A stretch of 64,000 nt of DNA, from contig NZ_PDKB01000007.1 in NCBI RefSeq assembly GCF_003316695.1, positions 62,001-126,000 on the forward strand, written 5' to 3'. A model generated the notes under the pieces. It searched no databases. It saw nothing but the letters and a program-made list of their open reading frames with translations, and had not been told where the DNA came from. This document shows positions 1-64,000 of the stretch, piece after piece; within the stretch, counting starts at the first letter, position 1; each line of letters begins with the position of its first letter. Position numbers and translations under genes: made by a program. The stretch comes from Aliarcobacter vitoriensis. GTDB taxonomy: Bacteria > Campylobacterota > Campylobacteria > Campylobacterales > Arcobacteraceae.

Positions 1-556
1 AGAGTTTGAAAGAGATTTTGATATAAATAGCTATGAAGATGTAAAAAAACTTGTTTTTGATTTTGGAACAGTTAGCATAAATAACAATATAAAACTTGAT
101 TTAAGTGATATTAGAAAAGTTTTAAGATTTGTTCCTATGCAAAAAGATAACAATGATTTTACATTCAATCACACTTTAGCAAATATGAAATATGTAAATG
201 GTTCATACCAAATATATGTTGGAAATATACTAGTCACTACACTTTTTCCACAATATTTTGATATAAAAAATTCAACTGAAACTATAAAAATAGAAGTTGA
301 TAATAACAAAGCGATCGATACAACTTTTGGAAATATTGTAGAAGTTACAGATAGCTTTAAAATATTAAAAAGTGATTTTAGAGTAAATGTTATCGGATTT
401 AGCAAAACTGGAGTTGATAGCGAAGATGGAATATTACTTAAAAAATCTGATATGGTAGATAGCTTTTCAATAGACAACAACAAACAATACTATAGAGTTG
501 AATTTTACAAAGACAATAACTTCTATGGAATGATAACTATAAAATTCAAAAAGTAA
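1..556 (+). CDS. hypothetical protein (5' end outside window)
   Basis: The reading frame is open from base 2 through to the stop at 554-556, well upstream of the first internal ATG at 137, so this is the C-terminal part of a longer protein whose start lies before the window. The visible 184 residues are rich in Asn, Lys, Asp and Ile, with alternating hydrophobic/polar residues suggesting beta structure, and no membrane segment or catalytic motif that I recognise. It ends at a bidirectional hairpin shared with the convergent small membrane gene. Function unknown. Confidence 0.7.
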   Translation, partial: EFERDFDINSYEDVKKLVFDFGTVSINNNIKLDLSDIRKVLRFVPMQKDNNDFTFNHTLANMKYVNGSYQIYVGNILVTTLFPQYFDIKNSTETIKIEVDNNKAIDTTFGNIVEVTDSFKILKSDFRVNVIGFSKTGVDSEDGILLKKSDMVDSFSIDNNKQYYRVEFYKDNNFYGMITIKFKK

Positions 557-577
557 GAAAACTTACTTTTGAATTTT
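541..577. terminator. bidirectional hairpin terminator
   Basis: An inverted repeat (arms about 541-557 and 562-577, 16 pairs with one bulged A, loop of 4) lies between two convergent stop codons (556 and 563). The arms are A/T-rich at the base, giving a U-run on either strand, as expected of a shared intrinsic terminator. Confidence 0.7.
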
Positions 578-757
578 TGGTGTACATTTTTTACTAATAA
601 TACAAACTGGACAAAAATCAACTAATCCCACAAGCAGTGGAATAATCCCTAAATAAAACCATACAATACCTGTAAATATTCCTATTGCTATTAAAATAAT
701 CCCTATAACTATTCTAAATGGTCTACAAAATGCTCTTATTTTATCAAATGTATTCAT
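563..757 (-). CDS. DUF2892/YgaP-type small membrane protein
   Basis: A 64-residue protein with an N-terminal 'FDKIRAFCRPFRIVIGI' segment followed by two closely spaced hydrophobic helices (about residues 15-30 and 31-46) and a Cys-rich tail (CPVC, KKC). This matches the DUF2892 family, the membrane part of YgaP-like proteins, which also occurs alone next to rhodanese or sulfur genes. The stand-alone form has no rhodanese domain, so no enzymatic role can be assigned. It is monocistronic, with an AAGGAG-like ribosome binding site (GGAGTTT) just upstream of the start. Confidence 0.75.
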   Translation of the reverse strand: MNTFDKIRAFCRPFRIVIGIILIAIGIFTGIVWFYLGIIPLLVGLVDFCPVCIISKKCTPKIQK

Positions 758-889
758 TTTAAACTCCTTTTTGAAATTATTATATAAGATAACTTAATTT
801 AATATAAATAAGCATAACTTATTATATTCCGTAATATATCTTTCTAAGATGAGTTTATATAAAATAATTGTTTATAATAAGGAGATTAT

Positions 890-1591
890 ATGAAAAAGGA
901 AAAGATATATTTTATTCCAGGGCTTATGACAGATATTAGACTTTGGAAAAAAGTAATACCACTTTTAGAAAATAGATTTGAAATAATCCACACTCCAATA
1001 CCAAATTCTACAAATTTTGATGAAATTGTAGAGATATTAAGCAACAACTTCAAAGAAGAGAAAATAAATATTTTAGGATTTTCATTAGGCGGTTATATAG
1101 CCTCTTATTTTACTTGTAAATTTCCACAAAAAGTAAAAAAACTTTTTACAGTTTCAGCAACTCCAGGAACGACTTCAAAAGAAGAGTTAGCAAGAAGAGA
1201 GTTAAAAATAGAAGCTTTTAAAAACTCTCATGAGTTTGGCTTAGATAGAGAAAAAGCTATTAGTCTAGTAGAAGTTCAAAATCAAAATGATGATGATTTA
1301 ATTCAAACTATCATGGATATGTTCAATGAACTTGGAAGGGATGTATTTTTAACTCAATTAACAAGTACTTTTAATAGAATTGATTTATTTGAAAGCCTTA
1401 ATAAACTTAATATTCCTATATATATGTTCTACAGTAGTGAAGATAGACTTTTAGATAAAGATAGTTTAAACAAGCTAGAAAATGAAAATCATAATATCAA
1501 ATTATTTAAAAGAATAGGAACAAGTCATAATATACCTTTAGAGTTTCCAAAAGATCTAGTAAAACATATAGAAAATTGGATAAAAGAATAA
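890..1591 (+). CDS. alpha/beta hydrolase
   Basis: A 233-residue protein with the alpha/beta-hydrolase pattern: an early 'FIPGLMTD' oxyanion-loop region (residues about 8-15), a nucleophile elbow GFSLGGY (Ser near residue 68), an acidic residue in 'SSEDRLLD' (near 186) and a late His in 'GTSHNIPLEFP' (near 213). The catalytic triad therefore looks complete and the length is normal for a compact esterase/lipase-like hydrolase. The substrate cannot be read from the sequence. A GGAG ribosome binding site precedes the ATG. It is followed by an oxidoreductase gene 59 bases downstream in the same direction. Confidence 0.85.
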   Translation: MKKEKIYFIPGLMTDIRLWKKVIPLLENRFEIIHTPIPNSTNFDEIVEILSNNFKEEKINILGFSLGGYIASYFTCKFPQKVKKLFTVSATPGTTSKEELARRELKIEAFKNSHEFGLDREKAISLVEVQNQNDDDLIQTIMDMFNELGRDVFLTQLTSTFNRIDLFESLNKLNIPIYMFYSSEDRLLDKDSLNKLENENHNIKLFKRIGTSHNIPLEFPKDLVKHIENWIKE

Positions 1592-1650
1592 GTATTAATT
1601 TTATAAAGCTTTTGATAAAATATAGTTTTAAATTAAATAAAGGATAAATT

Positions 1651-2244
1651 ATGAAATATGATGTGATTATTATAGGGGCTGGTGCAGCTGGATTTGGTTG
1701 TGCTTTAAACTTAGGAAGTGCAAATGATAAGTTTGATTGGGCGAAAGATAAAAAATATTTAATGCTTGATGACAATAAGAGTGATTTAAATGTTGGAAGA
1801 TATTGCAATGTTGCTGGTGTTGAATTTGGTATAAATGGTGTTGATTTATTGGTAAAAATGAAAAATCAAATAAAAAACTATCCTGCAATTGAGTTAAAAG
1901 AAGAAAAGGCTACAAAAATAGAAAAAATTGGAAATACTTTCAAAGTAACAACTGAAAATAGTACATTTGAATCTGAGATAGTGGTTCTTGCTACTGGATT
2001 ACATAAATTTGATATAGAAGTTGATGGTGTTGTAGTAAAAGATAATATTTTTGTTCCAAAACCAAATCTTATTTATTTAGAAAATAAAAATAATGTGATT
2101 GCACCAAATTTATATGTAGCTGGACTTGCTAGTGGAGTTCCTACAATGTTTGCTTGTGCAAGTGGTGATGGAACTAAAGTTGCTTGCGATATTTTTACTC
2201 AATGGAGTGGAAAAGTTGCTGTTGTTCACGACGTTAAAGCATAA
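1651..2244 (+). CDS. short FAD/NAD(P)-dependent oxidoreductase
   Basis: The N-terminus has the dinucleotide-binding signature GAGAAGFGCALNLG (residues 8-21) and there is an ATG motif (VVLATGL, near 112-118) and a C-terminal 'LYVAGLASGVPTMFACASGDGTKVACD' type FAD-binding segment, the arrangement of thioredoxin-reductase-like flavoproteins. At 197 residues it is much shorter than the roughly 310 of thioredoxin reductase and lacks the NADPH-binding insert and a CxxC redox pair. It may be a reduced flavoprotein that depends on a partner. Substrate unknown. Preceded by an AAAGGA ribosome binding site. Confidence 0.75.
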   Translation: MKYDVIIIGAGAAGFGCALNLGSANDKFDWAKDKKYLMLDDNKSDLNVGRYCNVAGVEFGINGVDLLVKMKNQIKNYPAIELKEEKATKIEKIGNTFKVTTENSTFESEIVVLATGLHKFDIEVDGVVVKDNIFVPKPNLIYLENKNNVIAPNLYVAGLASGVPTMFACASGDGTKVACDIFTQWSGKVAVVHDVKA

Positions 2245-2253
2245 AATACTGTA

Positions 2254-2275
2254 AGATTGAGATTTTTCTCAATCT
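2254..2275. terminator. hairpin between convergent genes
   Basis: A perfect 9-bp inverted repeat (arms 2254-2262 and 2267-2275, TTTT loop) lies between the stop of the oxidoreductase (2244) and the convergent gene ending at 2284. The flanking T-run is weak, so it may terminate only partly. Confidence 0.55.
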
Positions 2276-2283
2276 CACTTTGA

Positions 2284-2913
2284 TTACTCTTGTTCAGTTT
2301 TTTCTGATTTTGGGTTTTTTAAAGATTCTATTTTAGCATCTATTAAAGCTAAAGTTCGCTCTTGAGTTTTATATGAAATTTCAGGAAGTTCTCCACCAAA
2401 CATTTTTTCTGCCTCTTCAAAACCTTTTACGATTCCTTCTCTAACTTTTGCAAGATTATCTAAATTATCTCCAGCTATACCAATAGAAAACCCAGCAACT
2501 CTATCTGAAGTCTGTTTTATACCAAAGAAACCATTTTCACCAACCAAATTAGTTGCTTCTTCTTTAGTCAATTCTAAAATAGGTTTTCCTTTATATCCAA
2601 TATCTGATAAGCTCATATTGTCTATTTTACCAGTTCCACCTAAAAAATCTAAAACTCCTTGTTGAGCTTTTGTTGCTGTTAATTGTCCAAAAGCATTATC
2701 TTTTGTCATTTTAGATGCATTCATCTCAAATAAAATATATTGAGCATTCATAGATATAGCAACTTTTGCTGCTGAATTATTGATGATTTCATCTACTGAT
2801 TTTTCTTGTTCATTTTGTTTTTGAACTTGACTATTTTGCGTATTTTCGACCTTTGAACTTGCATTTTGTTGAAAAGCGTTTAGAGCTTGGTTTGTACTAC
2901 TTGAAATTTGCAT
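2284..2913 (-). CDS. conserved Campylobacterota hypothetical protein
   Basis: A 209-residue soluble protein with a low-complexity Gln/Asn/Ser-rich N-terminus (residues 1-45), a helical middle region with 'NAQYILFEMNASKM' and a C-terminal part containing 'GFFGIKQTSDRVAGFSIGIAGDN' and 'KVREGIVKGFEEAEKMFGG'. Proteins of this shape are found in many Campylobacterota, where they are sometimes labelled 'hydrogenase-4 component G'; nothing here supports a hydrogenase role and no hydrogenase genes are nearby. It has an AAGGAG ribosome binding site and lies alone just after the end of the polysaccharide operon. Confidence 0.6.
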   Translation of the reverse strand: MQISSSTNQALNAFQQNASSKVENTQNSQVQKQNEQEKSVDEIINNSAAKVAISMNAQYILFEMNASKMTKDNAFGQLTATKAQQGVLDFLGGTGKIDNMSLSDIGYKGKPILELTKEEATNLVGENGFFGIKQTSDRVAGFSIGIAGDNLDNLAKVREGIVKGFEEAEKMFGGELPEISYKTQERTLALIDAKIESLKNPKSEKTEQE

Positions 2914-2979
2914 AATAACTCCTTGTTTATTTACAGTAATTATACATTTCTTAAAATTAATTTAAACTAAAATTAATTT

Positions 2980-4722
2980 CTAAGAATTCAATTTATGATC
3001 AAATTCTGGAACAATCTCTTTTAATTTTACTATTTTATCTTCACAAATAAGAAGTTCTTCTATTTTTTTATTTAATTCATTTATATCAAATTTTGTTGAA
3101 CTTGCAACTGTAATAGACTCATATTGTGTTTTTGTATCGCTATCATTTATAAGTAGTTCTTCATATAGTTTTTCCCCTATTCTTAATCCACAAAATTCTA
3201 TTTGAATCTCATTTCTTCCACTTAATTCAATCATTTTTTTAGCTAAATCGACTATTTTGATAGGTTCACCCATATCTAGAATAAATATCTCCCCTCCTTT
3301 GCCAATACTTGCAGCTTGAAGCACAAGTTCACAAGCTTCTGGAATAAGCATAAAATATCTTGTTATATCAGGATGAGTTACTGTGATATTTTTTCCAGCT
3401 TCTATTTGTGATTTAAATTTAGGAATTACACTTCCACTACTTCCTAAAACATTTCCAAATCTAACAGCTATTATTTCTGTATTTTTTGCTTCTACATTTT
3501 GTGCATAAAGTTCACAAATTCGTTTTGTTGTACCCATAACATTTGTTGGACGAACCGCTTTATCTGTTGATATAAGAACAAACTTTTCTACACCATATTG
3601 TATAGATAAATCTATACAATTTTTTGTTCCAATTATATTATTTGTAATACCTTCTAAAATATTGTGTTCAACTAAAGGTACATGTTTATAAGCAGCTGCA
3701 TGAATAACAATTTCTGGATTATATTTTTCAAAAGTTTTTTCTAAAGTTTTTAGATCTCTTACACTTTGCATAATAGGGACTACATTTTTATCTCTTAATT
3801 CTTCTAAAATTGAGTAAAGATTAAATTCACTATGATCAAGTAATATAAGCTGTTTTGCTCCATAAACTTTACATTGTCTTGCTATTTCACTTCCTATACT
3901 TCCACCAGCTCCAGTTATAAGAACTATTTTATCTTTTATAAAATTTTGAATGGCATTTTTATCTAAATCTTTAGGTTTTCTAGCAAGTAAATCTTCTACT
4001 CCGATATCTTTAAGTTGTTTAGAAAACTCCTCTTTTTTTAGAATATTATTCATAGAAGGTAGAATTTTTATTTTATCAAATTTATCTTGCATAGATTCAT
4101 ATATAGTTTTAATCTGTTCTTGCGAAGCTGATGGCATAGCAATTACTATCAAATCAAATTTTTCTTTTTCAAAATAATCGTTATATTTTTCTTTTGAATA
4201 AATAGAAATACCATCTATACTTCTGTGATGTAAAATTTCATCATCATCTATAAAACAAATAAGTTTGTATTCACTACTTAAGAACTCTCTTTGAAGCTGA
4301 AGCCCAGCTTTTCCCGCTCCATATATTACTAAATTTTTTGTCTTCTTATTTTTTCCAACAGAGTGATAATATTTATAGACATAAACCAAAATATTTATAA
4401 TAAATGTGTAAAAAATCAAATCAATAAATAAAAGATTAAAAGAAATATGATAAAAATAATACAAAATAGGTGTATACACAATAAAACTAATCAATGCAAG
4501 TATAATTTTCATCAATCCTGTTTTTGTAGAAGCTTTTGACCAAGATAGTTTATAGTCATCAAAAAGTAAAAATGAAAACAGTATTCTAGTTGAAATTATG
4601 CTACTTAAAGCAAGTAATGAAAACTCTTTATGTATTAAAAAAGTCACTAAATAAAAAGTAAATATAGATACGATAATATTTACTATAATCCCTAAAAATC
4701 GTTTATCCCCTATATAACTCAT
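2980..4722 (-). CDS. membrane-bound nucleotide-sugar 4,6-dehydratase (CapD/WbpM/FlaA1-like)
   Basis: A 580-residue enzyme expected to convert UDP-GlcNAc to the 4-keto-6-deoxy sugar at the inner membrane. About four transmembrane helices occupy residues 10-120, a first Rossmann domain starts at 'VIYGAGKAGLQLQ' (about 132-144), and the catalytic short-chain dehydrogenase domain starts at 'VLITGAGGSIGSEIA' (about 271-285). The active-site segment reads STDKAVRPTNVMGTTKR, with Met where ordinary epimerases have Tyr, as in WbpM and PglF. Length is normal for the family. It is the last gene of the polysaccharide operon; its likely product feeds the WecA-like transferase encoded two genes upstream, or makes QuiNAc/FucNAc-type sugars. 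Confidence 0.92.
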   Translation of the reverse strand: MSYIGDKRFLGIIVNIIVSIFTFYLVTFLIHKEFSLLALSSIISTRILFSFLLFDDYKLSWSKASTKTGLMKIILALISFIVYTPILYYFYHISFNLLFIDLIFYTFIINILVYVYKYYHSVGKNKKTKNLVIYGAGKAGLQLQREFLSSEYKLICFIDDDEILHHRSIDGISIYSKEKYNDYFEKEKFDLIVIAMPSASQEQIKTIYESMQDKFDKIKILPSMNNILKKEEFSKQLKDIGVEDLLARKPKDLDKNAIQNFIKDKIVLITGAGGSIGSEIARQCKVYGAKQLILLDHSEFNLYSILEELRDKNVVPIMQSVRDLKTLEKTFEKYNPEIVIHAAAYKHVPLVEHNILEGITNNIIGTKNCIDLSIQYGVEKFVLISTDKAVRPTNVMGTTKRICELYAQNVEAKNTEIIAVRFGNVLGSSGSVIPKFKSQIEAGKNITVTHPDITRYFMLIPEACELVLQAASIGKGGEIFILDMGEPIKIVDLAKKMIELSGRNEIQIEFCGLRIGEKLYEELLINDSDTKTQYESITVASSTKFDINELNKKIEELLICEDKIVKLKEIVPEFDHKLNS

Positions 4723-4734
4723 TTGTTTTACCTT

Positions 4735-5307
4735 CTAATAATAATTTTTATTGTACATAAATGGTGATTTTGTATCTTTAAAAGCTAATAAATTTTTATC
4801 AGCTTCAGAAACAATGACTGATTTTTTTTTTATTTTCCAATCAATATTCAAATTTTCATCATCATATCTTACACCAATGCTCTCGCCTTGTGCAAAATAT
4901 CTATCAATTTTTATCATAACCAAAGCATCTTCACTTAAAACTGAAAATCCATGCAAAAAACCTCTAGGAACAAAAAGTTGTTTATTTTCTTCACTATTTA
5001 ACTCTATACTTATAGATTTACCAAAAGTTGGACTTCCTACTCTAAAATCAACTGCAACATCTAAAATTTTACCTTTTAATACACTTACTAACTTTGACTG
5101 TGCATAATCTAAGCTGTTTGTGTGAAGTCCCCTTATAACTCCATATTTACTATATGAAATATTATCTTGACAAAAATCAACATTAAATCCTAAGAAGTTA
5201 TCAAAACTCTCTTTTTTAAATGATTCAAAAACAAATCCACGATTATCTTTATGAAAAGTTGGCTCACAAAGTATTAACTCAGGTATTTCAAGTCTTTTAT
5301 AGTTCAT
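4735..5307 (-). CDS. RmlC-like dTDP-4-keto-6-deoxyhexose 3,5-epimerase, second copy
   Basis: A 190-residue cupin protein of the RmlC family: 'RGLHTNSLDYAQSKLVSVLKG' (about 59-79), 'ILDVAVDFRVGSPTFG' and 'LFVPRGFLHGFSVL'. It is clearly paralogous to the rfbC gene of this operon (about 29160-29735) but differs at positions that are strongly conserved there: HYQ becomes HTN after the catalytic His, and '[10 protein letters not shown]' becomes 'IKIDRYFAQG'. This suggests altered specificity, such as a single-position epimerase or action on a different keto-sugar. The gene abuts the WecA-like gene (its start overlaps that gene's stop at 5307) and precedes the CapD-like dehydratase by 12 bases, so it probably acts on that sugar branch. 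Confidence 0.82.
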   Translation of the reverse strand: MNYKRLEIPELILCEPTFHKDNRGFVFESFKKESFDNFLGFNVDFCQDNISYSKYGVIRGLHTNSLDYAQSKLVSVLKGKILDVAVDFRVGSPTFGKSISIELNSEENKQLFVPRGFLHGFSVLSEDALVMIKIDRYFAQGESIGVRYDDENLNIDWKIKKKSVIVSEADKNLLAFKDTKSPFMYNKNYY

Positions 5308-6269
5308 TATTCAAATCTTTTTTTATTATCTACAAATTTCATACTTAAAACTAAAATTATCAAAGCTATCATAAAAGCTACAAAAATATTTGGTATAAAA
5401 TAAACTATAATAAATAAAACTAAATTTAATCCTATAGAATAATTTGTAACTTTATAATGACTCCATCCTGATTGAGTTAATCTTTGATAAGCATGTTTTT
5501 TATGTGCTTGAGATAGCTTTTCTTTATTTAATTTTCTTCGTATTAAAGTCAAAGTTGCATCAAACCAATAAACACTAAATAATATAATCCATATCCAAAA
5601 ATTGGCTGATTCTTGATTTGAATAATATATAGTAAAAATAGCTACATTATATCCTAAAAGTGTACTTCCTACATCTCCCATAAATATCTTAGCTTTATTC
5701 CAATTCCAATATAAAAATCCTAAAACTGCCACAAGTAAAACTAAAAAATGATTCCCACTAAATAAAATAAATCCAGCAAAACTTAAAAAAACTGCTTCAC
5801 TTCCTGCATAGCCATTTATACCATCTAAAAAGTTATAAAGATTTATAAACCAAATAATCATAAAAAAAGCAAAAATATTTGTAAAAATAGGATTTTGTAT
5901 ATCAAAAATACCAAAAGTTAAAGTTTCAAATCCACCTAAAAAATACAATCCTCCAATAGCAACAATAGCTTGAACTATAAGTCTTAATTTCGGGCTTAGT
6001 TCATAAATATCATCAAAAAAACTAACTACTGAAATAACTGCTCCAAAAAGTAAAGCATAAAATAGATTTAGATCTATTTGATTTGAAAAATAAAGATAAA
6101 ATAATCCTATAAACCAAGTAATGGCAAGTGCTATTCCTCCACCATGAGGAGTTGGAACTGTATGAGAACTTCTTTCATTTACACTTGCCACAAATGATTT
6201 TTTTATCATATAATTTTTTATAAAATATGTAATGGAAAAAGATATAAAAAATAAAAGTATATAAATCAA
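5307..6269 (-). CDS. WecA/WbpL-family undecaprenyl-phosphate sugar-1-phosphate transferase
   Basis: A 320-residue polytopic membrane protein (about ten helices) with the signatures of the MraY/WecA superfamily: an early 'SSHTVPTPHGGGIALA' motif (about 34-49), 'SFFDDIYELSPKLRL' with the paired Asp (about 83-97), 'WFINLYNFLDGINGYAGSE' (about 140-158), 'FMGDVGSTLLGY' (about 196-207) and a basic cytoplasmic loop 'KKHAYQRL'. It should load the first sugar phosphate onto undecaprenyl phosphate and so start the O-unit, matching the Wzx/Wzy/Wzz genes upstream. It starts only 2 bases after the stop of the MazF-like toxin gene, so the two are cotranscribed. Confidence 0.9.
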   Translation of the reverse strand: MIYILLFFISFSITYFIKNYMIKKSFVASVNERSSHTVPTPHGGGIALAITWFIGLFYLYFSNQIDLNLFYALLFGAVISVVSFFDDIYELSPKLRLIVQAIVAIGGLYFLGGFETLTFGIFDIQNPIFTNIFAFFMIIWFINLYNFLDGINGYAGSEAVFLSFAGFILFSGNHFLVLLVAVLGFLYWNWNKAKIFMGDVGSTLLGYNVAIFTIYYSNQESANFWIWIILFSVYWFDATLTLIRRKLNKEKLSQAHKKHAYQRLTQSGWSHYKVTNYSIGLNLVLFIIVYFIPNIFVAFMIALIILVLSMKFVDNKKRFE

Positions 6270-6271
6270 AG

Positions 6272-6604
6272 TTAAATCCTTTCAAATCTCTGACAAAGTA
6301 TTTGTAAAATCTTTTCTTGTGTTTTAATACTTGAGATTGAAGCTAGTTTTTTTATAAGTCTATTTTTAGAAATAGTTCTTATTTGTTGGCATAAAAGTAT
6401 TGAAGATTTTTCTAACTCTTTTTTTAATAAAAATTCATTTGGATATATTTTTCTTTCATCTTTTAAAGAAGTTATAGGAATAATTGTAATAACATCTAAA
6501 ATATTTTCATAATCATTTGATATTACTAAAACTGGTCTAGTTCCCGATTGTTCTCTTCCAACAATTGGGTTTAAATCTGCTAAATAAATATCATACTGAT
6601 TCAT
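6272..6604 (-). CDS. MazF/PemK-family endoribonuclease toxin
   Basis: A 110-residue protein beginning 'MNQYDIYLADLNPIVGREQSG', then TRPVLVISND, which is the conserved MazF/PemK fold signature (G-x-E-Q-x-G-x-R-P-V-L-V). The middle contains 'ITIIPITS' and the C-terminus ends with a helical region, all at normal length. MazF toxins cleave mRNA at short motifs and are held inactive by their cognate antitoxin. The stop of the antitoxin gene and this start are directly adjacent (6605/6604). It is unusual in sitting inside a polysaccharide operon, immediately before the initiating transferase. Confidence 0.9.
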   Translation of the reverse strand: MNQYDIYLADLNPIVGREQSGTRPVLVISNDYENILDVITIIPITSLKDERKIYPNEFLLKKELEKSSILLCQQIRTISKNRLIKKLASISSIKTQEKILQILCQRFERI

Positions 6605-6847
6605 CTATTTCTCTTCAAAATCAGCATATTTAAAATCATTTGTAATATCTTCCATATCTTGAATATAAAGCTTATCTTTTGAAGCTTCTATCATCGCTTT
6701 TTTATATTGCTCTTTTTTATTTTTTTCTATTAATAACTCTAAAGCATTTGATACTAATTCTGAAAAAGAACTATATTGTTTTGTTATATTAGTTGATTTT
6801 AATACATCATATAATGAGTCATTTATTGTTACTGTTTTTCTTAACAT
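6605..6847 (-). CDS. ribbon-helix-helix antitoxin for the MazF-like toxin
   Basis: An 80-residue protein with an N-terminal 'KTVTINDSLYDVLKS' strand and a following 'SFSELVSNALELLIEKNKKE' helix pair, typical of ribbon-helix-helix (CopG/MetJ-like) DNA-binding antitoxins, and an acidic, probably disordered C-terminal tail ('DMEDITNDFKYADFEEK') of the kind that neutralises the toxin. It is not an AbrB-type MazE. It has a strong AAGGAG ribosome binding site and its own plausible promoter in the 97 bases upstream, so the pair may be expressed independently of the long operon and autoregulated. Confidence 0.85.
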   Translation of the reverse strand: MLRKTVTINDSLYDVLKSTNITKQYSSFSELVSNALELLIEKNKKEQYKKAMIEASKDKLYIQDMEDITNDFKYADFEEK

Positions 6848-6905
6848 AAATCTCCTTTATCTTACTACTATTCATACTTTATATCATACTATAATTTGAC
6901 TTTTA

Positions 6906-7160
6906 TTATATTTTTTCTTCTTTTATCGTCAGTTTTATTCCATATTATACACTATATGGATTTTTTAGATTTAGTTTTTCTTTTGTGAGAGTATTATCTA
7001 CCTCTAAACTTCCATAAAGTCGCTTATAAAACGACCGTTTTACTAGCTTTAATAAACTTTCAGAAAATGGAATTTTTTCAAAGGTATATTTATTTTTGTA
7101 CTGATTTAAAAAACTACTTCCTAAATATCCATTTGAAACTGTAATTAGTATTTTATTCAT
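6906..7160 (-). pseudogene. internally deleted NAD-dependent sugar epimerase remnant
   Basis: The open frame (6945-7160, 71 codons) joins the first about 36 residues of an extended-SDR epimerase ('KILITVSNGYLGSSFLNQYK', where the first Gly of GxxGxxG is already Val) directly to the last about 35 residues ('SFYKRLYGSLEVDNTLTKEKLNL'), so some 220 residues of the enzyme core are missing in frame. The frame then meets TAA at 6945; reading through it continues 'YGIKLTIKEEKI' to a second stop at 6906, which resembles the normal family C-terminus ('PYSVEYGIK...'), so the first stop is probably a GAA-to-TAA change. It overlaps the glycosyltransferase-like gene upstream by 8 bases. No activity is expected. 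Confidence 0.75.
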
Positions 7161-8169
7161 TAATATTACCCTTAAATATAGTTTTTATCCAATTTTCCAA
7201 TGAATACTTCTGATAAATATCTATATCTATATCTTCATAATTTTCTATTAAAAAATCTGGACAAATTTTAGGTTTATTTCTATCAAATACAAATATATTG
7301 TTTTTATTATAAAAATCATATTTTTCAATTTCTTTATTTGTAGTTAAAAGTTTTTTCTTTGCTCCAAGTATTTCAATTGTTCTCATAGTTAAACCAGTTT
7401 GATTTGGATGTTGTATATCTATAATACATTTTGATTTTTTAATTATATCAATAACATCTGATTTAGATAGTGGTTTAAATGAAACTTCACTCCATTTAAT
7501 ATTTCTAAAATCTTTTTTTAATAATTTCTGAAAAAAGAAAAGAATTTTACTAGGAGAATAAAAATAAAAAGATGTATTTATATTTGTTCCTTTTAACTGT
7601 TTTCCTAGCTCTTTTATAATTTTATACCTATCACTATGAACTGTACCAATAAAACAAATATCATAAACCAATTCATTTTTTGTATCTGCTATATTTTCAT
7701 AATTTTTTATATAAAATAGTGGTAAGAATTTAATTTTTTTATCAATATTTGTATCACTAGAATCAAATGTAAAATATTTATCTGAAATATCTAAATAGTC
7801 TAAAGATGTTTTTTTATTTTTAATAGAATCCCAAAAATATGAAAATATTTTTATATTTTGATGTATAGATTTTATTTCTACAATAGTTTTAATACTTATA
7901 GTCTCTGGTGCAATTAAAAATAAATAATCAATATTTTCATATTTTGTAGCTTCAACTATATTTTTATAATAATCTTCTATTCTTTTTGAGATAATACTTT
8001 TTAAATTTAATCTTATAAATGCTTTTGTAAAAAAATCATTCTTTGGTCTTTCATCAAAATATATAACTTTTGCACCAAAATTTTCTAACTTTTTTTTTAT
8101 CTCTATTTCATATCCAAAAAAATTTGGAGCTAAAAATAAAACTGTTTTTTCTTTTAATTTGATATTCAT
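7153..8169 (-). CDS. CgeB-like glycosyltransferase, copy 1
   Basis: A 338-residue protein of the type annotated as lipopolysaccharide/spore-crust CgeB-like glycosyltransferase. Visible landmarks are 'VLFLAPNFFGYEIEIKKKLENFG' (split Rossmann start, about 10-32), 'FIGTVHSDRYKIIKEL' (start of the C-terminal half, about 173-188) and 'IIDIQHPNQTGLTMRTIEILGAKKKLLTTNK' (donor-binding region, about 247-277). It is clearly paralogous to the gene at 12163-13176; the two share the same landmarks in the same order. It is followed by the epimerase pseudogene and preceded by a 133-base gap and the reverse transcriptase gene. The sugar transferred cannot be deduced. Confidence 0.75.
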   Translation of the reverse strand: MNIKLKEKTVLFLAPNFFGYEIEIKKKLENFGAKVIYFDERPKNDFFTKAFIRLNLKSIISKRIEDYYKNIVEATKYENIDYLFLIAPETISIKTIVEIKSIHQNIKIFSYFWDSIKNKKTSLDYLDISDKYFTFDSSDTNIDKKIKFLPLFYIKNYENIADTKNELVYDICFIGTVHSDRYKIIKELGKQLKGTNINTSFYFYSPSKILFFFQKLLKKDFRNIKWSEVSFKPLSKSDVIDIIKKSKCIIDIQHPNQTGLTMRTIEILGAKKKLLTTNKEIEKYDFYNKNNIFVFDRNKPKICPDFLIENYEDIDIDIYQKYSLENWIKTIFKGNINE

Positions 8170-8302
8170 TTTAAATTATATTATCTTGAACATATTTATA
8201 TAGTTTACTTAAATTTATATCGCTAATATATGATACCATCTACATAACCTTCTCATTAATTTATTTTTATTTTAATTAATTATAATTTTTCTAATACTAT
8301 TT

Positions 8303-9373
8303 TCAAAAATCCTCATCTATTTCATCATTATATACTTTTGTATCTAATAAAATTAACTTTTCCAACTTATTTATCAAATCAATATAACTATTTTTAGTAT
8401 TTTCACTCAAGCATTTATATTTATTATCAAAGACAATAAAAGATAATAAATAGCTTCTATATCCTTTAATTTTATTTTCTAGCTGACTACTACAATATCT
8501 TAGCTTATATTTTCTAAAATCTTTAGGAAATAGCTTTTTTAAAATATCTTTTGCACTCTTTTTTTGAATATTTTTCATATAAATTAGTTTTTTTATTTTT
8601 AATAATTTCTTATTTGAAATTCTAAACTCTTTTTTTGAACTATCTATTGTATATCCATTAAGAGAAATAGTATGTTTAGCTTTTATAGTTTTTTTACTAT
8701 TGAGTTGAAAATTCATTTGATTCAATATAAAACTAATTTGTTCTATAAAACTATCTGTGTGAATATATGTTAAATCCTTTTTAGAAGAAAATAGCATATC
8801 ATCTACATATCTTGTGTATGTTATACCATTTTTTATACAAAGTTTTTGAATTTGAATATCTAAAGATCTAAATACTATATTTGAAATTTTTGGAGAAGTT
8901 TTAAATCCCATAGGAAGTACTCGTTTATTTATAAATTTTTTATTTTCACTAATATCTGGTATTTTATAAGTAGTAAAAAATAAAAAAAATGATAATAATG
9001 GATATTTTTTATCAAGTTCTATAGTATCTTTATCAAAATATGCCTTAGCTGCATTTGCTATATCTTTAATATTTATAGAATGAAAAAATGATTTTATATC
9101 CAATCTTATAAAATTATAATTTTTTATATGTGGTTCAAAAAAATCAAGATAAGATTTATCTGTTATAAAAGCTTTAGAGGAGTTATTTATTTCAATTTTA
9201 TCTAGGAGATAATTGTTTAACCAATCATGAAATTTAATTATTTCTATATTATCTATTTTATAAAAAAAGTTTTTACCTATTTTAAATTCTTCTACTTCTA
9301 AGTTATTAATTCGATTATTTGAATTTAAAAGTAGTTTTATTTGTTGAAATAATTGTTTTTTATTTATTTTCAT
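8303..9373 (-). CDS. retron-like reverse transcriptase
   Basis: A 356-residue group-II-like/retron-type reverse transcriptase. Polymerase motifs are intact: 'FIRLDIKSFFHSI' with Asp92 (motif A), 'VLPMGFKTSPKISNIVF' (about 152-168, the LPQG..SP..SN motif) and 'TRYVDDMLFSS' with the YxDD core (189-192). The C-terminal thumb follows 'NSKKT'. The two retron hallmark motifs are degenerate: the NAxxH region reads FFEPH (78-82, His kept) and the VTG region reads LNG (238-240). It lies 137 bases downstream of an OLD-family nuclease gene in the same direction. RT plus ATPase-TOPRIM nuclease is the known composition of Eco8-like type I retron defence systems. It could also be another defence-associated RT; the RT assignment itself is secure. 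Confidence 0.9.
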   Translation of the reverse strand: MKINKKQLFQQIKLLLNSNNRINNLEVEEFKIGKNFFYKIDNIEIIKFHDWLNNYLLDKIEINNSSKAFITDKSYLDFFEPHIKNYNFIRLDIKSFFHSINIKDIANAAKAYFDKDTIELDKKYPLLSFFLFFTTYKIPDISENKKFINKRVLPMGFKTSPKISNIVFRSLDIQIQKLCIKNGITYTRYVDDMLFSSKKDLTYIHTDSFIEQISFILNQMNFQLNSKKTIKAKHTISLNGYTIDSSKKEFRISNKKLLKIKKLIYMKNIQKKSAKDILKKLFPKDFRKYKLRYCSSQLENKIKGYRSYLLSFIVFDNKYKCLSENTKNSYIDLINKLEKLILLDTKVYNDEIDEDF

Positions 9374-9539
9374 CGAAAAGCTACCATACCTGATACAAAT
9401 TACAATATTTCACAAAGTGGACTAAAGATTTATCTAAAATGCTGTAAATCAATAGTACTTTTTGGGCTAGATACGTCAAGCATATATTTAAAAAATTCAT
9501 TTTAAATCCCTTATCTATCAGATAGAGACTTTTCGACAA
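9370..9539 (-). ncRNA. candidate msr-msd (retron non-coding RNA)
   Basis: Retron RTs act on a structured RNA normally encoded just upstream and closed by a1/a2 inverted repeats. The 137-base gap plus the 3' end of the nuclease gene contains an 8-bp perfect inverted repeat, TCGAAAAG at 9373-9380 and CTTTTCGA at 9529-9536, extendable to 11 pairs with two G-U pairs (9370-9380 with 9529-9539). Between the arms are a small hairpin at the nuclease stop and a hairpin with arms GATTTA/TAAATC (about 9434-9450), but no long msd stem. An 8-bp match within 170 AT-rich bases may be chance. The position is right; the structure is weak. Confidence 0.3.
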
Positions 9540-11571
9540 GTGTTATTATATCAAAAAGCTCCCCAAATTTTTGTTTAAATATATTTCTAAACTCTTCATC
9601 TTTTTCTTTTGAATCATTCTTTTTACATTCTTTTTCTATTGTATTTAAAGAATAATTTAAGAATTTTGTTGTCCAACCTGAAGTTTTATTTTGTTTAGAA
9701 ATATATTTATTCAAACTTTTTAAAAGAAATTTAGCCTTAAAATTAGTTTTACTATTAATTAGAATTTTATAGTCAATTTGAGTTTCAAATTTGCCATCAA
9801 ATAAAATCCTAAAATATAAAACTAAAAGTTCATCAGTTATATATCTTCTATTTTTTAGTGTTTTTAAATATAAAAAACTTTTAGGCAAGATAGAGTACTC
9901 CAACTTAATCCATTCAAAAAATAAAGAACTACTATGATTATTAATTAAACTACCTTCAATTGTAGTATTTACAAAAAACACTCTATGTAAAATTAGATAT
10001 TTTTTTATCGCTTTAACATTATCATGAAAATTTATATCAGATATACTAAAATAAAAATTATTAAAATTATACTTTTTACCATGGAACAATTCAATAGTAT
10101 TAAGATATTTATTGTATTTTTTTAATAAATTAATACTATGTCCATATCTAATTGCTTTTGATTCTTTTCTAAATTGTTCAATTGAACAATCTTTACTATC
10201 TGGTAAAGTATACAAAAACTTATTTTTATTTTGAAGTATAATTCCTCTTTTCTTACCATCTCTTTTAAAATTATAAATCTTATCCGCATCATATAAATAT
10301 AAATAAGGGATAGAACTATTATTATAAGATGGATTTAAACTAGAACTTAAAACATTACTACTAGATTTATAAACATCTATCCTTTTTAGAACGGGGAAAA
10401 ATTCTTTTAGTTTTTGATTAGCAAATATCTCTAATTCTGTTTCACCTTCTACAAAAAGTATAAATCTACTAAAAAACAGTCTAGCTTCATTATCTCCAAA
10501 GATATTTAAAAATCTTTCATCTTCAAATTTAGAATTCATCTTATTTATCATAGTATGTTCTTTTTTATCTTTAGAAAAATGTAAAATCTGATGTTTATCT
10601 TTAAATAGTTTTATTACTTGCTTAACAATACTAGGAGAGTGTGTCGCTATAAAAATATTTGGATATGGTCTATTGTAAGTATGAATACTAAATAAATCAT
10701 AAATCTTTTCTATAAACTCTTCGCTTCTTTTAGGATGAAACCCTATTTCAGGTTCATCGATATAAACAATAGGTGATATATAAGATTTTTTAGTCAAAAC
10801 TATCATTAAACTTAAAAAAGCTTCAAGAAATTTATAAGTATTAGTTCCATCGGATTGAGTATCTATACTTTTACTATCTATTAAAAATCTTTCTCCTCTT
10901 AATCCAGATTTTACAAAATTCAACACCTTATCACTATGTTTATATCTATCTATTTCTAAATATTTTTCTATATCTCCTATATAATTTGAATAAGTTTTAT
11001 AATTTTGATTTGAGTTTATTTCCGTATCAAAAAACTCTTTTACTCTATCTATTTTTATTTTATGTGGATTAAAAGGTTTTAATCTAGAAATTAAATGCCA
11101 TAACTTACTCCAATCCTTTGGTTCTATGTATCTAGATGGTAAGTCAAAAAAAGGGAAAATATCTACAATAATATTTCTTAGTTCTTTATCTTCTATATTC
11201 CATCTTATAGAATCATCAGAATTTATAAAAAGTTCTAAAATTAAAATATCATCTTCTGAATATTTAATTAATTTTTCTTTTATCTTTTGAAAATATCCAA
11301 TATTTATATTTTTTGTAGCACTAACTACCCTTGATAAAAAACTTGTATCATACTCAATAGAAATCATTCCAAAACTACTATAATTTGAATTTAATTCTAG
11401 TGGTAAAACCCTTTCATTTGTTAATTTCTGATAAAAATATCTTATAACTTTTAATAAATTTGATTTACCTACATTATTTCTACCTATAATACAATTTATC
11501 TCTTCAAATCTATCAACATATAAATCTTCAAATGATAGTATATTTTTTATTTTTATGGATTTTATAGGCAT
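9511..11571 (-). CDS. OLD-family nuclease (ABC-type ATPase with TOPRIM domain)
   Basis: A 686-residue protein. The ATPase has Walker A GRNNVGKS (30-37), a long helical insert, 'QSDGTNTYKFLEAFLS' (about 238-253, signature region), Walker B 'VYIDEPEIGFHP' (268-279) and a switch His in 'IATHSPS' (His310). The TOPRIM domain follows with 'FVEGETELEIF' (372-382, catalytic Glu) and 'LYDADK' (425-430). This order defines OLD nucleases, several of which act in phage defence; in Eco8-like retrons an OLD nuclease is the effector guarded by the RT-msDNA complex. The start is 4 bases after the acetyltransferase stop, without a strong ribosome binding site, suggesting translational coupling to the polysaccharide operon. 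The product and fold are clear; the defence role is inferred. Confidence 0.9.
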   Translation of the reverse strand: MPIKSIKIKNILSFEDLYVDRFEEINCIIGRNNVGKSNLLKVIRYFYQKLTNERVLPLELNSNYSSFGMISIEYDTSFLSRVVSATKNINIGYFQKIKEKLIKYSEDDILILELFINSDDSIRWNIEDKELRNIIVDIFPFFDLPSRYIEPKDWSKLWHLISRLKPFNPHKIKIDRVKEFFDTEINSNQNYKTYSNYIGDIEKYLEIDRYKHSDKVLNFVKSGLRGERFLIDSKSIDTQSDGTNTYKFLEAFLSLMIVLTKKSYISPIVYIDEPEIGFHPKRSEEFIEKIYDLFSIHTYNRPYPNIFIATHSPSIVKQVIKLFKDKHQILHFSKDKKEHTMINKMNSKFEDERFLNIFGDNEARLFFSRFILFVEGETELEIFANQKLKEFFPVLKRIDVYKSSSNVLSSSLNPSYNNSSIPYLYLYDADKIYNFKRDGKKRGIILQNKNKFLYTLPDSKDCSIEQFRKESKAIRYGHSINLLKKYNKYLNTIELFHGKKYNFNNFYFSISDINFHDNVKAIKKYLILHRVFFVNTTIEGSLINNHSSSLFFEWIKLEYSILPKSFLYLKTLKNRRYITDELLVLYFRILFDGKFETQIDYKILINSKTNFKAKFLLKSLNKYISKQNKTSGWTTKFLNYSLNTIEKECKKNDSKEKDEEFRNIFKQKFGELFDIITLVEKSLSDR

Positions 11572-11575
11572 ATTA

Positions 11576-12166
11576 TTATTCTACAAACTCTCCATATTTA
11601 TCTGTTTTTCTCCAATCGCCACTTTTTTCATCATATCTTTTCACTATTTTTGCAGGAACTCCAACAATCACACAATAAGGAGGAAAATGCCCACGAACCA
11701 CTGCATTTGCACCAACAATACACTGTTTACCCAAAATTGTTCCTGCTTGAATAACTGCCCCATATCCTATAAAACAATTTTCACCTATTTGAGTTTTACT
11801 AAATATCAGTTTTTGTTCCATAATATGTATGTTAATATCTTGATACTCATGGTCTATATTTGTAATAAATACATTTGCTGAAAAAGTTGTATTTTTACCT
11901 ATTATCAATTCTTGATTTCCACCCGAAATAATATGTAAGTTTTGTGCTATAGAAATATTGTCTTCAAATACAATAGAAGAATTTTTATCTATTACTTCTA
12001 TTCTAGCATTTGGCATAATACGAACTTTTTTTCCTATAAAAATTCTTTTAAAATTTCCTATAAATACAGGTTTTCCTATGTATGAAGGTAGCCCAAATTT
12101 TCCTAAAAATAGCTTATAGAATAGTCCTCTTAAAATCCAAAATATTTTAAATATCATTTTAATCAA
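11576..12166 (-). CDS. hexapeptide-repeat acyltransferase (WbbJ/LacA type)
   Basis: A 196-residue left-handed beta-helix protein: successive hexapeptide turns such as 'FIGNFKRIFIGKKVRIMP', 'SIAQNLHIISGG', 'CFIGYGAVIQAGTILGKQCIVGANAVV' and the typical end 'FPPYCVIVGVPAKIVKRY'. A hydrophobic stretch at the N-terminus (about 3-20) precedes the repeats. Such enzymes O- or N-acetylate a sugar of the O-unit from acetyl-CoA. It overlaps the upstream CgeB-like gene by 4 bases (ATGA-type junction) and is followed at once by the OLD nuclease gene. Confidence 0.87.
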   Translation of the reverse strand: MIKMIFKIFWILRGLFYKLFLGKFGLPSYIGKPVFIGNFKRIFIGKKVRIMPNARIEVIDKNSSIVFEDNISIAQNLHIISGGNQELIIGKNTTFSANVFITNIDHEYQDINIHIMEQKLIFSKTQIGENCFIGYGAVIQAGTILGKQCIVGANAVVRGHFPPYCVIVGVPAKIVKRYDEKSGDWRKTDKYGEFVE

Positions 12167-13176
12167 CCTTCTTTATCAAAAATAGCAATTAACCAATTTC
12201 TTATATAGTATTTATCATATATTTCTTTATCAACTTCAATATATGGTTTTTCTATAAAATCTTTATCGATAATAGGGTTATTTCTGTCTATAACAAAAAT
12301 ATTATTTGAATGATAAAAATCATATTTTTTTATACTTTTGTTAGTAGTAACTAATTTCTTTTTTGCTCCAAGCATTTCTATCGTTCTCATAGTTAATCCA
12401 GTTTGCGTTGGATGCTCAATATCAATTATAATATTTGATTTAGAAATATAATCTACAACTTGAACTTGAGATAATGACTCAAAACTAAACTCTTTATAAG
12501 ATGCCTTTTTCATTCTTTTATCAAATATTTTTCTAAATAAATATGTTAGTTTTGAGCCTAAATAAAAAAAGGTAAAAAAAATATTATCTTTACCTAAACT
12601 TTTTTTTATTTTTTTTATTAATAAATAACGGTCACTATGTCCAGAACCAATAAAACACATATCATATTTTATAGAATTATTTTTAATATTTTTATAAATA
12701 TCTATATAGAATAATGGTAATAATTTAAAATTATCATACTTTTGTGCATCTTCCGAATCAAAAGTAAATTTTTTATCAAATAAATTAAATGCTTTAGTAT
12801 CTGGCTTATAATTTTTTACAGAATCCCATTTATATAAAATAAAAAAGGAGCTATTATGTATATTTTTTATTTTACTTAAAATATCATAATTGATACTTTC
12901 AAGTTTATTAATAAAAATATAATCATATTTTATATCTCTAGTTTTATTTATAATACAATTGTAATATGTATTAATATATCCATTTAATAAGTTTTTTAAG
13001 TTTAATTTTAGAGTTAATTTATACCAAAACTTATTACTTGGTCTTTCATCAAAGAAGTCAACAGTAGCCTCTAATTTTTGTAAATTATTAATTATTTCTT
13101 GTTCATAGCCAAAAAATTTTTGCCCTATATATAAAATTTTTTTATTTTTCAAATCTAAGTTCAATATTTCCTCCAA
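12163..13176 (-). CDS. CgeB-like glycosyltransferase, copy 2
   Basis: A 337-residue paralogue of the gene at 7153-8169, with the same landmarks: 'ILYIGQKFFGYEQEIINNLQ' near the start, 'FFDERPSNKFWYKLTLKLNLKNLL', 'MCFIGSGHSDRYLLIKKI' and 'IIDIEHPTQTGLTMRTIEMLGAKKKLVTTNK'. The predicted fold is a two-domain GT-B glycosyltransferase acting in the cytoplasm on the lipid-linked O-unit. It overlaps the Wzy-like gene by 16 bases. The two copies flank the acetyltransferase-nuclease-RT segment, as if the segment had been added between tandem copies, though the copies have diverged well beyond a recent duplication. Confidence 0.75.
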   Translation of the reverse strand: MEEILNLDLKNKKILYIGQKFFGYEQEIINNLQKLEATVDFFDERPSNKFWYKLTLKLNLKNLLNGYINTYYNCIINKTRDIKYDYIFINKLESINYDILSKIKNIHNSSFFILYKWDSVKNYKPDTKAFNLFDKKFTFDSEDAQKYDNFKLLPLFYIDIYKNIKNNSIKYDMCFIGSGHSDRYLLIKKIKKSLGKDNIFFTFFYLGSKLTYLFRKIFDKRMKKASYKEFSFESLSQVQVVDYISKSNIIIDIEHPTQTGLTMRTIEMLGAKKKLVTTNKSIKKYDFYHSNNIFVIDRNNPIIDKDFIEKPYIEVDKEIYDKYYIRNWLIAIFDKEG

Positions 13177-14513
13177 TTATATTTTTGATTTAATATTTTA
13201 GCAGTAATAATAATAAGCCATACAAAAACAATTACAGAAATAATAAGAGTTGGATATAAAAAAGTTGCAATTGTACCACTTAATGGTAATTTAATACAAA
13301 AATAAGCATAAAGTCCTATAAATATTGGTGTTTTTTTATTTTTTAATAGAAATATATGAAGTATTTGGACAAAAAAACCAACATATAATGGAGCCAATAA
13401 TACTCCTAAAAAACCAAAAAGCATCCATGCTTCTGCATTAAAGAGTCCAACAATATATCCTGCTGTTCCTATTTCAACAGCTCTAGGATTATATATTTCA
13501 AATAATATTCTTCCAGAAATTTTTAAATCTTCTCCACTTAAAGAAGCAAATAATTTAGATATTCCAGACCAACCCAAAAATTCATGTACATTTGGAAAAT
13601 ATTCAAATCCTTGAAAAATAGCAACACTTTGTCCTACTAAAACACGAAACAAAAGTGCTTTTAAAATATCTTCTCCAACAAAAAATGATAAAAATAATGC
13701 TACTCCAATCATCATAATTAGTGCTGTAAATATTAATTTCCCAATACTAACATACCCATAAAATATTATTCTAACAATTAGTAATCCAAATATATAAAAG
13801 AATATTGGACTTTTTTCAAGATTATAAGTTAATGCTAATATTACAAGAATAAAAGAATAATAAAACAATAATTTGAATTTACCCTTTTTATAATATAGCT
13901 TATACGCATATAATATAAGAGATAATAAAAGAGTAAAATTAATTGCTATAATATCTCTAATAGCAACTATACCAGAAAATCCTATTTTCGCATCACCTCT
14001 TAGCTGCCCTAAAAACAATGCATCAGCTCCACTAAATAAATACAATATTGGTATTTTACCAATCATTGCAAATACATATAATATAGCAAGAGTAGATACT
14101 ATCAATGCACAAACTAATACAAAAAAGATAGAACTTTCTTTAAGCGATATAAAAGGTAAAGTAGGAGAAAAAAAATACTTTTTTATATCTTTTTTTATAT
14201 CAAATTTTCGTAAAAAAATAAAATTTGCTAATATCATCCCTATTGGAAATACTAAAAATGTATACATAGTAGATAACCAACCATAATACCTTGATTGTTC
14301 ACTTACATGTCCTGTAATCCCCCAAAAATATTCATTTGAATAAATATCAAATGATGTAGCAATGAGTAGTACACCAAAAAAGGTCATCAATACAAAATCT
14401 TTATAAAATATAATTGAAACTAAATTCATTCGTTTAAAATCTAAAGTTCCAGCCGACATTTTAAAAAGAATTGCTGATAAAACTAATACAAATAAAGAAA
14501 TTAAATATATCAT
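13161..14513 (-). CDS. O-antigen polymerase (Wzy-like)
   Basis: A 450-residue protein with about 12 hydrophobic segments and a large polar loop near the C-terminal third ('GQSVAIFQGFEYFPNVHEFLGWSG' to 'IYNPRAVEIGTAGYIVGLFNAEAW', about 293-365), the topology of Wzy/O-unit polymerases. Sequence is poorly conserved in this family, so the call rests on topology and on its position with Wzx, Wzz and glycosyltransferases. It would join lipid-linked O-units in the periplasm. It overlaps the glycosyltransferase gene upstream by 4 bases and the CgeB-like gene downstream by 16. Confidence 0.78.
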   Translation of the reverse strand: MIYLISLFVLVLSAILFKMSAGTLDFKRMNLVSIIFYKDFVLMTFFGVLLIATSFDIYSNEYFWGITGHVSEQSRYYGWLSTMYTFLVFPIGMILANFIFLRKFDIKKDIKKYFFSPTLPFISLKESSIFFVLVCALIVSTLAILYVFAMIGKIPILYLFSGADALFLGQLRGDAKIGFSGIVAIRDIIAINFTLLLSLILYAYKLYYKKGKFKLLFYYSFILVILALTYNLEKSPIFFYIFGLLIVRIIFYGYVSIGKLIFTALIMMIGVALFLSFFVGEDILKALLFRVLVGQSVAIFQGFEYFPNVHEFLGWSGISKLFASLSGEDLKISGRILFEIYNPRAVEIGTAGYIVGLFNAEAWMLFGFLGVLLAPLYVGFFVQILHIFLLKNKKTPIFIGLYAYFCIKLPLSGTIATFLYPTLIISVIVFVWLIIITAKILNQKYNWRKY

Positions 14514-15586
14514 AAATTACAAACTATTTTAAAAAATTCTAATCTTTTTTTTTCAAGAATTGCTGTATCTATAAATCGTATTTCATCATGAGATATTATT
14601 ACATTTTTATTTTTTTCAATAAATTTTCTTATACTATCAAAATCTAATGGCTTTTGGGTATCTATTTTAAGTATCCAGTTTGGTAAAGACTTATCTATAA
14701 AAGCAGTATCATCATATCCTAATATCATAGGATATCCATAAGCAAGATACTCTCTAGCCTTTAAAGGACAAGCTTCTGTTATATTTTTTTCATATGTGGC
14801 TAAACTACTTATACAAATATCACAACTTTTTAATACTTCCATATACTGTTCCATATTCATATATCCATGCCAATAAAGATTAGAGCTATTATTTCCATCT
14901 ATTCCTACAATATGAAAATCATACTCAGGCAAATTTTTTGCTAAATTAATAATATGTCGAACTCCATGACATTCGAATCCAGGAGAGCCTATAAAAAATA
15001 GTCCTACTCTTCTATCTTGTAAATTTGTTTTAATAGATTTAAAAGTACTAAAGATTTTTAAATCTATTGCATTTGGAATATAAGTAGCTGGTTTATTGTA
15101 TTTAGTATAATCTTTATGTTCTGCTATCTCTTTAGTCACTCCTATTATGCCATTTACTTTACCAAGAAATAAGCCTCTCATAAACTTATATCCTATATAT
15201 CTTAAAAAAGCTTTTAGTGTTTTTTCTTTTTTAAGAAATAATAAGTACTCTCCTAAATCATATGTATTTAGTTCAACTACAGATTTATATTTAGTCGTCA
15301 ATAAACTCCATGTTCTACTCCAAGTATTGTATCTGAAGTACACCAGATCAGGGTTAAAATTATCAATGTCTTGTAACATATCATTTTGTACTTGAAATCT
15401 TAGTTTAAAAGGAGATTTTGAAATATATTGTTTAGATGGTAAGATTGAGTCACCTTTTTCAATCATTGTTGTATAAAGTTCAACTTTATGCCCACTATTT
15501 TCCCATTCAGTTTTTTGTCCAAGTATTTTCTTTGTTATTCCATCATTTGTTTTAATATCATGAATTAACACATAAGCTATTTTCAT
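14510..15586 (-). CDS. GT-B glycosyltransferase (family 4-like)
   Basis: A 358-residue protein with an N-terminal acceptor half ('IAYVLIHDIKTNDGITKKILGQ', followed by 'NPDLVYFRYNTW') and a C-terminal donor half beginning 'RVGLFFIGSPGFECHGVRHIINLAKNL' (about 194-220), with 'ITEACPLKAREYLAYGYPMILGYDD' (about 267-291) carrying the E-x(7)-E type motif of GT4 enzymes (TEACPLKARE). It should add one sugar to the growing O-unit in the cytoplasm. Donor and acceptor are unknown. It lies 24 bases after the LpxD-like gene and overlaps the Wzy gene start. Confidence 0.85.
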   Translation of the reverse strand: MKIAYVLIHDIKTNDGITKKILGQKTEWENSGHKVELYTTMIEKGDSILPSKQYISKSPFKLRFQVQNDMLQDIDNFNPDLVYFRYNTWSRTWSLLTTKYKSVVELNTYDLGEYLLFLKKEKTLKAFLRYIGYKFMRGLFLGKVNGIIGVTKEIAEHKDYTKYNKPATYIPNAIDLKIFSTFKSIKTNLQDRRVGLFFIGSPGFECHGVRHIINLAKNLPEYDFHIVGIDGNNSSNLYWHGYMNMEQYMEVLKSCDICISSLATYEKNITEACPLKAREYLAYGYPMILGYDDTAFIDKSLPNWILKIDTQKPLDFDSIRKFIEKNKNVIISHDEIRFIDTAILEKKRLEFFKIVCNL

Positions 15587-15610
15587 TTTATATTCCCCAT
15601 ATGTAATAAA

Positions 15611-16519
15611 TTATTTCCCATATCCAATTCTTTTTTTCACCTTCAGTAAATTTCTTAAATCCAATCCTTCTAATCCCATTATTTTTTTATTATCTTCTAT
15701 ATCTATTGTAATAACTGAACCAATTCCTATAACTACGCTGTTCCCAATTTTTACTTTTTGGATAATACTACAATTTGGTCCTATCCAACAATTTTGACCA
15801 ATAGTTACAGAACCACTTATTTCTACACAAGCAGTAATGATAGTATTTTTACCTATTTTGCAATTATGGGCTATATGAACCTGATCATCTATTTTTACAT
15901 TATCTTCAATAATTGTCTTATCTAAAGTAGCTCTAGCAATAGTATTTTTAGCTCCTATTTCAACATTATTTCCAATTACTACATTTCCCATATGTGGAAT
16001 TCTAATAGGAGTTCTATCTTCTTCAAAATCAAATCCAAAACCATCTTCACCTATAATAGTCCCTGATTTTATATAGCAATTTTCTCCAATGGTAGTATTA
16101 TCATAAATTACTACATGATTATTAATTATTGTTCCCTTTCTTATTCTTACATTATCTCCTATTACACAATTTGAACCTATAGAGACATTTTTTTCTATAC
16201 AACAATTTTTTCCAATTTTTGTAGTTAAATCTATATCTTCTTCTACTTTTTTTATAAAAAATTGATTAACGACTTTTGCAAAAGCAAGTCTAGGATTATC
16301 CACACAAATATAAGAAAAAGATACATTTTCAAAAATTACATTTTTTGGCAAAAGAACAAGAACCTTTTTATCAATATTTATATCTTTTGATTTAGAAAAA
16401 GTAAAAGAATTACTTACTAAGCCATTTAAAGGCTTTACTACATTAACAATAATATTTTCACCAAATAATTCTTCTTTTAAAAAATTGGCTATTTCTTGTG
16501 CTCTTACTCCATAACCCAT
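15611..16519 (-). CDS. LpxD-like N-acyltransferase in a polysaccharide locus
   Basis: A 302-residue protein resembling LpxD: an N-terminal domain ending 'YICVDNPRLAFAKVVNQFF' (about 68-86), typical of the uridine-binding part of LpxD, then a long left-handed beta-helix with repeats such as 'IGKNCCIEKNVSIGSNCVIGDNVRI' and the catalytic-His-like segment 'DDQVHIAHNCKIGKNTII' (about 215-232). It is shorter than housekeeping LpxD (about 320-340) and has no lpx or fabZ neighbours. It overlaps a PIG-L deacetylase gene by 16 bases, so a deacetylation-reacylation step on an amino sugar is likely. It could alternatively be an O-unit acyltransferase with another acyl donor. Confidence 0.8.
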   Translation of the reverse strand: MGYGVRAQEIANFLKEELFGENIIVNVVKPLNGLVSNSFTFSKSKDINIDKKVLVLLPKNVIFENVSFSYICVDNPRLAFAKVVNQFFIKKVEEDIDLTTKIGKNCCIEKNVSIGSNCVIGDNVRIRKGTIINNHVVIYDNTTIGENCYIKSGTIIGEDGFGFDFEEDRTPIRIPHMGNVVIGNNVEIGAKNTIARATLDKTIIEDNVKIDDQVHIAHNCKIGKNTIITACVEISGSVTIGQNCWIGPNCSIIQKVKIGNSVVIGIGSVITIDIEDNKKIMGLEGLDLRNLLKVKKRIGYGK

Positions 16520-17142
16520 CTTATTACCTCAAAACTTTCTGCATATTGTGTACCTATTTGAACTCCTCTTGTTTTAGAAAGAGAGAATATAAACTCTTCA
16601 CTCATATAATCTCTAATACCTTGAGATTTATATTCTTTCAGAGCATCACATTTTGCTTGAATATGTTTTTTATCAAGTTTTATAAAAGATGTTGTATTGA
16701 AAGTAAGATTATTCCAAATAAGTTCATATCCCAATATTGTAGTATTTTTAAATGCTCGAAGTCCTTCTTGAGCAATAGTACTATGATCTTGATGTATATC
16801 ATTTAATGATGGCATCATTACCAAATCAGGTTTTAACTCTTTTCTACGTTGTATAAGATCTTCTAATATTTCTTGTCTAGCATAATTCAGTTTTCTTACT
16901 TCATAATTATAAATTATTACATTTTCTTTTTTTATTCCTAATTTAGAAGTCGCATTTATAACTTCCTTTTTAAGTATATCTTTGGGAAAACCATCAGGAA
17001 CTGACTGTTCTGCTGTAGAAAATGCAAAATAGTATATATTTGCCCCAGATTCAACTAATTTATTTATCATTCCTCCTGCACCCAATTCTCCATCATCTGT
17101 ATGTGGTGCTAAAATATATACATTTTTAAATTTGCTAAGCAT
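16504..17142 (-). CDS. PIG-L/LmbE-family N-deacetylase
   Basis: A 212-residue protein with the zinc-site motif 'ILAPHTDDGELGAGG' (about 10-24; H-x-D-D-x-E form) and the second metal/catalytic motif 'LNDIHQDHSTIAQEG' (about 98-112, H-x-D-H). PIG-L enzymes remove the acetyl group from GlcNAc-containing substrates. The 16-base overlap with the LpxD-like acyltransferase gene indicates coupled translation and a joint job: swapping an N-acetyl for another acyl group on an O-unit sugar. The upstream 92 bases to the Wzx gene contain no other gene. Confidence 0.87.
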   Translation of the reverse strand: MLSKFKNVYILAPHTDDGELGAGGMINKLVESGANIYYFAFSTAEQSVPDGFPKDILKKEVINATSKLGIKKENVIIYNYEVRKLNYARQEILEDLIQRRKELKPDLVMMPSLNDIHQDHSTIAQEGLRAFKNTTILGYELIWNNLTFNTTSFIKLDKKHIQAKCDALKEYKSQGIRDYMSEEFIFSLSKTRGVQIGTQYAESFEVIRWVME

Positions 17143-17234
17143 TTAATCTTTTCTCCTACTATTTATTAATGGTATATAAATTTTCTACATTACTAAAATA
17201 ATTTCATCTTTAATACTCATTTAATGATTTCTAA

Positions 17235-18503
17235 TTATATCCCAATTCTACTTATAATTTTAATGATAATATATAAATAAACTAAATATACTATATAGGA
17301 AATAATCACATAACAAATAAGAAATGTATCTAAATTAAATTGCATATAAAATGCTATAGTAAAAAAGCAAATACTTGTCATTAAATAACAATATTGCCAA
17401 TTTGCTAAAATTTTAAGTTCTTCATAAACTACTAAAGATATACTAATTGGAGATACAATAAATTTAATTAAAAATATTAATGAAAGATATTTTGCTATTT
17501 CTCCTGATATAAGCCAATCTTTACCAAAAATTATTTCAAATAAATAGGGGGCAAATATATATATAAAAATACTTATTGGTAGTGCAATTATAAACAATTT
17601 TTTAATAGTAGTTTTTAATAAAGGCATACTATTTTTTTTATTCTTCCTATTTTCAGAAATTTCTTGAAAAAAAACTTGAGATATTGAATTTGCTATTAGA
17701 GAGCTTGGTAAATCTATTAATTTTTGAGCAAGAGAAAAATGCCCACTTACTGATATATTAAATATCTTTGGGATAAGAATAAAAGGCAATTGCAAAGTCA
17801 ATATATTAGATAAAGAAGAAATTAAATTATACCTTGGAAATCTACTATATTTCTTTCCCAAGGCTACTATCTTTATTTTTGATATTTTTGATATTAATAC
17901 TTTATTCTTTAAAATATTTTTTAAAAGTTTTATATTTGCAAACATATTTGATAAAATTTGTCCACTTATAAGTCCATCTACTCCTTGCTTAATAAAACCT
18001 ATACTTAACTGCACTATTGCTAAAACTAATGATTTTAAAATAGTTGCATTTCTTAAATCTTTGTAATTCTTTTTCCTATTGTTAAAATAATTTAATATAT
18101 TAAATAATCCTATAAAAAAAACTGTTATTGGTATAAAATATAACCAAAAACTTATTTCTTTATTTCCTAATAACATGGTAAAGTAATCATTGAATACTAT
18201 AACTAAGATTAGAAGTATCAAAGATATAAAACAAGTTATTATAAATCCAAGTGCAAATATATTTATAGCATTTTCATCTTTCCTTGGAAGCATTATAGCC
18301 AATTCATATCTTCCATTTGCAATACTTCCAAGTATAGCTGTAATAGCTACAAAAAGTGCAAATACCCCAAAATCTTCAGGAGTATATATTCTTGTAAGTA
18401 TTGGGCTAATTGCTATGGGTATAGCTTGAGCTATAGTTGTTCCTGTCATAAGAGTAAGAACATTTTTGCTAAATTCTGATTTTGGTTTAAATTTATTTAT
18501 CAT
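17235..18503 (-). CDS. O-unit flippase (Wzx-like)
   Basis: A 422-residue membrane protein with about 12 helices and the MATE-like/polysaccharide-transport N-terminus 'NVLTLMTGTTIAQAIPIAISPILTRIYTPEDFGVFALF' (about 15-52), the usual 'RIYTPEDFG' signature of Wzx proteins, followed by 'NGRYELAIMLPRKDE'. It should translocate the undecaprenyl-linked repeat unit to the periplasm. Context with Wzy (13161) and Wzz (30620) supports Wzx/Wzy-dependent assembly. It begins 20 bases after the stop of the large Gtr-like membrane gene. Confidence 0.9.
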   Translation of the reverse strand: MINKFKPKSEFSKNVLTLMTGTTIAQAIPIAISPILTRIYTPEDFGVFALFVAITAILGSIANGRYELAIMLPRKDENAINIFALGFIITCFISLILLILVIVFNDYFTMLLGNKEISFWLYFIPITVFFIGLFNILNYFNNRKKNYKDLRNATILKSLVLAIVQLSIGFIKQGVDGLISGQILSNMFANIKLLKNILKNKVLISKISKIKIVALGKKYSRFPRYNLISSLSNILTLQLPFILIPKIFNISVSGHFSLAQKLIDLPSSLIANSISQVFFQEISENRKNKKNSMPLLKTTIKKLFIIALPISIFIYIFAPYLFEIIFGKDWLISGEIAKYLSLIFLIKFIVSPISISLVVYEELKILANWQYCYLMTSICFFTIAFYMQFNLDTFLICYVIISYIVYLVYLYIIIKIISRIGI

Positions 18504-18523
18504 TTATTTCTTTTATTAAATTT

Positions 18524-20278
18524 TTAATTAGATATAGGTTTCCACAATTCTTGAGTTTCATTTCTTGATTTCAAAAACAAAGTTCCAATTTTAACATAAT
18601 TTTTTGGAAAACTTAAATTTAATTTATTTAATAAATTTATATCTAATGATCTTCTTCCTTTTGGAGCAACTAAAATCCAAGAATTTTTAAGTTTTTCACT
18701 AGGAACATTACTTAAAATTTTATAAGCTGACTCATTACTACCTTTATATCCACCTAACAACCATGGAGCACCCACATATTTAGCTTCTAAAAAAATATTT
18801 GCACCTGAAGTTGCTCCAGTCATATCTAACAAATATACTATGTTATTTTGTATTTTTATTTCCAATAATTTATCTATATAATTTTTCAAATCTTTATCTA
18901 CTTTTACTCCACCTAAAATATCTACTTTTTCTGTTTGATACTTTACACTAGTATTTAGCCTATATGGATTTTGATATGCTTTTTCAATAATATTTAAAGT
19001 TAAAATAGATATTAATATACTTAAAAAAATATTAATTTTAATAAATACTTGCTTATTATCATTTATATATATTAATGTCATTATACCACCTATAGAAAAA
19101 ATGAAAGACATATTCATATGTGGTATCATACTATTATTTGTACCAAAAGAGAATGTAAAACTAAGTAGTATTAATATGACTACTAAAGGAATAGTTTTAA
19201 ATAATTCTTTTATCTTAATATACTTAGAATCTTCAAAATAATAAATAAAACCATAAATCATATAAATATTAATTGTAAATATTATAAATATAAACCATAA
19301 TGATTCATAATTATATTTGATTATCAGTATATAAAATACTATAAATAAAATAGAAACTAAACTAAAATAGATAATTTTAATATTTATTTTAGTTTTTAAA
19401 AAAAATATTATGCAAAAAGAAAATAATAAAAATGGTATAGACAATGAAATCATTTTATACTTAAATATATAATAATAAAAATCAATAAAAAATTGAAAAA
19501 AGTTTTCTTTTAAATTGTATCCACTGTCAATAGTATTTATTATATCTAAACTAATTTTTACTTTATCAATATATTCAAATATGCTACCATTAATAAATAT
19601 AATTTGAAAATATAAAATAAGTATAGATAATACTATAATCATAGTAACAGTTTTTTTATCAATTCTACTATAGTTATATATGTATATAAATATCGACACA
19701 ATTGCCATAATAACTGCCGTTATAGGTTTTATTAAAAAAGATGTACAATAAAAAAAACTCAATAAAATATACTCTAACTTAAAAAATCCACTCTCTATAT
19801 TTTTATAATTATTAATTATAATTAATAAAAAACTAATTATAAAATTAATACTTACAATTTGCAATAAATTATATGAAGGAGTAAATAACCAATGCTGATA
19901 ATAAATTAAAGAAGACATAGTTATTGTAATAACAAATAAATATTTTTCTGTATTACTAGTTTTAAGATTAAATTTAGTAGTTATAAATTTTAATAAATTT
20001 ACTGAGAACATAAAAGAGGACAATAACAATAAAAAAATTCCTATACCTCTAACATATTTTATATTCCAATTAGTTAGTTTATATATAAATTGAGTATAAT
20101 ATCCCTCATTCATAGGGGATAAATACCAATTTTCTAGATACTTAGCTACTAGAATATAATAACTTTCATCAGTTGTATCAAGTCCTCTATCCAGATTTGA
20201 TATTATAATAAATAGTATATATGAAAATAAACTCATAACAAAAAATAAAGTAAATTTATTGAAATTAATATATTGCAT
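18524..20278 (-). CDS. polytopic GT-C-like glycosyltransferase (Gtr module)
   Basis: A 584-residue protein with about 11 transmembrane helices and an acidic first periplasmic loop 'NLDRGLDTTDESYYILVAKYLENW' (about 28-51), the D/E-rich pattern of GT-C/PMT/ArnT-type enzymes, and a soluble C-terminal tail of about 130 residues. It starts at the stop of the GtrA gene, which itself overlaps the GT2 gene. In Gtr systems the third, serotype-specific gene encodes such a large membrane protein that moves the sugar from the undecaprenyl carrier to the O-antigen in the periplasm. The specific sugar is unknown. Confidence 0.75.
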   Translation of the reverse strand: MQYINFNKFTLFFVMSLFSYILFIIISNLDRGLDTTDESYYILVAKYLENWYLSPMNEGYYTQFIYKLTNWNIKYVRGIGIFLLLLSSFMFSVNLLKFITTKFNLKTSNTEKYLFVITITMSSLIYYQHWLFTPSYNLLQIVSINFIISFLLIIINNYKNIESGFFKLEYILLSFFYCTSFLIKPITAVIMAIVSIFIYIYNYSRIDKKTVTMIIVLSILILYFQIIFINGSIFEYIDKVKISLDIINTIDSGYNLKENFFQFFIDFYYYIFKYKMISLSIPFLLFSFCIIFFLKTKINIKIIYFSLVSILFIVFYILIIKYNYESLWFIFIIFTINIYMIYGFIYYFEDSKYIKIKELFKTIPLVVILILLSFTFSFGTNNSMIPHMNMSFIFSIGGIMTLIYINDNKQVFIKINIFLSILISILTLNIIEKAYQNPYRLNTSVKYQTEKVDILGGVKVDKDLKNYIDKLLEIKIQNNIVYLLDMTGATSGANIFLEAKYVGAPWLLGGYKGSNESAYKILSNVPSEKLKNSWILVAPKGRRSLDINLLNKLNLSFPKNYVKIGTLFLKSRNETQELWKPISN

Positions 20279-20649
20279 TATTTTACATCTCTCTCATTAA
20301 AAATTTTCTTATTTAATATATAACTAACTATAGTATAAATTATCATAGAAAATATTATTCCAAGAAATTTTTCTAGTAACAAAATTTCTACAAGAATATA
20401 TAATATTAAATAACTAAAAATATAAGATATAAAGAAAACTAGTGTAAATCCTATAAAATCTTTTCTCCAATAATTTTTACTCTTAAATGTAAAAACTTTA
20501 TTCATTACAAAACTATTTAAAAATGCTATCAAATAACCAAATGAATATGCTAAGTTATATGAAAAATCTAGCCATTTATAAAAAACAACTATTAGAACAA
20601 AAGATATCAAAGTATTTATAATACCAACTATTAAATATCTATAAATCAT
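20278..20649 (-). CDS. GtrA-family membrane protein
   Basis: A 123-residue protein with four predicted helices and the GtrA signature 'RYLIVGIINTLISFVLIVV' at the N-terminus, then 'AYSFGYLIAFLNSFVMNKVFTFKS' (about 33-56), the conserved N..W/V-F-x-F motif. GtrA proteins are thought to flip undecaprenyl-phosphate-linked sugars. It overlaps the GT2 gene by 11 bases and the GT-C-like gene by one, so the three are translated together. Confidence 0.9.
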   Translation of the reverse strand: MIYRYLIVGIINTLISFVLIVVFYKWLDFSYNLAYSFGYLIAFLNSFVMNKVFTFKSKNYWRKDFIGFTLVFFISYIFSYLILYILVEILLLEKFLGIIFSMIIYTIVSYILNKKIFNERDVK

Positions 20650-21619
20650 CTACAATATTCTTATCTCTTAATACTGAACTATTTGATTCTTTTTTAATAT
20701 AATATAATGGTCTATTCTTACTTTCAACTAAAATCCTACTTATGTATTCGGAAATAACTGCTAAGAATATAAATAACATTGAAAATAAAAATGTTATCAG
20801 TACTATTGTCGAAGCCCATCCCGAAGCTATACTATTTGTTGAATCTAATAATTTATATATAAAAACTCCTCCTGATGTTAAAAAAAGTAAAAAGCTTATA
20901 AGAACACTTAATAAAGAAACTATCCTAAGTGGCATGCTAGAAAAACTTATTATTGCATCTAAAGATGCATTTATTAATTTAAAATAATTATATTTAGTTG
21001 TCCCTGCAAATCTCTTTTCTCTATTAAAAGGTATACTTCCTACGGAAAATCCAACATATGCATATAACATTTTCATATATCTATTTGATTCTTTTAGTTG
21101 AATCAAAGAATTAACAGCTTTTCTATTAAATACTCTAAAATCACCCGCATCATCTGGTATTTTTAAACCTGTTAATTTTGTTGTTATCCTATAAAATAAT
21201 TTAGAAGAAATTTTTTTAAGGAAACTTTCTCCATCTCTTGATGTACGAGCAGCATAAACAATATCATATTTTTCTTCTATTGCTTTATTTATCAAAGAAG
21301 GTATTAAACTTGGAGAGTCTTGTAAATCTGAGTCCATCATAACAACATAATCTCCTATACAACTATCCAATCCAGCAGTCATAGCAATCTCTCTTCCATA
21401 ATTTCTAGATAAAGAGATTAATCTAATATTTTTTTCATTAAGTAATATTTTTTCAATAATTTTTGTAGTATTATCAATAGAACCGTCATCTATTAAAAGA
21501 AGTTCATAGTTCAAATAATTTAACTTTAAAACTTTAATTGTTTCATCAATATACTTTTTAATACAATCTTCCTCATTAAAAACTGGAGCAACAACACTTA
21601 CCAAAATATCATTATTCAT
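20639..21619 (-). CDS. GtrB-like family 2 glycosyltransferase
   Basis: A 326-residue protein: an N-terminal GT2 domain with 'SVVAPVFNEEDCIKKYIDE' (about 8-26), 'LLIDDGSIDNTTKI' and the catalytic 'DYVVMMDSDLQDSPSLIP' (about 89-106), then two C-terminal helices (about 233-255 and 267-290). This is the layout of GtrB/DPM1-type polyprenyl-phosphate sugar synthases, which charge undecaprenyl phosphate with a hexose at the inner leaflet. It is followed by GtrA and a GT-C-like gene and overlaps the FAD-dependent oxidoreductase gene by 8 bases. Confidence 0.9.
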   Translation of the reverse strand: MNNDILVSVVAPVFNEEDCIKKYIDETIKVLKLNYLNYELLLIDDGSIDNTTKIIEKILLNEKNIRLISLSRNYGREIAMTAGLDSCIGDYVVMMDSDLQDSPSLIPSLINKAIEEKYDIVYAARTSRDGESFLKKISSKLFYRITTKLTGLKIPDDAGDFRVFNRKAVNSLIQLKESNRYMKMLYAYVGFSVGSIPFNREKRFAGTTKYNYFKLINASLDAIISFSSMPLRIVSLLSVLISFLLFLTSGGVFIYKLLDSTNSIASGWASTIVLITFLFSMLFIFLAVISEYISRILVESKNRPLYYIKKESNSSVLRDKNIVDDL

Positions 21620-22703
21620 ATATTTCCTTTAAATAATTCTCTAAATCATATATATTATCAATTTTTGAACCTAAAATTGAATATATGTTTGGTTTGTTAT
21701 TATGTTTTTTTATAACAATAGGTCTTCCATCATTATCTTCATTTCTAGAAACTATTGTTTTAATTGTATATAAAGATTTAATATATTCAGCTTTATCTAT
21801 TATAGGAACATATCTACTTGCATCTTTTATCATATACAGAGATTTTGTTTGAGGTTTTATTTTTAAAAGTTCATAAGGATTAATACATTTTTCTTTCTCA
21901 AACCAAGAATAATGTGGAGTATATCTAACATGACTCAAAGAATGACAATTATAAGTAGGGAAAGGCATACTTGACCAATATTCACCATCCATTATAGTGA
22001 TACCTAAAGTTTTTAACTCTTTAGGAGGTTTAATCAAAGCTATTTCTGCAAATTCTAATTTAAAATCTAATAATGAGAAATTACTATTTTGTAATAAGTT
22101 ATTAATACTAGCATATGTAATGTTAAATAAATTATCTGTTGAATAAATTTCTCCAGTTTGAGTAAGAACTAAAGCTTTTTCTTTTTTTTCAATTTTATTT
22201 ACAGAAGTATTATACTTTATTTCAACATTAGAAAATTTAGACAATTCTTGTAATAATATTTCCTTAATAATATAAGCATTAAAGGCTACTTCTTTAGTTA
22301 AATAAACATTTTCTATTAAATTTCTATTAAATAATCCCTTAATATCTGAGGTAGCTTCTTTCAAAGGAATTTGAATTTTATTACAAAAATTCTCAAATTG
22401 ATTAGCATTTATATATGAATTTTTTTGAGCTATTGCATAAATTTTTTTAAATTCTCCACTGATTGCAGTTTTATATTCTTCACAAAATATTTCATAATGA
22501 TTATGAGAACTTAACGCTGTAGGGTAACTTCTTGGATAATGGTATCCATTATGTACTCTGGCTTGATTTATTAAAGATGCATTTTGAAATGCTTTTGAAT
22601 TAGACTCTAATATTAAAACTTTTTTATTTATTTTTGCAAAAAAAAGAGCTGTTCTTAATCCAAAAAAACCAGCTCCTATAACAATAACATCATAAAAATT
22701 CAT
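21612..22703 (-). CDS. FAD-dependent oxidoreductase (DAO-like)
   Basis: A 363-residue flavoprotein with the N-terminal dinucleotide signature 'DVIVIGAGFFGLRTALFFAKINKKVLILES' (about 5-34) and a following 'NQARVHNGYHYPRSYPTALSS' (about 47-67) that resembles D-amino-acid-oxidase/glycine-oxidase-like enzymes. It overlaps an SDR gene by 4 bases on one side and the GtrB-like gene by 8 on the other, so it belongs to the polysaccharide operon. Oxidation of an amino acid or alditol-like substituent of the O-unit is possible, but the substrate is not evident. Confidence 0.75.
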   Translation of the reverse strand: MNFYDVIVIGAGFFGLRTALFFAKINKKVLILESNSKAFQNASLINQARVHNGYHYPRSYPTALSSHNHYEIFCEEYKTAISGEFKKIYAIAQKNSYINANQFENFCNKIQIPLKEATSDIKGLFNRNLIENVYLTKEVAFNAYIIKEILLQELSKFSNVEIKYNTSVNKIEKKEKALVLTQTGEIYSTDNLFNITYASINNLLQNSNFSLLDFKLEFAEIALIKPPKELKTLGITIMDGEYWSSMPFPTYNCHSLSHVRYTPHYSWFEKEKCINPYELLKIKPQTKSLYMIKDASRYVPIIDKAEYIKSLYTIKTIVSRNEDNDGRPIVIKKHNNKPNIYSILGSKIDNIYDLENYLKEIYE

Positions 22704-23404
22704 CTTAAATATTGTCCACCATTTATATCAATAACACATCCTGTCATAAATTTTGCATGTTTTTCTATGATAAATAAAATTAATTCTGCAATATCTTCAG
22801 GTTGAGCTGCACAATTTAAAGGTACTTTTTGAATATTTTGTTCATATAAACCATCAACTAAATTATTTGTCATTCCAGTATTATCAGTTATACCTGGTGC
22901 AATTCCTACAACTCTTACATTTGGAGCAAATTTTAAAGAAACAGATTTTACCAGACTATGTATAGCTCCTTTTGAAGCTGAATAAGGATCATCATAACTA
23001 CCTTTTTGAGCAGAGATAGAACCTAACAAAACAATAACTGCATTTTTATTTAATTTTAATTGAATACTTTTTATTATTAACATTGGAGAAAGTACATTTA
23101 TATCAAATAATTCTTTTAAACCATTATAATCTTGTTCAAAAATAGATTTTCCAGGTAATATTCCTGCAAAATTTATAAAAGCATCAAATTTTATATTAAT
23201 TTTTGAAAATATTTCTTCTATATTCTGTGGTTTACTAAAATCTACTTCAATTATATTTTGGTAATAAAAATCTAAATTTTTATTACTTTTTTTTCTCAAG
23301 AGAGGATAAATATTATACTTATTTTTATCAAGAAGTTCACAAAAAACTAATCCCATTCCAGAAGTAACACCAGAAACTAGTATATTTTTTTTAATATAAC
23401 TCAA
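22700..23404 (-). CDS. short-chain dehydrogenase/reductase
   Basis: A 234-residue classical SDR: cofactor motif 'ILVSGVTSGMGLVFCELLD' (about 8-26), 'FINFAGILPG' (NAG region, about 76-85), 'LLGSISAQKGSYDDPYSASKGAIHSLVKS' with Ser, Tyr and Lys of the active site (about 126-154), and C-terminal 'FMTGCVIDINGGQYLR'. It is complete and at family length. It resembles FabG-like reductases, but its 4-base overlap with the DAO-like gene and its place between sugar genes point to a modified sugar or substituent as substrate. Confidence 0.87.
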   Translation of the reverse strand: MSYIKKNILVSGVTSGMGLVFCELLDKNKYNIYPLLRKKSNKNLDFYYQNIIEVDFSKPQNIEEIFSKINIKFDAFINFAGILPGKSIFEQDYNGLKELFDINVLSPMLIIKSIQLKLNKNAVIVLLGSISAQKGSYDDPYSASKGAIHSLVKSVSLKFAPNVRVVGIAPGITDNTGMTNNLVDGLYEQNIQKVPLNCAAQPEDIAELILFIIEKHAKFMTGCVIDINGGQYLR

Positions 23405-23417
23405 TTTCTATTCCTTA

Positions 23418-24506
23418 TTATAAATTCTTTACGATATACTCAATTTCCTCATCAGTAATATAAGGATTCATAGGCAAGCTCATAATTTCTTCTGATACTA
23501 CTTCAGAGATAGGAAAATCACCTTTATTATATCCAAGATATTTAAAACACTCTTGTAAATGTAAAGGCATAGGATAATGAACTGCTGTTGGAATTCCAAC
23601 TTTTTTTAATTTATTTTGAATTTCATCTCTATTTTTTACTCTTATTGAGTATTGAGCCCAAGCTGATGTTGATTTAGTATCCACATAAGGAAGTATTAGA
23701 TTAGATTTGTTTTCTAAAGCTTTTGTGTATTTAGAAGCAACTTCAGCTCTTTTTGCCAAATCTTTTTTATAATACTTTAGTTTCACATTTAAAACTGCTG
23801 CTTGTATAGTGTCAAGTCTTCCACCTATACCAATATATTGATGATGATATCTTTTTGATTGTCCATGAAGTCTTAAAGATTTCATTTTAATAGCTAATTT
23901 TTCATCATTAGTAAAAACTGCTCCACCATCTCCATAGCATCCAAGTGGTTTTGCAGGGAAAAATGAAGTTGTTGAAATATCACCTAGTGTAGAATCAGAG
24001 ATACCATTGAAAGTAGAACCAAAACTTTGAGCACCATCTATAATTACTTTAAGATTATATTTTTTAGATATTTGGTTTATTTTATTCATATCTGAAGGTT
24101 GCCCATAAAGAGATACTGGAATAATAGCTTTTGTTTTAGAAGTTATTTTTTCTTCTATTAAATCTGGATTTATATTATAAGTTTTTTCATCAATATCTAC
24201 AAATACAGGGATAGCACCTAAAAATGCTATCATTTCAGCTGTTGCTATAAAAGTAAATGGAGTAGTTATAACTTCATCTCCTGGTTTTATATCAAGTGCC
24301 ATCATAGCAAGAAGTAGTGCATCTGTACCATTACTACAAGTTATTGCATATTTTGCATCCGTAAACTCTTCTAAACTTTTCTCTAGTTCAGTAACTTCAT
24401 TTCCCATGATAAAGTTACAATTTCTAGCTACTTTTAGTATAGATTCTTCTATCTCTTCTTTATAAAGATTATGTTGGTATTGTAAATTTGCAAAATCTAT
24501 CTTCAT
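23418..24506 (-). CDS. wbpE: DegT/DnrJ/EryC1-family sugar aminotransferase (WbpE-like)
   Basis: A 362-residue PLP enzyme beginning 'MKIDFANLQYQ', with 'CSNGTDALLLAM' (about 58-69), 'VIIDGAQSFGSTFNG' (about 154-168) and the PLP-Lys segment 'SFFPAKPLGCYGDGGAVFT' (about 181-199). It lies directly downstream of the WbpD-like acetyltransferase and WlbA-like oxidoreductase. In the WbpABED pathway WbpE transaminates the 3-keto group of UDP-GlcNAcA to a 3-amino group, using the glutamate made possible by WlbA's redox recycling. The order and motifs fit that role well. Confidence 0.88.
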   Translation of the reverse strand: MKIDFANLQYQHNLYKEEIEESILKVARNCNFIMGNEVTELEKSLEEFTDAKYAITCSNGTDALLLAMMALDIKPGDEVITTPFTFIATAEMIAFLGAIPVFVDIDEKTYNINPDLIEEKITSKTKAIIPVSLYGQPSDMNKINQISKKYNLKVIIDGAQSFGSTFNGISDSTLGDISTTSFFPAKPLGCYGDGGAVFTNDEKLAIKMKSLRLHGQSKRYHHQYIGIGGRLDTIQAAVLNVKLKYYKKDLAKRAEVASKYTKALENKSNLILPYVDTKSTSAWAQYSIRVKNRDEIQNKLKKVGIPTAVHYPMPLHLQECFKYLGYNKGDFPISEVVSEEIMSLPMNPYITDEEIEYIVKNL

Positions 24507-24508
24507 TT

Positions 24509-25087
24509 TTACTCTTTTATTAAAATTAAATTATCATTTTCTATTTTATATCTACTATTATCAAAGCTATCAATAGCGATATTATTCTCATCAAATTTTA
24601 GTGTATTTCCAGCTTTTGAAACCCATCCGATTTGTTTTGCAGGTACTCCTACCATAAGAGCATATGGTTTTACATCTTTATTTACTACTGCGCCACTTCC
24701 AATAAGTGCATATTTTCCAATAGTTACTCCACAAACAACAGTAGCGTTTGCTCCAATACTACAGCCTTTTTTAAGAATTGTTTTTTTAAACTCTTCTTTC
24801 CGTACTATAAAAGCTCTTGGATTTATAACATTTGTAAATACAATAGAAGGTCCTAAAAAAACATCATCTTCTACTTCAACACCTTCATATATAGAAATAT
24901 TATTTTGAACTTTTACACCATTTCCAATATTTACTTTTGGACCAACTACACAGTTTTGCCCAAATGAACAATTGCTCCCAATATGTGAACCATTTAATAT
25001 ATGTGAAAAATGCCAAATTTTAGTATCATCCCCTATAATTACATTTTCATCAATATAACTCGACTCATGTGCAAAATAAGAAGCCAT
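24509..25087 (-). CDS. wbpD: WbpD/WlbB-like UDP-amino-sugar 3-N-acetyltransferase
   Basis: A 192-residue left-handed beta-helix enzyme. The N-terminus '[44 protein letters not shown]' pattern (about 7-50) with the catalytic-region His/Asn is characteristic of WbpD/WlbB, which acetylate the 3-amino group of UDP-GlcNAc3NA. The helix ends with '[20 protein letters not shown]' (about 140-159). It sits 3 bases from the WlbA-like gene and 2 bases from the WbpE-like gene, consistent with a dedicated operon segment. Confidence 0.9.
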
Positions 25088-25090
25088 ATA

Positions 25091-26053
25091 TTATCCTAAA
25101 ACTTTTTTACAAAATGGATGAGATTTTTCATCTAAATTAGTTATTTGCATTTTTCTAATATCAGAGACTATCACTATTGAATTTTTTGCATCATCAAGAC
25201 CAAATCCACCACCATTTAAAATATCTTTATATGATTTTGTATGTAAATCTGTAAAACCTTCACTAAATTCAAACTCTTCTCCATCAACAGTTATACTTCT
25301 AAATGTAGTTTTCCCTGTAGCTTTTATCTCTTCTGGAATATAATCATAATTTACAGATAAAAACCATCTAACATTTGCATTTTTTAGTTTCATATATCCA
25401 GCATTTACATCAGGATTTTTTATATATACAATATTTTCTTGTAGTTCTCCAAAAATCCAAGATAACATATCAAAAAAGTGGACTCCAATATTTGAAGCTA
25501 TTCCACCTGATTTTTTTTCATCACCTTTCCAAGATTCAAAGTACCATTTACCACGACTTGTTAAATATGTTAAATCAATATCATAAACCTTAGATGGATT
25601 TTTTTCTAACTCTTTTGATATTCTTTCTTTTAAAGCAATTATAGAATCATGAAGTCTTAATTGTAGTATTGTATATACTTTTTTCCCACTCTCTTTTTCT
25701 ACTATTTTTAAATCATCTATTTGATTTGGGTTTAAAACTAAAGGTTTTTCACAAATAGCATTTGCACCACTTTTTAAAGCAAATCTAATATGACTATCAT
25801 GTAAATAATTTGGTGTAGTAATAGCCATATAATCTATATTTTCACCACTTCGTTTAAAATTATCAACAAATGAACTAAATCTTTCGAATTCTGTAAAAAA
25901 ATCCGCTTGTGGAAAATTGCTATCCATTATCCCAATACCATCATAAGTATCCATAGCAACCACAAGCTCATTTTCTGTCTCTTTTATAGCTTTCATATGT
26001 CTTGGTGCTATATATCCACTAGCTCCAATAAGTGCAAAATTTATTTTTTTCAT
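25091..26053 (-). CDS. wlbA: WlbA/WbpB-like UDP-GlcNAcA 3-oxidoreductase
   Basis: A 320-residue Gfo/Idh/MocA enzyme. The N-terminus 'FALIGASGYIAPRHMKAIKETEN' (about 6-28), 'TTPNYLHDSHIRFAL', 'AICEKPLVLNP' (about 95-105, cofactor/catalytic Lys), 'LRLHDSIIALKERI', 'WKGDEKKSGGIASNIGVHFFDML' (about 176-198) and 'SEGFTDLHTKSYKDIL' all follow the WlbA pattern closely. WlbA oxidises C3 of UDP-N-acetyl-glucuronic acid, giving the keto-sugar used by WbpE. It starts 1 base after the dehydrogenase gene ends. Confidence 0.92.
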   Translation of the reverse strand: MKKINFALIGASGYIAPRHMKAIKETENELVVAMDTYDGIGIMDSNFPQADFFTEFERFSSFVDNFKRSGENIDYMAITTPNYLHDSHIRFALKSGANAICEKPLVLNPNQIDDLKIVEKESGKKVYTILQLRLHDSIIALKERISKELEKNPSKVYDIDLTYLTSRGKWYFESWKGDEKKSGGIASNIGVHFFDMLSWIFGELQENIVYIKNPDVNAGYMKLKNANVRWFLSVNYDYIPEEIKATGKTTFRSITVDGEEFEFSEGFTDLHTKSYKDILNGGGFGLDDAKNSIVIVSDIRKMQITNLDEKSHPFCKKVLG

Positions 26054-26054
26054 T

Positions 26055-27323
26055 TTATAATCTCCATGTAGGTTCTTCTACTATACCTTTTACATCTATT
26101 ACAATAGGTATACCTTTTGACATTCCTTTATAATCATTTGTAGAGATATTTTTAAACTTATCATGATTTACTGCAACTATAATAGCATCATATCTTTCAC
26201 TATTAAGTGGTAATTCTTCTAAAAAATTAAGAGGTTTTATATTTTTATCACTTTCATCTATCCAATAATCATAAACTTCAATATTACATTTAAACTCTTC
26301 AAGTTCTTTTATAATATCAAGAACTTTTGAATTTCTCATATCAGGACAATTTTCTTTAAATGTAGCTCCAAGAACCAATATATTTGAACCATTTAATTTT
26401 TTATTTTCACTAACAATTAATTTTAAAGTCTTATCAGCTATATATTTACTAATACCATTATTAATTTGTCTTGCACCTAAAATTAAGTTTGGCATATATC
26501 CTAAACTTTGAGCTTTATGTGTAAGGTAGTATGGATCAACACCTATACAATGTCCTCCAACAAGTCCTGGGAAAAGTTTGATAAAATTCCATTTTGTAGC
26601 AGCTGCTTCTATAACATCTTGTGTATTTATATCCATTAAATCAAAAATCATAGCAAGTTCATTTATAAGTGCAATATTAACATCTCTTTGTGTATTTTCT
26701 ATAACTTTTGCAGCTTCAGCAACTTTGATAGTTGGTGCAAGATGAGTTCCTGCTGTTATGATACTTTTATATAATTCATCCACTTTTTTAGAAATTTCTG
26801 GTGTTGAACCAGATGTTATCTTAAGTATTTTTGTAACAGTATGCTCTTTATCTCCTGGATTTATTCTCTCGGGAGAGTATCCACAGAAAAAATCTTTATT
26901 GAACTTAAATCCACTAAACTCTTCTAAAATAGGAACACAAATCTCTTCAGTAACACCTGGATAAACTGTACTTTCATATATTACAATATCATTTCTCTTT
27001 AATACTTTTGCTACAGTTTCAGTTGATTTTATAATAGGAGTTAAATCTGGTTCATTATTATCTTTTATTGGAGTGGGAACAGTAACTATATAAATATTAG
27101 AGTCTTTTATATCTTCAATATTCATAGTAAATTTCATACCATTTTTAATAGCATCTTTCATCTGACTTTCATCTAATTCTAAGGTTCTATCAAAAGCTCT
27201 TTTTAACTCTTCTATTCTTGAATTATCTATATCAAAACCAACAACTTCATATTTTTCACTAAAAGCATGAGCTAAAGGAAGCCCTACATATCCTAACCCA
27301 ACTATACATATACTATTCTCCAT
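26055..27323 (-). CDS. UDP-N-acetylhexosamine C6-dehydrogenase (TviB/WbpO type)
   Basis: A nucleotide-sugar 6-dehydrogenase of 422 residues. Motifs: 'SICIVGLGYVGLPLAHAFSE' (N-terminal NAD site, first 25 residues), 'IYESTVYPGVTEE', and the catalytic-Cys segment 'GLVGGHCIGVDPYYLTHKAQ', whose GVDPYYLTHKA form is that of TviB/WbpO. It should make UDP-GlcNAcA (or the galacto form) for the adjacent WlbA. An alternative ATG exists 18 bases upstream (27341); the ATG at 27323 is preferred because AAAGG lies 7-8 bases before it. Either start overlaps the end of rfbB. Confidence 0.9.
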   Translation of the reverse strand: MENSICIVGLGYVGLPLAHAFSEKYEVVGFDIDNSRIEELKRAFDRTLELDESQMKDAIKNGMKFTMNIEDIKDSNIYIVTVPTPIKDNNEPDLTPIIKSTETVAKVLKRNDIVIYESTVYPGVTEEICVPILEEFSGFKFNKDFFCGYSPERINPGDKEHTVTKILKITSGSTPEISKKVDELYKSIITAGTHLAPTIKVAEAAKVIENTQRDVNIALINELAMIFDLMDINTQDVIEAAATKWNFIKLFPGLVGGHCIGVDPYYLTHKAQSLGYMPNLILGARQINNGISKYIADKTLKLIVSENKKLNGSNILVLGATFKENCPDMRNSKVLDIIKELEEFKCNIEVYDYWIDESDKNIKPLNFLEELPLNSERYDAIIVAVNHDKFKNISTNDYKGMSKGIPIVIDVKGIVEEPTWRL

Positions 27324-27327
27324 AAAG

Positions 27328-28410
27328 TTAACCTTTTGCATTATATTTTCCTAAATACCAGCTAATAGTTTTCACTATTCCTGTGTCAAAGTTCTCATCT
27401 GCTTTCCAACCAAGTTCATTTTCAAGCTTTGTAGCATCTATTGCATATCTTCTATCATGTCCTGCTCTATCTTCTACAAATGTTATTAATTCTTTATAAG
27501 ATTTTGGAAACTGAACTTTAGTCCAGCCCATAGGAACTGAAGTCCCTGTTACAAGTGGTAATTTTTCATCAAGTATTTCACAAATTCTATTTACTATTTG
27601 TAGATTTGTTCTTTCATTTCTTCCACCAATATTATATGTTTCTCCAGTCTTTCCATTATGATAACAAAGGTCTATTCCTTTACAGTGGTCAAGTACATAC
27701 AACCAATCTCTTATATTTTTTCCATCACCATAAATAGGAATTGGATTTTGTTTTAAAGCATTTCTTATAATAGTTGGGATTAATTTTTCATCATGTTGTT
27801 TTGGTCCATAGTTATTCGAACAGTTTGTAATAACTGTATTTAGACCATAAGTTTCGTTATATGCTCTTATTATCATATCACTACTAGCTTTAGAAGCTGA
27901 ATATGGAGAGTTTGGAGCATAGGGAGTCTTTTCGGTAAATAAATCATTTGGATCTTCTGATAGTGTTCCATACACTTCATCTGTCGATATATGATGAAAT
28001 CTACAATCTTGGTAATTTGATTTATAAACAAATGGTTTATCCATCCAATATTTATATGCTACATCTATCAAAGTAAAAGTTCCATTTACATTTGTTTGCA
28101 CGAAAACTCCTGGATTTTTGATACTATTATCAACATGAGATTCAGCTGCAAAGTGAATAACACCTTTTATATCAAACTCATTAAAAATAAACTCTATCAG
28201 TTCACGATTACAAATATCACCTTTAATAAATTTATATCTAGGATTATTTTCACACTCTTTTAAATTTTCCAAATCTCCTGCATAAGTTAAAAGATCTAGA
28301 TTCACTAAATTATAGTTAGGATATTTATCTAAAAAATATGGTACAAAGTTACTTCCTATAAATCCTGCACATCCTGTTACAAGTATTGTTTTATTATTGT
28401 TATTTAACAT
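27328..28410 (-). CDS. rfbB: dTDP-glucose 4,6-dehydratase
   Basis: A 360-residue extended SDR: 'ILVTGCAGFIGSNFVPYFL' (about 9-27), 'HFAAESHVDNSI' (about 86-97), 'HHISTDEVYGTL' (about 144-155, Thr-Asp-Glu of the dehydratase active site), 'TPYAPNSPYSASKASSDMI' with the Tyr-x3-Lys (about 169-187) and 'NNYGPKQHDEKLIPT'. It is a full-length RmlB and produces dTDP-4-keto-6-deoxyglucose from the RfbA product. Its start overlaps the CapF-like reductase gene by 11 bases. rfbC and rfbA follow upstream, completing a dTDP-sugar module. Confidence 0.95.
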   Translation of the reverse strand: MLNNNNKTILVTGCAGFIGSNFVPYFLDKYPNYNLVNLDLLTYAGDLENLKECENNPRYKFIKGDICNRELIEFIFNEFDIKGVIHFAAESHVDNSIKNPGVFVQTNVNGTFTLIDVAYKYWMDKPFVYKSNYQDCRFHHISTDEVYGTLSEDPNDLFTEKTPYAPNSPYSASKASSDMIIRAYNETYGLNTVITNCSNNYGPKQHDEKLIPTIIRNALKQNPIPIYGDGKNIRDWLYVLDHCKGIDLCYHNGKTGETYNIGGRNERTNLQIVNRICEILDEKLPLVTGTSVPMGWTKVQFPKSYKELITFVEDRAGHDRRYAIDATKLENELGWKADENFDTGIVKTISWYLGKYNAKG

Positions 28411-29167
28411 TTGAACTCCTATAATAATCTAAATATGTATTGAAAAGTTTTTGTTTAAATTCAAAATTATTTATTATATAATTAACATTTTGAATATTTT
28501 TTTTAAATTCTTTTATTATATCTACAACTTCACCAAGTGTTGTTATATAGACTTTCTCTGGTTCAATATATAAATCATTTTGTAAACCATTTTGAATAGT
28601 AAAAATAAATTCATCTACTATATCTTGAACATAAACATAGTGCATTTCAATATTTCTATCAAAACAATTTATTTCTATATTATTTATACTATTATAAATC
28701 CAAGTAGAAATAACTGAATTATAATTTGCTTTGCACCCTTCTCCAAAAACATGTGGCAATCTATATATAGAACAATTAGTATTTATATATTTTGAATATT
28801 CTTCTATTAAAACTTCTGCTTCTCGTTTTGTTTTACCATATTCATTTTTAAGAAGCTTAGCATGTATTGTTGAAGCCATCAAAATAGGTATTTTTTTATC
28901 CTGTTTTTTAAGAATATTTATAATATTTTGAGTAAGCAAAGTATTTGAAGTTTTAAAATCATCTCCTGAACTATTTGGTCTAACTTCTCCTGCAAGATGA
29001 ATTATAAAATCACTTTGAATAATATGTTTTTCTAATATATCTAATGAATCATTTCTATTAAATTCTAAGATATTAAAATCATCAATATTTAATTTTTTTA
29101 ACAAATTTTTACCTATAAAACCATTTGAACCAGTTATTAAAATATTGTAAGATTTTGAATTAAACAT
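28400..29167 (-). CDS. CapF/WbjC-like NAD(P)-dependent sugar reductase lacking the cupin domain
   Basis: A 255-residue reductase with 'ILITGSNGFIGKNLLKKL' (about 9-26), 'DFIIHLAGEVRPNSSGDDF' (about 53-71), 'YGKTKREAEVLIEEY' (about 109-123) and 'SIYRLPHVFGEGCKANYNSVISTW' (about 132-155), which follow the reductase domain of CapF/WbjC. Those proteins are about 370 residues with a C-terminal cupin; here only the reductase is present. It occupies the place of rfbD between rfbC and rfbB, so it probably reduces the 4-keto group of the dTDP-sugar, giving rhamnose or 6-deoxytalose. Starts 8 bases inside the end of rfbC. Confidence 0.78.
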   Translation of the reverse strand: MFNSKSYNILITGSNGFIGKNLLKKLNIDDFNILEFNRNDSLDILEKHIIQSDFIIHLAGEVRPNSSGDDFKTSNTLLTQNIINILKKQDKKIPILMASTIHAKLLKNEYGKTKREAEVLIEEYSKYINTNCSIYRLPHVFGEGCKANYNSVISTWIYNSINNIEINCFDRNIEMHYVYVQDIVDEFIFTIQNGLQNDLYIEPEKVYITTLGEVVDIIKEFKKNIQNVNYIINNFEFKQKLFNTYLDYYRSSNVK

Positions 29168-29735
29168 AATAATTTACTCCAAATTCAAACAAATCTTTTG
29201 TTTCATTAAGTTTTGGTTGTTTTGTATCTTTTAAAGATAGATTTAACTCTTCTTTATTCAAAATCCAATCTATATTTAAACTATCATCATCAAAAGCAAT
29301 TCCTCTATCACATTCAGGACTATAATAGTTATCTACTTTATAAGCGAACACTGTATTATCTTCAAGAACTACAAATCCATGTGCAAAACCTCTTGGAACT
29401 AGTAATTGTCTTTTATTTTCACTAGACAGTTCAACTGCTACATATTGTCCAAAAGTTGGAGATTTTTTTCTTATATCAACTGCAACATCTAATACTCTTC
29501 CTTGTATAACTCTTACAAGTTTTGTTTGTGCAAATGGTGGAACTTGATAATGTAAACCTCTTAATACACCTTTAGAAGATTTTGATTCATTATCTTGGCA
29601 AAAATCTATTTTATATCCCAAAAACTCTTCAAGTTTATCAGCTCGAAATGTCTCTACAAAGTATCCTCTACTATCACCATAAACTTTTGGTTCAATTATT
29701 ACTACATCAGGAATATTAGTTCTTTGAAATTGCAT
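29160..29735 (-). CDS. rfbC: dTDP-4-dehydrorhamnose 3,5-epimerase
   Basis: A 191-residue RmlC cupin: '[18 protein letters not shown]' near the start, '[25 protein letters not shown]' with the catalytic His (about 54-78), '[18 protein letters not shown]', '[18 protein letters not shown]' (about 110-127) and '[15 protein letters not shown]' with the conserved Tyr residues. All expected catalytic residues are visible and length is normal. It overlaps the end of rfbA by 20 bases. A divergent second copy lies at 4735-5307. Confidence 0.94.
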
Positions 29736-30618
29736 ATAATTTCCCTTGTTGTGCTCTTCTTATTAAATATTGTCCATATTGATTTTTATTTAAAGGTTCA
29801 GCTAATTCTAGTAATTTTTCTTTAGAAATATATCCCATTTCATAAGCTATCTCCTCAAGACAAGCTACTTTTAGACTTTGTCTATTTTCAATAGTTTGAA
29901 TAAAACTTGAAGCTTCTAGTAAACTTTCATGAGTTCCAGTATCAAGCCAAGCGTAGCCTCTTCCCATAAGTTCTACTTTTAATCTATCTTCATTTAGGTA
30001 TTCTTGATTTAAAGTTGTAATTTCTAATTCTCCTCGATCACTTGGTTTTACATTCTTTGCTTTTTTCACTACATCATTTGGGTAAAAATACAATCCAACA
30101 ACAGCATAGTTTGATTTTGGATTATTTGGTTTTTCTTCAATTGAGATTACATCACCATTATCATTAAATTCAGCAACTCCATATCTTTCAGGATCTTTTA
30201 CATAATATCCAAAAACAGTTGCTTTGTTTTCATCATTTATATTTTTTATACTTTGTGCTAGAAGTTGAGTTAAACCATGTCCATAAAAAATATTATCCCC
30301 CAAAACCAAACAAGCATCATCTCCATTTAAAAACTCTTCTCCTAAGATAAATGCCTGTGCTAAACCATCTGGACGTGGTTGAACTACATATTCAAATCTC
30401 ATTCCCAAATCTTTTCCATCTCCTAGAAGATTTATAAAACTTTGTTGGTCTTGTGGAGTTGTTATAATCAAAACTTCTTTAATTCCAGCTAACATTAAAA
30501 CTGAAAGTGGATAATATATCATTGGTTTATCATATATTGGAACTAATTGCTTACTTACACCCTTTGTAATTGGATATAATCTTGTTCCACTTCCACCTGC
30601 TAATATTATGCCTTTCAT
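29716..30618 (-). CDS. rfbA: glucose-1-phosphate thymidylyltransferase
   Basis: A 300-residue nucleotidyltransferase: '[37 protein letters not shown]' pattern at residues 3-39, '[10 protein letters not shown]' (about 107-116), '[18 protein letters not shown]' (about 161-178) and '[16 protein letters not shown]' (about 218-233), all typical of RmlA. It makes dTDP-glucose, the entry to the dTDP-deoxyhexose module encoded by rfbBC and the CapF-like gene. It begins one base after the Wzz gene's stop. Confidence 0.95.
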
Positions 30619-30619
30619 T

Positions 30620-31570
30620 TTAATTTTCTTCTCTTTTCATACTATTCACAAACTGCATAAAAAATACAAAAAATATAGACAAGATAAATCCAGTTACAAA
30701 AGCAACTGCAACTATAAGAGGTTTTTTAGGTTTTACAGGATATTCATTTACCAAAATACTCCCTACAACTTCACTATTTTTTAGATTATGAGGAAAAGAA
30801 AGAGTTTCAAGTATCTTCTTTCTATCTAATAATTTATTTATTTCAACATTTATTAGATTTTCTTTTTTTTCTATGAGGTCATATAAATTTGATTTATTTG
30901 AAATAATAGCATTAGATATATCTCTTTTTTCCATAAGTTTAAGAGCAGAGATAGATGGATCTAACTTATTTATATTTTTTAGAGTTTCTGTTACTGAATT
31001 CATTTGTTCTTCTAAATTTAAAATATTTTGATTATATAACTCAATTTTTTTCTCTATATTTACAAGTTTATCATCTTCAATATTTTTTATAGTTAAAGCA
31101 ATATTTTTCAAATCAAATTCATTTTTTTCTTTTACATCATCTAGTAATTTTGTATGTTCACTTCTTATATATTCGATTACTTCATTCAGCCCTTCTATAG
31201 CATCAGTATTTGATGAAGCTTCACTAGAAATCTCTATAAAATTTTTCATACCTTTTAAAGTAGTTATTTTAGTAATTTCAAACTCTTTATCTACAATATT
31301 TTTTCTTAAATCTATAAAAATAGTAGATAGTTTTTTTGATAAATTATCAACATTATCTATTGTTATATCTTGATTTGCTTCAGTCTTATACGTACCTATT
31401 TCAACTAAAGCCGTTACTTCATATATTGGTGTTTTTAAACTTACATAAATTATCGATAATATCGTGATAATTGATGTAAATATAACTATAAAAATCTTTT
31501 TATTCCAAATAGTTTTAAATAATTCTATTAAATCTATCTCATCTTCTTGTATATACTTTTCATTTTGCAC
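30620..31570 (-). CDS. Wzz-family chain-length determinant
   Basis: A 316-residue inner-membrane protein with an N-terminal cytoplasmic segment '[20 protein letters not shown]' (about 9-28), a first helix (about 27-47), '[12 protein letters not shown]', a long helical periplasmic coiled-coil region (about 130-270), and a C-terminal '[34 protein letters not shown]' proline-rich motif and second helix (about 276-308). This is the Wzz topology; it controls polysaccharide length with Wzy. It is the first gene of the polysaccharide operon, 35 bases below the tRNA-Glu gene on the same strand. Confidence 0.9.
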
Positions 31571-31605
31571 AAATTTCCCCTTGAGTTATTTCTAATATTT
31601 TAATT

Positions 31606-31681
31606 TGGCGACCCCAGCAAGATTCGAACTTGCGTGTTTAGGAGGAAATCCTAACGTCCTTGGCCACTAGACGACGGGGTC
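31606..31681 (-). tRNA. tRNA-Glu (anticodon UUC), CCA encoded
   Basis: Read on the minus strand the 76 bases fold as a cloverleaf: acceptor GACCCCG/TGGGGTC, D-arm GTCT...AGGAC resembling bacterial tRNA-Glu, anticodon stem TTAGG/CCTAA with loop ATTTCCT (anticodon TTC), T-arm GCAAG TTCGAAT CTTGC, discriminator G and genomic CCA. Position 37 reads C, whereas A is usual in tRNA-Glu; the anticodon stem is also A/T-rich. It borders the polysaccharide operon. Confidence 0.92.
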
Positions 31682-31690
31682 AAAGTAGGT

Positions 31691-31696
31691 ATTATA
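31691..31696 (-). promoter_or_regulatory. -10 box for tRNA-Glu
   Basis: A consensus TATAAT (minus strand) lies 9 bases upstream of the first tRNA base, in AT-rich DNA. No clear -35 is seen, as is common in Campylobacterota. Transcription from here could read on into wzz. Confidence 0.55.
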
Positions 31697-31742
31697 TTTT
31701 ATTTTTTGTTTTATTTTACTTAAAATGATAATAAAAAATCAT

Positions 31743-32186
31743 CTACCTAATTTTTTTTAATTTCTTATTTTTTAACATATATATTTTAGAAGCTGTTGTT
31801 TCAAAAAAACCAAAATTATTTTCTACTATAACATCTGTATTTAAAAATGCAAACTCATACTCAAAATTACAAGAAGTTTTATTTGCTGAAGTCGAATACA
31901 ATATATCAAATTTATCTATAAAATCATAAAATTTTGAGACTTTATCAACAACTCTAAATGATTTTAAATTCGAATATATAAAAGTAGTTTTTTTACTATT
32001 TCTTACAAATTTTCTATGATATTTTGGAACTCTTGTAAAGTTATTTAATGTTTTAAAAGAGTTCACAGTATGTAAAATTTTTTTTGATTTTTCTCTTTGT
32101 TTTAGCTTTGTTAGTTTTTCATCATTTGAAGATGAAAAACCAACTGTTGTATCTGTTTGTACTAGATAAACTAAGCTAGAGTTCAT
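31743..32186 (-). CDS. short Sua5/YrdC/YciO-family protein
   Basis: A 147-residue protein with shortened versions of the Sua5/YrdC landmarks: 'LVYLVQTDTTVGFSS' (about 5-19), 'KLTKLKQREKSKKILHTV' (about 24-41, the K-x-R core) and 'DILYSTSANKTSCNFEYEFA' (about 94-113, STSAN motif). Full-length YrdC-like domains have about 180-200 residues, so parts of the fold are reduced. It may be a divergent threonylcarbamoyl-AMP synthase relative or a paralogue with lost activity. Its start overlaps the carB stop by one base, so it is cotranscribed with carB. Confidence 0.7.
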   Translation of the reverse strand: MNSSLVYLVQTDTTVGFSSSNDEKLTKLKQREKSKKILHTVNSFKTLNNFTRVPKYHRKFVRNSKKTTFIYSNLKSFRVVDKVSKFYDFIDKFDILYSTSANKTSCNFEYEFAFLNTDVIVENNFGFFETTASKIYMLKNKKLKKIR

Positions 32187-35100
32187 TAATAGTTTAAGAA
32201 CTCTTGAATAGATTTTGGAGTCGAAACATCTTTAGTTTTCAGCTCTTTTATTGCTTCAGTTGCAGCATTTGCAGCAGCTACAGTTGTAAAATATGGAACA
32301 TTCATTCTTAGAACCGCTCTTCTTATATCTTTACCATCATCTTTTGATGATTCTTGCTCTCCACTTGTATTAATAGCCATTGCAATATCACCATTTGTTA
32401 GTAAATCAGTGATATTTGGTCTTCCTTCACTCACCTTCAATACTTTTTCACAAGGTATACCAGCTTCAGATATAATTTTTTCTGTTCCGCCAGTTGCACA
32501 TATACTAAATCCACTATCGTTTAGTTCTTTTGCAATACTAGAAGCAAACTCTTTATCCAAATCACATAAAGAGATAAATACTTTTCCAGATTTTGGAAGT
32601 GAGTTTTTAGCAGCACTTTGAGATTTTGCAAATGCCATAGCAAAATTATCAGCAATTCCCATAACCTCACCAGTAGATTTCATCTCTGGACTTAAAAGTA
32701 AATCAGCACCTACAAGTTTATTAAATGGGAAAACAGACTCTTTTACTGCAACATGATTTTTAAGTTTTGGTTTTAAAACACCATTATCTTCATAAACAAT
32801 ATCTCTATCATAAACTTTTAAAGCATCTCGTAAACTATGTCCCCACATAACTCTCGTTGCTACTTTTGCAAGTGGAATTCCTGTTGCTTTAGATACAAAT
32901 GGAACTGTTCTACTCGCTCTTGGATTCACTTCAATTAAATATATTTCACCTTTGTGAATTGCATATTGAACATTCATCAATCCTACAACTCCAAGTCCTA
33001 AAGCCATAGCTTTTGTTTTTACTTCAAGTTCTTTGATTAATTTGTCTTCTATGCTAATTGGTGGTAATGAACAAGCTGAATCTCCTGAGTGAATACCTGC
33101 TTCTTCAATATGTTGCATAATTCCACCAATATATGCCTCTTTACCATCACAAATACAATCAACATCTAGTTCAATTGCTCTATCTAAGAATTTATCAATT
33201 AATACTGGTGCATCATTTGAAACTGAAACTGCTTCATCCATATATTGTTTTAGCTCTTCAGTTGAATAAACGATTTTCATCCCTCTTCCACCAAGAACAA
33301 AAGATGGTCTAACCAATACTGGATAACCTATTTTTTCAGCTATTTGTATTGCTTCATCAATCTTTACAGCTGTTCCATTTTCTGGTTGTAAAAGTCCTAT
33401 TTTTTCAACAAATGCAGAGAATTTTTTTCTATCTTCAGCTAAATCAATAACTTCAGCTGTTGTTCCTATAATTTTTGCTCCAATATTTGTTAAAGCATTT
33501 GCTAGTTTTAATGGAGTTTGCCCACCAAAATGTACTATAACACCATCTGGCTGCTCTTTTTCAACAACACTTCTTACGTGTTCAAAATCAATTGGTTCAA
33601 AATATAATACATCAGATGTATCATAATCTGTTGAAACAGTTTCAGGGTTGCAGTTATACATAATTGTTTTTACACCCATTTCAGTTAAAGCAAAACTTGC
33701 GTGTACACAACAATAATCAAACTCTATTCCTTGCCCAATTCTATTAGGACCTCCTCCAATAATCATAACTTTTTTATCACTTGATTTTGGCTTTTCTATT
33801 TTTGGAATTTTTGTAACATTTGTAGTTGAATATAAATATTGATTTAAAGCTTTAAATTCTCCAGCACAAGTATCAACTTCATTATATTCGAAATCTATAT
33901 CTAAAGTTTTTCTGGCTGTATATACATCTTCTTCAGTTTTTCCAATAATATCTGCAATAAACTTATCGCTAAATCCATTTGATTTAACAGTTCTTAAAAG
34001 TTCTTCATCTTTTAAAATAGCTGGTGTCATAGCAAGTTCAAGTTCATAAAGTTCTCTAAACTTAGCTAAAAACCAAGGATCAATTTTTGATAATTCAAAA
34101 ATTTCATCATTCGTTAAGCCTTCTCTCATACCTTGCATTAAGTATTGAAGTCTTTTATCATTTGGTCTATTTATTTCTCTTTTTATAGTTTCTAAATCTG
34201 CTTCAATTTTATCAAACCCACTCAAACCTGTTTCTAAAGAACAATAAGCTTTTTGGATACATTCATTAAAATTTCTTCCAATAGACATAACTTCACCAAC
34301 AGATTTCATAGATGTTGTTAAAGTTGAGTTTGCTTTTGGGAACTTTTCAAATGTAAATCTTGGAACTTTTGAAACTATATAATCAACTGCTGGTTCAAAA
34401 CTAGCTAGTGTTCCAGTCATATCATTTACAATCTCATCTAAAGTAAATCCAACCGCTAAAAGTGTAGAAACTTTTGCTATTGGATAACCAGTTGCTTTTG
34501 AAGCAAGTGCAGAACTTCTTGAAACTCTAGGATTCATCTCAATTACAATCATTCTTCCAGTTTTTGGGCACATAGAAAATTGTACATTTGAACCACCACT
34601 ATTTACTCCAATTTCTCTTAGAATAGCAAAAGAAGCTTCTCTCATAACTGCATACTCTTTATCTGTAAGAGTTAAAGCTGGTGCTATTGTTACAGAATCT
34701 CCTGTATGAACTCCCATTGGATCAAGATTTTCAATAGAACAAACTACAATACAATTGTCATTTGTATCTCTGATAATCTCCATTTCATACTCTTTCCAAC
34801 CTAAAACTGATTCCATAATCTCAATTTCATTGATTGGTGAAGCATCAAGCCCAGCTTGTGCTAAAGCTTTAAACTCTTCCATATTATAAGCAACTCCACT
34901 TCCACCACCTGCTAGTGTAAATGCCGCTCTACTGATTACAGGAAAACCTATCTCTTTTGCAACTTTAACTGCCTCTTCCAAGGTATAAGCATTTTCACTT
35001 CTTGGTAAATCTAGTCCTATCTTTCTCATACATTCAGAGAAAAGATGTCTATCTTCTCCTCGTTTGATAGCTTCTGGATGAACTCCTAAAAAATTTATAC

Positions 35101-35428
35101 CTTCTAAAAGACCTTTTTCATACATTGATGTCGCAACATTTAATGCTGTTTGACCACCCATAGTAGGTAAAATAGCATCAATGTTCTCTTTTTTAATTAT
35201 ATTTAAAACAACCTCTTCCGTGATTGGTTCAATATATGTCTTATCAGCAAATTCTGGATCTGTCATGATAGTTGCTGGATTTGAGTTAATCAAAATAACT
35301 CTATAACCAAGCTCTTTTAAAGTTTTAGTAGCTTGTGTTCCTGAATAGTCAAACTCACACGCTTGTCCTATAACAATTGGTCCTGAACCTATAAGTAAAA
35401 TATTTTTTATATCTTCTCTTTTTGGCAT
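32186..35428 (-). CDS. carB: carbamoyl-phosphate synthase large subunit
   Basis: A 1080-residue enzyme that makes carbamoyl phosphate for arginine and pyrimidine synthesis. It begins '[27 protein letters not shown]' as in other CarB proteins; an in-frame extension of 11 codons to 35461 exists, but the ATG at 35428 is chosen for its AAGGAAAG ribosome binding site and homologous start. Both ATP-grasp halves are present: '[23 protein letters not shown]' in the first and '[23 protein letters not shown]' in the second, with the second half starting '[22 protein letters not shown]'. The C-terminal allosteric domain ('[13 protein letters not shown]...') is present. carA is not adjacent. Confidence 0.97.
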
Positions 35429-35529
35429 AAACTTTCCTTTCGCTGATTTAAAATTTGGCAAGTTTATCGAAAAAGTGCTTAAGTTTTTGTTACATTTATA
35501 GTAGTTTTTGAGTAAAATTTGAATAATTT

Positions 35530-35560
35530 AAAATATAAAAGCTACTTGCTTTTATATTTT
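35530..35560 (-). terminator. terminator after nhaA
   Basis: Perfect 13-bp inverted repeat (arms 35530-35542 and 35548-35560, loop TACTT). On the minus strand it begins within the last codons of nhaA and its 3' arm ends in a T-rich run, fitting an intrinsic terminator. Confidence 0.7.
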
Positions 35561-36858
35561 AATCTATGTTTAAGAATAATTAAAGTTACACCTATCAAAG
35601 TAGCAGCAAAAGATGCTAAGAAAATTCCTATTTTTATTGCAGAGATTATAACTTCATCTGTAAATGCTAAGTTTGCTATGAAAATTGACATTGTAAATCC
35701 AATTCCAGCTATAAATCCAACAGATAAAATCTCAAACCAAGAGATATTTGCAGGTTTTTTGATAAGTTTAAATTTTGTTGCAATATAAACAAAAGAAAAA
35801 ATTCCTAAAGGTTTTCCAATTAAAAGCCCCAAAGCAACTCCTAAAACAACCATCAAATGTTGTGTTACTGCTGTAAAATCCAATAAAACTCCTGCATTTG
35901 AAAAAGCAAATATTGGCATAACAAAGAATGCTGAAAAACCATGTAAGTTGTGTTCTAATCTTATAAGTGGATTTTGAACTTTATCATATCCATAAGCAAT
36001 TCCTTCTAAAGCATTTATTTGTCTATTATTCAAAATTGGATTTTCATCTTTATTTTTTTCAAACTCATCAAGACTAGATTTTGTTGTATCTATAAAATCT
36101 TTTTCGTCCATTTTAGAACTAATTGGAATAGCAAAAGCCAACAAAACTCCAGCAATAGTTGCATGAACTCCTGTTTCGTGGATAAACACCCATAAAAATG
36201 CACCTAAAATCAAATATGGTAAAAGTTTTTTAACATCAAAATAATTTAACAACCAAATTAAAGAATAAACTACTGAAACATGAATAAAATATTCTAAATG
36301 TAACTCGCTTGTATAAACTAAAGCAACAACCAAAATTGCTCCTAAATCATCAATTACAGCAAGAGCAACTAAAAAAAGTTTAACTAAAGGATTTACTCTT
36401 TTTCCTAAAAGCATCAAAATAGCTATAGCAAAAGCCGTATCAGTACCCATAGGAATCCCAAATCCTATCATATTATCTGGATTAAAATATATATAAACTA
36501 AAGCTGGGACTATCATACCACCCAATGATGCTACAAATGGAAATAACGCTTTTGTTGCTCCTGCTAATTCACCTATTAAAAACTCTCGTTTTATCTCTAA
36601 ACTAACCATTAAAAAGAATAGTGCCATCAAACCATCATTTATCCAAAGTCTTATTGGCATAGTTATAGTTTGACTTCCTAAAGCTAAACCAAAATCTTTA
36701 TCCCAAAAATCAAAATACATAGATCCTAAATTTGAATTTGCTATAAATATTGCAAAAACTGTAACAAATATCAGTAAAAGCCCACTTAAAGCCTCTTTTG
36801 ATATAAAAGTATCTATTACCCTACTTCTTTTTTGAATTTTACCACCTATTTCAATCAT
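35542..36858 (-). CDS. nhaA: Na+/H+ antiporter NhaA
   Basis: A 438-residue antiporter with about 12 helices: 'WINDGLMALFFLMVSLEIKREFLIGEL' (about 68-94), 'GIPMGTDTAFAIAILMLLG' (about 134-152) and the ion-binding 'VALAVIDDLGAILVVALVY' with the paired Asp (about 163-181). C-terminal 'SVGFIAGIGFTMSIFIANLAF' matches helices X-XI. A cytoplasmic insert of about 50 charged residues (about 248-300) between helices VIII and IX is longer than in E. coli NhaA (388 residues), as usual in Campylobacterota. It overlaps xseB by 8 bases. Confidence 0.95.
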   Translation of the reverse strand: MIEIGGKIQKRSRVIDTFISKEALSGLLLIFVTVFAIFIANSNLGSMYFDFWDKDFGLALGSQTITMPIRLWINDGLMALFFLMVSLEIKREFLIGELAGATKALFPFVASLGGMIVPALVYIYFNPDNMIGFGIPMGTDTAFAIAILMLLGKRVNPLVKLFLVALAVIDDLGAILVVALVYTSELHLEYFIHVSVVYSLIWLLNYFDVKKLLPYLILGAFLWVFIHETGVHATIAGVLLAFAIPISSKMDEKDFIDTTKSSLDEFEKNKDENPILNNRQINALEGIAYGYDKVQNPLIRLEHNLHGFSAFFVMPIFAFSNAGVLLDFTAVTQHLMVVLGVALGLLIGKPLGIFSFVYIATKFKLIKKPANISWFEILSVGFIAGIGFTMSIFIANLAFTDEVIISAIKIGIFLASFAATLIGVTLIILKHRLKYKSK

Positions 36859-37045
36859 CTTTATTCACCGTATTAAAGATTAATTTTGCCTCATCCAAAA
36901 GTTTTTGTGCATTTTCTAGCTGATTAAGCCCATCTTTATAAAGTTTTAATGAATCACTAAGCGTGATTTGTGGGTTTGAAAGTTTTTCTAAAATCTCTTT
37001 TGCTTGTAATATTTTATCTTCAAAATTTATATTTTTTTCTTCCAT
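36851..37045 (-). CDS. xseB: exodeoxyribonuclease VII small subunit
   Basis: A 64-residue helical protein with 'NFEDKILQAKEILEKLSNPQITLSDSLKLYKDGLNQLENAQKLLDEAKL', the XseB pattern (F-E..L..LE.IV..LE....L..SL..Y..G..L...C...L). XseB binds XseA to form exonuclease VII. It begins at the metX stop with no gap and overlaps nhaA by 8 bases; xseA is elsewhere. Confidence 0.88.
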   Translation of the reverse strand: MEEKNINFEDKILQAKEILEKLSNPQITLSDSLKLYKDGLNQLENAQKLLDEAKLIFNTVNKDD

Positions 37046-38152
37046 TTAATGCTCCTTTAAAATATCTCTTATATATTCTTCAAATTTATCGACTTCAACT
37101 AAAAAAGAGTCATGTCCACTAGAACTATCAACTAGCTTAAAAGTCACTTGCTCTTTTTTTCCTATTTTTATCATAATATCTCTTATCTCTTCCATCTCTT
37201 TTGCAAAAAACAACATATCATCACTAAATGCTATTAAGTGCAAATTTCCTTCTATTTTTAAAAAACTATCCTCTAATTTATCTTTATTTCTTCCCGCATC
37301 AAAAATATTTATTGTTTTACAAATGTATAAATACGATAATGGATCAAAAAATTTTGGAAAACTATACGAATTATATTCAAGATATTTTTCTATTTCAAAT
37401 CTTCCAAAAAGTTCATACAATCCATCTGTTTGAACATAATCTCTTCCAAATTTTTTATTAAAAAGTTCAGGGCTTAAATATGCTATAAGACCAGCCATTC
37501 TTCCAACTGCAAGACCAGGTAAACCTAAGGCTTGTAAATCATCTTGTTCATAATTTCCATTTTTAAACTTTGGGTCATGTCTTATAGCCTCAAGTGCAAT
37601 CTTATTTATAGCAATAACCCAAGGTCTTGTATATGCTGTTGTTGCCATTGCAATATAATGTTTTGCAAAGGTTGGTTGTTCTATTGCATAACAAAGTACT
37701 TGCATACCTCCCATACTTCCACCAATAACTGCAATTGCATTTTTTATACCTAACTTTTCATAAAGTTTCATTTGTGCTTTTACAATATCCGAAATTGTCA
37801 AAACAGGAAATTTTAATCTATACTCTTTTTTTGTAGCTGGGTCAATACTCATAGGACTTGTAGAGCCATAAGAACTTCCAATATTGTTTGAACAAATTAC
37901 AAAATATTTTCTTGTATCTATAACTTTTCCATCTCCAATAAACTTATCCCACCAACCAGCTTTTGGTTCATTCTCATAACGTCCTGCTGCATGATGGCTT
38001 CCAGAAAGTGCATGACAAATAATAATTACATTTGATTTATCTTCATTTAATGTTCCATAAGTCTCATAAATAATCTCAAATTTCTCTAAAAGTCGTCCAC
38101 TTTCAAGATATAATGGTTCATTAAATTTCTCTATTTTTGTCTCTATCTTCAA
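37046..38152 (-). CDS. metX: homoserine O-acetyltransferase
   Basis: A 368-residue alpha/beta-hydrolase-fold acyltransferase, the first committed step of methionine synthesis by the acetyl route. Motifs: 'IICHALSGSHHAAG' (about 44-57), 'GWWDKFIGDGKVIDT' (about 66-80), the nucleophile elbow 'VIGGSMGGMQVLCYA' (Ser near 145), the acid in 'IAFSDDMLFFAKEME' and the His in 'VDSSSGHDSFLVEVDKFE' (about 343-360). Length is normal. First gene of the metX-xseB-nhaA group. Confidence 0.95.
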   Translation of the reverse strand: MKIETKIEKFNEPLYLESGRLLEKFEIIYETYGTLNEDKSNVIIICHALSGSHHAAGRYENEPKAGWWDKFIGDGKVIDTRKYFVICSNNIGSSYGSTSPMSIDPATKKEYRLKFPVLTISDIVKAQMKLYEKLGIKNAIAVIGGSMGGMQVLCYAIEQPTFAKHYIAMATTAYTRPWVIAINKIALEAIRHDPKFKNGNYEQDDLQALGLPGLAVGRMAGLIAYLSPELFNKKFGRDYVQTDGLYELFGRFEIEKYLEYNSYSFPKFFDPLSYLYICKTINIFDAGRNKDKLEDSFLKIEGNLHLIAFSDDMLFFAKEMEEIRDIMIKIGKKEQVTFKLVDSSSGHDSFLVEVDKFEEYIRDILKEH

Positions 38153-38318
38153 ATTTTATTCCAAATTTATTAGTTTTTTTAGTTTAGAGTTTATCAAAAC
38201 TAATATAAAAAAGCCTTTTAGTAACAAAAAGTATATAAATTAATAAATATTTAAGAGAAATATCTATAAATATAAGTTAATTTTTATAAAATTATCATAA
38301 ATTAAGGAAAGGCTATAT

Positions 38319-38579
38319 ATGAGTAAAATAAAAGAACTTGAAAATATTTTAAAAGATGATGTACTAATTGAAGTAAATGATGAGATAAAAGCAATAGAAA
38401 ATATGCTACAAAAGAAACAGGATAAAGATTTAGAAATAGAACTTGAATATTATAAAGATATAAAAAAATTCTATGATGAAGCTTTAAATCAAATATCTAG
38501 AAATGAGTTAAGTGAGGAAGAAGCAAATAATATCTTACTAGATTTAGAAGATATGAGAGCTGATGAGGATGAAATATAA
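38319..38579 (+). CDS. small acidic coiled-coil protein
   Basis: An 86-residue, highly charged, almost entirely helical protein (Glu/Lys/Asp-rich heptad-like 'LEIELEYYKDIKKFYDEALNQI'), with no signal or membrane segment. It has an AAGGAAAGG ribosome binding site. Its stop codon overlaps the ATG of the YeeE/YedE-like gene (TAATG), so the two are translationally coupled and may work together, for example as a cytoplasmic accessory of the transporter. I do not recognise the family. Confidence 0.75.
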   Translation: MSKIKELENILKDDVLIEVNDEIKAIENMLQKKQDKDLEIELEYYKDIKKFYDEALNQISRNELSEEEANNILLDLEDMRADEDEI

Positions 38580-39673
38580 TGTTTGAAGATTTTGAAACTT
38601 ATGAAATTGTCAATATTTTAGGTCTAATTTTAGGACTTTTATTTGGTGCAATTGCACAAAAAAATCAATTTTGTTTTAGCGGTTCTATAAAAGATTATAT
38701 TTTAGTAAAATCAACAAAAAGAGCTGCTTCAGTTCTAATGGCAATGATTGTTGCAATTATATCTACAACTATTGTAGTAAATATTTTTGATATTGATGTT
38801 ACACAAAGTGCTTATTTCAAATCAAATATCAACTATTTTGCTATTATTTTGGGTGGATTACTTTTTGGTAGTGGAATGATGATTGCTGATGGTTGTAGTA
38901 GTAGAAGCATTGTAAAATTTGGACAAGGTGATTCAAATGCAATAATTACTCTTTTGTTTATAGCAATTTTTGCTTATGCTACAACAAAAGGACTTTTATA
39001 TGGTATTTTCAATCCATTTATAAATAATGAATTTTTAATAGAAATTTCAAAAAATATAGAAAATTTTCAAGTAAATATTTTTGCTGTTTTAGCTGTTTTG
39101 ATATTTATTTTAGCAATATTAATAAAAAAAGTAAAAAGAGTTTTTTCATTATATGATGGAGTATTAATAGGGTTATTAGTAAGTTTTGCTTGGTTCATAA
39201 CTGGTTATATAGGAAGTGAAAGTTTTGAAAGAACAATAGAACTTACTAGTATTAGCTTTGTATATCCTAGTGCAAAAACCTTAGAATTATTTACATATTA
39301 TGAAGTAAATGAACTGTCTTTTGGTGTTTGCATAGTTATTGGGGCATTGATAGGAACTTATGTTTCATCTTTTTTTAATAAAAAATATAGCTTTGGTTGT
39401 ACAGCAAATAAAAATTTAAATAAAGTAAAATATAATATGATTGGTGGAAGTCTAATGGGAATTGGTGGAATAATGGCAATTGGTTGTACGGTAGGACAAG
39501 GACTTAGTGGTCTATCAACTTTAGCATTTAGTTCATTTTTAGCAATTATTTCTATATTTATTTCAGGATATTTTACAGGGAAAATATTACATAAATACGA
39601 TAAGCTTCCAATGTGTTTTATATTTGAATGGAATGATAAAGAAAAAGAAAAACCTATAAATTATGATATATAA
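38579..39673 (+). CDS. YeeE/YedE-family transporter
   Basis: A 364-residue polytopic protein with two YeeE/YedE (DUF395) halves: 'GLLFGAIAQKNQFCFSGSIKDY' (about 18-39), 'GSGMMIADGCSSRSIVKFGQGD' (about 99-120), then 'SFGCTANKNLNK' (about 272-283) and 'GIGGIMAIGCTVGQGLSGLSTLA' (about 296-318). The conserved Cys residues in each motif line the pore in the thiosulfate/sulfur-compound transporter of this family. Nearby sulfur genes are absent, so thiosulfate uptake versus another sulfur species cannot be decided. Confidence 0.9.
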   Translation: MFEDFETYEIVNILGLILGLLFGAIAQKNQFCFSGSIKDYILVKSTKRAASVLMAMIVAIISTTIVVNIFDIDVTQSAYFKSNINYFAIILGGLLFGSGMMIADGCSSRSIVKFGQGDSNAIITLLFIAIFAYATTKGLLYGIFNPFINNEFLIEISKNIENFQVNIFAVLAVLIFILAILIKKVKRVFSLYDGVLIGLLVSFAWFITGYIGSESFERTIELTSISFVYPSAKTLELFTYYEVNELSFGVCIVIGALIGTYVSSFFNKKYSFGCTANKNLNKVKYNMIGGSLMGIGGIMAIGCTVGQGLSGLSTLAFSSFLAIISIFISGYFTGKILHKYDKLPMCFIFEWNDKEKEKPINYDI

Positions 39674-39695
39674 CTAAGGATTTAACTCCTTAGTT
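39672..39695. terminator. hairpin between convergent genes
   Basis: Perfect 9-bp inverted repeat AACTAAGGA/TCCTTAGTT (39672-39680, 39687-39695; loop of 6) covering the ends of the YeeE-like gene and ftsZ. No strong U-run follows, so termination may be partial. Confidence 0.55.
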
Positions 39696-40838
39696 AAGAG
39701 AATATTCTACAGTATAACCTCTCATAAGAGGTGGAGTATCAAGAGTGCTTTCTGTTGATTCAACTTTAGCTGTTTCTAACTCTTCTTCGCCATCTTCTAT
39801 ATCTTCATCTTTGTTTTCATTTTTTGATTCAAATCCAGTTGCTATAATAGTAATTTTAACTTCATCTCTATCAAAAGTTGTATCTGTTGTAGTTCCAAAG
39901 ATAATTTGTGCATTTATATCAACTCTATTATTAATTCTTGTCATAATATCTTCAATAGCAAATAAAGATATTTCAGGATTTATAGTAAAGTGTATTAAGA
40001 TACCTTTTGCTCCATCTAAAGGAACTTTTTCAAGTAATGGAGAATTTATAGCATTTTCCAATGCTCTTATAGTTGCATCTTCTCCTTTTGCTTTACCAAT
40101 TCCCATTAAAGCAATACCTCTATGCTTCATAATAGTTTTAACATCAGCAAAGTCGGCATTTATATCTGCTCCACTTCCTGGATTTAAAATAACCTGACTC
40201 ATTCCATTTACAGCTTGATATAAAATATTATCAACTATTTTAAAAGCATTTCTTATACCAAAAGTTTCATCAACTGCTTCTTTTAGCTTATCATTTGCTA
40301 TAACTATCAAAGAATCACTAACTTTTTTTAGTTCTTCAAGCCCTAAGTTTGCTAAACCAGCTCTCATTCGACCTTCAAAACTAAAAGGTTTTGTAACAAC
40401 TGATACAGTTAAAGCTCCAACTTCTCTAGCAGCTTTTGCTATTATTGGAGCAGCACCCGTTCCAGTTCCTCCTCCAAGACCAGCAGCAACAAAAACAATA
40501 TCTGCACCTTTTAAAGTCTCTTTTATCTCTTCATAACTTTCTAATGCTGAATTTCTACCAACTTCAGGATCCATTCCAGCACCAAAACCATTATTTATAC
40601 TATGACCTAATTCTATCTTTTTAGGAGCTTTTGAAACATGAAGTACTTTTAAATCTGTATTTGCAACAATCAAATCAATCATATGAGTACCTTCATCAAT
40701 CATATGATTAATCATATTACAACCACCTCCACCAACTCCAATAACTGCAATTTTTGGAAGGTTATTTGACAATGCTTTTGTAGGCATCTTTTCTGTTACA
40801 GTGATATCATCTATTCTAAATAAATTGTTATTTTCCAT
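39690..40838 (-). CDS. ftsZ: cell division protein FtsZ
   Basis: A 382-residue tubulin-like GTPase: 'KIAVIGVGGGGCNMINHMI' (about 29-47), the signature loop 'GLGGGTGTGAAPIIAKAARE' (about 119-138), 'TKPFSFEGRMR' and the T7-loop 'NADFADVKTIM' (about 223-233). The start at 40838 is chosen because a GGAG lies about 9 bases upstream and its ATG overlaps the ftsA stop (TAATG); a GTG three codons upstream is also in frame. The tail is acidic and ends 'DTPPLMRGYTVEYSLN', a variant of the FtsA/ZipA-binding peptide (usually D-x-P-x-F-L-R). Confidence 0.97.
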   Translation of the reverse strand: MENNNLFRIDDITVTEKMPTKALSNNLPKIAVIGVGGGGCNMINHMIDEGTHMIDLIVANTDLKVLHVSKAPKKIELGHSINNGFGAGMDPEVGRNSALESYEEIKETLKGADIVFVAAGLGGGTGTGAAPIIAKAAREVGALTVSVVTKPFSFEGRMRAGLANLGLEELKKVSDSLIVIANDKLKEAVDETFGIRNAFKIVDNILYQAVNGMSQVILNPGSGADINADFADVKTIMKHRGIALMGIGKAKGEDATIRALENAINSPLLEKVPLDGAKGILIHFTINPEISLFAIEDIMTRINNRVDINAQIIFGTTTDTTFDRDEVKITIIATGFESKNENKDEDIEDGEEELETAKVESTESTLDTPPLMRGYTVEYSLN

Positions 40839-42232
40839 TAAAACCACTCCGATAATTTATTCCAAACACTAGATATACCTTTTTTCTTATTTTTTTCCAA
40901 AGGCTCTAAAATTGTTGTTTCGTTACTTCTTATTCTCATATCAGGAGAATGATTTCCTTGATTAGATTGGTTGTTTATAGTAGAAATTGATATTTTTTCT
41001 ATAGTTTTACCTTTTCTAATAGGACGAATAAGCTTTTTACTTGAATCTAATTGATAACCTCTGTTTATTCCTAAAGCAAACATAATAAGTCCAACAACAG
41101 TTGATTGACTTGGTTCATCGAAACTAATTCTAAAAGAATTTGGAAGATTTTTAGGAGTTGCAACAGATACTGGAATTCCTTCAAAAATCTTTTTAGTAAG
41201 ATCTTTTATTCCACCAAGTTCACTCATTCCTCCAGTTAATACTATTCCAGAACCAATATTATCTAGTAAAGCATTCTTTTTTAACTGATTTTTTACTAAA
41301 ACTATTATCTCTTCAACTCTTGCATGAATTATAGTTTGAATATAATCAAGTGCAACTTCAGAAAAATTTTCTTCATCATCAATTCTAGGAATTGTAACTT
41401 TAGATGGTCCTAAATCTCCATTACCAGAATAATCTTTTACCAAAGACCCATAATCAATTTTTATCTTTTCAGCAGAAGTTATAGGAGTGTGTAACATAAC
41501 AGATAAGTCATTTGTAATATTTTTTGAACCAACAGGAATAAAACCATTATAAATAATAGAATTCCCTTTAAAATATACAAATTCTGTTGTTGTAGCACCA
41601 ATATTTATAACAACTGCACCTATTTTCTTTTGTTGGTCATCTAAAACAGCCAAAGATGAAGCATAAGAGTCTAAAACAAATCTTACATCATCTATTCCAA
41701 AAACTTTTAAAGCTGATTTTATATTTATAAGTGCATTTCTTTTTGCAGTTACTATATAAACTGCAACTTCCAATCTACTTCCATTCATAGAAATTGGATT
41801 ATCAACCTCTTCTTCATCAACCCTAAAAAACAATGGAATTACATGTACAACTTCGTATTCAGGAAGAATTATAGAGTTTGATAATGCCATTTGCATAGCT
41901 TGATTAATATCTGATTCTGTTACAAGTCCATTTGGAATATTAACTGCTCCACTTCCTTTTATACCTTTTGTATAGTTACCCGAAATTGATACAACAGTTG
42001 TTCCTATTGCTTCTGTTACACTCTCTTTTGCTTTTAAAATAGCATCTTTAATAGTTCTTGAAGCATCTTCAATATTTGTTATTAAACCTTTATTCACTCC
42101 TGTACTTTCTTGAGTACCAAAACCCAAGATATCAACACTATTATCTAAATCATATTTCGGTTTAGAAATAACTGCTGTTGTAGCACTAGAACCAATATTT
42201 ATTGTTAAAAATATATCATTTATATTATTCAA
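40838..42232 (-). CDS. ftsA: cell division protein FtsA
   Basis: A 464-residue actin-like protein that anchors FtsZ to the membrane: 'DIFLTINIGSSATTAVISKP' (about 5-24, phosphate 1), 'IGAVVINIGATTTEFVYFKGN' (about 206-226, phosphate 2), 'ITSAEKIKIDYGSL' and 'GSGIVLTGGMSELGGIKDLTKKIF' (about 328-351, adenosine region). The C-terminus 'SSVWNKLSEWF' is a short amphipathic helix for membrane attachment. It is longer than E. coli FtsA (420). Overlaps ftsZ and starts 3 bases after the PpiD-like gene ends. Confidence 0.96.
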   Translation of the reverse strand: MNNINDIFLTINIGSSATTAVISKPKYDLDNSVDILGFGTQESTGVNKGLITNIEDASRTIKDAILKAKESVTEAIGTTVVSISGNYTKGIKGSGAVNIPNGLVTESDINQAMQMALSNSIILPEYEVVHVIPLFFRVDEEEVDNPISMNGSRLEVAVYIVTAKRNALINIKSALKVFGIDDVRFVLDSYASSLAVLDDQQKKIGAVVINIGATTTEFVYFKGNSIIYNGFIPVGSKNITNDLSVMLHTPITSAEKIKIDYGSLVKDYSGNGDLGPSKVTIPRIDDEENFSEVALDYIQTIIHARVEEIIVLVKNQLKKNALLDNIGSGIVLTGGMSELGGIKDLTKKIFEGIPVSVATPKNLPNSFRISFDEPSQSTVVGLIMFALGINRGYQLDSSKKLIRPIRKGKTIEKISISTINNQSNQGNHSPDMRIRSNETTILEPLEKNKKKGISSVWNKLSEWF

Positions 42233-42235
42233 TTG

Positions 42236-43702
42236 CTACTCCTTTGTAGTTTCTATAGATGTTTTTATCTTAAAGCTATTTTCAAGTTTTTTAAGAAGAT
42301 TTGACATTAAATCACCTTCTTGAATTTGTCTTATTTCATCTTTTATAAAATTATCTTTTGATTTATCATAATCTACCATTTTTGAGCTATTTACTCTATA
42401 TAAAATAGCTTTTGAACCAACTCTAATAACAGACTCTTTTTGTGCACTAGCAAATAATTGATTTAAAAACTCAATAGACTCTTTTTCGTTTAATCCTTGA
42501 ATTTTAGAAGCACTAGAACGGTTAATTCCAGATACATCAGTACCTTTAAAATCTTTTAATTGGTTTTGTGCAGTTTCATCAAGTTTTTTAGATTTTAAAT
42601 CTTTTGTTAAATCAATTAATAATTTGTCTTTTGCATCTTCATAAGATAAAACAGAAGATGGATTAATTTTTGCTAATTTTACTATATAAAATTTATCATT
42701 TTCAAAAAATGGTTTTATAATTTCTGTATTTTTTGCTTCTTTAATTCTTTCTATATTTTCAGCTATAAAAGGTAATTTACTATCTTCAACAGTTATTTTT
42801 TTATCAAAATTATCTTCACCTTTTTTAAGATTTAAGTATAAAGTCAAAGCTTCTCTTTTTGTAAAGTTCTCATCTAAATCTTTAATTACTTGTGCTTTAG
42901 CTTCTTCAAAAGATTTCAATTTTCCATCTTCAAATTTATAATCACTCTTAAACTTTTCATAATGAGTTTGTATCTCTTCTTCAGTAGAATTTGCTGATTT
43001 TAAAGCCAACTCTTTTATCTCTAAATCATAAGATATTTCGCTTTTATAAAAGTTTTTATTCTCTTCATAAAACTTTTTTGTATCATCTTCATTTGCAATT
43101 ACTTGCATATCATCTAAATTTAAAATTTTATAAGTTATATCATCTTCAATAAATAATAACTTACTAATATTTTCAACTTCATTAGCTGTTGGCTCGATAT
43201 TAAATAGTGCTTGAATCTTTTGAAATAGAATAGAACTTTTTAAACTCTCTTCGAAATCTTTTGGATTCATTCTATTTTGGTTTAAAAGTTTTATATATTT
43301 ATCTTTATCAAATCTTCCATCTGTTTTAAACTCTTCATAGTTTATTAGTTCTCTTGCTATCTCTTCTTGAGTCACAATCAAACCTAAATCGCTTCCATAA
43401 GCAATAATCAAGTTTTTTTGTAAAAGTTGAGAAAATGCAACATCACTTAATCTTAATTGTTCTGCCAACTCTTTATTAAATGAATTTCCAAAAAGTTGTG
43501 CATATTGAGAATATAGTTTTGAATACTCTTGATTATATTCATCTATTGTAACCTCTTTATCTCCTACAACTGCAACTACTCCACCTTTTGAACCATAATC
43601 ATAAGAGCCCCAACCAACAAATCCAGCTCCAACAAATGCTATCGTACTAATCCAAATAGTAATAACTAACCACTTTTTATGCCTTTGCATCCAAGTTATC
43701 AT
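42236..43702 (-). CDS. PpiD/SurA-like periplasmic foldase
   Basis: A 488-residue protein with a short cytoplasmic N-terminus, one anchor helix 'WLVITIWISTIAFVGAGFVGWGS' (about 10-32), then 'VVAVVGDKEVTIDEYNQEYSKLY' (about 38-60), the SurA_N/PpiD start, and a long helical chaperone region. A parvulin-type PPIase core is degenerate: the middle has 'SYDLEIKELALKSANSTEEEIQTHYEKFKSDYKFEDGKLKSFEEAKAQVI' spacing but few catalytic landmarks. It probably helps outer-membrane protein folding. It forms an operon with ftsA-ftsZ. Confidence 0.85.
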   Translation of the reverse strand: MITWMQRHKKWLVITIWISTIAFVGAGFVGWGSYDYGSKGGVVAVVGDKEVTIDEYNQEYSKLYSQYAQLFGNSFNKELAEQLRLSDVAFSQLLQKNLIIAYGSDLGLIVTQEEIARELINYEEFKTDGRFDKDKYIKLLNQNRMNPKDFEESLKSSILFQKIQALFNIEPTANEVENISKLLFIEDDITYKILNLDDMQVIANEDDTKKFYEENKNFYKSEISYDLEIKELALKSANSTEEEIQTHYEKFKSDYKFEDGKLKSFEEAKAQVIKDLDENFTKREALTLYLNLKKGEDNFDKKITVEDSKLPFIAENIERIKEAKNTEIIKPFFENDKFYIVKLAKINPSSVLSYEDAKDKLLIDLTKDLKSKKLDETAQNQLKDFKGTDVSGINRSSASKIQGLNEKESIEFLNQLFASAQKESVIRVGSKAILYRVNSSKMVDYDKSKDNFIKDEIRQIQEGDLMSNLLKKLENSFKIKTSIETTKE

Positions 43703-43764
43703 AAAATTAAATCCTCTAAATTTTTTTTAGATTAGATGATACAAAAAAGTTGCTTTTATGTTAT

Positions 43765-46095
43765 TTAAACGATTATCGTTTCTACATTTTTTGAATTAGT
43801 TATCTTACTATTTTTACTCAATAAATCATTTATAATAGATTCTCGTATTGTAACTTCTATTTTTTTACAAGCACTTTTAAATGCTTCATCTTCTCCAACT
43901 ATAAAACACATCTTTTTTGCTCTTGTAATTGCAGTATAAAGTAGCTTTGTATTGTGCATAATATAGTGCGAAAAACTCATAGGAATAAGTGCATTTTCAT
44001 ACTCCATTCCTTGTGTTTTATGTATAGTTAAACAATATGCTAAAGATAAAAGATTTTGAATATAATCAAAGTCATAAAACACTACCATATCATCATTTGG
44101 ATATAAAACTATACATTTTTGTTCATCAAAATCAAGTTTTATTATAAGCCCTAATTGTCCATTGTAAACACGTCTTTCCATATATTCACTAGAGTTACTT
44201 TTATACATACTCATAGTTTGTGCTTTCATATTTTCATTTTTAGTATGAATTACTTTATCAGTTAGTTTGTATTCAAACTCTTTTATCTTTAAGCTTTTTG
44301 ATTTAGTATGATTAAATAATCTTTGAAGTTCAATATTCAGATTTTCAACTCCTAACATTCCACCTTTCATAGGTGTAATAACTTGAAACAAAGTTAAAGC
44401 TTTGGATATATCTTTATTTTTTATATGTTCATAATATTGTTGTATATAATCACTTGAAATATTTAAAATATTATTCAAAATATATTCACTATTTTCACCT
44501 CTAATATTTGAAAATTCATTTGAGCTTAAAGAATTTTTTCGTGAATAATAGTTTGAAATAGAGACATCAACAAATCTGAAATCTTCATATTCATCTTTAT
44601 AATTTGGCAATTCGCCTTTTCTTATATCGTTTGCAATAACAGCAATTGCTTGATTTTCATTTTGTCTATAAATTTTTGTAAGTTTACAAATAGGTGCAAG
44701 TTCATATTTTATAGCATCTGCTAGTATATTTCCTGCTCCAATAGCAGGAAGTTGCCCATCATCTCCAACAATGATAAAAATTGTATCATCATCTATTTTT
44801 GAAATAATTTGATAAAAAGTAACTGAATTTACCATAGAAGCTTCATCAAGTAAAATGGCTTTATATGGAAAAAAATCTTTCTCTTTATGCTTAACTAATA
44901 AACTTTGAATAGTTGAAGAGTTATATCCTGTTGTATCGCTTATTCTTTGACTTGCAATTCCACTTAAAGCAATAGTCATAATGTCATCATAACTCATGAT
45001 CTCTTCAAGAAGTTCAAGGATTGCTCTACTTGAAGTTGATTTTCCTGTTCCTGCATAACCTATTAAAAATAGAGTTTTTTCACCACTATTTATAAGTTCA
45101 ACCGCTTTTTTTTGCTCTTCACTCAAAGAAAATCCCAAAGTATTCTCTTTTTTTGCTAAATAATCATCAAAATGTTCTATTATTTTTCTATTTTTTTCAT
45201 CTTTTCTTCTATTAAAAAAATCTAAAATATTTTTTTCAGCAAAATATAGCATTGAAGGGGCTAGTCTATTCTCTTTTGTTGTATATACTTCCTCTTTTGA
45301 AAGCATTTCAATTATAACTTCTTCATACAAATGCTCTTCATTTATAAATCTTAAATTGTCATCTAAAAGCTTATATAAGTGAAATTTATCTATTGATGAA
45401 TTTCCATTGTTATCACAAAACTCTCTTAGAGTGTAGTTTACACATGCTCTTATTCTAAAAGGAGATTTTGGATCAATTCCCAAAGCTTTTGCTATCTCAT
45501 CTGCTCTTTTAAACCCTATTCCTTTTATATTTATCAAAATATATGGATTATTTTTTATTTTTTCTATTAGATTATCAACTTCACTAAATGTTGCATAAAC
45601 TTTAGTAATTAGGTTTGAAGTTACTCCAAATTTTCCTAAAAAACTTCCTAACTCTCTTAAGTGCTTAAATTTATGCCAAGAATCGACAATATTTTTTAAT
45701 TTCTTCTCTTTTATACCTTTAAATTTGAGTAATTCATTTGGATTTTTTTCTAAAATTTCTATCAAACCATCTTCATTATATTTATCCAAAATCTCATTTG
45801 CTGCTTTTTTTGTAAAACCTTTCACAATTTTTGTTAAAAAGAAAAAAAGTTCATGCTCTTTTACTTGCAAAGTATCAAACTCAAATTGAACACCATATTT
45901 ATTATGTGTTGCCCAGTTTCCACTTAAAAGTATCTCTTCTCCTACAATTTTTTCAATATCAGCATCAAAATATGTTCCACAAATCTTTTGATTGTTCTCT
46001 AAAACTGCTATTATATACTTTGTTTCATCATTCTTGTAAAGAACTTTTTTTAAAACTCCACTTAAATTGTATTTTTTCTCTTCTTTAATATCCAT
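43765..46095 (-). CDS. RecD2-like superfamily 1 DNA helicase
   Basis: A helicase of about 776 residues. The N-terminal part has an OB-like region and helix-hairpin-helix repeats ('NPNELLKFKGIKEKKLKNIVDS', 'NNPYILINIKGIGFKRADEIAKALGI'), as in RecD2. The motor has Walker A 'LIGYAGTGKSTSSRAI', 'LLDEASMVNS' (motif II), 'IIVGDDGQLPAIGAG' (motif III) and the C-terminal 'SLAYCLTIHKTQGMEYENALIP' (motif V) and 'LLYTAITRAKK' (motif VI). An in-frame extension reaches 46170, but a start at the tandem ATGs 46095-46098 is likelier, overlapping the preceding gene by 11-14 bases. No RecBC genes are nearby. Confidence 0.9.
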   Translation of the reverse strand: MDIKEEKKYNLSGVLKKVLYKNDETKYIIAVLENNQKICGTYFDADIEKIVGEEILLSGNWATHNKYGVQFEFDTLQVKEHELFFFLTKIVKGFTKKAANEILDKYNEDGLIEILEKNPNELLKFKGIKEKKLKNIVDSWHKFKHLRELGSFLGKFGVTSNLITKVYATFSEVDNLIEKIKNNPYILINIKGIGFKRADEIAKALGIDPKSPFRIRACVNYTLREFCDNNGNSSIDKFHLYKLLDDNLRFINEEHLYEEVIIEMLSKEEVYTTKENRLAPSMLYFAEKNILDFFNRRKDEKNRKIIEHFDDYLAKKENTLGFSLSEEQKKAVELINSGEKTLFLIGYAGTGKSTSSRAILELLEEIMSYDDIMTIALSGIASQRISDTTGYNSSTIQSLLVKHKEKDFFPYKAILLDEASMVNSVTFYQIISKIDDDTIFIIVGDDGQLPAIGAGNILADAIKYELAPICKLTKIYRQNENQAIAVIANDIRKGELPNYKDEYEDFRFVDVSISNYYSRKNSLSSNEFSNIRGENSEYILNNILNISSDYIQQYYEHIKNKDISKALTLFQVITPMKGGMLGVENLNIELQRLFNHTKSKSLKIKEFEYKLTDKVIHTKNENMKAQTMSMYKSNSSEYMERRVYNGQLGLIIKLDFDEQKCIVLYPNDDMVVFYDFDYIQNLLSLAYCLTIHKTQGMEYENALIPMSFSHYIMHNTKLLYTAITRAKKMCFIVGEDEAFKSACKKIEVTIRESIINDLLSKNSKITNSKNVETIIV

Positions 46096-46450
46096 CATCA
46101 AATCTATCTTTTCTGTGTTTATCTTTTTTATATCGGCTTTTATTTTTCTCTTTTTGTAGTAAATTTGCATCTTTTAAAAGTGTTGCTCTTTCATCTTCAA
46201 AATTATCACTTGGGTTTTTTACAAAATTCATACTCTTTTCTATAAAAAGATTAAGAGTTATATAATAATCAGTATATAGCTCCACTTTGGGAGTTTTAGT
46301 CATATCTTCATAGTTTTTAAAAGTTCTTTTGATGAATACATCTTTATCAAAATTTTCAAGTTTCAATAAAGTAATTGTCCTAGTAAAAAATTTCTCAACA
46401 ACTCTTATATATCGTATTCTTAACTGCTTTTCATTTAGCTCAAAATTCAT
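46085..46450 (-). CDS. hypothetical protein
   Basis: A 121-residue, strongly charged, mostly helical protein with a very basic C-terminus ('KEKNKSRYKKDKHRKDRFDDGY'). No motif is recognised. Its position, overlapping both the RecD2-like helicase (by about 11 bases) and the ArsC/Spx-like gene (by 11), shows it is translated with them. The basic tail would suit nucleic-acid binding, but that is a guess. Confidence 0.65.
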   Translation of the reverse strand: MNFELNEKQLRIRYIRVVEKFFTRTITLLKLENFDKDVFIKRTFKNYEDMTKTPKVELYTDYYITLNLFIEKSMNFVKNPSDNFEDERATLLKDANLLQKEKNKSRYKKDKHRKDRFDDGY

Positions 46451-46796
46451 TCAATAGCTCTTTTAAGTTCTCTATTGGTCTTGCAATAACTGCTTTTTGC
46501 CCTTTTATGATAATTGGGCGTTGAATTAAAATAGGATTTTGAACCATTATATCGATAAGTTTTTCTTCATCATTTTCATTTTCTAAATCCAAAGTTACAT
46601 ATAATTCTTCATTATCTCTGATTAACTCTTTTGCTTTTATATTTAACTTTTTTAAAACATCTTTTAGTTCAGCTTTTGTTGGAGAATCTTCTAAATAATT
46701 TCTAACTTTTGCTTTAATATCTTTCATATCTAATAATGCCATAGCATCTTGAGATTTTGAACAGTTTTGATTGTGCCAAATTTGAATATCTTGCAT
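46440..46796 (-). CDS. ArsC/Spx-family protein
   Basis: A 118-residue thioredoxin-fold protein: 'IQIWHNQNCSKSQDAMALLD' (about 4-23, H-N-x-x-C-S-K-S as in ArsC with Cys near 12), 'YLEDSPTKAELKDVLKKLN' (about 34-52) and 'LIDIMVQNPILIQRPIIIKGQKAVIARP' (about 81-108), the ArsC/YffB C-terminal motif with the conserved Pro-Ile-Leu-I-Q-R-P. This fits a glutaredoxin-dependent arsenate reductase or a YffB-like protein. No ars operon is adjacent, so an arsenate role is uncertain. Confidence 0.85.
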   Translation of the reverse strand: MQDIQIWHNQNCSKSQDAMALLDMKDIKAKVRNYLEDSPTKAELKDVLKKLNIKAKELIRDNEELYVTLDLENENDEEKLIDIMVQNPILIQRPIIIKGQKAVIARPIENLKELLNEF

Positions 46797-46884
46797 AAAA
46801 TACCTTTTTCATAAAGTTTTTTATTATATCCAAATATTTTTTATAGTAAATAAAATATTACAAATTGTAATATTTTGTTTATTT

Positions 46885-48144
46885 CTACTTTAAAGAAAAA
46901 ATAAATTTCTCAAAACTCAATACTTCAATGTCATCTATACTCTCGTTTATATTATAAGTAATCAATAAATTTCTATATCTATTTTCTTTATTAAAATATG
47001 AAAAAGCATTCAGTTCTCTTTGCTTTGTTTTAGCTTCACTTATATCATAAGATACTTGATATAATTTATTTGTATCAAAAAAATCTATCTCTTGTAAGTC
47101 TTTTAAATAATATAAATTTTCAACTCTTTGATTTAAAACTATAAAAACCATATTTTCTAAACTCATTCCAAAATTTGTAGAAAATTTTGGTGCAATTTGT
47201 AAAAAACCATTATCTAATGAATATATTTTTTTAAAAGATTTTACAATCTCTTTTTGTTTATTATGAAATTTATCCAATCTTTTTAGTAAAAAAGTATCTT
47301 CAAAATAATTTATATACTCTTTTATAGTTTTATCACTAATATCAAAAGTTTGAGATAAAGTAGTGTAATTTATCAAATTTGTAGAATTTGATAAAAGATA
47401 AAAAAATAGCCTCTCTAAAATTTGTGAATTTCTTATTCCATATCTTGGAACAATATCTTGATATATAATATTTTTTACATAATTTAGCAAAATCTCTTTT
47501 TTTATTAACTCATCTTCTACATCAAAAACCTCATAAAATCCACCCCATTTTAGATACATTTCTTTTGCTCTTTGGATTTCTATATGATTTGATATTTGTT
47601 CAAATTCATTTGAATATTTTATATTTTTATAATCCAAAAACTCTTTGAAACTAAATGTATTTAGATGAATATTTAAGCTTCTCCCACTCAAAAGAGTATT
47701 AAGTTCATTTGAAAGCATAGAAGAATTTGAACCAGTTATGATATATTTAATATCACTTGTTTCATATTTACTTTTTATATAAACTTGCCAATTTTCAAAA
47801 TACTGTATTTCATCAAATATACAATATACTTTTCCTTTCGGATTGATAAGCTTTAAATACTCTTCATATATCACACCTAAAAATGAGGCATCATTTTTAT
47901 ACTCCAAAAACATAGGATTCTCTAAATTTATAAAAAATATATTTTGTGCATTTACTCCACTATTTATTAAGTGATTGATAGCTTGTTTAGATAAAGTACT
48001 TTTACCACATCTTCTAATACCAGTTATTGTAATAATCTGTTTTAATGGTAAATATGAGATTAATTTATCTAAGGCTTCTCTTCTTACACTTTTATAAACT
48101 TTATTTTGCCAATGCGGATTTTGTTCTATTAATATATTTTTCAT
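46885..48144 (-). CDS. AAA ATPase with DUF4143 domain, copy 1
   Basis: A 419-residue protein with an AAA_14-type ATPase: 'IITITGIRRCGKSTLSKQAI' (Walker A, about 35-54), 'VYCIFDEIQYFENWQVYIKSKYE' (Walker B, about 106-128) and 'YIITGSNSSMLSNELNTLLSGRS' (sensor region, about 133-155), followed by a winged-helix-like 'LERLFFYLLSNSTNLINYTTLSQTFDISDKTIKEYI' and a C-terminal DUF4143 PD-(D/E)xK-like part. Such genes are common accessory genes of unknown function in bacteria and archaea. It stands alone between the ArsC-like gene and the TonB receptor. It is only distantly like the second copy at 52689. Confidence 0.87.
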   Translation of the reverse strand: MKNILIEQNPHWQNKVYKSVRREALDKLISYLPLKQIITITGIRRCGKSTLSKQAINHLINSGVNAQNIFFINLENPMFLEYKNDASFLGVIYEEYLKLINPKGKVYCIFDEIQYFENWQVYIKSKYETSDIKYIITGSNSSMLSNELNTLLSGRSLNIHLNTFSFKEFLDYKNIKYSNEFEQISNHIEIQRAKEMYLKWGGFYEVFDVEDELIKKEILLNYVKNIIYQDIVPRYGIRNSQILERLFFYLLSNSTNLINYTTLSQTFDISDKTIKEYINYFEDTFLLKRLDKFHNKQKEIVKSFKKIYSLDNGFLQIAPKFSTNFGMSLENMVFIVLNQRVENLYYLKDLQEIDFFDTNKLYQVSYDISEAKTKQRELNAFSYFNKENRYRNLLITYNINESIDDIEVLSFEKFIFSLK

Positions 48145-48282
48145 TATACTTCCTAATTATTTCAGATTATTAAGTAGTATAGTACTGAAAAATTATAAAT
48201 TATTCAATAGTATAGTTTTATTATCAGAATTTTAATCTCAAAATTAAATAAATACTTTGAAACCCTTGCTTAAAGATATTAT

Positions 48283-48359
48283 GGAACTGGGACTTTTATT
48301 TTGGAAATTGGACTTTAGTCCAATCACTATAAAATATCTGGGACTAAAGTCCCAGTTCC
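48283..48359. repeat. nested inverted-repeat element
   Basis: Three interlocked inverted repeats occupy 77 bases: outer arms GGAACTGGGAC (48283-48293) and GTCCCAGTTCC (48349-48359); an 18-bp hairpin ATTGGACT-TT-AGTCCAAT (48307-48324); and an 18-bp hairpin CTGGGACT-AA-AGTCCCAG (48338-48355). The two inner hairpins share the GGACT..AGTCC core. It lies between the 3' end of the TonB receptor (48366) and the 5' end of an ATPase gene, and could be a terminator, a REP-like repeat or the end of a small mobile element. Confidence 0.75.
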
Positions 48360-48365
48360 GAAAAT

Positions 48366-50736
48366 CTAAAACTCCATTTTAATAGAAAATGCAACAGCTC
48401 TTGGATCACCTAATTGTTGAGCATTAGTCCAATAAACTTTATCTGTTAAATTTTGTACATTTAAGTTAAAAGTTGTAGGATATTTATCTAATTTAGTTTG
48501 ATATCTCAGTCCTGCATCATATAAAGTATATGAAGGCAAAACATCAGTATTTGAACTGTTTGCATAGCTTTTACCCGTATAGTATGCTCCAGCATTTATA
48601 GATAAACCATTTATATATGGAATATTATACTCAGCAAATAATTTTGCCATTTTTGTAGCAGCTTGAGTTGGTTTTTTACCTTCGAGAGATTTATCACTAT
48701 GTTTTTCTACACTTAAATCCATCAAAGTTCCACCACCCATAAGTGTTAGATTATCCGTAACTTTTCCTGTAACTCCAATTTCTATACCTTGATGTATAGC
48801 TTCTCCATCTTGAGTTAAAGTAGGAAGTGGTGTTGTAGGGATTTCATAAGAGTTTGCCTTTTCTATTCTAAATAATGAAGCTGTTAAAAGTGCTTTTTCA
48901 TCTAGCATACTATATTTTGCACCTATCTCATATTGAGTACTTTTATATGGATCTAAAACTTCATTTACATTTTGATACCAATCTTCAACAATCTCTCCAG
49001 CTTCTAAACTTTCCATATAAGTGGCATAAGTTGTAAGATTTTCAAATGGCTTATATATCAAAGATAATGTAGGAGTAAGTTCAGATACATCATATTTTGA
49101 ACTTTGTACACCACTTCTATAACTTGTATCTATAACAGTTGTATAATTTGCTCCAACCAAAGCACTCCAATTATCATTAAATACAATATCATCTCCTATT
49201 AATATATTTTTATATTCAGTTCTCCAACCAAGCTTTCGTGGTTGTGTTCCTGAAATACCATTATCAGACCAAAAAGAATTGTCAGGCTTAGCAAAATTTT
49301 TTAAATCACTTAAACGTATATCATTAGTAAAATTATAGTGATTTCTAAGGTCTGATGAAAAATAACTTTTTGTTGAATTTAAAGAGTGACCAATTGTTAA
49401 AGTGTGACTAATATTTCCTGTATCAAACTTTGAATCTAAAAATAGATTTAACCCATAGTTTTCAATTTTTGCCCAAGACCCTTTAACAAGATAAGAGTTA
49501 TTTACCATTGCATAACCATTTTGTACAAATAGGACTGCACTATTTTGTTTGGATTTTGTTTCTTCATAAAATAAATTTGTTCTTAAAGTAAAAATATCAT
49601 TGATATCATATCTTATACTATTTTCTATCTTATTTGATCTAAATTCACTTTCTATCCAATCAGGACTATAACTTTGGCTTTTATTAATACTTGCTCTATC
49701 AAAACCTGATGATGGGTTAAAACTATTATCCGATCCTTTTGTTAAAATATCTTTATATGAATATTTTATATCTGTATAAAAATTATCAGTTGGCTTCCAA
49801 TCAAACACAAAACTTATAGCTTTTTGTTCTTTTGTAGATGTATCAGATAATTCTCCGTCTTGATATAAACCGTTTATTCTATATCCAAAAGTATTATCTT
49901 CATCAAACTGTCCACCTAAATCAATATGTCCATAATATGACTCTTTTCCATAACTACCTATTGAGATATTTCTTAAATCTTTTGTTGTTGGTTTTTTAGT
50001 TATATAATTGACTGCTCCTCCAACTCTTCCACCACCATATAAAAATCCTGTTGCACCACTTATAATTTCTACTCTTTCTATATCTTGCATCATTGGTGTG
50101 CTTGCACTTTGATGTGCAGAAGGTATTCCATTAATAATGGGATTATAAACAGCAAATCCTCTCATAGTTGGAAAAGAGCTATCACCATTACCATTTAGTG
50201 CTCTAGATAATTGTTGAGTTGTTGGATTCATTTTAAAGATTTGTCGCATATCTTTTGCTTGTACATTTTCGATTAAGTCTTTTGAGATTATATTCATTGA
50301 GTATGGAGTGTCTTGTAATTTTCTTTCATTCCAAATACCAATTCCAGATGTTTCATCTACTAAATATCCACTTTCAGCAGAACCATTTTTATAATTAGAA
50401 CTAGAAACAGATATTTCATCTAAAACAGTAGTATTACCAAAGTTTTGATATTTTGGTTTTTCTATTATATATATTACACCATCTTCTTGAATAGCTTTTA
50501 ATTCATTTGGATTTAGTACACTATTTAAACTATCTAATACCGTACCCCCCCCCGAAACTTAACTTTTCTGAATCTACTATTTTATTCTTCAAATCTTTTG
50601 ATTTTGAAATATATGTTACATTATATTTCTTTACTATATTCTCTACTGCTTCTTGCAAACTTATCTCTTTTGCATTTAACATTGTTCCACTTAACATCAT
50701 TGATGTTAAAACTGAAATGAAAACTCTTCTTTTCAT
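48366..50736 (-). CDS. TonB-dependent siderophore receptor, out of frame at a G9 tract (phase-variable)
   Basis: The N-terminal part starts at 50736 with a signal peptide ('RRVFISVLTSMMLSGTMLNA') and an STN secretin/TonB domain ('ISLQEAVENIVKKYNVTYISKS'). At 50545-50553 the coding strand has nine G; the current frame then stops (TAG) 5 codons later. With eight (or eleven) G the frame runs straight on through 'TVLDSLNSVLNPNELKAIQ' into the plug and barrel, which are open from at least 50297 to 48366 and end '...GDPRAVAFSIKMEF', the usual outer-membrane barrel end. In frame it would be 789 residues. Ligand unknown; the plug has 'ERVEIISGATGFLYGGGRVGGAVNYITKKP'-type family residues. No fecI/fecR genes adjoin it although the STN domain is of transducer type. 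Confidence 0.9.
50545..50553 (-). repeat. G9 homopolymeric tract (phase-variation switch)
   Basis: Nine consecutive C on the plus strand, i.e. G9 in the coding strand of the TonB receptor gene, within its STN domain. It is the only homopolymeric G/C tract of this length in a very AT-rich window. Slippage to G8 restores the frame exactly (coding span 2370 bases, 790 codons). Confidence 0.95.
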
Positions 50737-50923
50737 CTTAAATCCTTTGTATTAATTTTGAGAATTTGTTTCTCTATATAGTAAGACGATTTAAATGAAA
50801 AAAATGGACAAATTTACAGAAAGAATTTTCAAATTTGTTAGTTGGAGTTACTTTTTGTAACAAAAATGAGACTATATTTAATGAAAGTATTAAATATTAC
50901 AATTTATATTTGATAGCAAAACT

Positions 50924-51772
50924 TTAAATTTCTATACTATAAGAACAATAAAATTCTTCATCTTTTTGTAAAGATAAAATTCCTTTTTTATCTTCTATTT
51001 TTTGATTTGTATTTTTTTCATCAGCTATTCCAAACCAAGGTTCTATACAAACAAAAGGAGCATCATTTGGTTTTGACCAAACACCTAAATAAGGAAAGCT
51101 ATCAAATTTTACTTTTACCATACTTTTATTTTCTGCATTTTTTAAAGTAACTTGATTGATACCAAAATCATTAAAAACTAAAGCATCATCTTTAAATAAA
51201 TCTTTATCCAAATACAACTTACTATTTTCAAGGTTCAAATCTTGATTTTTATAAATCAAACCTTTCTCATCTAAAAAGTACCTTTTTGTACTTTTTATAT
51301 TTTCAAACTCCAAAAAATGACCAATTTGAGTATTAAAAGCAGGATGAGCACCTATTGAAAAGTACATCCTATCATCGCTTTTATTTTTCACTTTATATGA
51401 GATAATCAAACTATTTTTATCTAGTTTATAACTAATATTTAACTCAAAAAAGAAAGGATAAATCTCCAAACTTTTTTCATCATTTTTCAGTTTAAACTCT
51501 ATAAAATCACCTTCATTTTGTATAACTTCAAACTCTTTATCTCTGGCAATTCCATGTTGAGAAAGAGTGAATTTTTTATTTTTATAAAAATAACTATCCT
51601 CTTTTAGTCTTCCAACTATTGGAAAAAGTATAGGCGAGTGCCTAGCCCAATATTTACTGTTCGCTTGCCAAATATACTCAAAGTTTTCATCACACTTTTT
51701 TAAACTATTTAATTCTGCTCCAAAAGATTTGATTTGTGCTTTTATAAAACTATTTTTTATTTCATAGTTCAA
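50924..51772 (-). CDS. aldose 1-epimerase (galactose mutarotase)-like protein
   Basis: A 282-residue mutarotase-fold protein: 'SFGAELNSLKKCDENFEYIWQANSKYWARHSPILFPIVGRLK' (about 15-56), 'LSQHGIARDKEFEV' (catalytic-type His, about 69-82), 'MYFSIGAHPAFN' (about 142-153) and 'VCIEPWFGIAD' (about 243-253, catalytic Glu). The start is taken as TTG at 51772, which overlaps the beta-lactamase stop (TTGA) and has AAGGG 9 bases upstream; the longer open frame to 51871 lies within the beta-lactamase gene. It resembles YeaD/LACX-type hexose-phosphate mutarotases; the sugar is unknown. Confidence 0.85.
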   Translation of the reverse strand: MNYEIKNSFIKAQIKSFGAELNSLKKCDENFEYIWQANSKYWARHSPILFPIVGRLKEDSYFYKNKKFTLSQHGIARDKEFEVIQNEGDFIEFKLKNDEKSLEIYPFFFELNISYKLDKNSLIISYKVKNKSDDRMYFSIGAHPAFNTQIGHFLEFENIKSTKRYFLDEKGLIYKNQDLNLENSKLYLDKDLFKDDALVFNDFGINQVTLKNAENKSMVKVKFDSFPYLGVWSKPNDAPFVCIEPWFGIADEKNTNQKIEDKKGILSLQKDEEFYCSYSIEI

Positions 51773-52527
51773 TCTATAATCCCTTTTATTTTTAAAGCTT
51801 CCAAAGTTATAGCTTTTCTTTTTGCTAAATCTTCTTTTGTTTTTGTGTCGATATTTAAAGCAAAAAACCAAATATCAGTTTTTGTTTCAACATAGCCAAC
51901 ATACCAACCATATTTTCCTTCCCAACCAGTTTTTGCAAATATTTTATAATTCAAATTACTCTCATCAAGCATTATCTCTTTTGCAATATTTATATCATCT
52001 TTTTTAAATGGTAAATCATTTTTATAAAACTTCTTTAAAAAATCTATTTGCCCAAAAGCTGTTATTTTTAAACTCTCATCTAACCAAAAATCAGCTACAT
52101 CATCACCTATTATTCTATTTCCATAATCAAGTTCTTTTAAATAATACTTATACTTTTCAACTCCTATTTTTGAAGCAAACTCTTTATAGCACCAAACACA
52201 AGAACTTTTAAAAGCTGATTGCAAAGTTTGGTTTTTATTCCAAGAGTCAAATTCTCTTATTTTTTTATCCCAAATAATCAAAGAATCTTTATTTACAACA
52301 CCTTCATTTAAAGCTACCAATGTATTTGGAATTTTGAAAGTTGAAGCAGGTGAAAACTCTGTATTTGCTCGTTTATCATTGTAAATATCTATTTTCTTTG
52401 TGTTTAACGACTCTATTATTATTGTTCCATCAACACCATATTTTTTAAATATTTTTTCAAGTTCTATATCATTTGCCAGTAAATTTACTGAAAATAATAA
52501 AACTATAACTAATTTTACAAATTGCAT
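51769..52527 (-). CDS. class D (OXA-type) beta-lactamase
   Basis: A 252-residue periplasmic serine beta-lactamase with a signal peptide (about 1-18, cut near LLA-ND). Class D motifs are all present: S-T-F-K (62-65, nucleophile Ser62 and the Lys that is carboxylated), S-C-V (109-111), Y-G-N (135-137), Trp148 in 'DFWLDES', and K-T-G (199-201). It should hydrolyse penicillins; activity on other beta-lactams cannot be judged. Arcobacter-group genomes commonly carry such chromosomal enzymes. Its ribosome binding site (AAGGAT) and first codons lie in a 55-bp direct repeat, the other copy of which overlaps the end of the metal ATPase gene at 53913. Confidence 0.95.
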   Translation of the reverse strand: MQFVKLVIVLLFSVNLLANDIELEKIFKKYGVDGTIIIESLNTKKIDIYNDKRANTEFSPASTFKIPNTLVALNEGVVNKDSLIIWDKKIREFDSWNKNQTLQSAFKSSCVWCYKEFASKIGVEKYKYYLKELDYGNRIIGDDVADFWLDESLKITAFGQIDFLKKFYKNDLPFKKDDINIAKEIMLDESNLNYKIFAKTGWEGKYGWYVGYVETKTDIWFFALNIDTKTKEDLAKRKAITLEALKIKGIID

Positions 52528-52553
52528 TTTATATCCTTTTTATCACTATTTTT
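52499..52553. repeat. 55-bp direct repeat, copy 1 (start of beta-lactamase gene)
   Basis: Perfectly identical over 55 bases to 53897-53951 (offset 1398). It contains the ribosome binding site, ATG and first codons of the beta-lactamase gene. The two copies flank the DUF4143 ATPase gene at 52689. Confidence 0.95.
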
Positions 52554-52688
52554 GGAATTCTAACAAAATATTATTCAATTAATATAAATCAAATAATTCT
52601 TAAAACTTATTTTAAATATTATATATAAAACTTTAAAGTCTATTTTAAACTTTTATGTTAATATATAAAAAACATTTAAAGGTATTTT

Positions 52689-53882
52689 ATGATTAGATAT
52701 ATTCAAAATAAACAAATCCGAAATATTACTGCTGTAAATTTAGACTTTATAAGAGAACAATATCTTTTAAAACTTACTTCAAAAAATAGACTTGTAGGAC
52801 TTATTGGACAAAGAGGAGTAGGGAAAACTACTCTTTTACTTCAATATTTAAAACAAAACTTTAAACCTTTTGAATATCTATATTTTAGTGCAGATGATGT
52901 TTATATTATCAATAGTTCTATTTATGATATAGCTGATGAATTTGTAAAGATTGGCGGAAAAATCATCGTAATCGATGAAATACATAAATACCAAAATTGG
53001 GCAAATGAGATAAAAACTATATATGATAGTTTTCCTGAACTTATCATCCGATTTAGTGGCTCTTCAATGCTAAATATCTTAAATGAAAAATTTGATTTAA
53101 GTAGAAGATGTGTGATAAGTTATGTAAAACCTCTAAGTTTTAGGGAATTTTTAAATCTAAGCGAAAATATCAATATTCCTCAACTATCTTTTGAAGATAT
53201 TTTAAACAATCATAATGAATTAAGTAGCACATTAGCCCTAGAAAATCCAACTTTATATAAAAGTTTTTTGAAATACCTACAAATTGGTTTTTATCCATTT
53301 TTTATAGAAGATGAAGAGGAATATAAAAATAAACTTTTTAATGCTTGTGAAAAAATCATCAATGAAGATATTCCTTCTTTAAATAAGATAGAATATACTC
53401 ACTTAAGTATCTTTAAAAAATTTATAGCCAAACTAATTTATGCAAAAGTACCTTTTAAAGTAAATATTGCTGAACTTTGTAGAGAATTTGGAGTTTCTCA
53501 TCCTACACTTGCAACATATTTGGAGATTTTACAAAATTCAAAACTTATAAAACCTATCAAAAAACAGTCAAATAATATATCTAAAAAACCAGAAAAACTA
53601 CTCTTTGGAAACACAAATTTACTTTATACCTTTGCTGATGAATTTGGTGTTGAAATTGATATTGGAACTGTAAGAGAGACTTTTTTTGCAAGTTGTTTTG
53701 ATACGATTTATTATAGTGATATTGGAGATTTTAGCATAGATGGATATATCTTTGAAATTGGTGGAAAAAATAAAAAATTTACTCAAATCAAAGATACTTC
53801 AAACAGTTATCTAGTTATAGATACCGACTATACTATGGAAAAAAACAAAATCCCACTTTGGCTTTTTGGGCTTTTATATTGA
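52689..53882 (+). CDS. AAA ATPase with DUF4143 domain, copy 2, between direct repeats
   Basis: A 397-residue protein with Walker A 'LIGQRGVGKTTLLLQYLKQ' (about 38-56), Walker B 'KIIVIDEIHKYQNWANEIKTIYD' (about 93-115), sensor 'IRFSGSSMLNILNEKFDLSRR' (about 121-141), a winged-helix-like 'VNIAELCREFGVSHPTLATYLEILQNSKLIKPI' (about 259-291) and a C-terminal domain with 'DGYIFEIGGKNKKFTQIKD', a PD-(D/E)xK-like arrangement. It points opposite to its neighbours and is bounded by the 55-bp direct repeats, so it was inserted between the metal ATPase and beta-lactamase genes. Function unknown. Confidence 0.88.
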   Translation: MIRYIQNKQIRNITAVNLDFIREQYLLKLTSKNRLVGLIGQRGVGKTTLLLQYLKQNFKPFEYLYFSADDVYIINSSIYDIADEFVKIGGKIIVIDEIHKYQNWANEIKTIYDSFPELIIRFSGSSMLNILNEKFDLSRRCVISYVKPLSFREFLNLSENINIPQLSFEDILNNHNELSSTLALENPTLYKSFLKYLQIGFYPFFIEDEEEYKNKLFNACEKIINEDIPSLNKIEYTHLSIFKKFIAKLIYAKVPFKVNIAELCREFGVSHPTLATYLEILQNSKLIKPIKKQSNNISKKPEKLLFGNTNLLYTFADEFGVEIDIGTVRETFFASCFDTIYYSDIGDFSIDGYIFEIGGKNKKFTQIKDTSNSYLVIDTDYTMEKNKIPLWLFGLLY

Positions 53883-53896
53883 TAGATAAAATAGCA

Positions 53897-53951
53897 AAAA
53901 CTATAACTAATTTTACAAATTGCATTTTATATCCTTTTTATCACTATTTTT
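53897..53951. repeat. 55-bp direct repeat, copy 2 (end of metal ATPase gene)
   Basis: Identical to 52499-52553. On the minus strand it encodes the last codons of the P-type ATPase (stop at 53913) and, in another frame, a duplicate of the beta-lactamase ribosome binding site and start (MQFVKLVIV), which runs on into unrelated codons. It shows that the ATPase and beta-lactamase genes once adjoined here. Confidence 0.95.
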
Positions 53952-56009
53952 TAAAATTCTCATAGAATTAAATATTGCTAGAAGTGCAACACCTACATCA
54001 GCAAAAATTGCCTCTTTCATACCAATTATTGCATCTGCTCCTAAGATTAGAAATGCTATCTTTATACTCATAACAAATATGATATTTTGATACACAATAG
54101 TTTTTGTTTTTTTAGCTATTTTTATAGCATCACTAATCGCATTTAAGTTATCATTTAAAACTATTATATCAGCTGATTTTATAGCTAAATCACTTCCAAC
54201 ACCACCCATAGCAAAACCTATATCCGAATTTGCTAAAGTTGGAGCATCATTTATTCCATCACCAACAAAAGCTGTGGTTTTAGCAGTTTTAAACTTAATT
54301 TCTTCATAAATCTTTAGCTTATCTTGTGGTAAAAGTTCATATTTTACCTCATCAATTCCCAAATCTTTTGCAACTTCTAAAGCAACTTCTTTTTTATCAC
54401 CTGTTAGCATAAAAGTTTTTAAAATATTTAATTTCTTTAACTCTTCTATAAAACTTTTTGCTTCAGATTTTACTATATCACTTACGACTATATATCCAAC
54501 AAATTTGGAATTTATTGCAACATAAACAACATTTAAACTATCTTCAATTTTTTCTAATTTTACACCAAATTTTTCAAGTAATCTTTCATTACCAACCAAA
54601 ATATCGCTATTTAAAACTTTTGCTTTCATTCCTAAACCACTTATTTCTTCATTGAAACTAACTTCTTTTAGATTTAACTCTTTATTGTAAGCTTTTACTA
54701 TTGATTTTCCTATTGGATGAGTAGAAAAACTCTCAACTAAAGCACAATTTTTAAGTAGTTCATCTTCGCTTATTCCAAAAGATTTTATTTTTGTAACTTC
54801 AAAAACACCTTTTGTCAAAGTTCCAGTTTTATCAAAAACTATATTTTCAATCTCAGTCAATTTTTCTACATAGTTTGCACCTTTTACTAAAACACCTTTT
54901 TTAGAAATAGCACCAATAGCACTAAAAAATGACAATGGAACAGATACAACTAAAGCACAAGGGCAAGATATAACCAAAAATACCAATGCTCTTTCAATCC
55001 AATCTGAAAAATTTGCATTTTCTATAAAAAGTGAAGGTAAAAATGCCAAAAGTACTGCAAGAAGTACAACTATTGGAGTGTAAACTCCAGCAATTTTTGA
55101 TATAAGTTTTTCTGCATTTGCCTTTTTTGAACTTGCATTTTCTATTAATTCGATAATCTTTGCAATTGTTGAATCTTTATACAAAGAAGTTACTTTAATA
55201 TATGAAGCATTTGAGATATTGATAAAACCACTTAAAACATTTTCATTTGCTTTTAAAGTTTTTGGTTTAAACTCTCCTGTAATTGCACTTGTATCAAAAG
55301 AACTATTGTCAATTAAAATTCCATCAACAGGTACTTTTTCTCCAACTTTTACCAATATCGTATCTCCTATTTTTACATCTTCAGGAGATTTTTGAACTAT
55401 TTTGTCATCTTCTTGTACATTTGCAAATTCTGGTTTTATATCCAATAAAGAGTTAATACTATCTCTTGAATTATTAACTGCAACTCCTTGGAACATCTCT
55501 CCTACTTTATAAAAAATCATAACAGAGATTCCTTCTACAAAATCGCCCAATAAAAATGCTCCAATAGTGGCTATGGACATTAAAAAATTCTCATCAAAGA
55601 TTTTCCCAGTTTTGAAGTTTTGCAAAGCTTTGTATAAAACATCATAAGCAACCAAAATATAGGCTATCAAATATCCTACAATTTTGTAATCATTTGATAA
55701 ATAGTTATATGATATGAATGTTAAAACAATTGATATTATAGTTAGTAAAAGAAGTTTTTTATCCAGAAGTTGCCAAAAAGTTCTTTGTGTGTTTTTATCA
55801 TCTTCTACAATAATAACTTCTTTTTCTATTTTTTGTATCTCTTTTTCTATTTTTTCTCTTAAATCATCTTTGCTATTTTGTTCAAAAGTCAATGTTGATG
55901 TTGAAAAATTGAGTTTGACATTTGAAAGTTCTTCCATATTATTTAAAGCTTTTTCTATTTTTAAAGCACAAGAGGCACAATCCAAATTTTTTAATTTAAC
56001 TTTTTTCAT
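53913..56009 (-). CDS. Zn/Cd/Pb-translocating P-type ATPase
   Basis: A 698-residue P1B-type ATPase exporting divalent soft metals. N-terminal heavy-metal domain 'KLKNLDCASCALKIEKAL' (about 5-22, CxxC), transmembrane 'VISCPCALVVSVPLSFFSAIGA' with the CPC motif (about 344-365), 'ITGEFKP' (actuator TGE), 'VFDKTGTLTKGVFEV' (phosphorylated Asp, about 391-405), 'HPIGKSIVKAY' and 'AFVGDGINDAPTLANSDIGFAMG' (about 608-630). The CPCALV form and the ArsR/SmtB regulator encoded immediately upstream fit a ZntA/CadA exporter rather than a copper pump. The last codons fall in the 55-bp repeat. Confidence 0.94.
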   Translation of the reverse strand: MKKVKLKNLDCASCALKIEKALNNMEELSNVKLNFSTSTLTFEQNSKDDLREKIEKEIQKIEKEVIIVEDDKNTQRTFWQLLDKKLLLLTIISIVLTFISYNYLSNDYKIVGYLIAYILVAYDVLYKALQNFKTGKIFDENFLMSIATIGAFLLGDFVEGISVMIFYKVGEMFQGVAVNNSRDSINSLLDIKPEFANVQEDDKIVQKSPEDVKIGDTILVKVGEKVPVDGILIDNSSFDTSAITGEFKPKTLKANENVLSGFINISNASYIKVTSLYKDSTIAKIIELIENASSKKANAEKLISKIAGVYTPIVVLLAVLLAFLPSLFIENANFSDWIERALVFLVISCPCALVVSVPLSFFSAIGAISKKGVLVKGANYVEKLTEIENIVFDKTGTLTKGVFEVTKIKSFGISEDELLKNCALVESFSTHPIGKSIVKAYNKELNLKEVSFNEEISGLGMKAKVLNSDILVGNERLLEKFGVKLEKIEDSLNVVYVAINSKFVGYIVVSDIVKSEAKSFIEELKKLNILKTFMLTGDKKEVALEVAKDLGIDEVKYELLPQDKLKIYEEIKFKTAKTTAFVGDGINDAPTLANSDIGFAMGGVGSDLAIKSADIIVLNDNLNAISDAIKIAKKTKTIVYQNIIFVMSIKIAFLILGADAIIGMKEAIFADVGVALLAIFNSMRILKNSDKKDIKCNL

Positions 56010-56011
56010 TT

Positions 56012-56353
56012 TTAACCTTTTGTAATGTGTTCAAGTCCCATATCATAAATCTTTTTGATATGTTCATCGTTGAGTGAATAATAAACCCACTTCCCCACTT
56101 TTTTTGATTTTATAATTTTTGCATTTTTTAAAGCTTTTAATTGATGAGAAATAGCTGACTGGCTCATATTTAAAAGTTCACTTATTGCTCCAACACAAAG
56201 TTCTTCTTCTTGTAAAACAGAAATTATTTTTATTCTAGTTGTATCAGCAAAGGCTTTAAAAAGTTCTGCTACATCATAAAGTATCTCTTCCTCAACTAAA
56301 TTTTCCTTTGCTCTATCAAACTCTTTTGAATAATCACAACATCTATCTTTCAT
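56012..56353 (-). CDS. ArsR/SmtB-family metal-responsive repressor
   Basis: A 113-residue winged-helix regulator. It has an N-terminal Cys pair 'DRCCDYSKEFD' (about 2-12), 'LFKAFADTTRIKIISVL' (about 31-47), 'EELCVGAISELLNMSQSAISHQLKALKNAKII' (about 50-81, containing the E-L-C-V metal motif and the recognition helix) and 'VGKWVYYSLNDEHIKKIYD' (about 86-104). The combination of N-terminal Cys and ELCV matches CadC/CmtR-like Cd/Pb/Zn sensors. It lies 2 bases upstream of the P-type ATPase gene it presumably controls; a matching operator is just upstream. Confidence 0.93.
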   Translation of the reverse strand: MKDRCCDYSKEFDRAKENLVEEEILYDVAELFKAFADTTRIKIISVLQEEELCVGAISELLNMSQSAISHQLKALKNAKIIKSKKVGKWVYYSLNDEHIKKIYDMGLEHITKG

Positions 56354-56387
56354 TTCTATTACTCCACCAATAAATTATTATATGAAT

Positions 56388-56407
56388 ATATGAACAGATA
56401 ATCATAT
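56388..56407. promoter_or_regulatory. putative ArsR/SmtB-type operator
   Basis: The 20-bp imperfect palindrome ATATGA-ACAGATAA-TCATAT lies between the divergent starts of the regulator (56353) and the DUF302 gene (56465). The TGAACA...TCA form resembles known SmtB/CadC operators. The site could control both directions. Confidence 0.6.
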
Positions 56408-56464
56408 ATAAAAATTTATTAAAGCTACATAAAGATATAATCACCAAAAATAAAAAGGATTTTT

Positions 56465-56842
56465 ATGCAATATATAGAAACATCAAATAAAAGTGTTCAA
56501 GAAATAGTAGATGCTATAAAAGAGATAGCTTCAAAATATAGTTTTGGAGTTCAACATATTTACAACTTACAAGAAACTTTACAAAATAAAGGAAAAAATC
56601 TTGATGAGGAGTGCCAAATAGTAGATATTTGTAATCCAAACTTTGCAGAAACTTTTTTAAATGAAGATATATCTTTATCTTGTATTTTACCGTGTAAAAT
56701 TGCAGTTTATACAAAAGATAAACAAACTCATATTGTATTAAACTCTTTAGCTCAATTAGTAGATGATATAAATCCAGATTTAACAGATATCGCAATAGAA
56801 GTTCAAGAACAACTTTTAGCAATCATAGATGAAGTAAAATAA
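56465..56842 (+). CDS. DUF302 domain protein
   Basis: A 125-residue protein with the DUF302 pattern: 'EIVDAIKEIASKYSFGVQHIYNLQETLQNKG' (about 13-43), then 'EECQIVDICNPNFAETFLNEDISLSCILPCKIAVYTKD' (about 48-85), including the conserved C-N-P and L-P-C-R/K-I motifs. The family is common beside metal and redox genes but has no firm function. It diverges from the ArsR-type regulator across the putative operator, so it may belong to the metal response; an RNase HI gene follows 7 bases later. Confidence 0.87.
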   Translation: MQYIETSNKSVQEIVDAIKEIASKYSFGVQHIYNLQETLQNKGKNLDEECQIVDICNPNFAETFLNEDISLSCILPCKIAVYTKDKQTHIVLNSLAQLVDDINPDLTDIAIEVQEQLLAIIDEVK

Positions 56843-56849
56843 TCAAAAG

Positions 56850-57656
56850 ATGAATATAGATAAAAACTTTTTAGAACTAATTACTCATAATAATATTTTA
56901 AATGAATCACAATTTAATATTTTAGGAGTATCAAACGATAATCCTAATTGGCAAGAGTTGGCACTACAAAAAGATATATCAAAAAATGATATAAATTTAC
57001 TTATGCTTTTAAAAGGTGATTTTACTAAAAATATTCAAGAACAAATCATAAAAAATTATCATACAGTTTTAGAACACAACAATATAAACGCAAAAGTTTA
57101 TACTCCAACAATCAAAGAAGAAAATCAAAATATAGAAGATGAAAAAGAACATATAAAAATCTATTGTGATGGTGCTTGTAGTGGAAACCCTGGAAATGCT
57201 GGAAGTGGACTTGCAATTTACTCAAATAATAAAAATCCAGTTTTACTTTATGGTGCTTTTATAGAAAATGGTACAAATAATATAGCTGAATTAAATGCTT
57301 TACTTAAAGCTTTGATTATCGCTTCGCAAACAAAAAGTGAAAATAAAATCTCTATTTTTGCAGACTCAAAATATGCAATAGATTGTATTACAACTTGGGC
57401 TTACTCTTGGAAGAAAAATGCTTGGAGTAAAAAAGGTGGTGAGATAAAAAATCTTGAACTTATCCAAGAAGCACACTATTTATATGAAAAAATAAAAAAT
57501 AAAATAGAGATAATTCATGTAAAAGGACATAGTGGAGTAGAAGGAAATGAACTAGCTGATAGAATGGCTGTAAATGCTATAAAAGAGAAAAATGAAGCTT
57601 TTGCTACATATAATTATGAAAAAATAGAAGAAGTTTTATCACTTAAATCTTATTAA
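56850..57656 (+). CDS. rnhA: ribonuclease HI with N-terminal extension
   Basis: A 268-residue protein. The C-terminal RNase H domain (about 100-255) has 'IKIYCDGACSGNPGNAGSGLAIY' (first catalytic Asp), 'NIAELNALLKALIIA' (Glu), 'IFADSKYAIDCITTW' (Asp), 'AWSKKGGEIKNLELIQ' and 'EIIHVKGHSGVEGNELADRMAVNA' (His and last Asp), so the active site is complete. The first about 95 residues are a helical extension without a clear RNA/DNA hybrid-binding motif. It removes RNA from RNA-DNA hybrids. Starts 7 bases after the DUF302 gene. Confidence 0.93.
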   Translation: MNIDKNFLELITHNNILNESQFNILGVSNDNPNWQELALQKDISKNDINLLMLLKGDFTKNIQEQIIKNYHTVLEHNNINAKVYTPTIKEENQNIEDEKEHIKIYCDGACSGNPGNAGSGLAIYSNNKNPVLLYGAFIENGTNNIAELNALLKALIIASQTKSENKISIFADSKYAIDCITTWAYSWKKNAWSKKGGEIKNLELIQEAHYLYEKIKNKIEIIHVKGHSGVEGNELADRMAVNAIKEKNEAFATYNYEKIEEVLSLKSY

Positions 57657-57703
57657 GTGGCTTTTTGATAATATCTTATATATTAAAATTCAAGGGACAA
57701 TGA

Positions 57704-58672
57704 ATGGTTGAAAAAAAAGGTTCAATACTATCAGTTAGAGAAGATATAAAAGTTTTTGATTGTACAATCAGAGATGGTGGATTGGTGAACAACTACCATT
57801 TTAGCGATGAGTTTGTAAAAGCTCATTATGAAGCTTGTCTTGCAGCTGGTGTTGATTATATGGAAATTGGGAAAAATGTATCTCCGACTATTATGAGTGA
57901 AGCTGAATATGGAGCTTGGAATTTCTGTAAAGAAGAAGATATAAGAAGAATAGTTGGTGAAAATAAAACAAATATGAAAATCGCTGTTATGAGTGATATT
58001 GGAAGAAGTTTAAAAGAAGAACTTAGACCAAAAAGTGAAAGTGTTGTTGATATGATAAGAATAGCAACTTATATTCACCAAATTCCAGCAGCCATTGAAC
58101 TAATAGAAGATGCTCACTCAAAAGGTTATGAAACAACAGTAAATATCATGGCTATTTCAAAATCTTTTGATGATGAACTTGATGTTGTTTTAGAGCAACT
58201 ATCTAAAACAAATGTTGATGTTATTTATATAGCTGATAGTTTTGGCTCTTTTTATCCTGAACAAATCAAAAAATTAACAGAAAAATATCTAAGTTTTGCC
58301 CAAAAAACTGGTAAACAAATAGGTATTCATGCACACAATAATCTTCAATTAGCTTATGCAAATACTTTAGAAGCTATGATTTATGGAGCAAGTTTCCTTG
58401 ATGTTACTATCTCAGGACTAGGAAGGGGTGCTGGAAATTGTCCACTTGAACTTTTAATTGGATTTTTAAAAAACCCAAAATATAAACTAATGCCTATTTT
58501 AAAGTTCATCGAGGAATATATAGTTCCACTTGAAAAAGAACTTGATTGGGGATATAGTATTCCTTATATGATAACAGGACAATTAAACGAACACCCAAGA
58601 GCTGCTATGAAAGCAAGAGATGAAAAAGATACTAAATATAGAGAGTTTTATAAAAATCTAACAACTGAATAA
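57704..58672 (+). CDS. HMGL-type aldolase-domain protein
   Basis: A 322-residue TIM-barrel enzyme: 'IKVFDCTIRDGGLVNNYHFSDEFV' (about 15-38, the D-x-T-x-R-D-G-G metal motif), 'DYMEIGKNVSP', 'VIYIADSFGSFYPEQI' (about 175-190), 'IGIHAHNNLQLAYANTLEA' (about 206-224, H-x-H metal ligands) and 'TISGLGRGAGNCPLELLIG' (about 236-254). This is the HMG-CoA-lyase-like/4-hydroxy-2-oxovalerate aldolase superfamily. It lacks the C-terminal DmpG communication domain, and no partner dehydrogenase gene is adjacent, so the substrate is unknown. Confidence 0.85.
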   Translation: MVEKKGSILSVREDIKVFDCTIRDGGLVNNYHFSDEFVKAHYEACLAAGVDYMEIGKNVSPTIMSEAEYGAWNFCKEEDIRRIVGENKTNMKIAVMSDIGRSLKEELRPKSESVVDMIRIATYIHQIPAAIELIEDAHSKGYETTVNIMAISKSFDDELDVVLEQLSKTNVDVIYIADSFGSFYPEQIKKLTEKYLSFAQKTGKQIGIHAHNNLQLAYANTLEAMIYGASFLDVTISGLGRGAGNCPLELLIGFLKNPKYKLMPILKFIEEYIVPLEKELDWGYSIPYMITGQLNEHPRAAMKARDEKDTKYREFYKNLTTE

Positions 58673-58694
58673 AAAAGGTCATAAAACCTTTTTT
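58671..58694. terminator. bidirectional terminator
   Basis: Perfect 9-bp inverted repeat AAAAAAGGT/ACCTTTTTT (58671-58679 and 58686-58694, loop of 6) between the convergent aldolase and HPP genes. A/T runs on both sides give U-tracts for both strands. Confidence 0.8.
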
Positions 58695-58696
58695 AT

Positions 58697-59209
58697 TTAG
58701 AACCAATACTGTGGATAAACTCTATTTTTGTGCAAATTATTATAAAACAAACTTACGATTACCAAAATAACGGCACCAACCAAAGTTGGAAATACCAAAT
58801 AATCCCAATTAGCACCCAATAAAAATATTATTAATGGATTTGAACCTGCTGGTGGATGAACTGTTTTTGTAGCCATCATCAAAGCTATTGCAGTTGCTAA
58901 AGCTAAAGCCATACTTATATAATCATTTCCTACAAAATGTAAAAAAAACAGTCCTATGAAAGAAGATATAAAATGCCCAAGAATAACATTTCTTGGTTGA
59001 GAAAATGCAACTTTAGGAAAACCAAATAGTAAAACACAACTAGCACCAAATGAACCCATAACTAAGAGATTGTCATAAGTTTTTGTAAAATATCCAATAG
59101 TTGCTATTGCTATAAAACTTCCAATAAAAGCAAAAACTATCTCTTTGAAAGTTGATCTATCAGCTATTTTTTCTTTTTGCCCAATAAATTTTTTAAGATA
59201 ATTATTCAT
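58697..59209 (-). CDS. HPP-family membrane protein
   Basis: A 170-residue protein with five predicted helices and the HPP signature 'KTVHPPAGSNPLIIFLLGANW' (about 114-134). The family includes nitrite transporters of chloroplasts and cyanobacteria; bacterial members are largely uncharacterised. It carries AAAGGAAA as ribosome binding site and a 15-bp TetR-type palindrome 17 bases above its start, and lies downstream of the tetR gene, so it is the likely regulated target. Confidence 0.88.
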   Translation of the reverse strand: MNNYLKKFIGQKEKIADRSTFKEIVFAFIGSFIAIATIGYFTKTYDNLLVMGSFGASCVLLFGFPKVAFSQPRNVILGHFISSFIGLFFLHFVGNDYISMALALATAIALMMATKTVHPPAGSNPLIIFLLGANWDYLVFPTLVGAVILVIVSLFYNNLHKNRVYPQYWF

Positions 59210-59225
59210 TAATTTCCTTTATAAA

Positions 59226-59240
59226 CCAAACGATTGTTTG
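59226..59240. promoter_or_regulatory. TetR-type operator upstream of the HPP gene
   Basis: The 15-mer CCAAACGATTGTTTG (inverted repeat CAAAC/GTTTG) lies just upstream of the HPP gene's ribosome binding site. An identical 15-mer occurs upstream of the tetR gene itself (59825-59839). Confidence 0.75.
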
Positions 59241-59262
59241 AATAATAAAACAAAAAAAAAGA

Positions 59263-59817
59263 TTAGATTAAACTAATCAATTTTTCACCAACTTTTAAAT
59301 AACTTTCAGGAGTTTCATATAAATTCATCATCATAATAGCACCTTGAGTTAATGAAACATACTCTATTGCTATATTTTTTGCTTCATTTCTCCCATATTT
59401 GTTTTCAAAGATTTTTATTAAAGCATCTTCCCACGCACTAAAATACTCTTTTATAACTTCTTTGAATTCTAAATTCTCACTACTAACTTCCAAAGCTAAA
59501 TTCCCTAATAAACAACCACCTTTGCTATTTAAAAAATACTCATCTGTTTTTTTTACAAAAAGTTTCATTTTTTCTAAATCACTTAAGTTTGTTCGGTAAG
59601 CAATACTAAAAATATTATCTACAAAATAATTATGAATATATCTTAAAGACTCTATTCCTATTTCATCTTTACTTTTGAAATAGTGATAAATACTACCTTT
59701 TATAAGCCCACAAGCATCAGCAATATTTGCCATAGAACAGTTGTAATAACCTTTTGTTTTAAAAAGTTTTATAGACTCTTGTAAAATCTCTTCTTTTGAT
59801 GTTTTTTTAATTGCCAT
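59263..59817 (-). CDS. TetR-family transcriptional regulator
   Basis: A 184-residue repressor: N-terminal helix-turn-helix 'KEEILQESIKLFKTKGYYNCSMANIADACGLIKGSIYHYFKSKDEI' (about 8-53), then a helical ligand-binding domain with 'GCLLGNLALEVSSENLEFKEVI' (about 99-120), similar to the AcrR/TetR_C group. Length is normal. Identical palindromes upstream of its own start and of the HPP gene indicate that it represses both itself and HPP. The inducing ligand is unknown. Confidence 0.92.
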   Translation of the reverse strand: MAIKKTSKEEILQESIKLFKTKGYYNCSMANIADACGLIKGSIYHYFKSKDEIGIESLRYIHNYFVDNIFSIAYRTNLSDLEKMKLFVKKTDEYFLNSKGGCLLGNLALEVSSENLEFKEVIKEYFSAWEDALIKIFENKYGRNEAKNIAIEYVSLTQGAIMMMNLYETPESYLKVGEKLISLI

Positions 59818-59824
59818 ATTTTAT

Positions 59825-59839
59825 CCAAACGATTGTTTG
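59825..59839. promoter_or_regulatory. TetR-type operator upstream of tetR
   Basis: CCAAACGATTGTTTG, identical to the site at 59226-59240, lies 8 bases above the tetR start codon, where binding would block translation-proximal transcription (autoregulation). Confidence 0.75.
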
Positions 59840-59892
59840 ATAAAATTTTAGTTGGATAATACTTTGAATAAGCTTATACAAAATATAAAGAA

Positions 59893-60147
59893 CTACTTAA
59901 TATCTTTAAAAAATTCACAAATATCAACTTCTAAAACATTTGCTATTTTTACTAAATGTTCAATATTAAAATGTTTATTCTTGTGATAAATCTCTGCTAC
60001 AGCTATTGTTCCTACTGACTTATGACCAATGGCTAAAGATAATGCAAGTTGAGAAATATTTTTTGATGTTCTTACTCTTTTTACATTTTGCCCTATTGTT
60101 TTATAAACTTCTTCCATTTGTTCATTTGAAATACTACAATCTTTCAT
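59893..60147 (-). CDS. XRE-family HTH regulator
   Basis: An 84-residue Cro/CI-type protein: 'IGQNVKRVRTSKNISQLALSLAIGHKSVGTIAVAEIYHKNKHFNIEHLVKIANVLEVDICEFFKDI' is a single HTH_3 domain with little else. It has an AGG ribosome binding site lying inside a palindromic operator-like site, which suggests autoregulation. It diverges from a three-gene cluster of small proteins across a short intergenic region with a second related palindrome. Confidence 0.87.
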   Translation of the reverse strand: MKDCSISNEQMEEVYKTIGQNVKRVRTSKNISQLALSLAIGHKSVGTIAVAEIYHKNKHFNIEHLVKIANVLEVDICEFFKDIK

Positions 60148-60151
60148 TCAC

Positions 60152-60165
60152 TTACCTATAGTTAA
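60152..60165. promoter_or_regulatory. XRE operator, site 2 (imperfect)
   Basis: TTACCTATAGTTAA, sharing the CTATAGTTA half-core with the perfect palindrome at 60204-60219. It covers the ribosome binding site of the XRE gene, downstream of a -35/-10 pair on the minus strand (TTGTGA at 60199-60204, TATACT at 60176-60181, 17-bp spacing). Confidence 0.55.
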
Positions 60166-60203
60166 TTATTTTATAAGTATAGAAACAATAAAATCTTGTC
60201 ACA

Positions 60204-60219
60204 AGTAACTATAGTTACT
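60204..60219. promoter_or_regulatory. XRE operator, site 1 (perfect 16-bp palindrome)
   Basis: AGTAACTATAGTTACT is a perfect palindrome in the divergent region, bordering the -35 box of the XRE gene and upstream of the small-protein gene start at 60244. Its size and position fit a dimeric Cro/CI-type repressor. Confidence 0.65.
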
Positions 60220-60243
60220 CGAAACAAATTTAAAGAAGCTTTT

Positions 60244-60444
60244 ATGGCAATAGGGAATGTAATGGAAAAAGGTAATTATGTTTATATTTATGATGAGAGA
60301 AATCAACAAATAGGTAGCATTTGGATTAATCCAAATAGTGATAAATTAATGGGATATACGAGCAGTACAGTTAATGTAAAAAAGGGCTCTTATGTTTACA
60401 CGTATAATGAGAAAGCACAACAAATATCAAGTAGACAAATTTAA
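60244..60444 (+). CDS. small conserved hypothetical protein with two YVY-type repeats
   Basis: A 66-residue protein with an internal duplication: 'EKGNYVYIYDERNQQIGSI' (about 8-26) and 'KKGSYVYTYNEKAQQISSR' (about 46-64), joined by 'GYTSSTVNV'. I recall similar small proteins in other Gram-negative bacteria, function unknown. The frame is open to a TTG at 60196, but that start would lie inside the operator region, so the ATG at 60244 with AAAGAAG upstream is chosen. It is followed 19 bases later by a membrane-protein gene. Confidence 0.75.
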   Translation: MAIGNVMEKGNYVYIYDERNQQIGSIWINPNSDKLMGYTSSTVNVKKGSYVYTYNEKAQQISSRQI

Positions 60445-60463
60445 TAATAAAAGGAAATGAGTT

Positions 60464-60904
60464 ATGAATAAAATTAAAGATTTTTCTTTTAAATCAATGT
60501 TAGAATCAGGAGTTATTATTATGATAATTCCTTTAGTATATTTTTTATTCCAAGGTGTAAGTATTGGAACTATGCTTTTATATATATTTACAGGAATTAC
60601 TATTGCTCATTTATATAAAATGTGGTTAATTTATAATGAAGTTACAAAAAACAATAATCAAGAAGAGTACAAGAAAGTTGCAAAACAGACAAAAACTACT
60701 GTATTGGTTTTTAGTGTTCTATCATTTATTTGGCTAGTCCTTGCTTTGGTTGGTATATTCTTTTCTGAAGAAATTATTGTAGATGAAGAGTTAAAAGTTG
60801 CTTTTATTTTTGAGATTATTTTAATATCTTCAATATTATTAGTTAGTTTAAGAATAACAAATAATCTTTACAACATATTATATGAGAACAAACAAAATGA
60901 TTAA
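60464..60904 (+). CDS. small membrane protein, hypothetical
   Basis: A 146-residue protein with four predicted helices in two pairs (about 17-32, 34-50, 76-97, 108-130), separated by a charged loop 'YNEVTKNNNQEEYKKVAKQTK'. It has an AAAGGAAATGAG ribosome binding site. The third gene of the cluster overlaps it by 23 bases. No family recognised. Confidence 0.7.
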   Translation: MNKIKDFSFKSMLESGVIIMIIPLVYFLFQGVSIGTMLLYIFTGITIAHLYKMWLIYNEVTKNNNQEEYKKVAKQTKTTVLVFSVLSFIWLVLALVGIFFSEEIIVDEELKVAFIFEIILISSILLVSLRITNNLYNILYENKQND

Positions 60905-61262
60905 TATTCTAAAATCACTTATAACTATTACTTTAATAGCACTATTATTTAGTGCTTGTGATAGTGAACCACAAGTTCAAGTAGAACTTCAACCTTTTAG
61001 AAATACAAACTATCCTCAATACATACACCATAGGCTTATAGTTACTGTACTAAAAGATAATCTTGAAATAAAAGATATAGTAGTTAATGATAAAAGTGAA
61101 GGTTGTGACCACAAGGGATATATTAATTTTTCAGATTCTAAAGTTAATAAATTACCTGCAATTTTAAATTCTTACCAATTTATGACAATAACTTTTTTAG
61201 GTTGCAGGGTTAAAAAAGTTGATATTTTAACAAATCAAGGAGATTGGAGTTTTGAATTTTAA
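60882..61262 (+). CDS. hypothetical lipoprotein
   Basis: A 126-residue protein with a signal peptide ending in a lipobox 'LLFSACDSEPQ' (Cys near residue 27), so it is probably a membrane-anchored lipoprotein. An alternative start at Met6 (60897) gives the same mature protein. The rest has four more Cys-containing or beta-like segments ('DIVVNDKSEGCDHKGYINFSD', 'FLGCRVKKVDILTNQGDW') that could form a disulfide. Function unknown. Cotranscribed with the membrane protein it overlaps. Confidence 0.75.
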   Translation: MRTNKMINILKSLITITLIALLFSACDSEPQVQVELQPFRNTNYPQYIHHRLIVTVLKDNLEIKDIVVNDKSEGCDHKGYINFSDSKVNKLPAILNSYQFMTITFLGCRVKKVDILTNQGDWSFEF

Positions 61263-61272
61263 GTAATATAAA

Positions 61273-61307
61273 CTTTGTATATTTTCAATAATTGAAAATA
61301 TACAAAG
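61273..61307. terminator. strong hairpin terminator
   Basis: A nearly perfect 17-bp inverted repeat (arms 61273-61289 and 61291-61307) lies between the convergent lipoprotein and Y-family polymerase genes; it begins after the lipoprotein stop and is followed by an A/T-rich run. Confidence 0.75.
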
Positions 61308-61327
61308 CAAAAATTAGTTTTAAATAG

Positions 61328-62593
61328 TTATATTTCAAAAGCATTTTTTACAATATCTACTCCATATTTTTCTCTTAATACCTGTATTTTATCTGTTAAA
61401 CCAATTTTTTTTATTTCATCTTCATAATCAAAAAGGTTTGAAGTAAAGCCATTGGTTTTGGAAAAATTAAAAACTGTAATATATAATTGCAAAATACCGT
61501 GTGTTCTATGTAAATCTGTATCTTCAAAAAGTTTTATCATACAATTTTTAAAATCTATTTCATTGAAAAGTTTCGAAACATTTATAGAATTTTTAGATTT
61601 TACGCCAAATTCATATCTAATTAAAATTGAATAAGAAAGTGGATTTACTTGCTCTTTTTTGACAATAAAACTAAGATATCGAGATAAAATCATAACTCGC
61701 CTTCTTAACTCATTTCTATCAAAAATCACATCAAAACTTCGCCCTATTCCAAGACTTTTTCTCTCTCTTTGAATTGTTAGTTTATTATCTCTTATCCCAC
61801 AAACACGATTATATGTATCCTCTCCTATTTTTCCCCAAGAGTAAAAAAGTTTTTGATTCTTTCTTATATCTCCTAAAGTATTGATATTGTAACCCTTTAA
61901 TCTATCACAAAAGGCTTTTCCAATTCCTGTAAATTTCTCTATTGGAATATCTTTTGTAAAAGCTTGTATATCTTCACTTTTTATATATTTTATACCATTT
62001 GGTTTGGCAAATTCTGTAAATAATTTTGATAAATATTTTGTTTTTGAAATACCTATGGAAACTGGTAGTTGAAGTTCAGATAAAATTCTATTTTTAAGCT
62101 TAAATGCAAAATCTAAAACTTCATTTTCATCTATATAACCACTTAAATCTCCAAAAAATTCATCAATTGAAAATTGTTCAATTATAGGAATTTCATCTTC
62201 TAAAATAGCTTTTAGTTTTTGAGACAATTCATCATATAAACTATAATTTGGTGCTACCATCTTTAAATGTGGGCAAAGTTTTAAAGCTTCATTTACACTC
62301 ATAGCAGTTTTTACGCCAAACTTTCTTGCTTCATAAGAACAGGTTGTAATAATACCTCTTATTCGACCATTTTCATCTATAAAATAATCTTTTGAATTTA
62401 CTTTTTCATCACTACTTAATATTTTACTAGAAAAAGCTGCTCGATTGATAGAAATAGTTCTTTTACTTTTTTTTGAAGAGAAAATATCAGTATTGCTTCG
62501 TCCTCCAACAGCAACTGGAATATCATGCAAACTTTTATCTAAAGTTCTTTCAGCAGATACAAAAAAACAATCTAAATCTAAGTGAATAAACAT
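61328..62593 (-). CDS. Y-family DNA polymerase (UmuC/DinB-like)
   Basis: A 421-residue translesion polymerase: 'FIHLDLDCFFVSAERTLDKSLHDIPVAVGG' (about 2-31, first catalytic Asp), 'CSYEARKFGVKTAMSVNEALKLCPHL' (about 81-106, finger), 'FSIDEFFGDLSGYID' (about 141-155, catalytic Asp-Glu), 'ISKTKYLSKLFTEFAKPNG' (about 180-198) and the HhH 'FTGIGKAFCDRLKGYNINTLGDI' (about 216-238), plus a little-finger domain. No beta-clamp-binding motif is certain and there is no umuD gene beside it. It stands alone. Confidence 0.92.
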   Translation of the reverse strand: MFIHLDLDCFFVSAERTLDKSLHDIPVAVGGRSNTDIFSSKKSKRTISINRAAFSSKILSSDEKVNSKDYFIDENGRIRGIITTCSYEARKFGVKTAMSVNEALKLCPHLKMVAPNYSLYDELSQKLKAILEDEIPIIEQFSIDEFFGDLSGYIDENEVLDFAFKLKNRILSELQLPVSIGISKTKYLSKLFTEFAKPNGIKYIKSEDIQAFTKDIPIEKFTGIGKAFCDRLKGYNINTLGDIRKNQKLFYSWGKIGEDTYNRVCGIRDNKLTIQRERKSLGIGRSFDVIFDRNELRRRVMILSRYLSFIVKKEQVNPLSYSILIRYEFGVKSKNSINVSKLFNEIDFKNCMIKLFEDTDLHRTHGILQLYITVFNFSKTNGFTSNLFDYEDEIKKIGLTDKIQVLREKYGVDIVKNAFEI

Positions 62594-62683
62594 AAGAGAA
62601 TTTTACTTAAAAATTTTAAATTGTTCAAAAAAGATTACAAATTGTTATATTTTTACTAATTTAAAATTTCAAGTAAAATATAA

Positions 62684-62704
62684 AAAGGTGAATTTCACCT
62701 TTTT
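62684..62704 (-). terminator. terminator after the DUF3373 gene
   Basis: Perfect 10-bp inverted repeat AAAAGGTGAA/TTCACCTTTT (62684-62693 and 62695-62704) just downstream of the stop of the minus-strand gene at 62707; A/T-rich on the 3' side of the minus strand. Confidence 0.7.
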
Positions 62705-62706
62705 AT

Positions 62707-64000
62707 TTAAAATCTATATCTAACATAAGCTCTAATATCTTGTGCTTCTTTAACTGCACTTCCTTCAGCTTCTGAGATTTTTACAGGCGTTCCATCAGCT
62801 CCAAAGAATGAGTTAGAACCTGTATAATCATAATCCATATAAACATAACTTAATCCAAAACTTATAGACTTAGTAATTTTTTGTGTTCTATATATTTCAA
62901 AAGCTTTACCACGAACAGCTATTTTACTTCCAGAATAAGTATCTTCACCATAAGTCATAGAACGCCAATATTTACTTCCTTTATTCCATTCAAATCCAAT
63001 TTTGGCACTATCTGGAGTAATAGGACAAGGTGCATTTACTCCTAACCATACAGAGTAACCAGTTTCAGAGTCAGTTGAGCCTAACATTCCTTTTGAATTT
63101 GGATTTGTTCTACTCATAGCAAATGAAGCAAAGGCTGTTGTATTATCCAAATAATCAGATATTTCATTTCCTATACCATTTGTCATAAATAGTGCCGTTA
63201 CAAAATCCATATCTCCAACATCTTGAAATGATGGTTTATTCATTTGTAAATTATATGCTGCATTTGCATCTGGACTCATTTTATATTGCCCATAAGCATT
63301 ATTAAAATTACTCATTGATTGATTATCAAATCCTATTAAATTCCAAGTATGAGCATAGTTAAGATGTACTGAATATTGCCCATTATCATAAGGAACAGCT
63401 ATAAAACCTAACATATCAACATCAACATTTTTATCTTCATCTTTTGAATATGCTGGTTTAAACATATCAAATCTTGGAGTTGCATTTGTCAATCCTCTTC
63501 CACCACAAATTTTCAACCAAGAACCAGTAAGCCCCAATATATTTTCTGTATCAACTTTAAATGAAAAACCATCAAATTCAACATCAACTACATGAGAAAG
63601 TGGAGAATTTTCTTTTTGATCATTTCTAAGATTTATAGGTAAACCATCTGTTGATGGTCTTCTTCCTATTGAAATAGACCAAGGAGTATCAGCACCAAAA
63701 ATCGTTTTATCCTGATAGAGCCAATAAGCCTCTTTTACTTTTAGTGAGTTATCATTTGCATTTTCATTTGTTACCCAATCAAAATTTGCATAACCTGGAT
63801 TTGTATTTGATTGAGAATGATCTGCTGAATCTCCAAAAGCTTTATTATAAGACAATTTTCCAATAAAAGATGAGTTATCATCTGCTTTATATTTTGCACC
63901 TAACCACAATCTGTTCGTTAAAAGTGATTTATTTTTAGAATGACTTCCATCAACATGTTTGTATTGGATATTATCAACTTGTGTTCTAAAATCAACATCC
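62707..64000 (-). CDS. DUF3373-family outer-membrane protein (5' end outside window)
   Basis: The frame stays open to the window edge (residues such as 'DVDFRTQVDNIQYKHVDGS' precede the Met/Leu at 63909), so the N-terminus lies beyond 64000. The visible about 430 residues are beta-rich with alternating patterns, 'ISIGRRPSTDGLPINLRNDQ' and a C-terminal strand 'AQDIRAYVRYRF' ending in Phe, the outer-membrane barrel signature. DUF3373 proteins are abundant porin-like or putative substrate-binding outer-membrane proteins of Campylobacterota; the function is unknown. Confidence 0.87.
   Translation of the reverse strand, partial: DVDFRTQVDNIQYKHVDGSHSKNKSLLTNRLWLGAKYKADDNSSFIGKLSYNKAFGDSADHSQSNTNPGYANFDWVTNENANDNSLKVKEAYWLYQDKTIFGADTPWSISIGRRPSTDGLPINLRNDQKENSPLSHVVDVEFDGFSFKVDTENILGLTGSWLKICGGRGLTNATPRFDMFKPAYSKDEDKNVDVDMLGFIAVPYDNGQYSVHLNYAHTWNLIGFDNQSMSNFNNAYGQYKMSPDANAAYNLQMNKPSFQDVGDMDFVTALFMTNGIGNEISDYLDNTTAFASFAMSRTNPNSKGMLGSTDSETGYSVWLGVNAPCPITPDSAKIGFEWNKGSKYWRSMTYGEDTYSGSKIAVRGKAFEIYRTQKITKSISFGLSYVYMDYDYTGSNSFFGADGTPVKISEAEGSAVKEAQDIRAYVRYRF

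Follow-up and report, generated by a model that had tools for sequence, protein, structure and literature searches.

A solitary ATPase gene probably inserted with a long target duplication between cadA and blaOXA in Aliarcobacter vitoriensis

INTRODUCTION

Restriction-modification (R-M) genes of Helicobacter pylori have been described as inserting with long target duplications (Nobusato et al. 2000, Gene 259:99; PMC3031569, PMC1643837, PMC4978471). The locus and its relatives studied here resemble those insertions in the long, variable direct repeats that bracket a defense gene, in the comparison with an empty site, in the lack of a transposase and in the phylum. They differ from them in cargo, which is a solitary PDC-S01-type ATPase gene (or, in our comparison family, Abi_2) and not an R-M gene complex, and also in that the scar is found in a set of loci built around Bacteroidales and that the repeats often span a stop/start overlap. 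R-M cargo is a frequent association of such insertions and not part of their definition. Insertion sequences (IS) likewise make direct repeats when they insert, but these are short and vary little in length, 8 to 10 bp for IS1 and 4 bp for IS5 (PMC3031569), whereas the repeats reported below range from about 17 to 211 bp and come with no transposase.

The accessible parts of the report on PDC-S01 (PADLOC; PMC12988326) place it among fusions of an ATPase with a PD-(D/E)XK domain that have undergone many transfers, and in those parts we found no discussion of how the gene inserts. The ATPase studied here is like PDC-S01 in that it matches the profiles, and unlike it in that its C-terminal quarter lies outside the match. 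Judging from an open literature library, the insertion process is already known, and what is new is the class of cargo, the repeat statistics across the family and the finding of the scar in Abi_2 as a comparison family.

RESULTS

Exact 55-bp repeats bracket a single ATPase gene

The window, by which we mean the whole stretch of 64,000 nucleotides that was analyzed, contains the following features around the insertion.

50924 to 51790, minus strand: aldose 1-epimerase-type gene, presumed last gene of the ancestral operon (Pfam scan; cadA-epimerase adjacency in relatives)
51769 to 52527, minus strand: blaOXA, class D beta-lactamase, intact, 252 amino acids (NF012161, 282.1 bits against a cut-off of 250)
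52499 to 52553: direct repeat copy 1, with the ribosome-binding site, start codon and first codons of blaOXA, read on the minus strand
52554 to 53896: inserted unit between the repeats, 1343 bp
53833 to 53925, minus strand: dead frame of 30 codons running from the duplicated OXA start antisense into the 3' end of the ATPase gene (MQFVKLVIVFAILSINIKAQKAKVGFCFFP)
53897 to 53951: direct repeat copy 2, with the 3' end of the cadA-type gene and a dead duplicate of the OXA start; homologous to the cadA end of sister species G003
53913 to 56009, minus strand: cadA-type heavy-metal P-type ATPase, intact, 698 amino acids (TIGR01512, 475.1 bits against a cut-off of 313.5)
56012 to 56353, minus strand: ArsR/SmtB-type regulator, first gene of the metal operon (HTH_5, 59.9 bits against 22)

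A repeat search of the window returned 52499-52553 and 53897-53951 as a two-copy family of 55 nt, 100% identical and spaced by 1398 bp, exactly as a preliminary description of this DNA had it; the "1398-bp unit" of that description is correct as the repeat spacing and is made up of the insert, 1343 bp, and one repeat copy, 55 bp. When up to 3 mismatches are tolerated, the 30-nt core of the repeat matches the 2.43-Mb draft genome only at the two window sites, which excludes a dispersed genomic repeat, and the reversed pattern gave 0 matches in the same search. The best repeat between the two flanks scores 55, against the chance level of about 10 to 12 after shuffling, and none of the genomes examined carries both repeats without the insertion.

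The reading frames bear out the earlier assignment of one copy to the beta-lactamase start and of the other to the end of the metal ATPase with a dead start. Copy 1 contains AAGGATATAAAATG, the ribosome-binding site and start of OXA, whose protein begins there with MQFVKLVIVLLFSVNLLAND and aligns to the OXA proteins of relatives, while on the minus strand cadA reads across copy 2 and terminates in RILKNSDKKDIKCNL followed by the stop. Both neighbors are intact, with scores above the cut-offs of the curated class D family and of the cadmium-type P-type ATPases, respectively. The ATPase gene, on the plus strand, is the sole gene of the insert; OXA, cadA and arsR are all on the minus strand. When the insert and one repeat copy are removed in silico, the cadA stop overlaps the OXA start (AAGGATATAAAATGCAATTTGTAA).

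Relatives support an earlier arsR-cadA-OXA-epimerase order

The preliminary description held that cadA must have overlapped blaOXA in the ancestor. In G020, OXA comes directly after cadA with a gap of 9 bp; in four other genomes (G007, G025, G002 and G016), cadA is followed by the aldose-epimerase gene that comes after OXA in the window; and OXA followed by the epimerase gene is seen in many genomes of the genus. The sister species G003 is 88 to 90% identical to the window in nucleotide sequence from cadA outward; its cadA has the same length as that of the window (ends NSDKINKECHL versus NSDKKDIKCNL, each before the stop), and an ATG occupies the corresponding place in the overlap. Together these genomes support arsR-cadA-OXA-epimerase as the earlier order, presumably one operon, and the adjacency of cadA and blaOXA with it, but "must" exceeds the evidence. 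G003 has neither OXA nor the ATPase at its cadA locus, and its stretch just past the cadA stop shows a likeness that is short and suggestive only. Among the genomes examined, no exact empty cadA-OXA junction was found for the window insertion, G020 and G003 being partial relatives.

At the G003 locus, the place that the ATPase and OXA genes take in the window is occupied by a CRISPR array, which starts no more than about 50 bp beyond the cadA stop. The OXA and downstream aldose-epimerase frames of the window overlap (51769-51790), so the pair is tightly coupled.

The inserted gene encodes a PDC-S01-type ATPase

52598 to 52688, plus strand: upstream region conserved with ATPase homologs, with a TTTAAA..TTTAAA operator-like palindrome and an extended -10-like TATG.TA.AAT (12 homologs aligned)
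52689 to 53882, plus strand: AAA_14 ATPase with a DUF4143-like C terminus, 397 amino acids, PDC-S01 homolog (Pfam, PADLOC, structural model, fold search)

The gene had been called a DUF4143 ATPase. The ATPase assignment is clear (AAA_14, 88.6 against a cut-off of 27), whereas DUF4143, at 27.6, falls just under its cut-off of 28.1 (Pfam). The best match to the PDC-S01 profiles of PADLOC (PDLC04789, 3.9e-28) covers residues 24-299 and thus excludes the C-terminal quarter of the protein. An AlphaFold2 model built from 40 homologs is confident, with a mean pLDDT of 88.8. Among solved structures, it is most similar to the archaeal ATPases 2fna (Z 16.2, 262 aligned, rmsd 4.1) and 2qen (Z 15.6), and next to STAND ATPases of the CED-4/NLR type. 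With its borderline DUF4143 score and its invariant E330, D347, E356 and K362, alongside invariant R329 and G358, the C terminus is a candidate PD-(D/E)XK domain; a Foldseek search with this domain by itself returned no PDB entry at E <= 0.001. The ATPase gene is a stand-alone member of a widespread family that is suspected of phage defense.

The DNA conserved in close homologs comprises the ORF and about 90 bp upstream, and nothing beyond; nucleotide homology with G006 and G015 begins at 52598-52600. These two genomes hold the closest homologs (96% amino acid identity), which adjoin other defense genes and lack repeats.

Several observations in the window and its relatives stand beside these results. 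A second AAA_14/DUF4143 ATPase gene of the window (46885-48144, on the strand opposite to that of the inserted gene) matches PDC-S01 more strongly (1.4e-102) and has no flanking repeat. On contig C65 of the same genome (3945-5192), an ATPase gene of the same superfamily has a 37-bp direct repeat (86%) in its flanks and is followed by the remnant of a window-type ATPase C terminus. In six genomes (G006, G015, G001, G014, G029 and G004), a DEAD-box helicase gene lies beside OXA, and the adjoining stretch varies in content (a methyltransferase gene with an unknown gene, Septu/PDC-M62-like pairs, or the 96% identical ATPase gene); this stretch looks like a defense-gene hotspot. Finally, the 5' region of a TonB-type receptor gene contains a G9 tract (C9 on the plus strand, 50545-50553), the only C/G run of at least 8 in the window, which puts the signal-peptide portion and the remainder of the gene (48366-50297) in different frames; the receptor is likely phase variable and currently off.

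The left end of the insert and the promoter of blaOXA

52554 to 52597, minus strand: left 44 bp of the insert, possible new or relic OXA promoter, with an extended -10-like TTTTGTTAGAAT (52557-52568) facing blaOXA

As the preliminary description had noted, the beta-lactamase gene is removed from the metal operon, the insert lying between blaOXA and arsR-cadA. Being cut off from that operon, blaOXA needs a promoter of its own, and the insert may have supplied a new one. The element TTTTGTTAGAAT is absent from the list of a simple sigma-70 scan, which returned promoter-like sites no more often than in shuffled sequence. The left 44 bp resemble the OXA upstream regions of G015, G014 and G010, and because of this likeness to three species they may be a relic OXA promoter.

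The same likeness would be expected if a strain with the ATPase gene next to OXA, the latter under its own promoter, had recombined with a cadA-OXA strain, which would leave two OXA starts and would make the 44 bp the native OXA promoter and not part of an insert. Against the OXA promoters of the three species, the 44 bp rank in the top 1 to 3 of 185 upstream regions, and the blastn match to G014 extends to 52589; however, matches as good as these (score 32) also occur in the null, and the OXA promoters of the three species are not independent of one another. Moreover, the first 16 bases of the repeat are cadA coding sequence in the sister species G003, so copy 1 carries cadA-derived bases, as target duplication predicts. 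We consider such a recombination unlikely.

Flanking repeats are enriched around related ATPase genes

We compared 400 bp upstream with 150 bp downstream of related ATPase genes and counted a score of at least 16 as positive. Flanking direct repeats were present at 17 of the 157 nonredundant ATPase loci of a first set, which includes the window locus, against 9 of 2844 sham segments taken from the same loci (p = 1.5e-16). A set built around Bacteroidales gave 10/72 against 2/827 sham segments; two of its 10 positives were already in the first set, so that the new loci amount to 8/70. Similar ATPase genes with flanking duplications, which the preliminary description had proposed to look for, thus exist elsewhere. 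Ordinary ORFs of the same loci served as a further control and had repeats in 7 of 569 cases, compared with a hand-curated 18 of 227 ATPase loci (p = 5.8e-06, a value that refers to 18/227; strict removal of all eight discounted loci leaves 17/227). The repeats discounted on inspection, at five loci of the first set and three of the second, were low-complexity, dispersed or paralogue repeats. The exact 65-bp repeat of one further locus (L107) is ambiguous because a related stretch (83%) is present in another genome.

Across the cases, the duplications measure about 17 to 211 bp, that of the window being 55 bp. The units are mostly trimmed to promoter and ORF, with 0 to 56 bp after the stop; neither conserved ends nor inverted repeats were seen among them.

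One insertion could be compared directly with its empty site. The left arm (257-1339) and right arm (2651-3096) of a related ATPase locus in G018 align to overlapping segments of the congener G022 (2531-1449 and 1659-1222); the 211 bp of overlap stand on either side of the ATPase unit, which measures about 1311 bp, in copies about 90% identical. The duplicated stretch lies at the 3' end of a gene for a chemotaxis receptor (named from its sequence and not from a family scan), and the receptor keeps a G022-type end and is intact. Insertion with target duplication is thus shown directly for a related ATPase gene, and the earlier proposal of a duplication-type event at the window locus is strengthened by this empty site and by repeats far longer than IS duplications.

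Other cases follow the same design. In Sulfurimonas, an exact 32-bp repeat lies at the stop/start overlap of a gene pair, and both genes are intact; no empty site was found for it, the downstream gene being present in only 2 of 100 genomes. Elsewhere the repeats lie at the 3' ends of a RelE-type gene (66 bp) and of histidine-kinase genes (17 and 102 bp) and, in one case (57 bp), at the beginning of a glycosyltransferase gene; all these genes are named from their sequences and not from a family scan.

An unrelated defense family carries the same scar

Abi_2 (PF07751), an unrelated single-gene defense family, was put through the same repeat test in the same phylum. Repeats were found at 3 of 36 loci (86 bp; 54 bp with a further 90 bp; 109 bp), a rate above that of the control ORFs (p = 0.017) and not significantly different from that of the ATPases (p = 0.45), with 36 loci giving little power. 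One of these repeats lies at the overlapping mod/res junction of what appears, from its sequence, to be a type III R-M operon. At L402 (G133), an Abi_2 gene lies between type III mod-like and res-like genes, and the duplicated res start on the left is joined directly to a stretch further inside res, as if a longer duplication had lost its middle. The comparison points to a generic route and to a scar that is not specific to the ATPase.

DISCUSSION

We consider it likely that a solitary ATPase gene inserted at the overlap of the cadA stop and the blaOXA start by a generic insertion with long, variable target duplication. The gene would have entered with its own promoter and operator and duplicated 55 bp of its target, so that each neighbor retained a full copy of its own end and both stayed intact. 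Most probably, incoming DNA would be joined illegitimately where the two strands of the target are broken at distant or staggered positions, with fill-in making the duplication, and selection would retain those insertions in which the duplication makes the flanking genes whole again. The survivors found at gene junctions are consistent with such joining and selection, and the general process would deliver stand-alone defense-type genes to gene junctions. Since about 9 of 10 ATPase loci have no repeat, other routes of entry, or decay, are needed as well. The repeat-free closest homologs in G006 and G015, the failure to find an exact empty site for the window insertion and the likeness of the left 44 bp to OXA promoters also weigh against this reading.

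A different origin of the repeats would be that the ATPase protein drives the insertion of its own gene, as a one-gene mobile element, by nicking strands far apart, with fill-in producing the long, variable duplications. The marked excess of repeats at loci of this family in both samples, the trimming of the unit to promoter and ORF, the invariant acidic and lysine residues of the C terminus in a protein with an AAA+ ATPase, a winged helix and a DUF4143-like domain, and the place of PDC-S01 among much-transferred ATPase-nuclease fusions would all fit. This was the idea that we favored earlier, and it was set back by Abi_2: as an unrelated family has the scar at a similar rate, the scar cannot count as evidence of self-movement by the ATPase. 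The missing unit ends and inverted repeats, and the lack of a structural match for the C-terminal domain alone, also speak against it. Self-transposition by the ATPase is thus not supported, and we rate it as distinctly unlikely at this locus; the broader proposal, that PDC-S01 ATPases are one-gene mobile elements whose ATPase-nuclease nicks gene junctions widely, seems to us more doubtful still, although, if true, it would explain the spread of one of the commonest candidate defense genes. In the generic insertion that we favor, the ATPase gene is probably carried as cargo, and its product would not be the enzyme that inserts it.

A classical IS or DDE transposon event, a repeat that arose by chance or is dispersed in the genome, or an artifact of assembly is hardly credible, given an insert with no transposase, units with no shared ends, duplications of variable length, a repeat with only two copies in the genome and the same design in independent genomes.

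At the locus itself, the insertion illustrates the separation of a beta-lactamase gene from a metal-resistance operon, and it may have changed the regulation of blaOXA. Beyond it, the scar is still present at about 1 in 10 PDC-S01-type ATPase loci as well as at the three Abi_2 loci, and it provides a simple sequence signature by which such insertions can be counted, dated and tested. The process explains how genes come to be placed inside tight or overlapping operons with neither neighbor broken. Together, our results suggest that unrelated solitary defense-type genes commonly enter by insertion with long target duplication, which seems to be a frequent and little-understood path by which single genes reach genomes.
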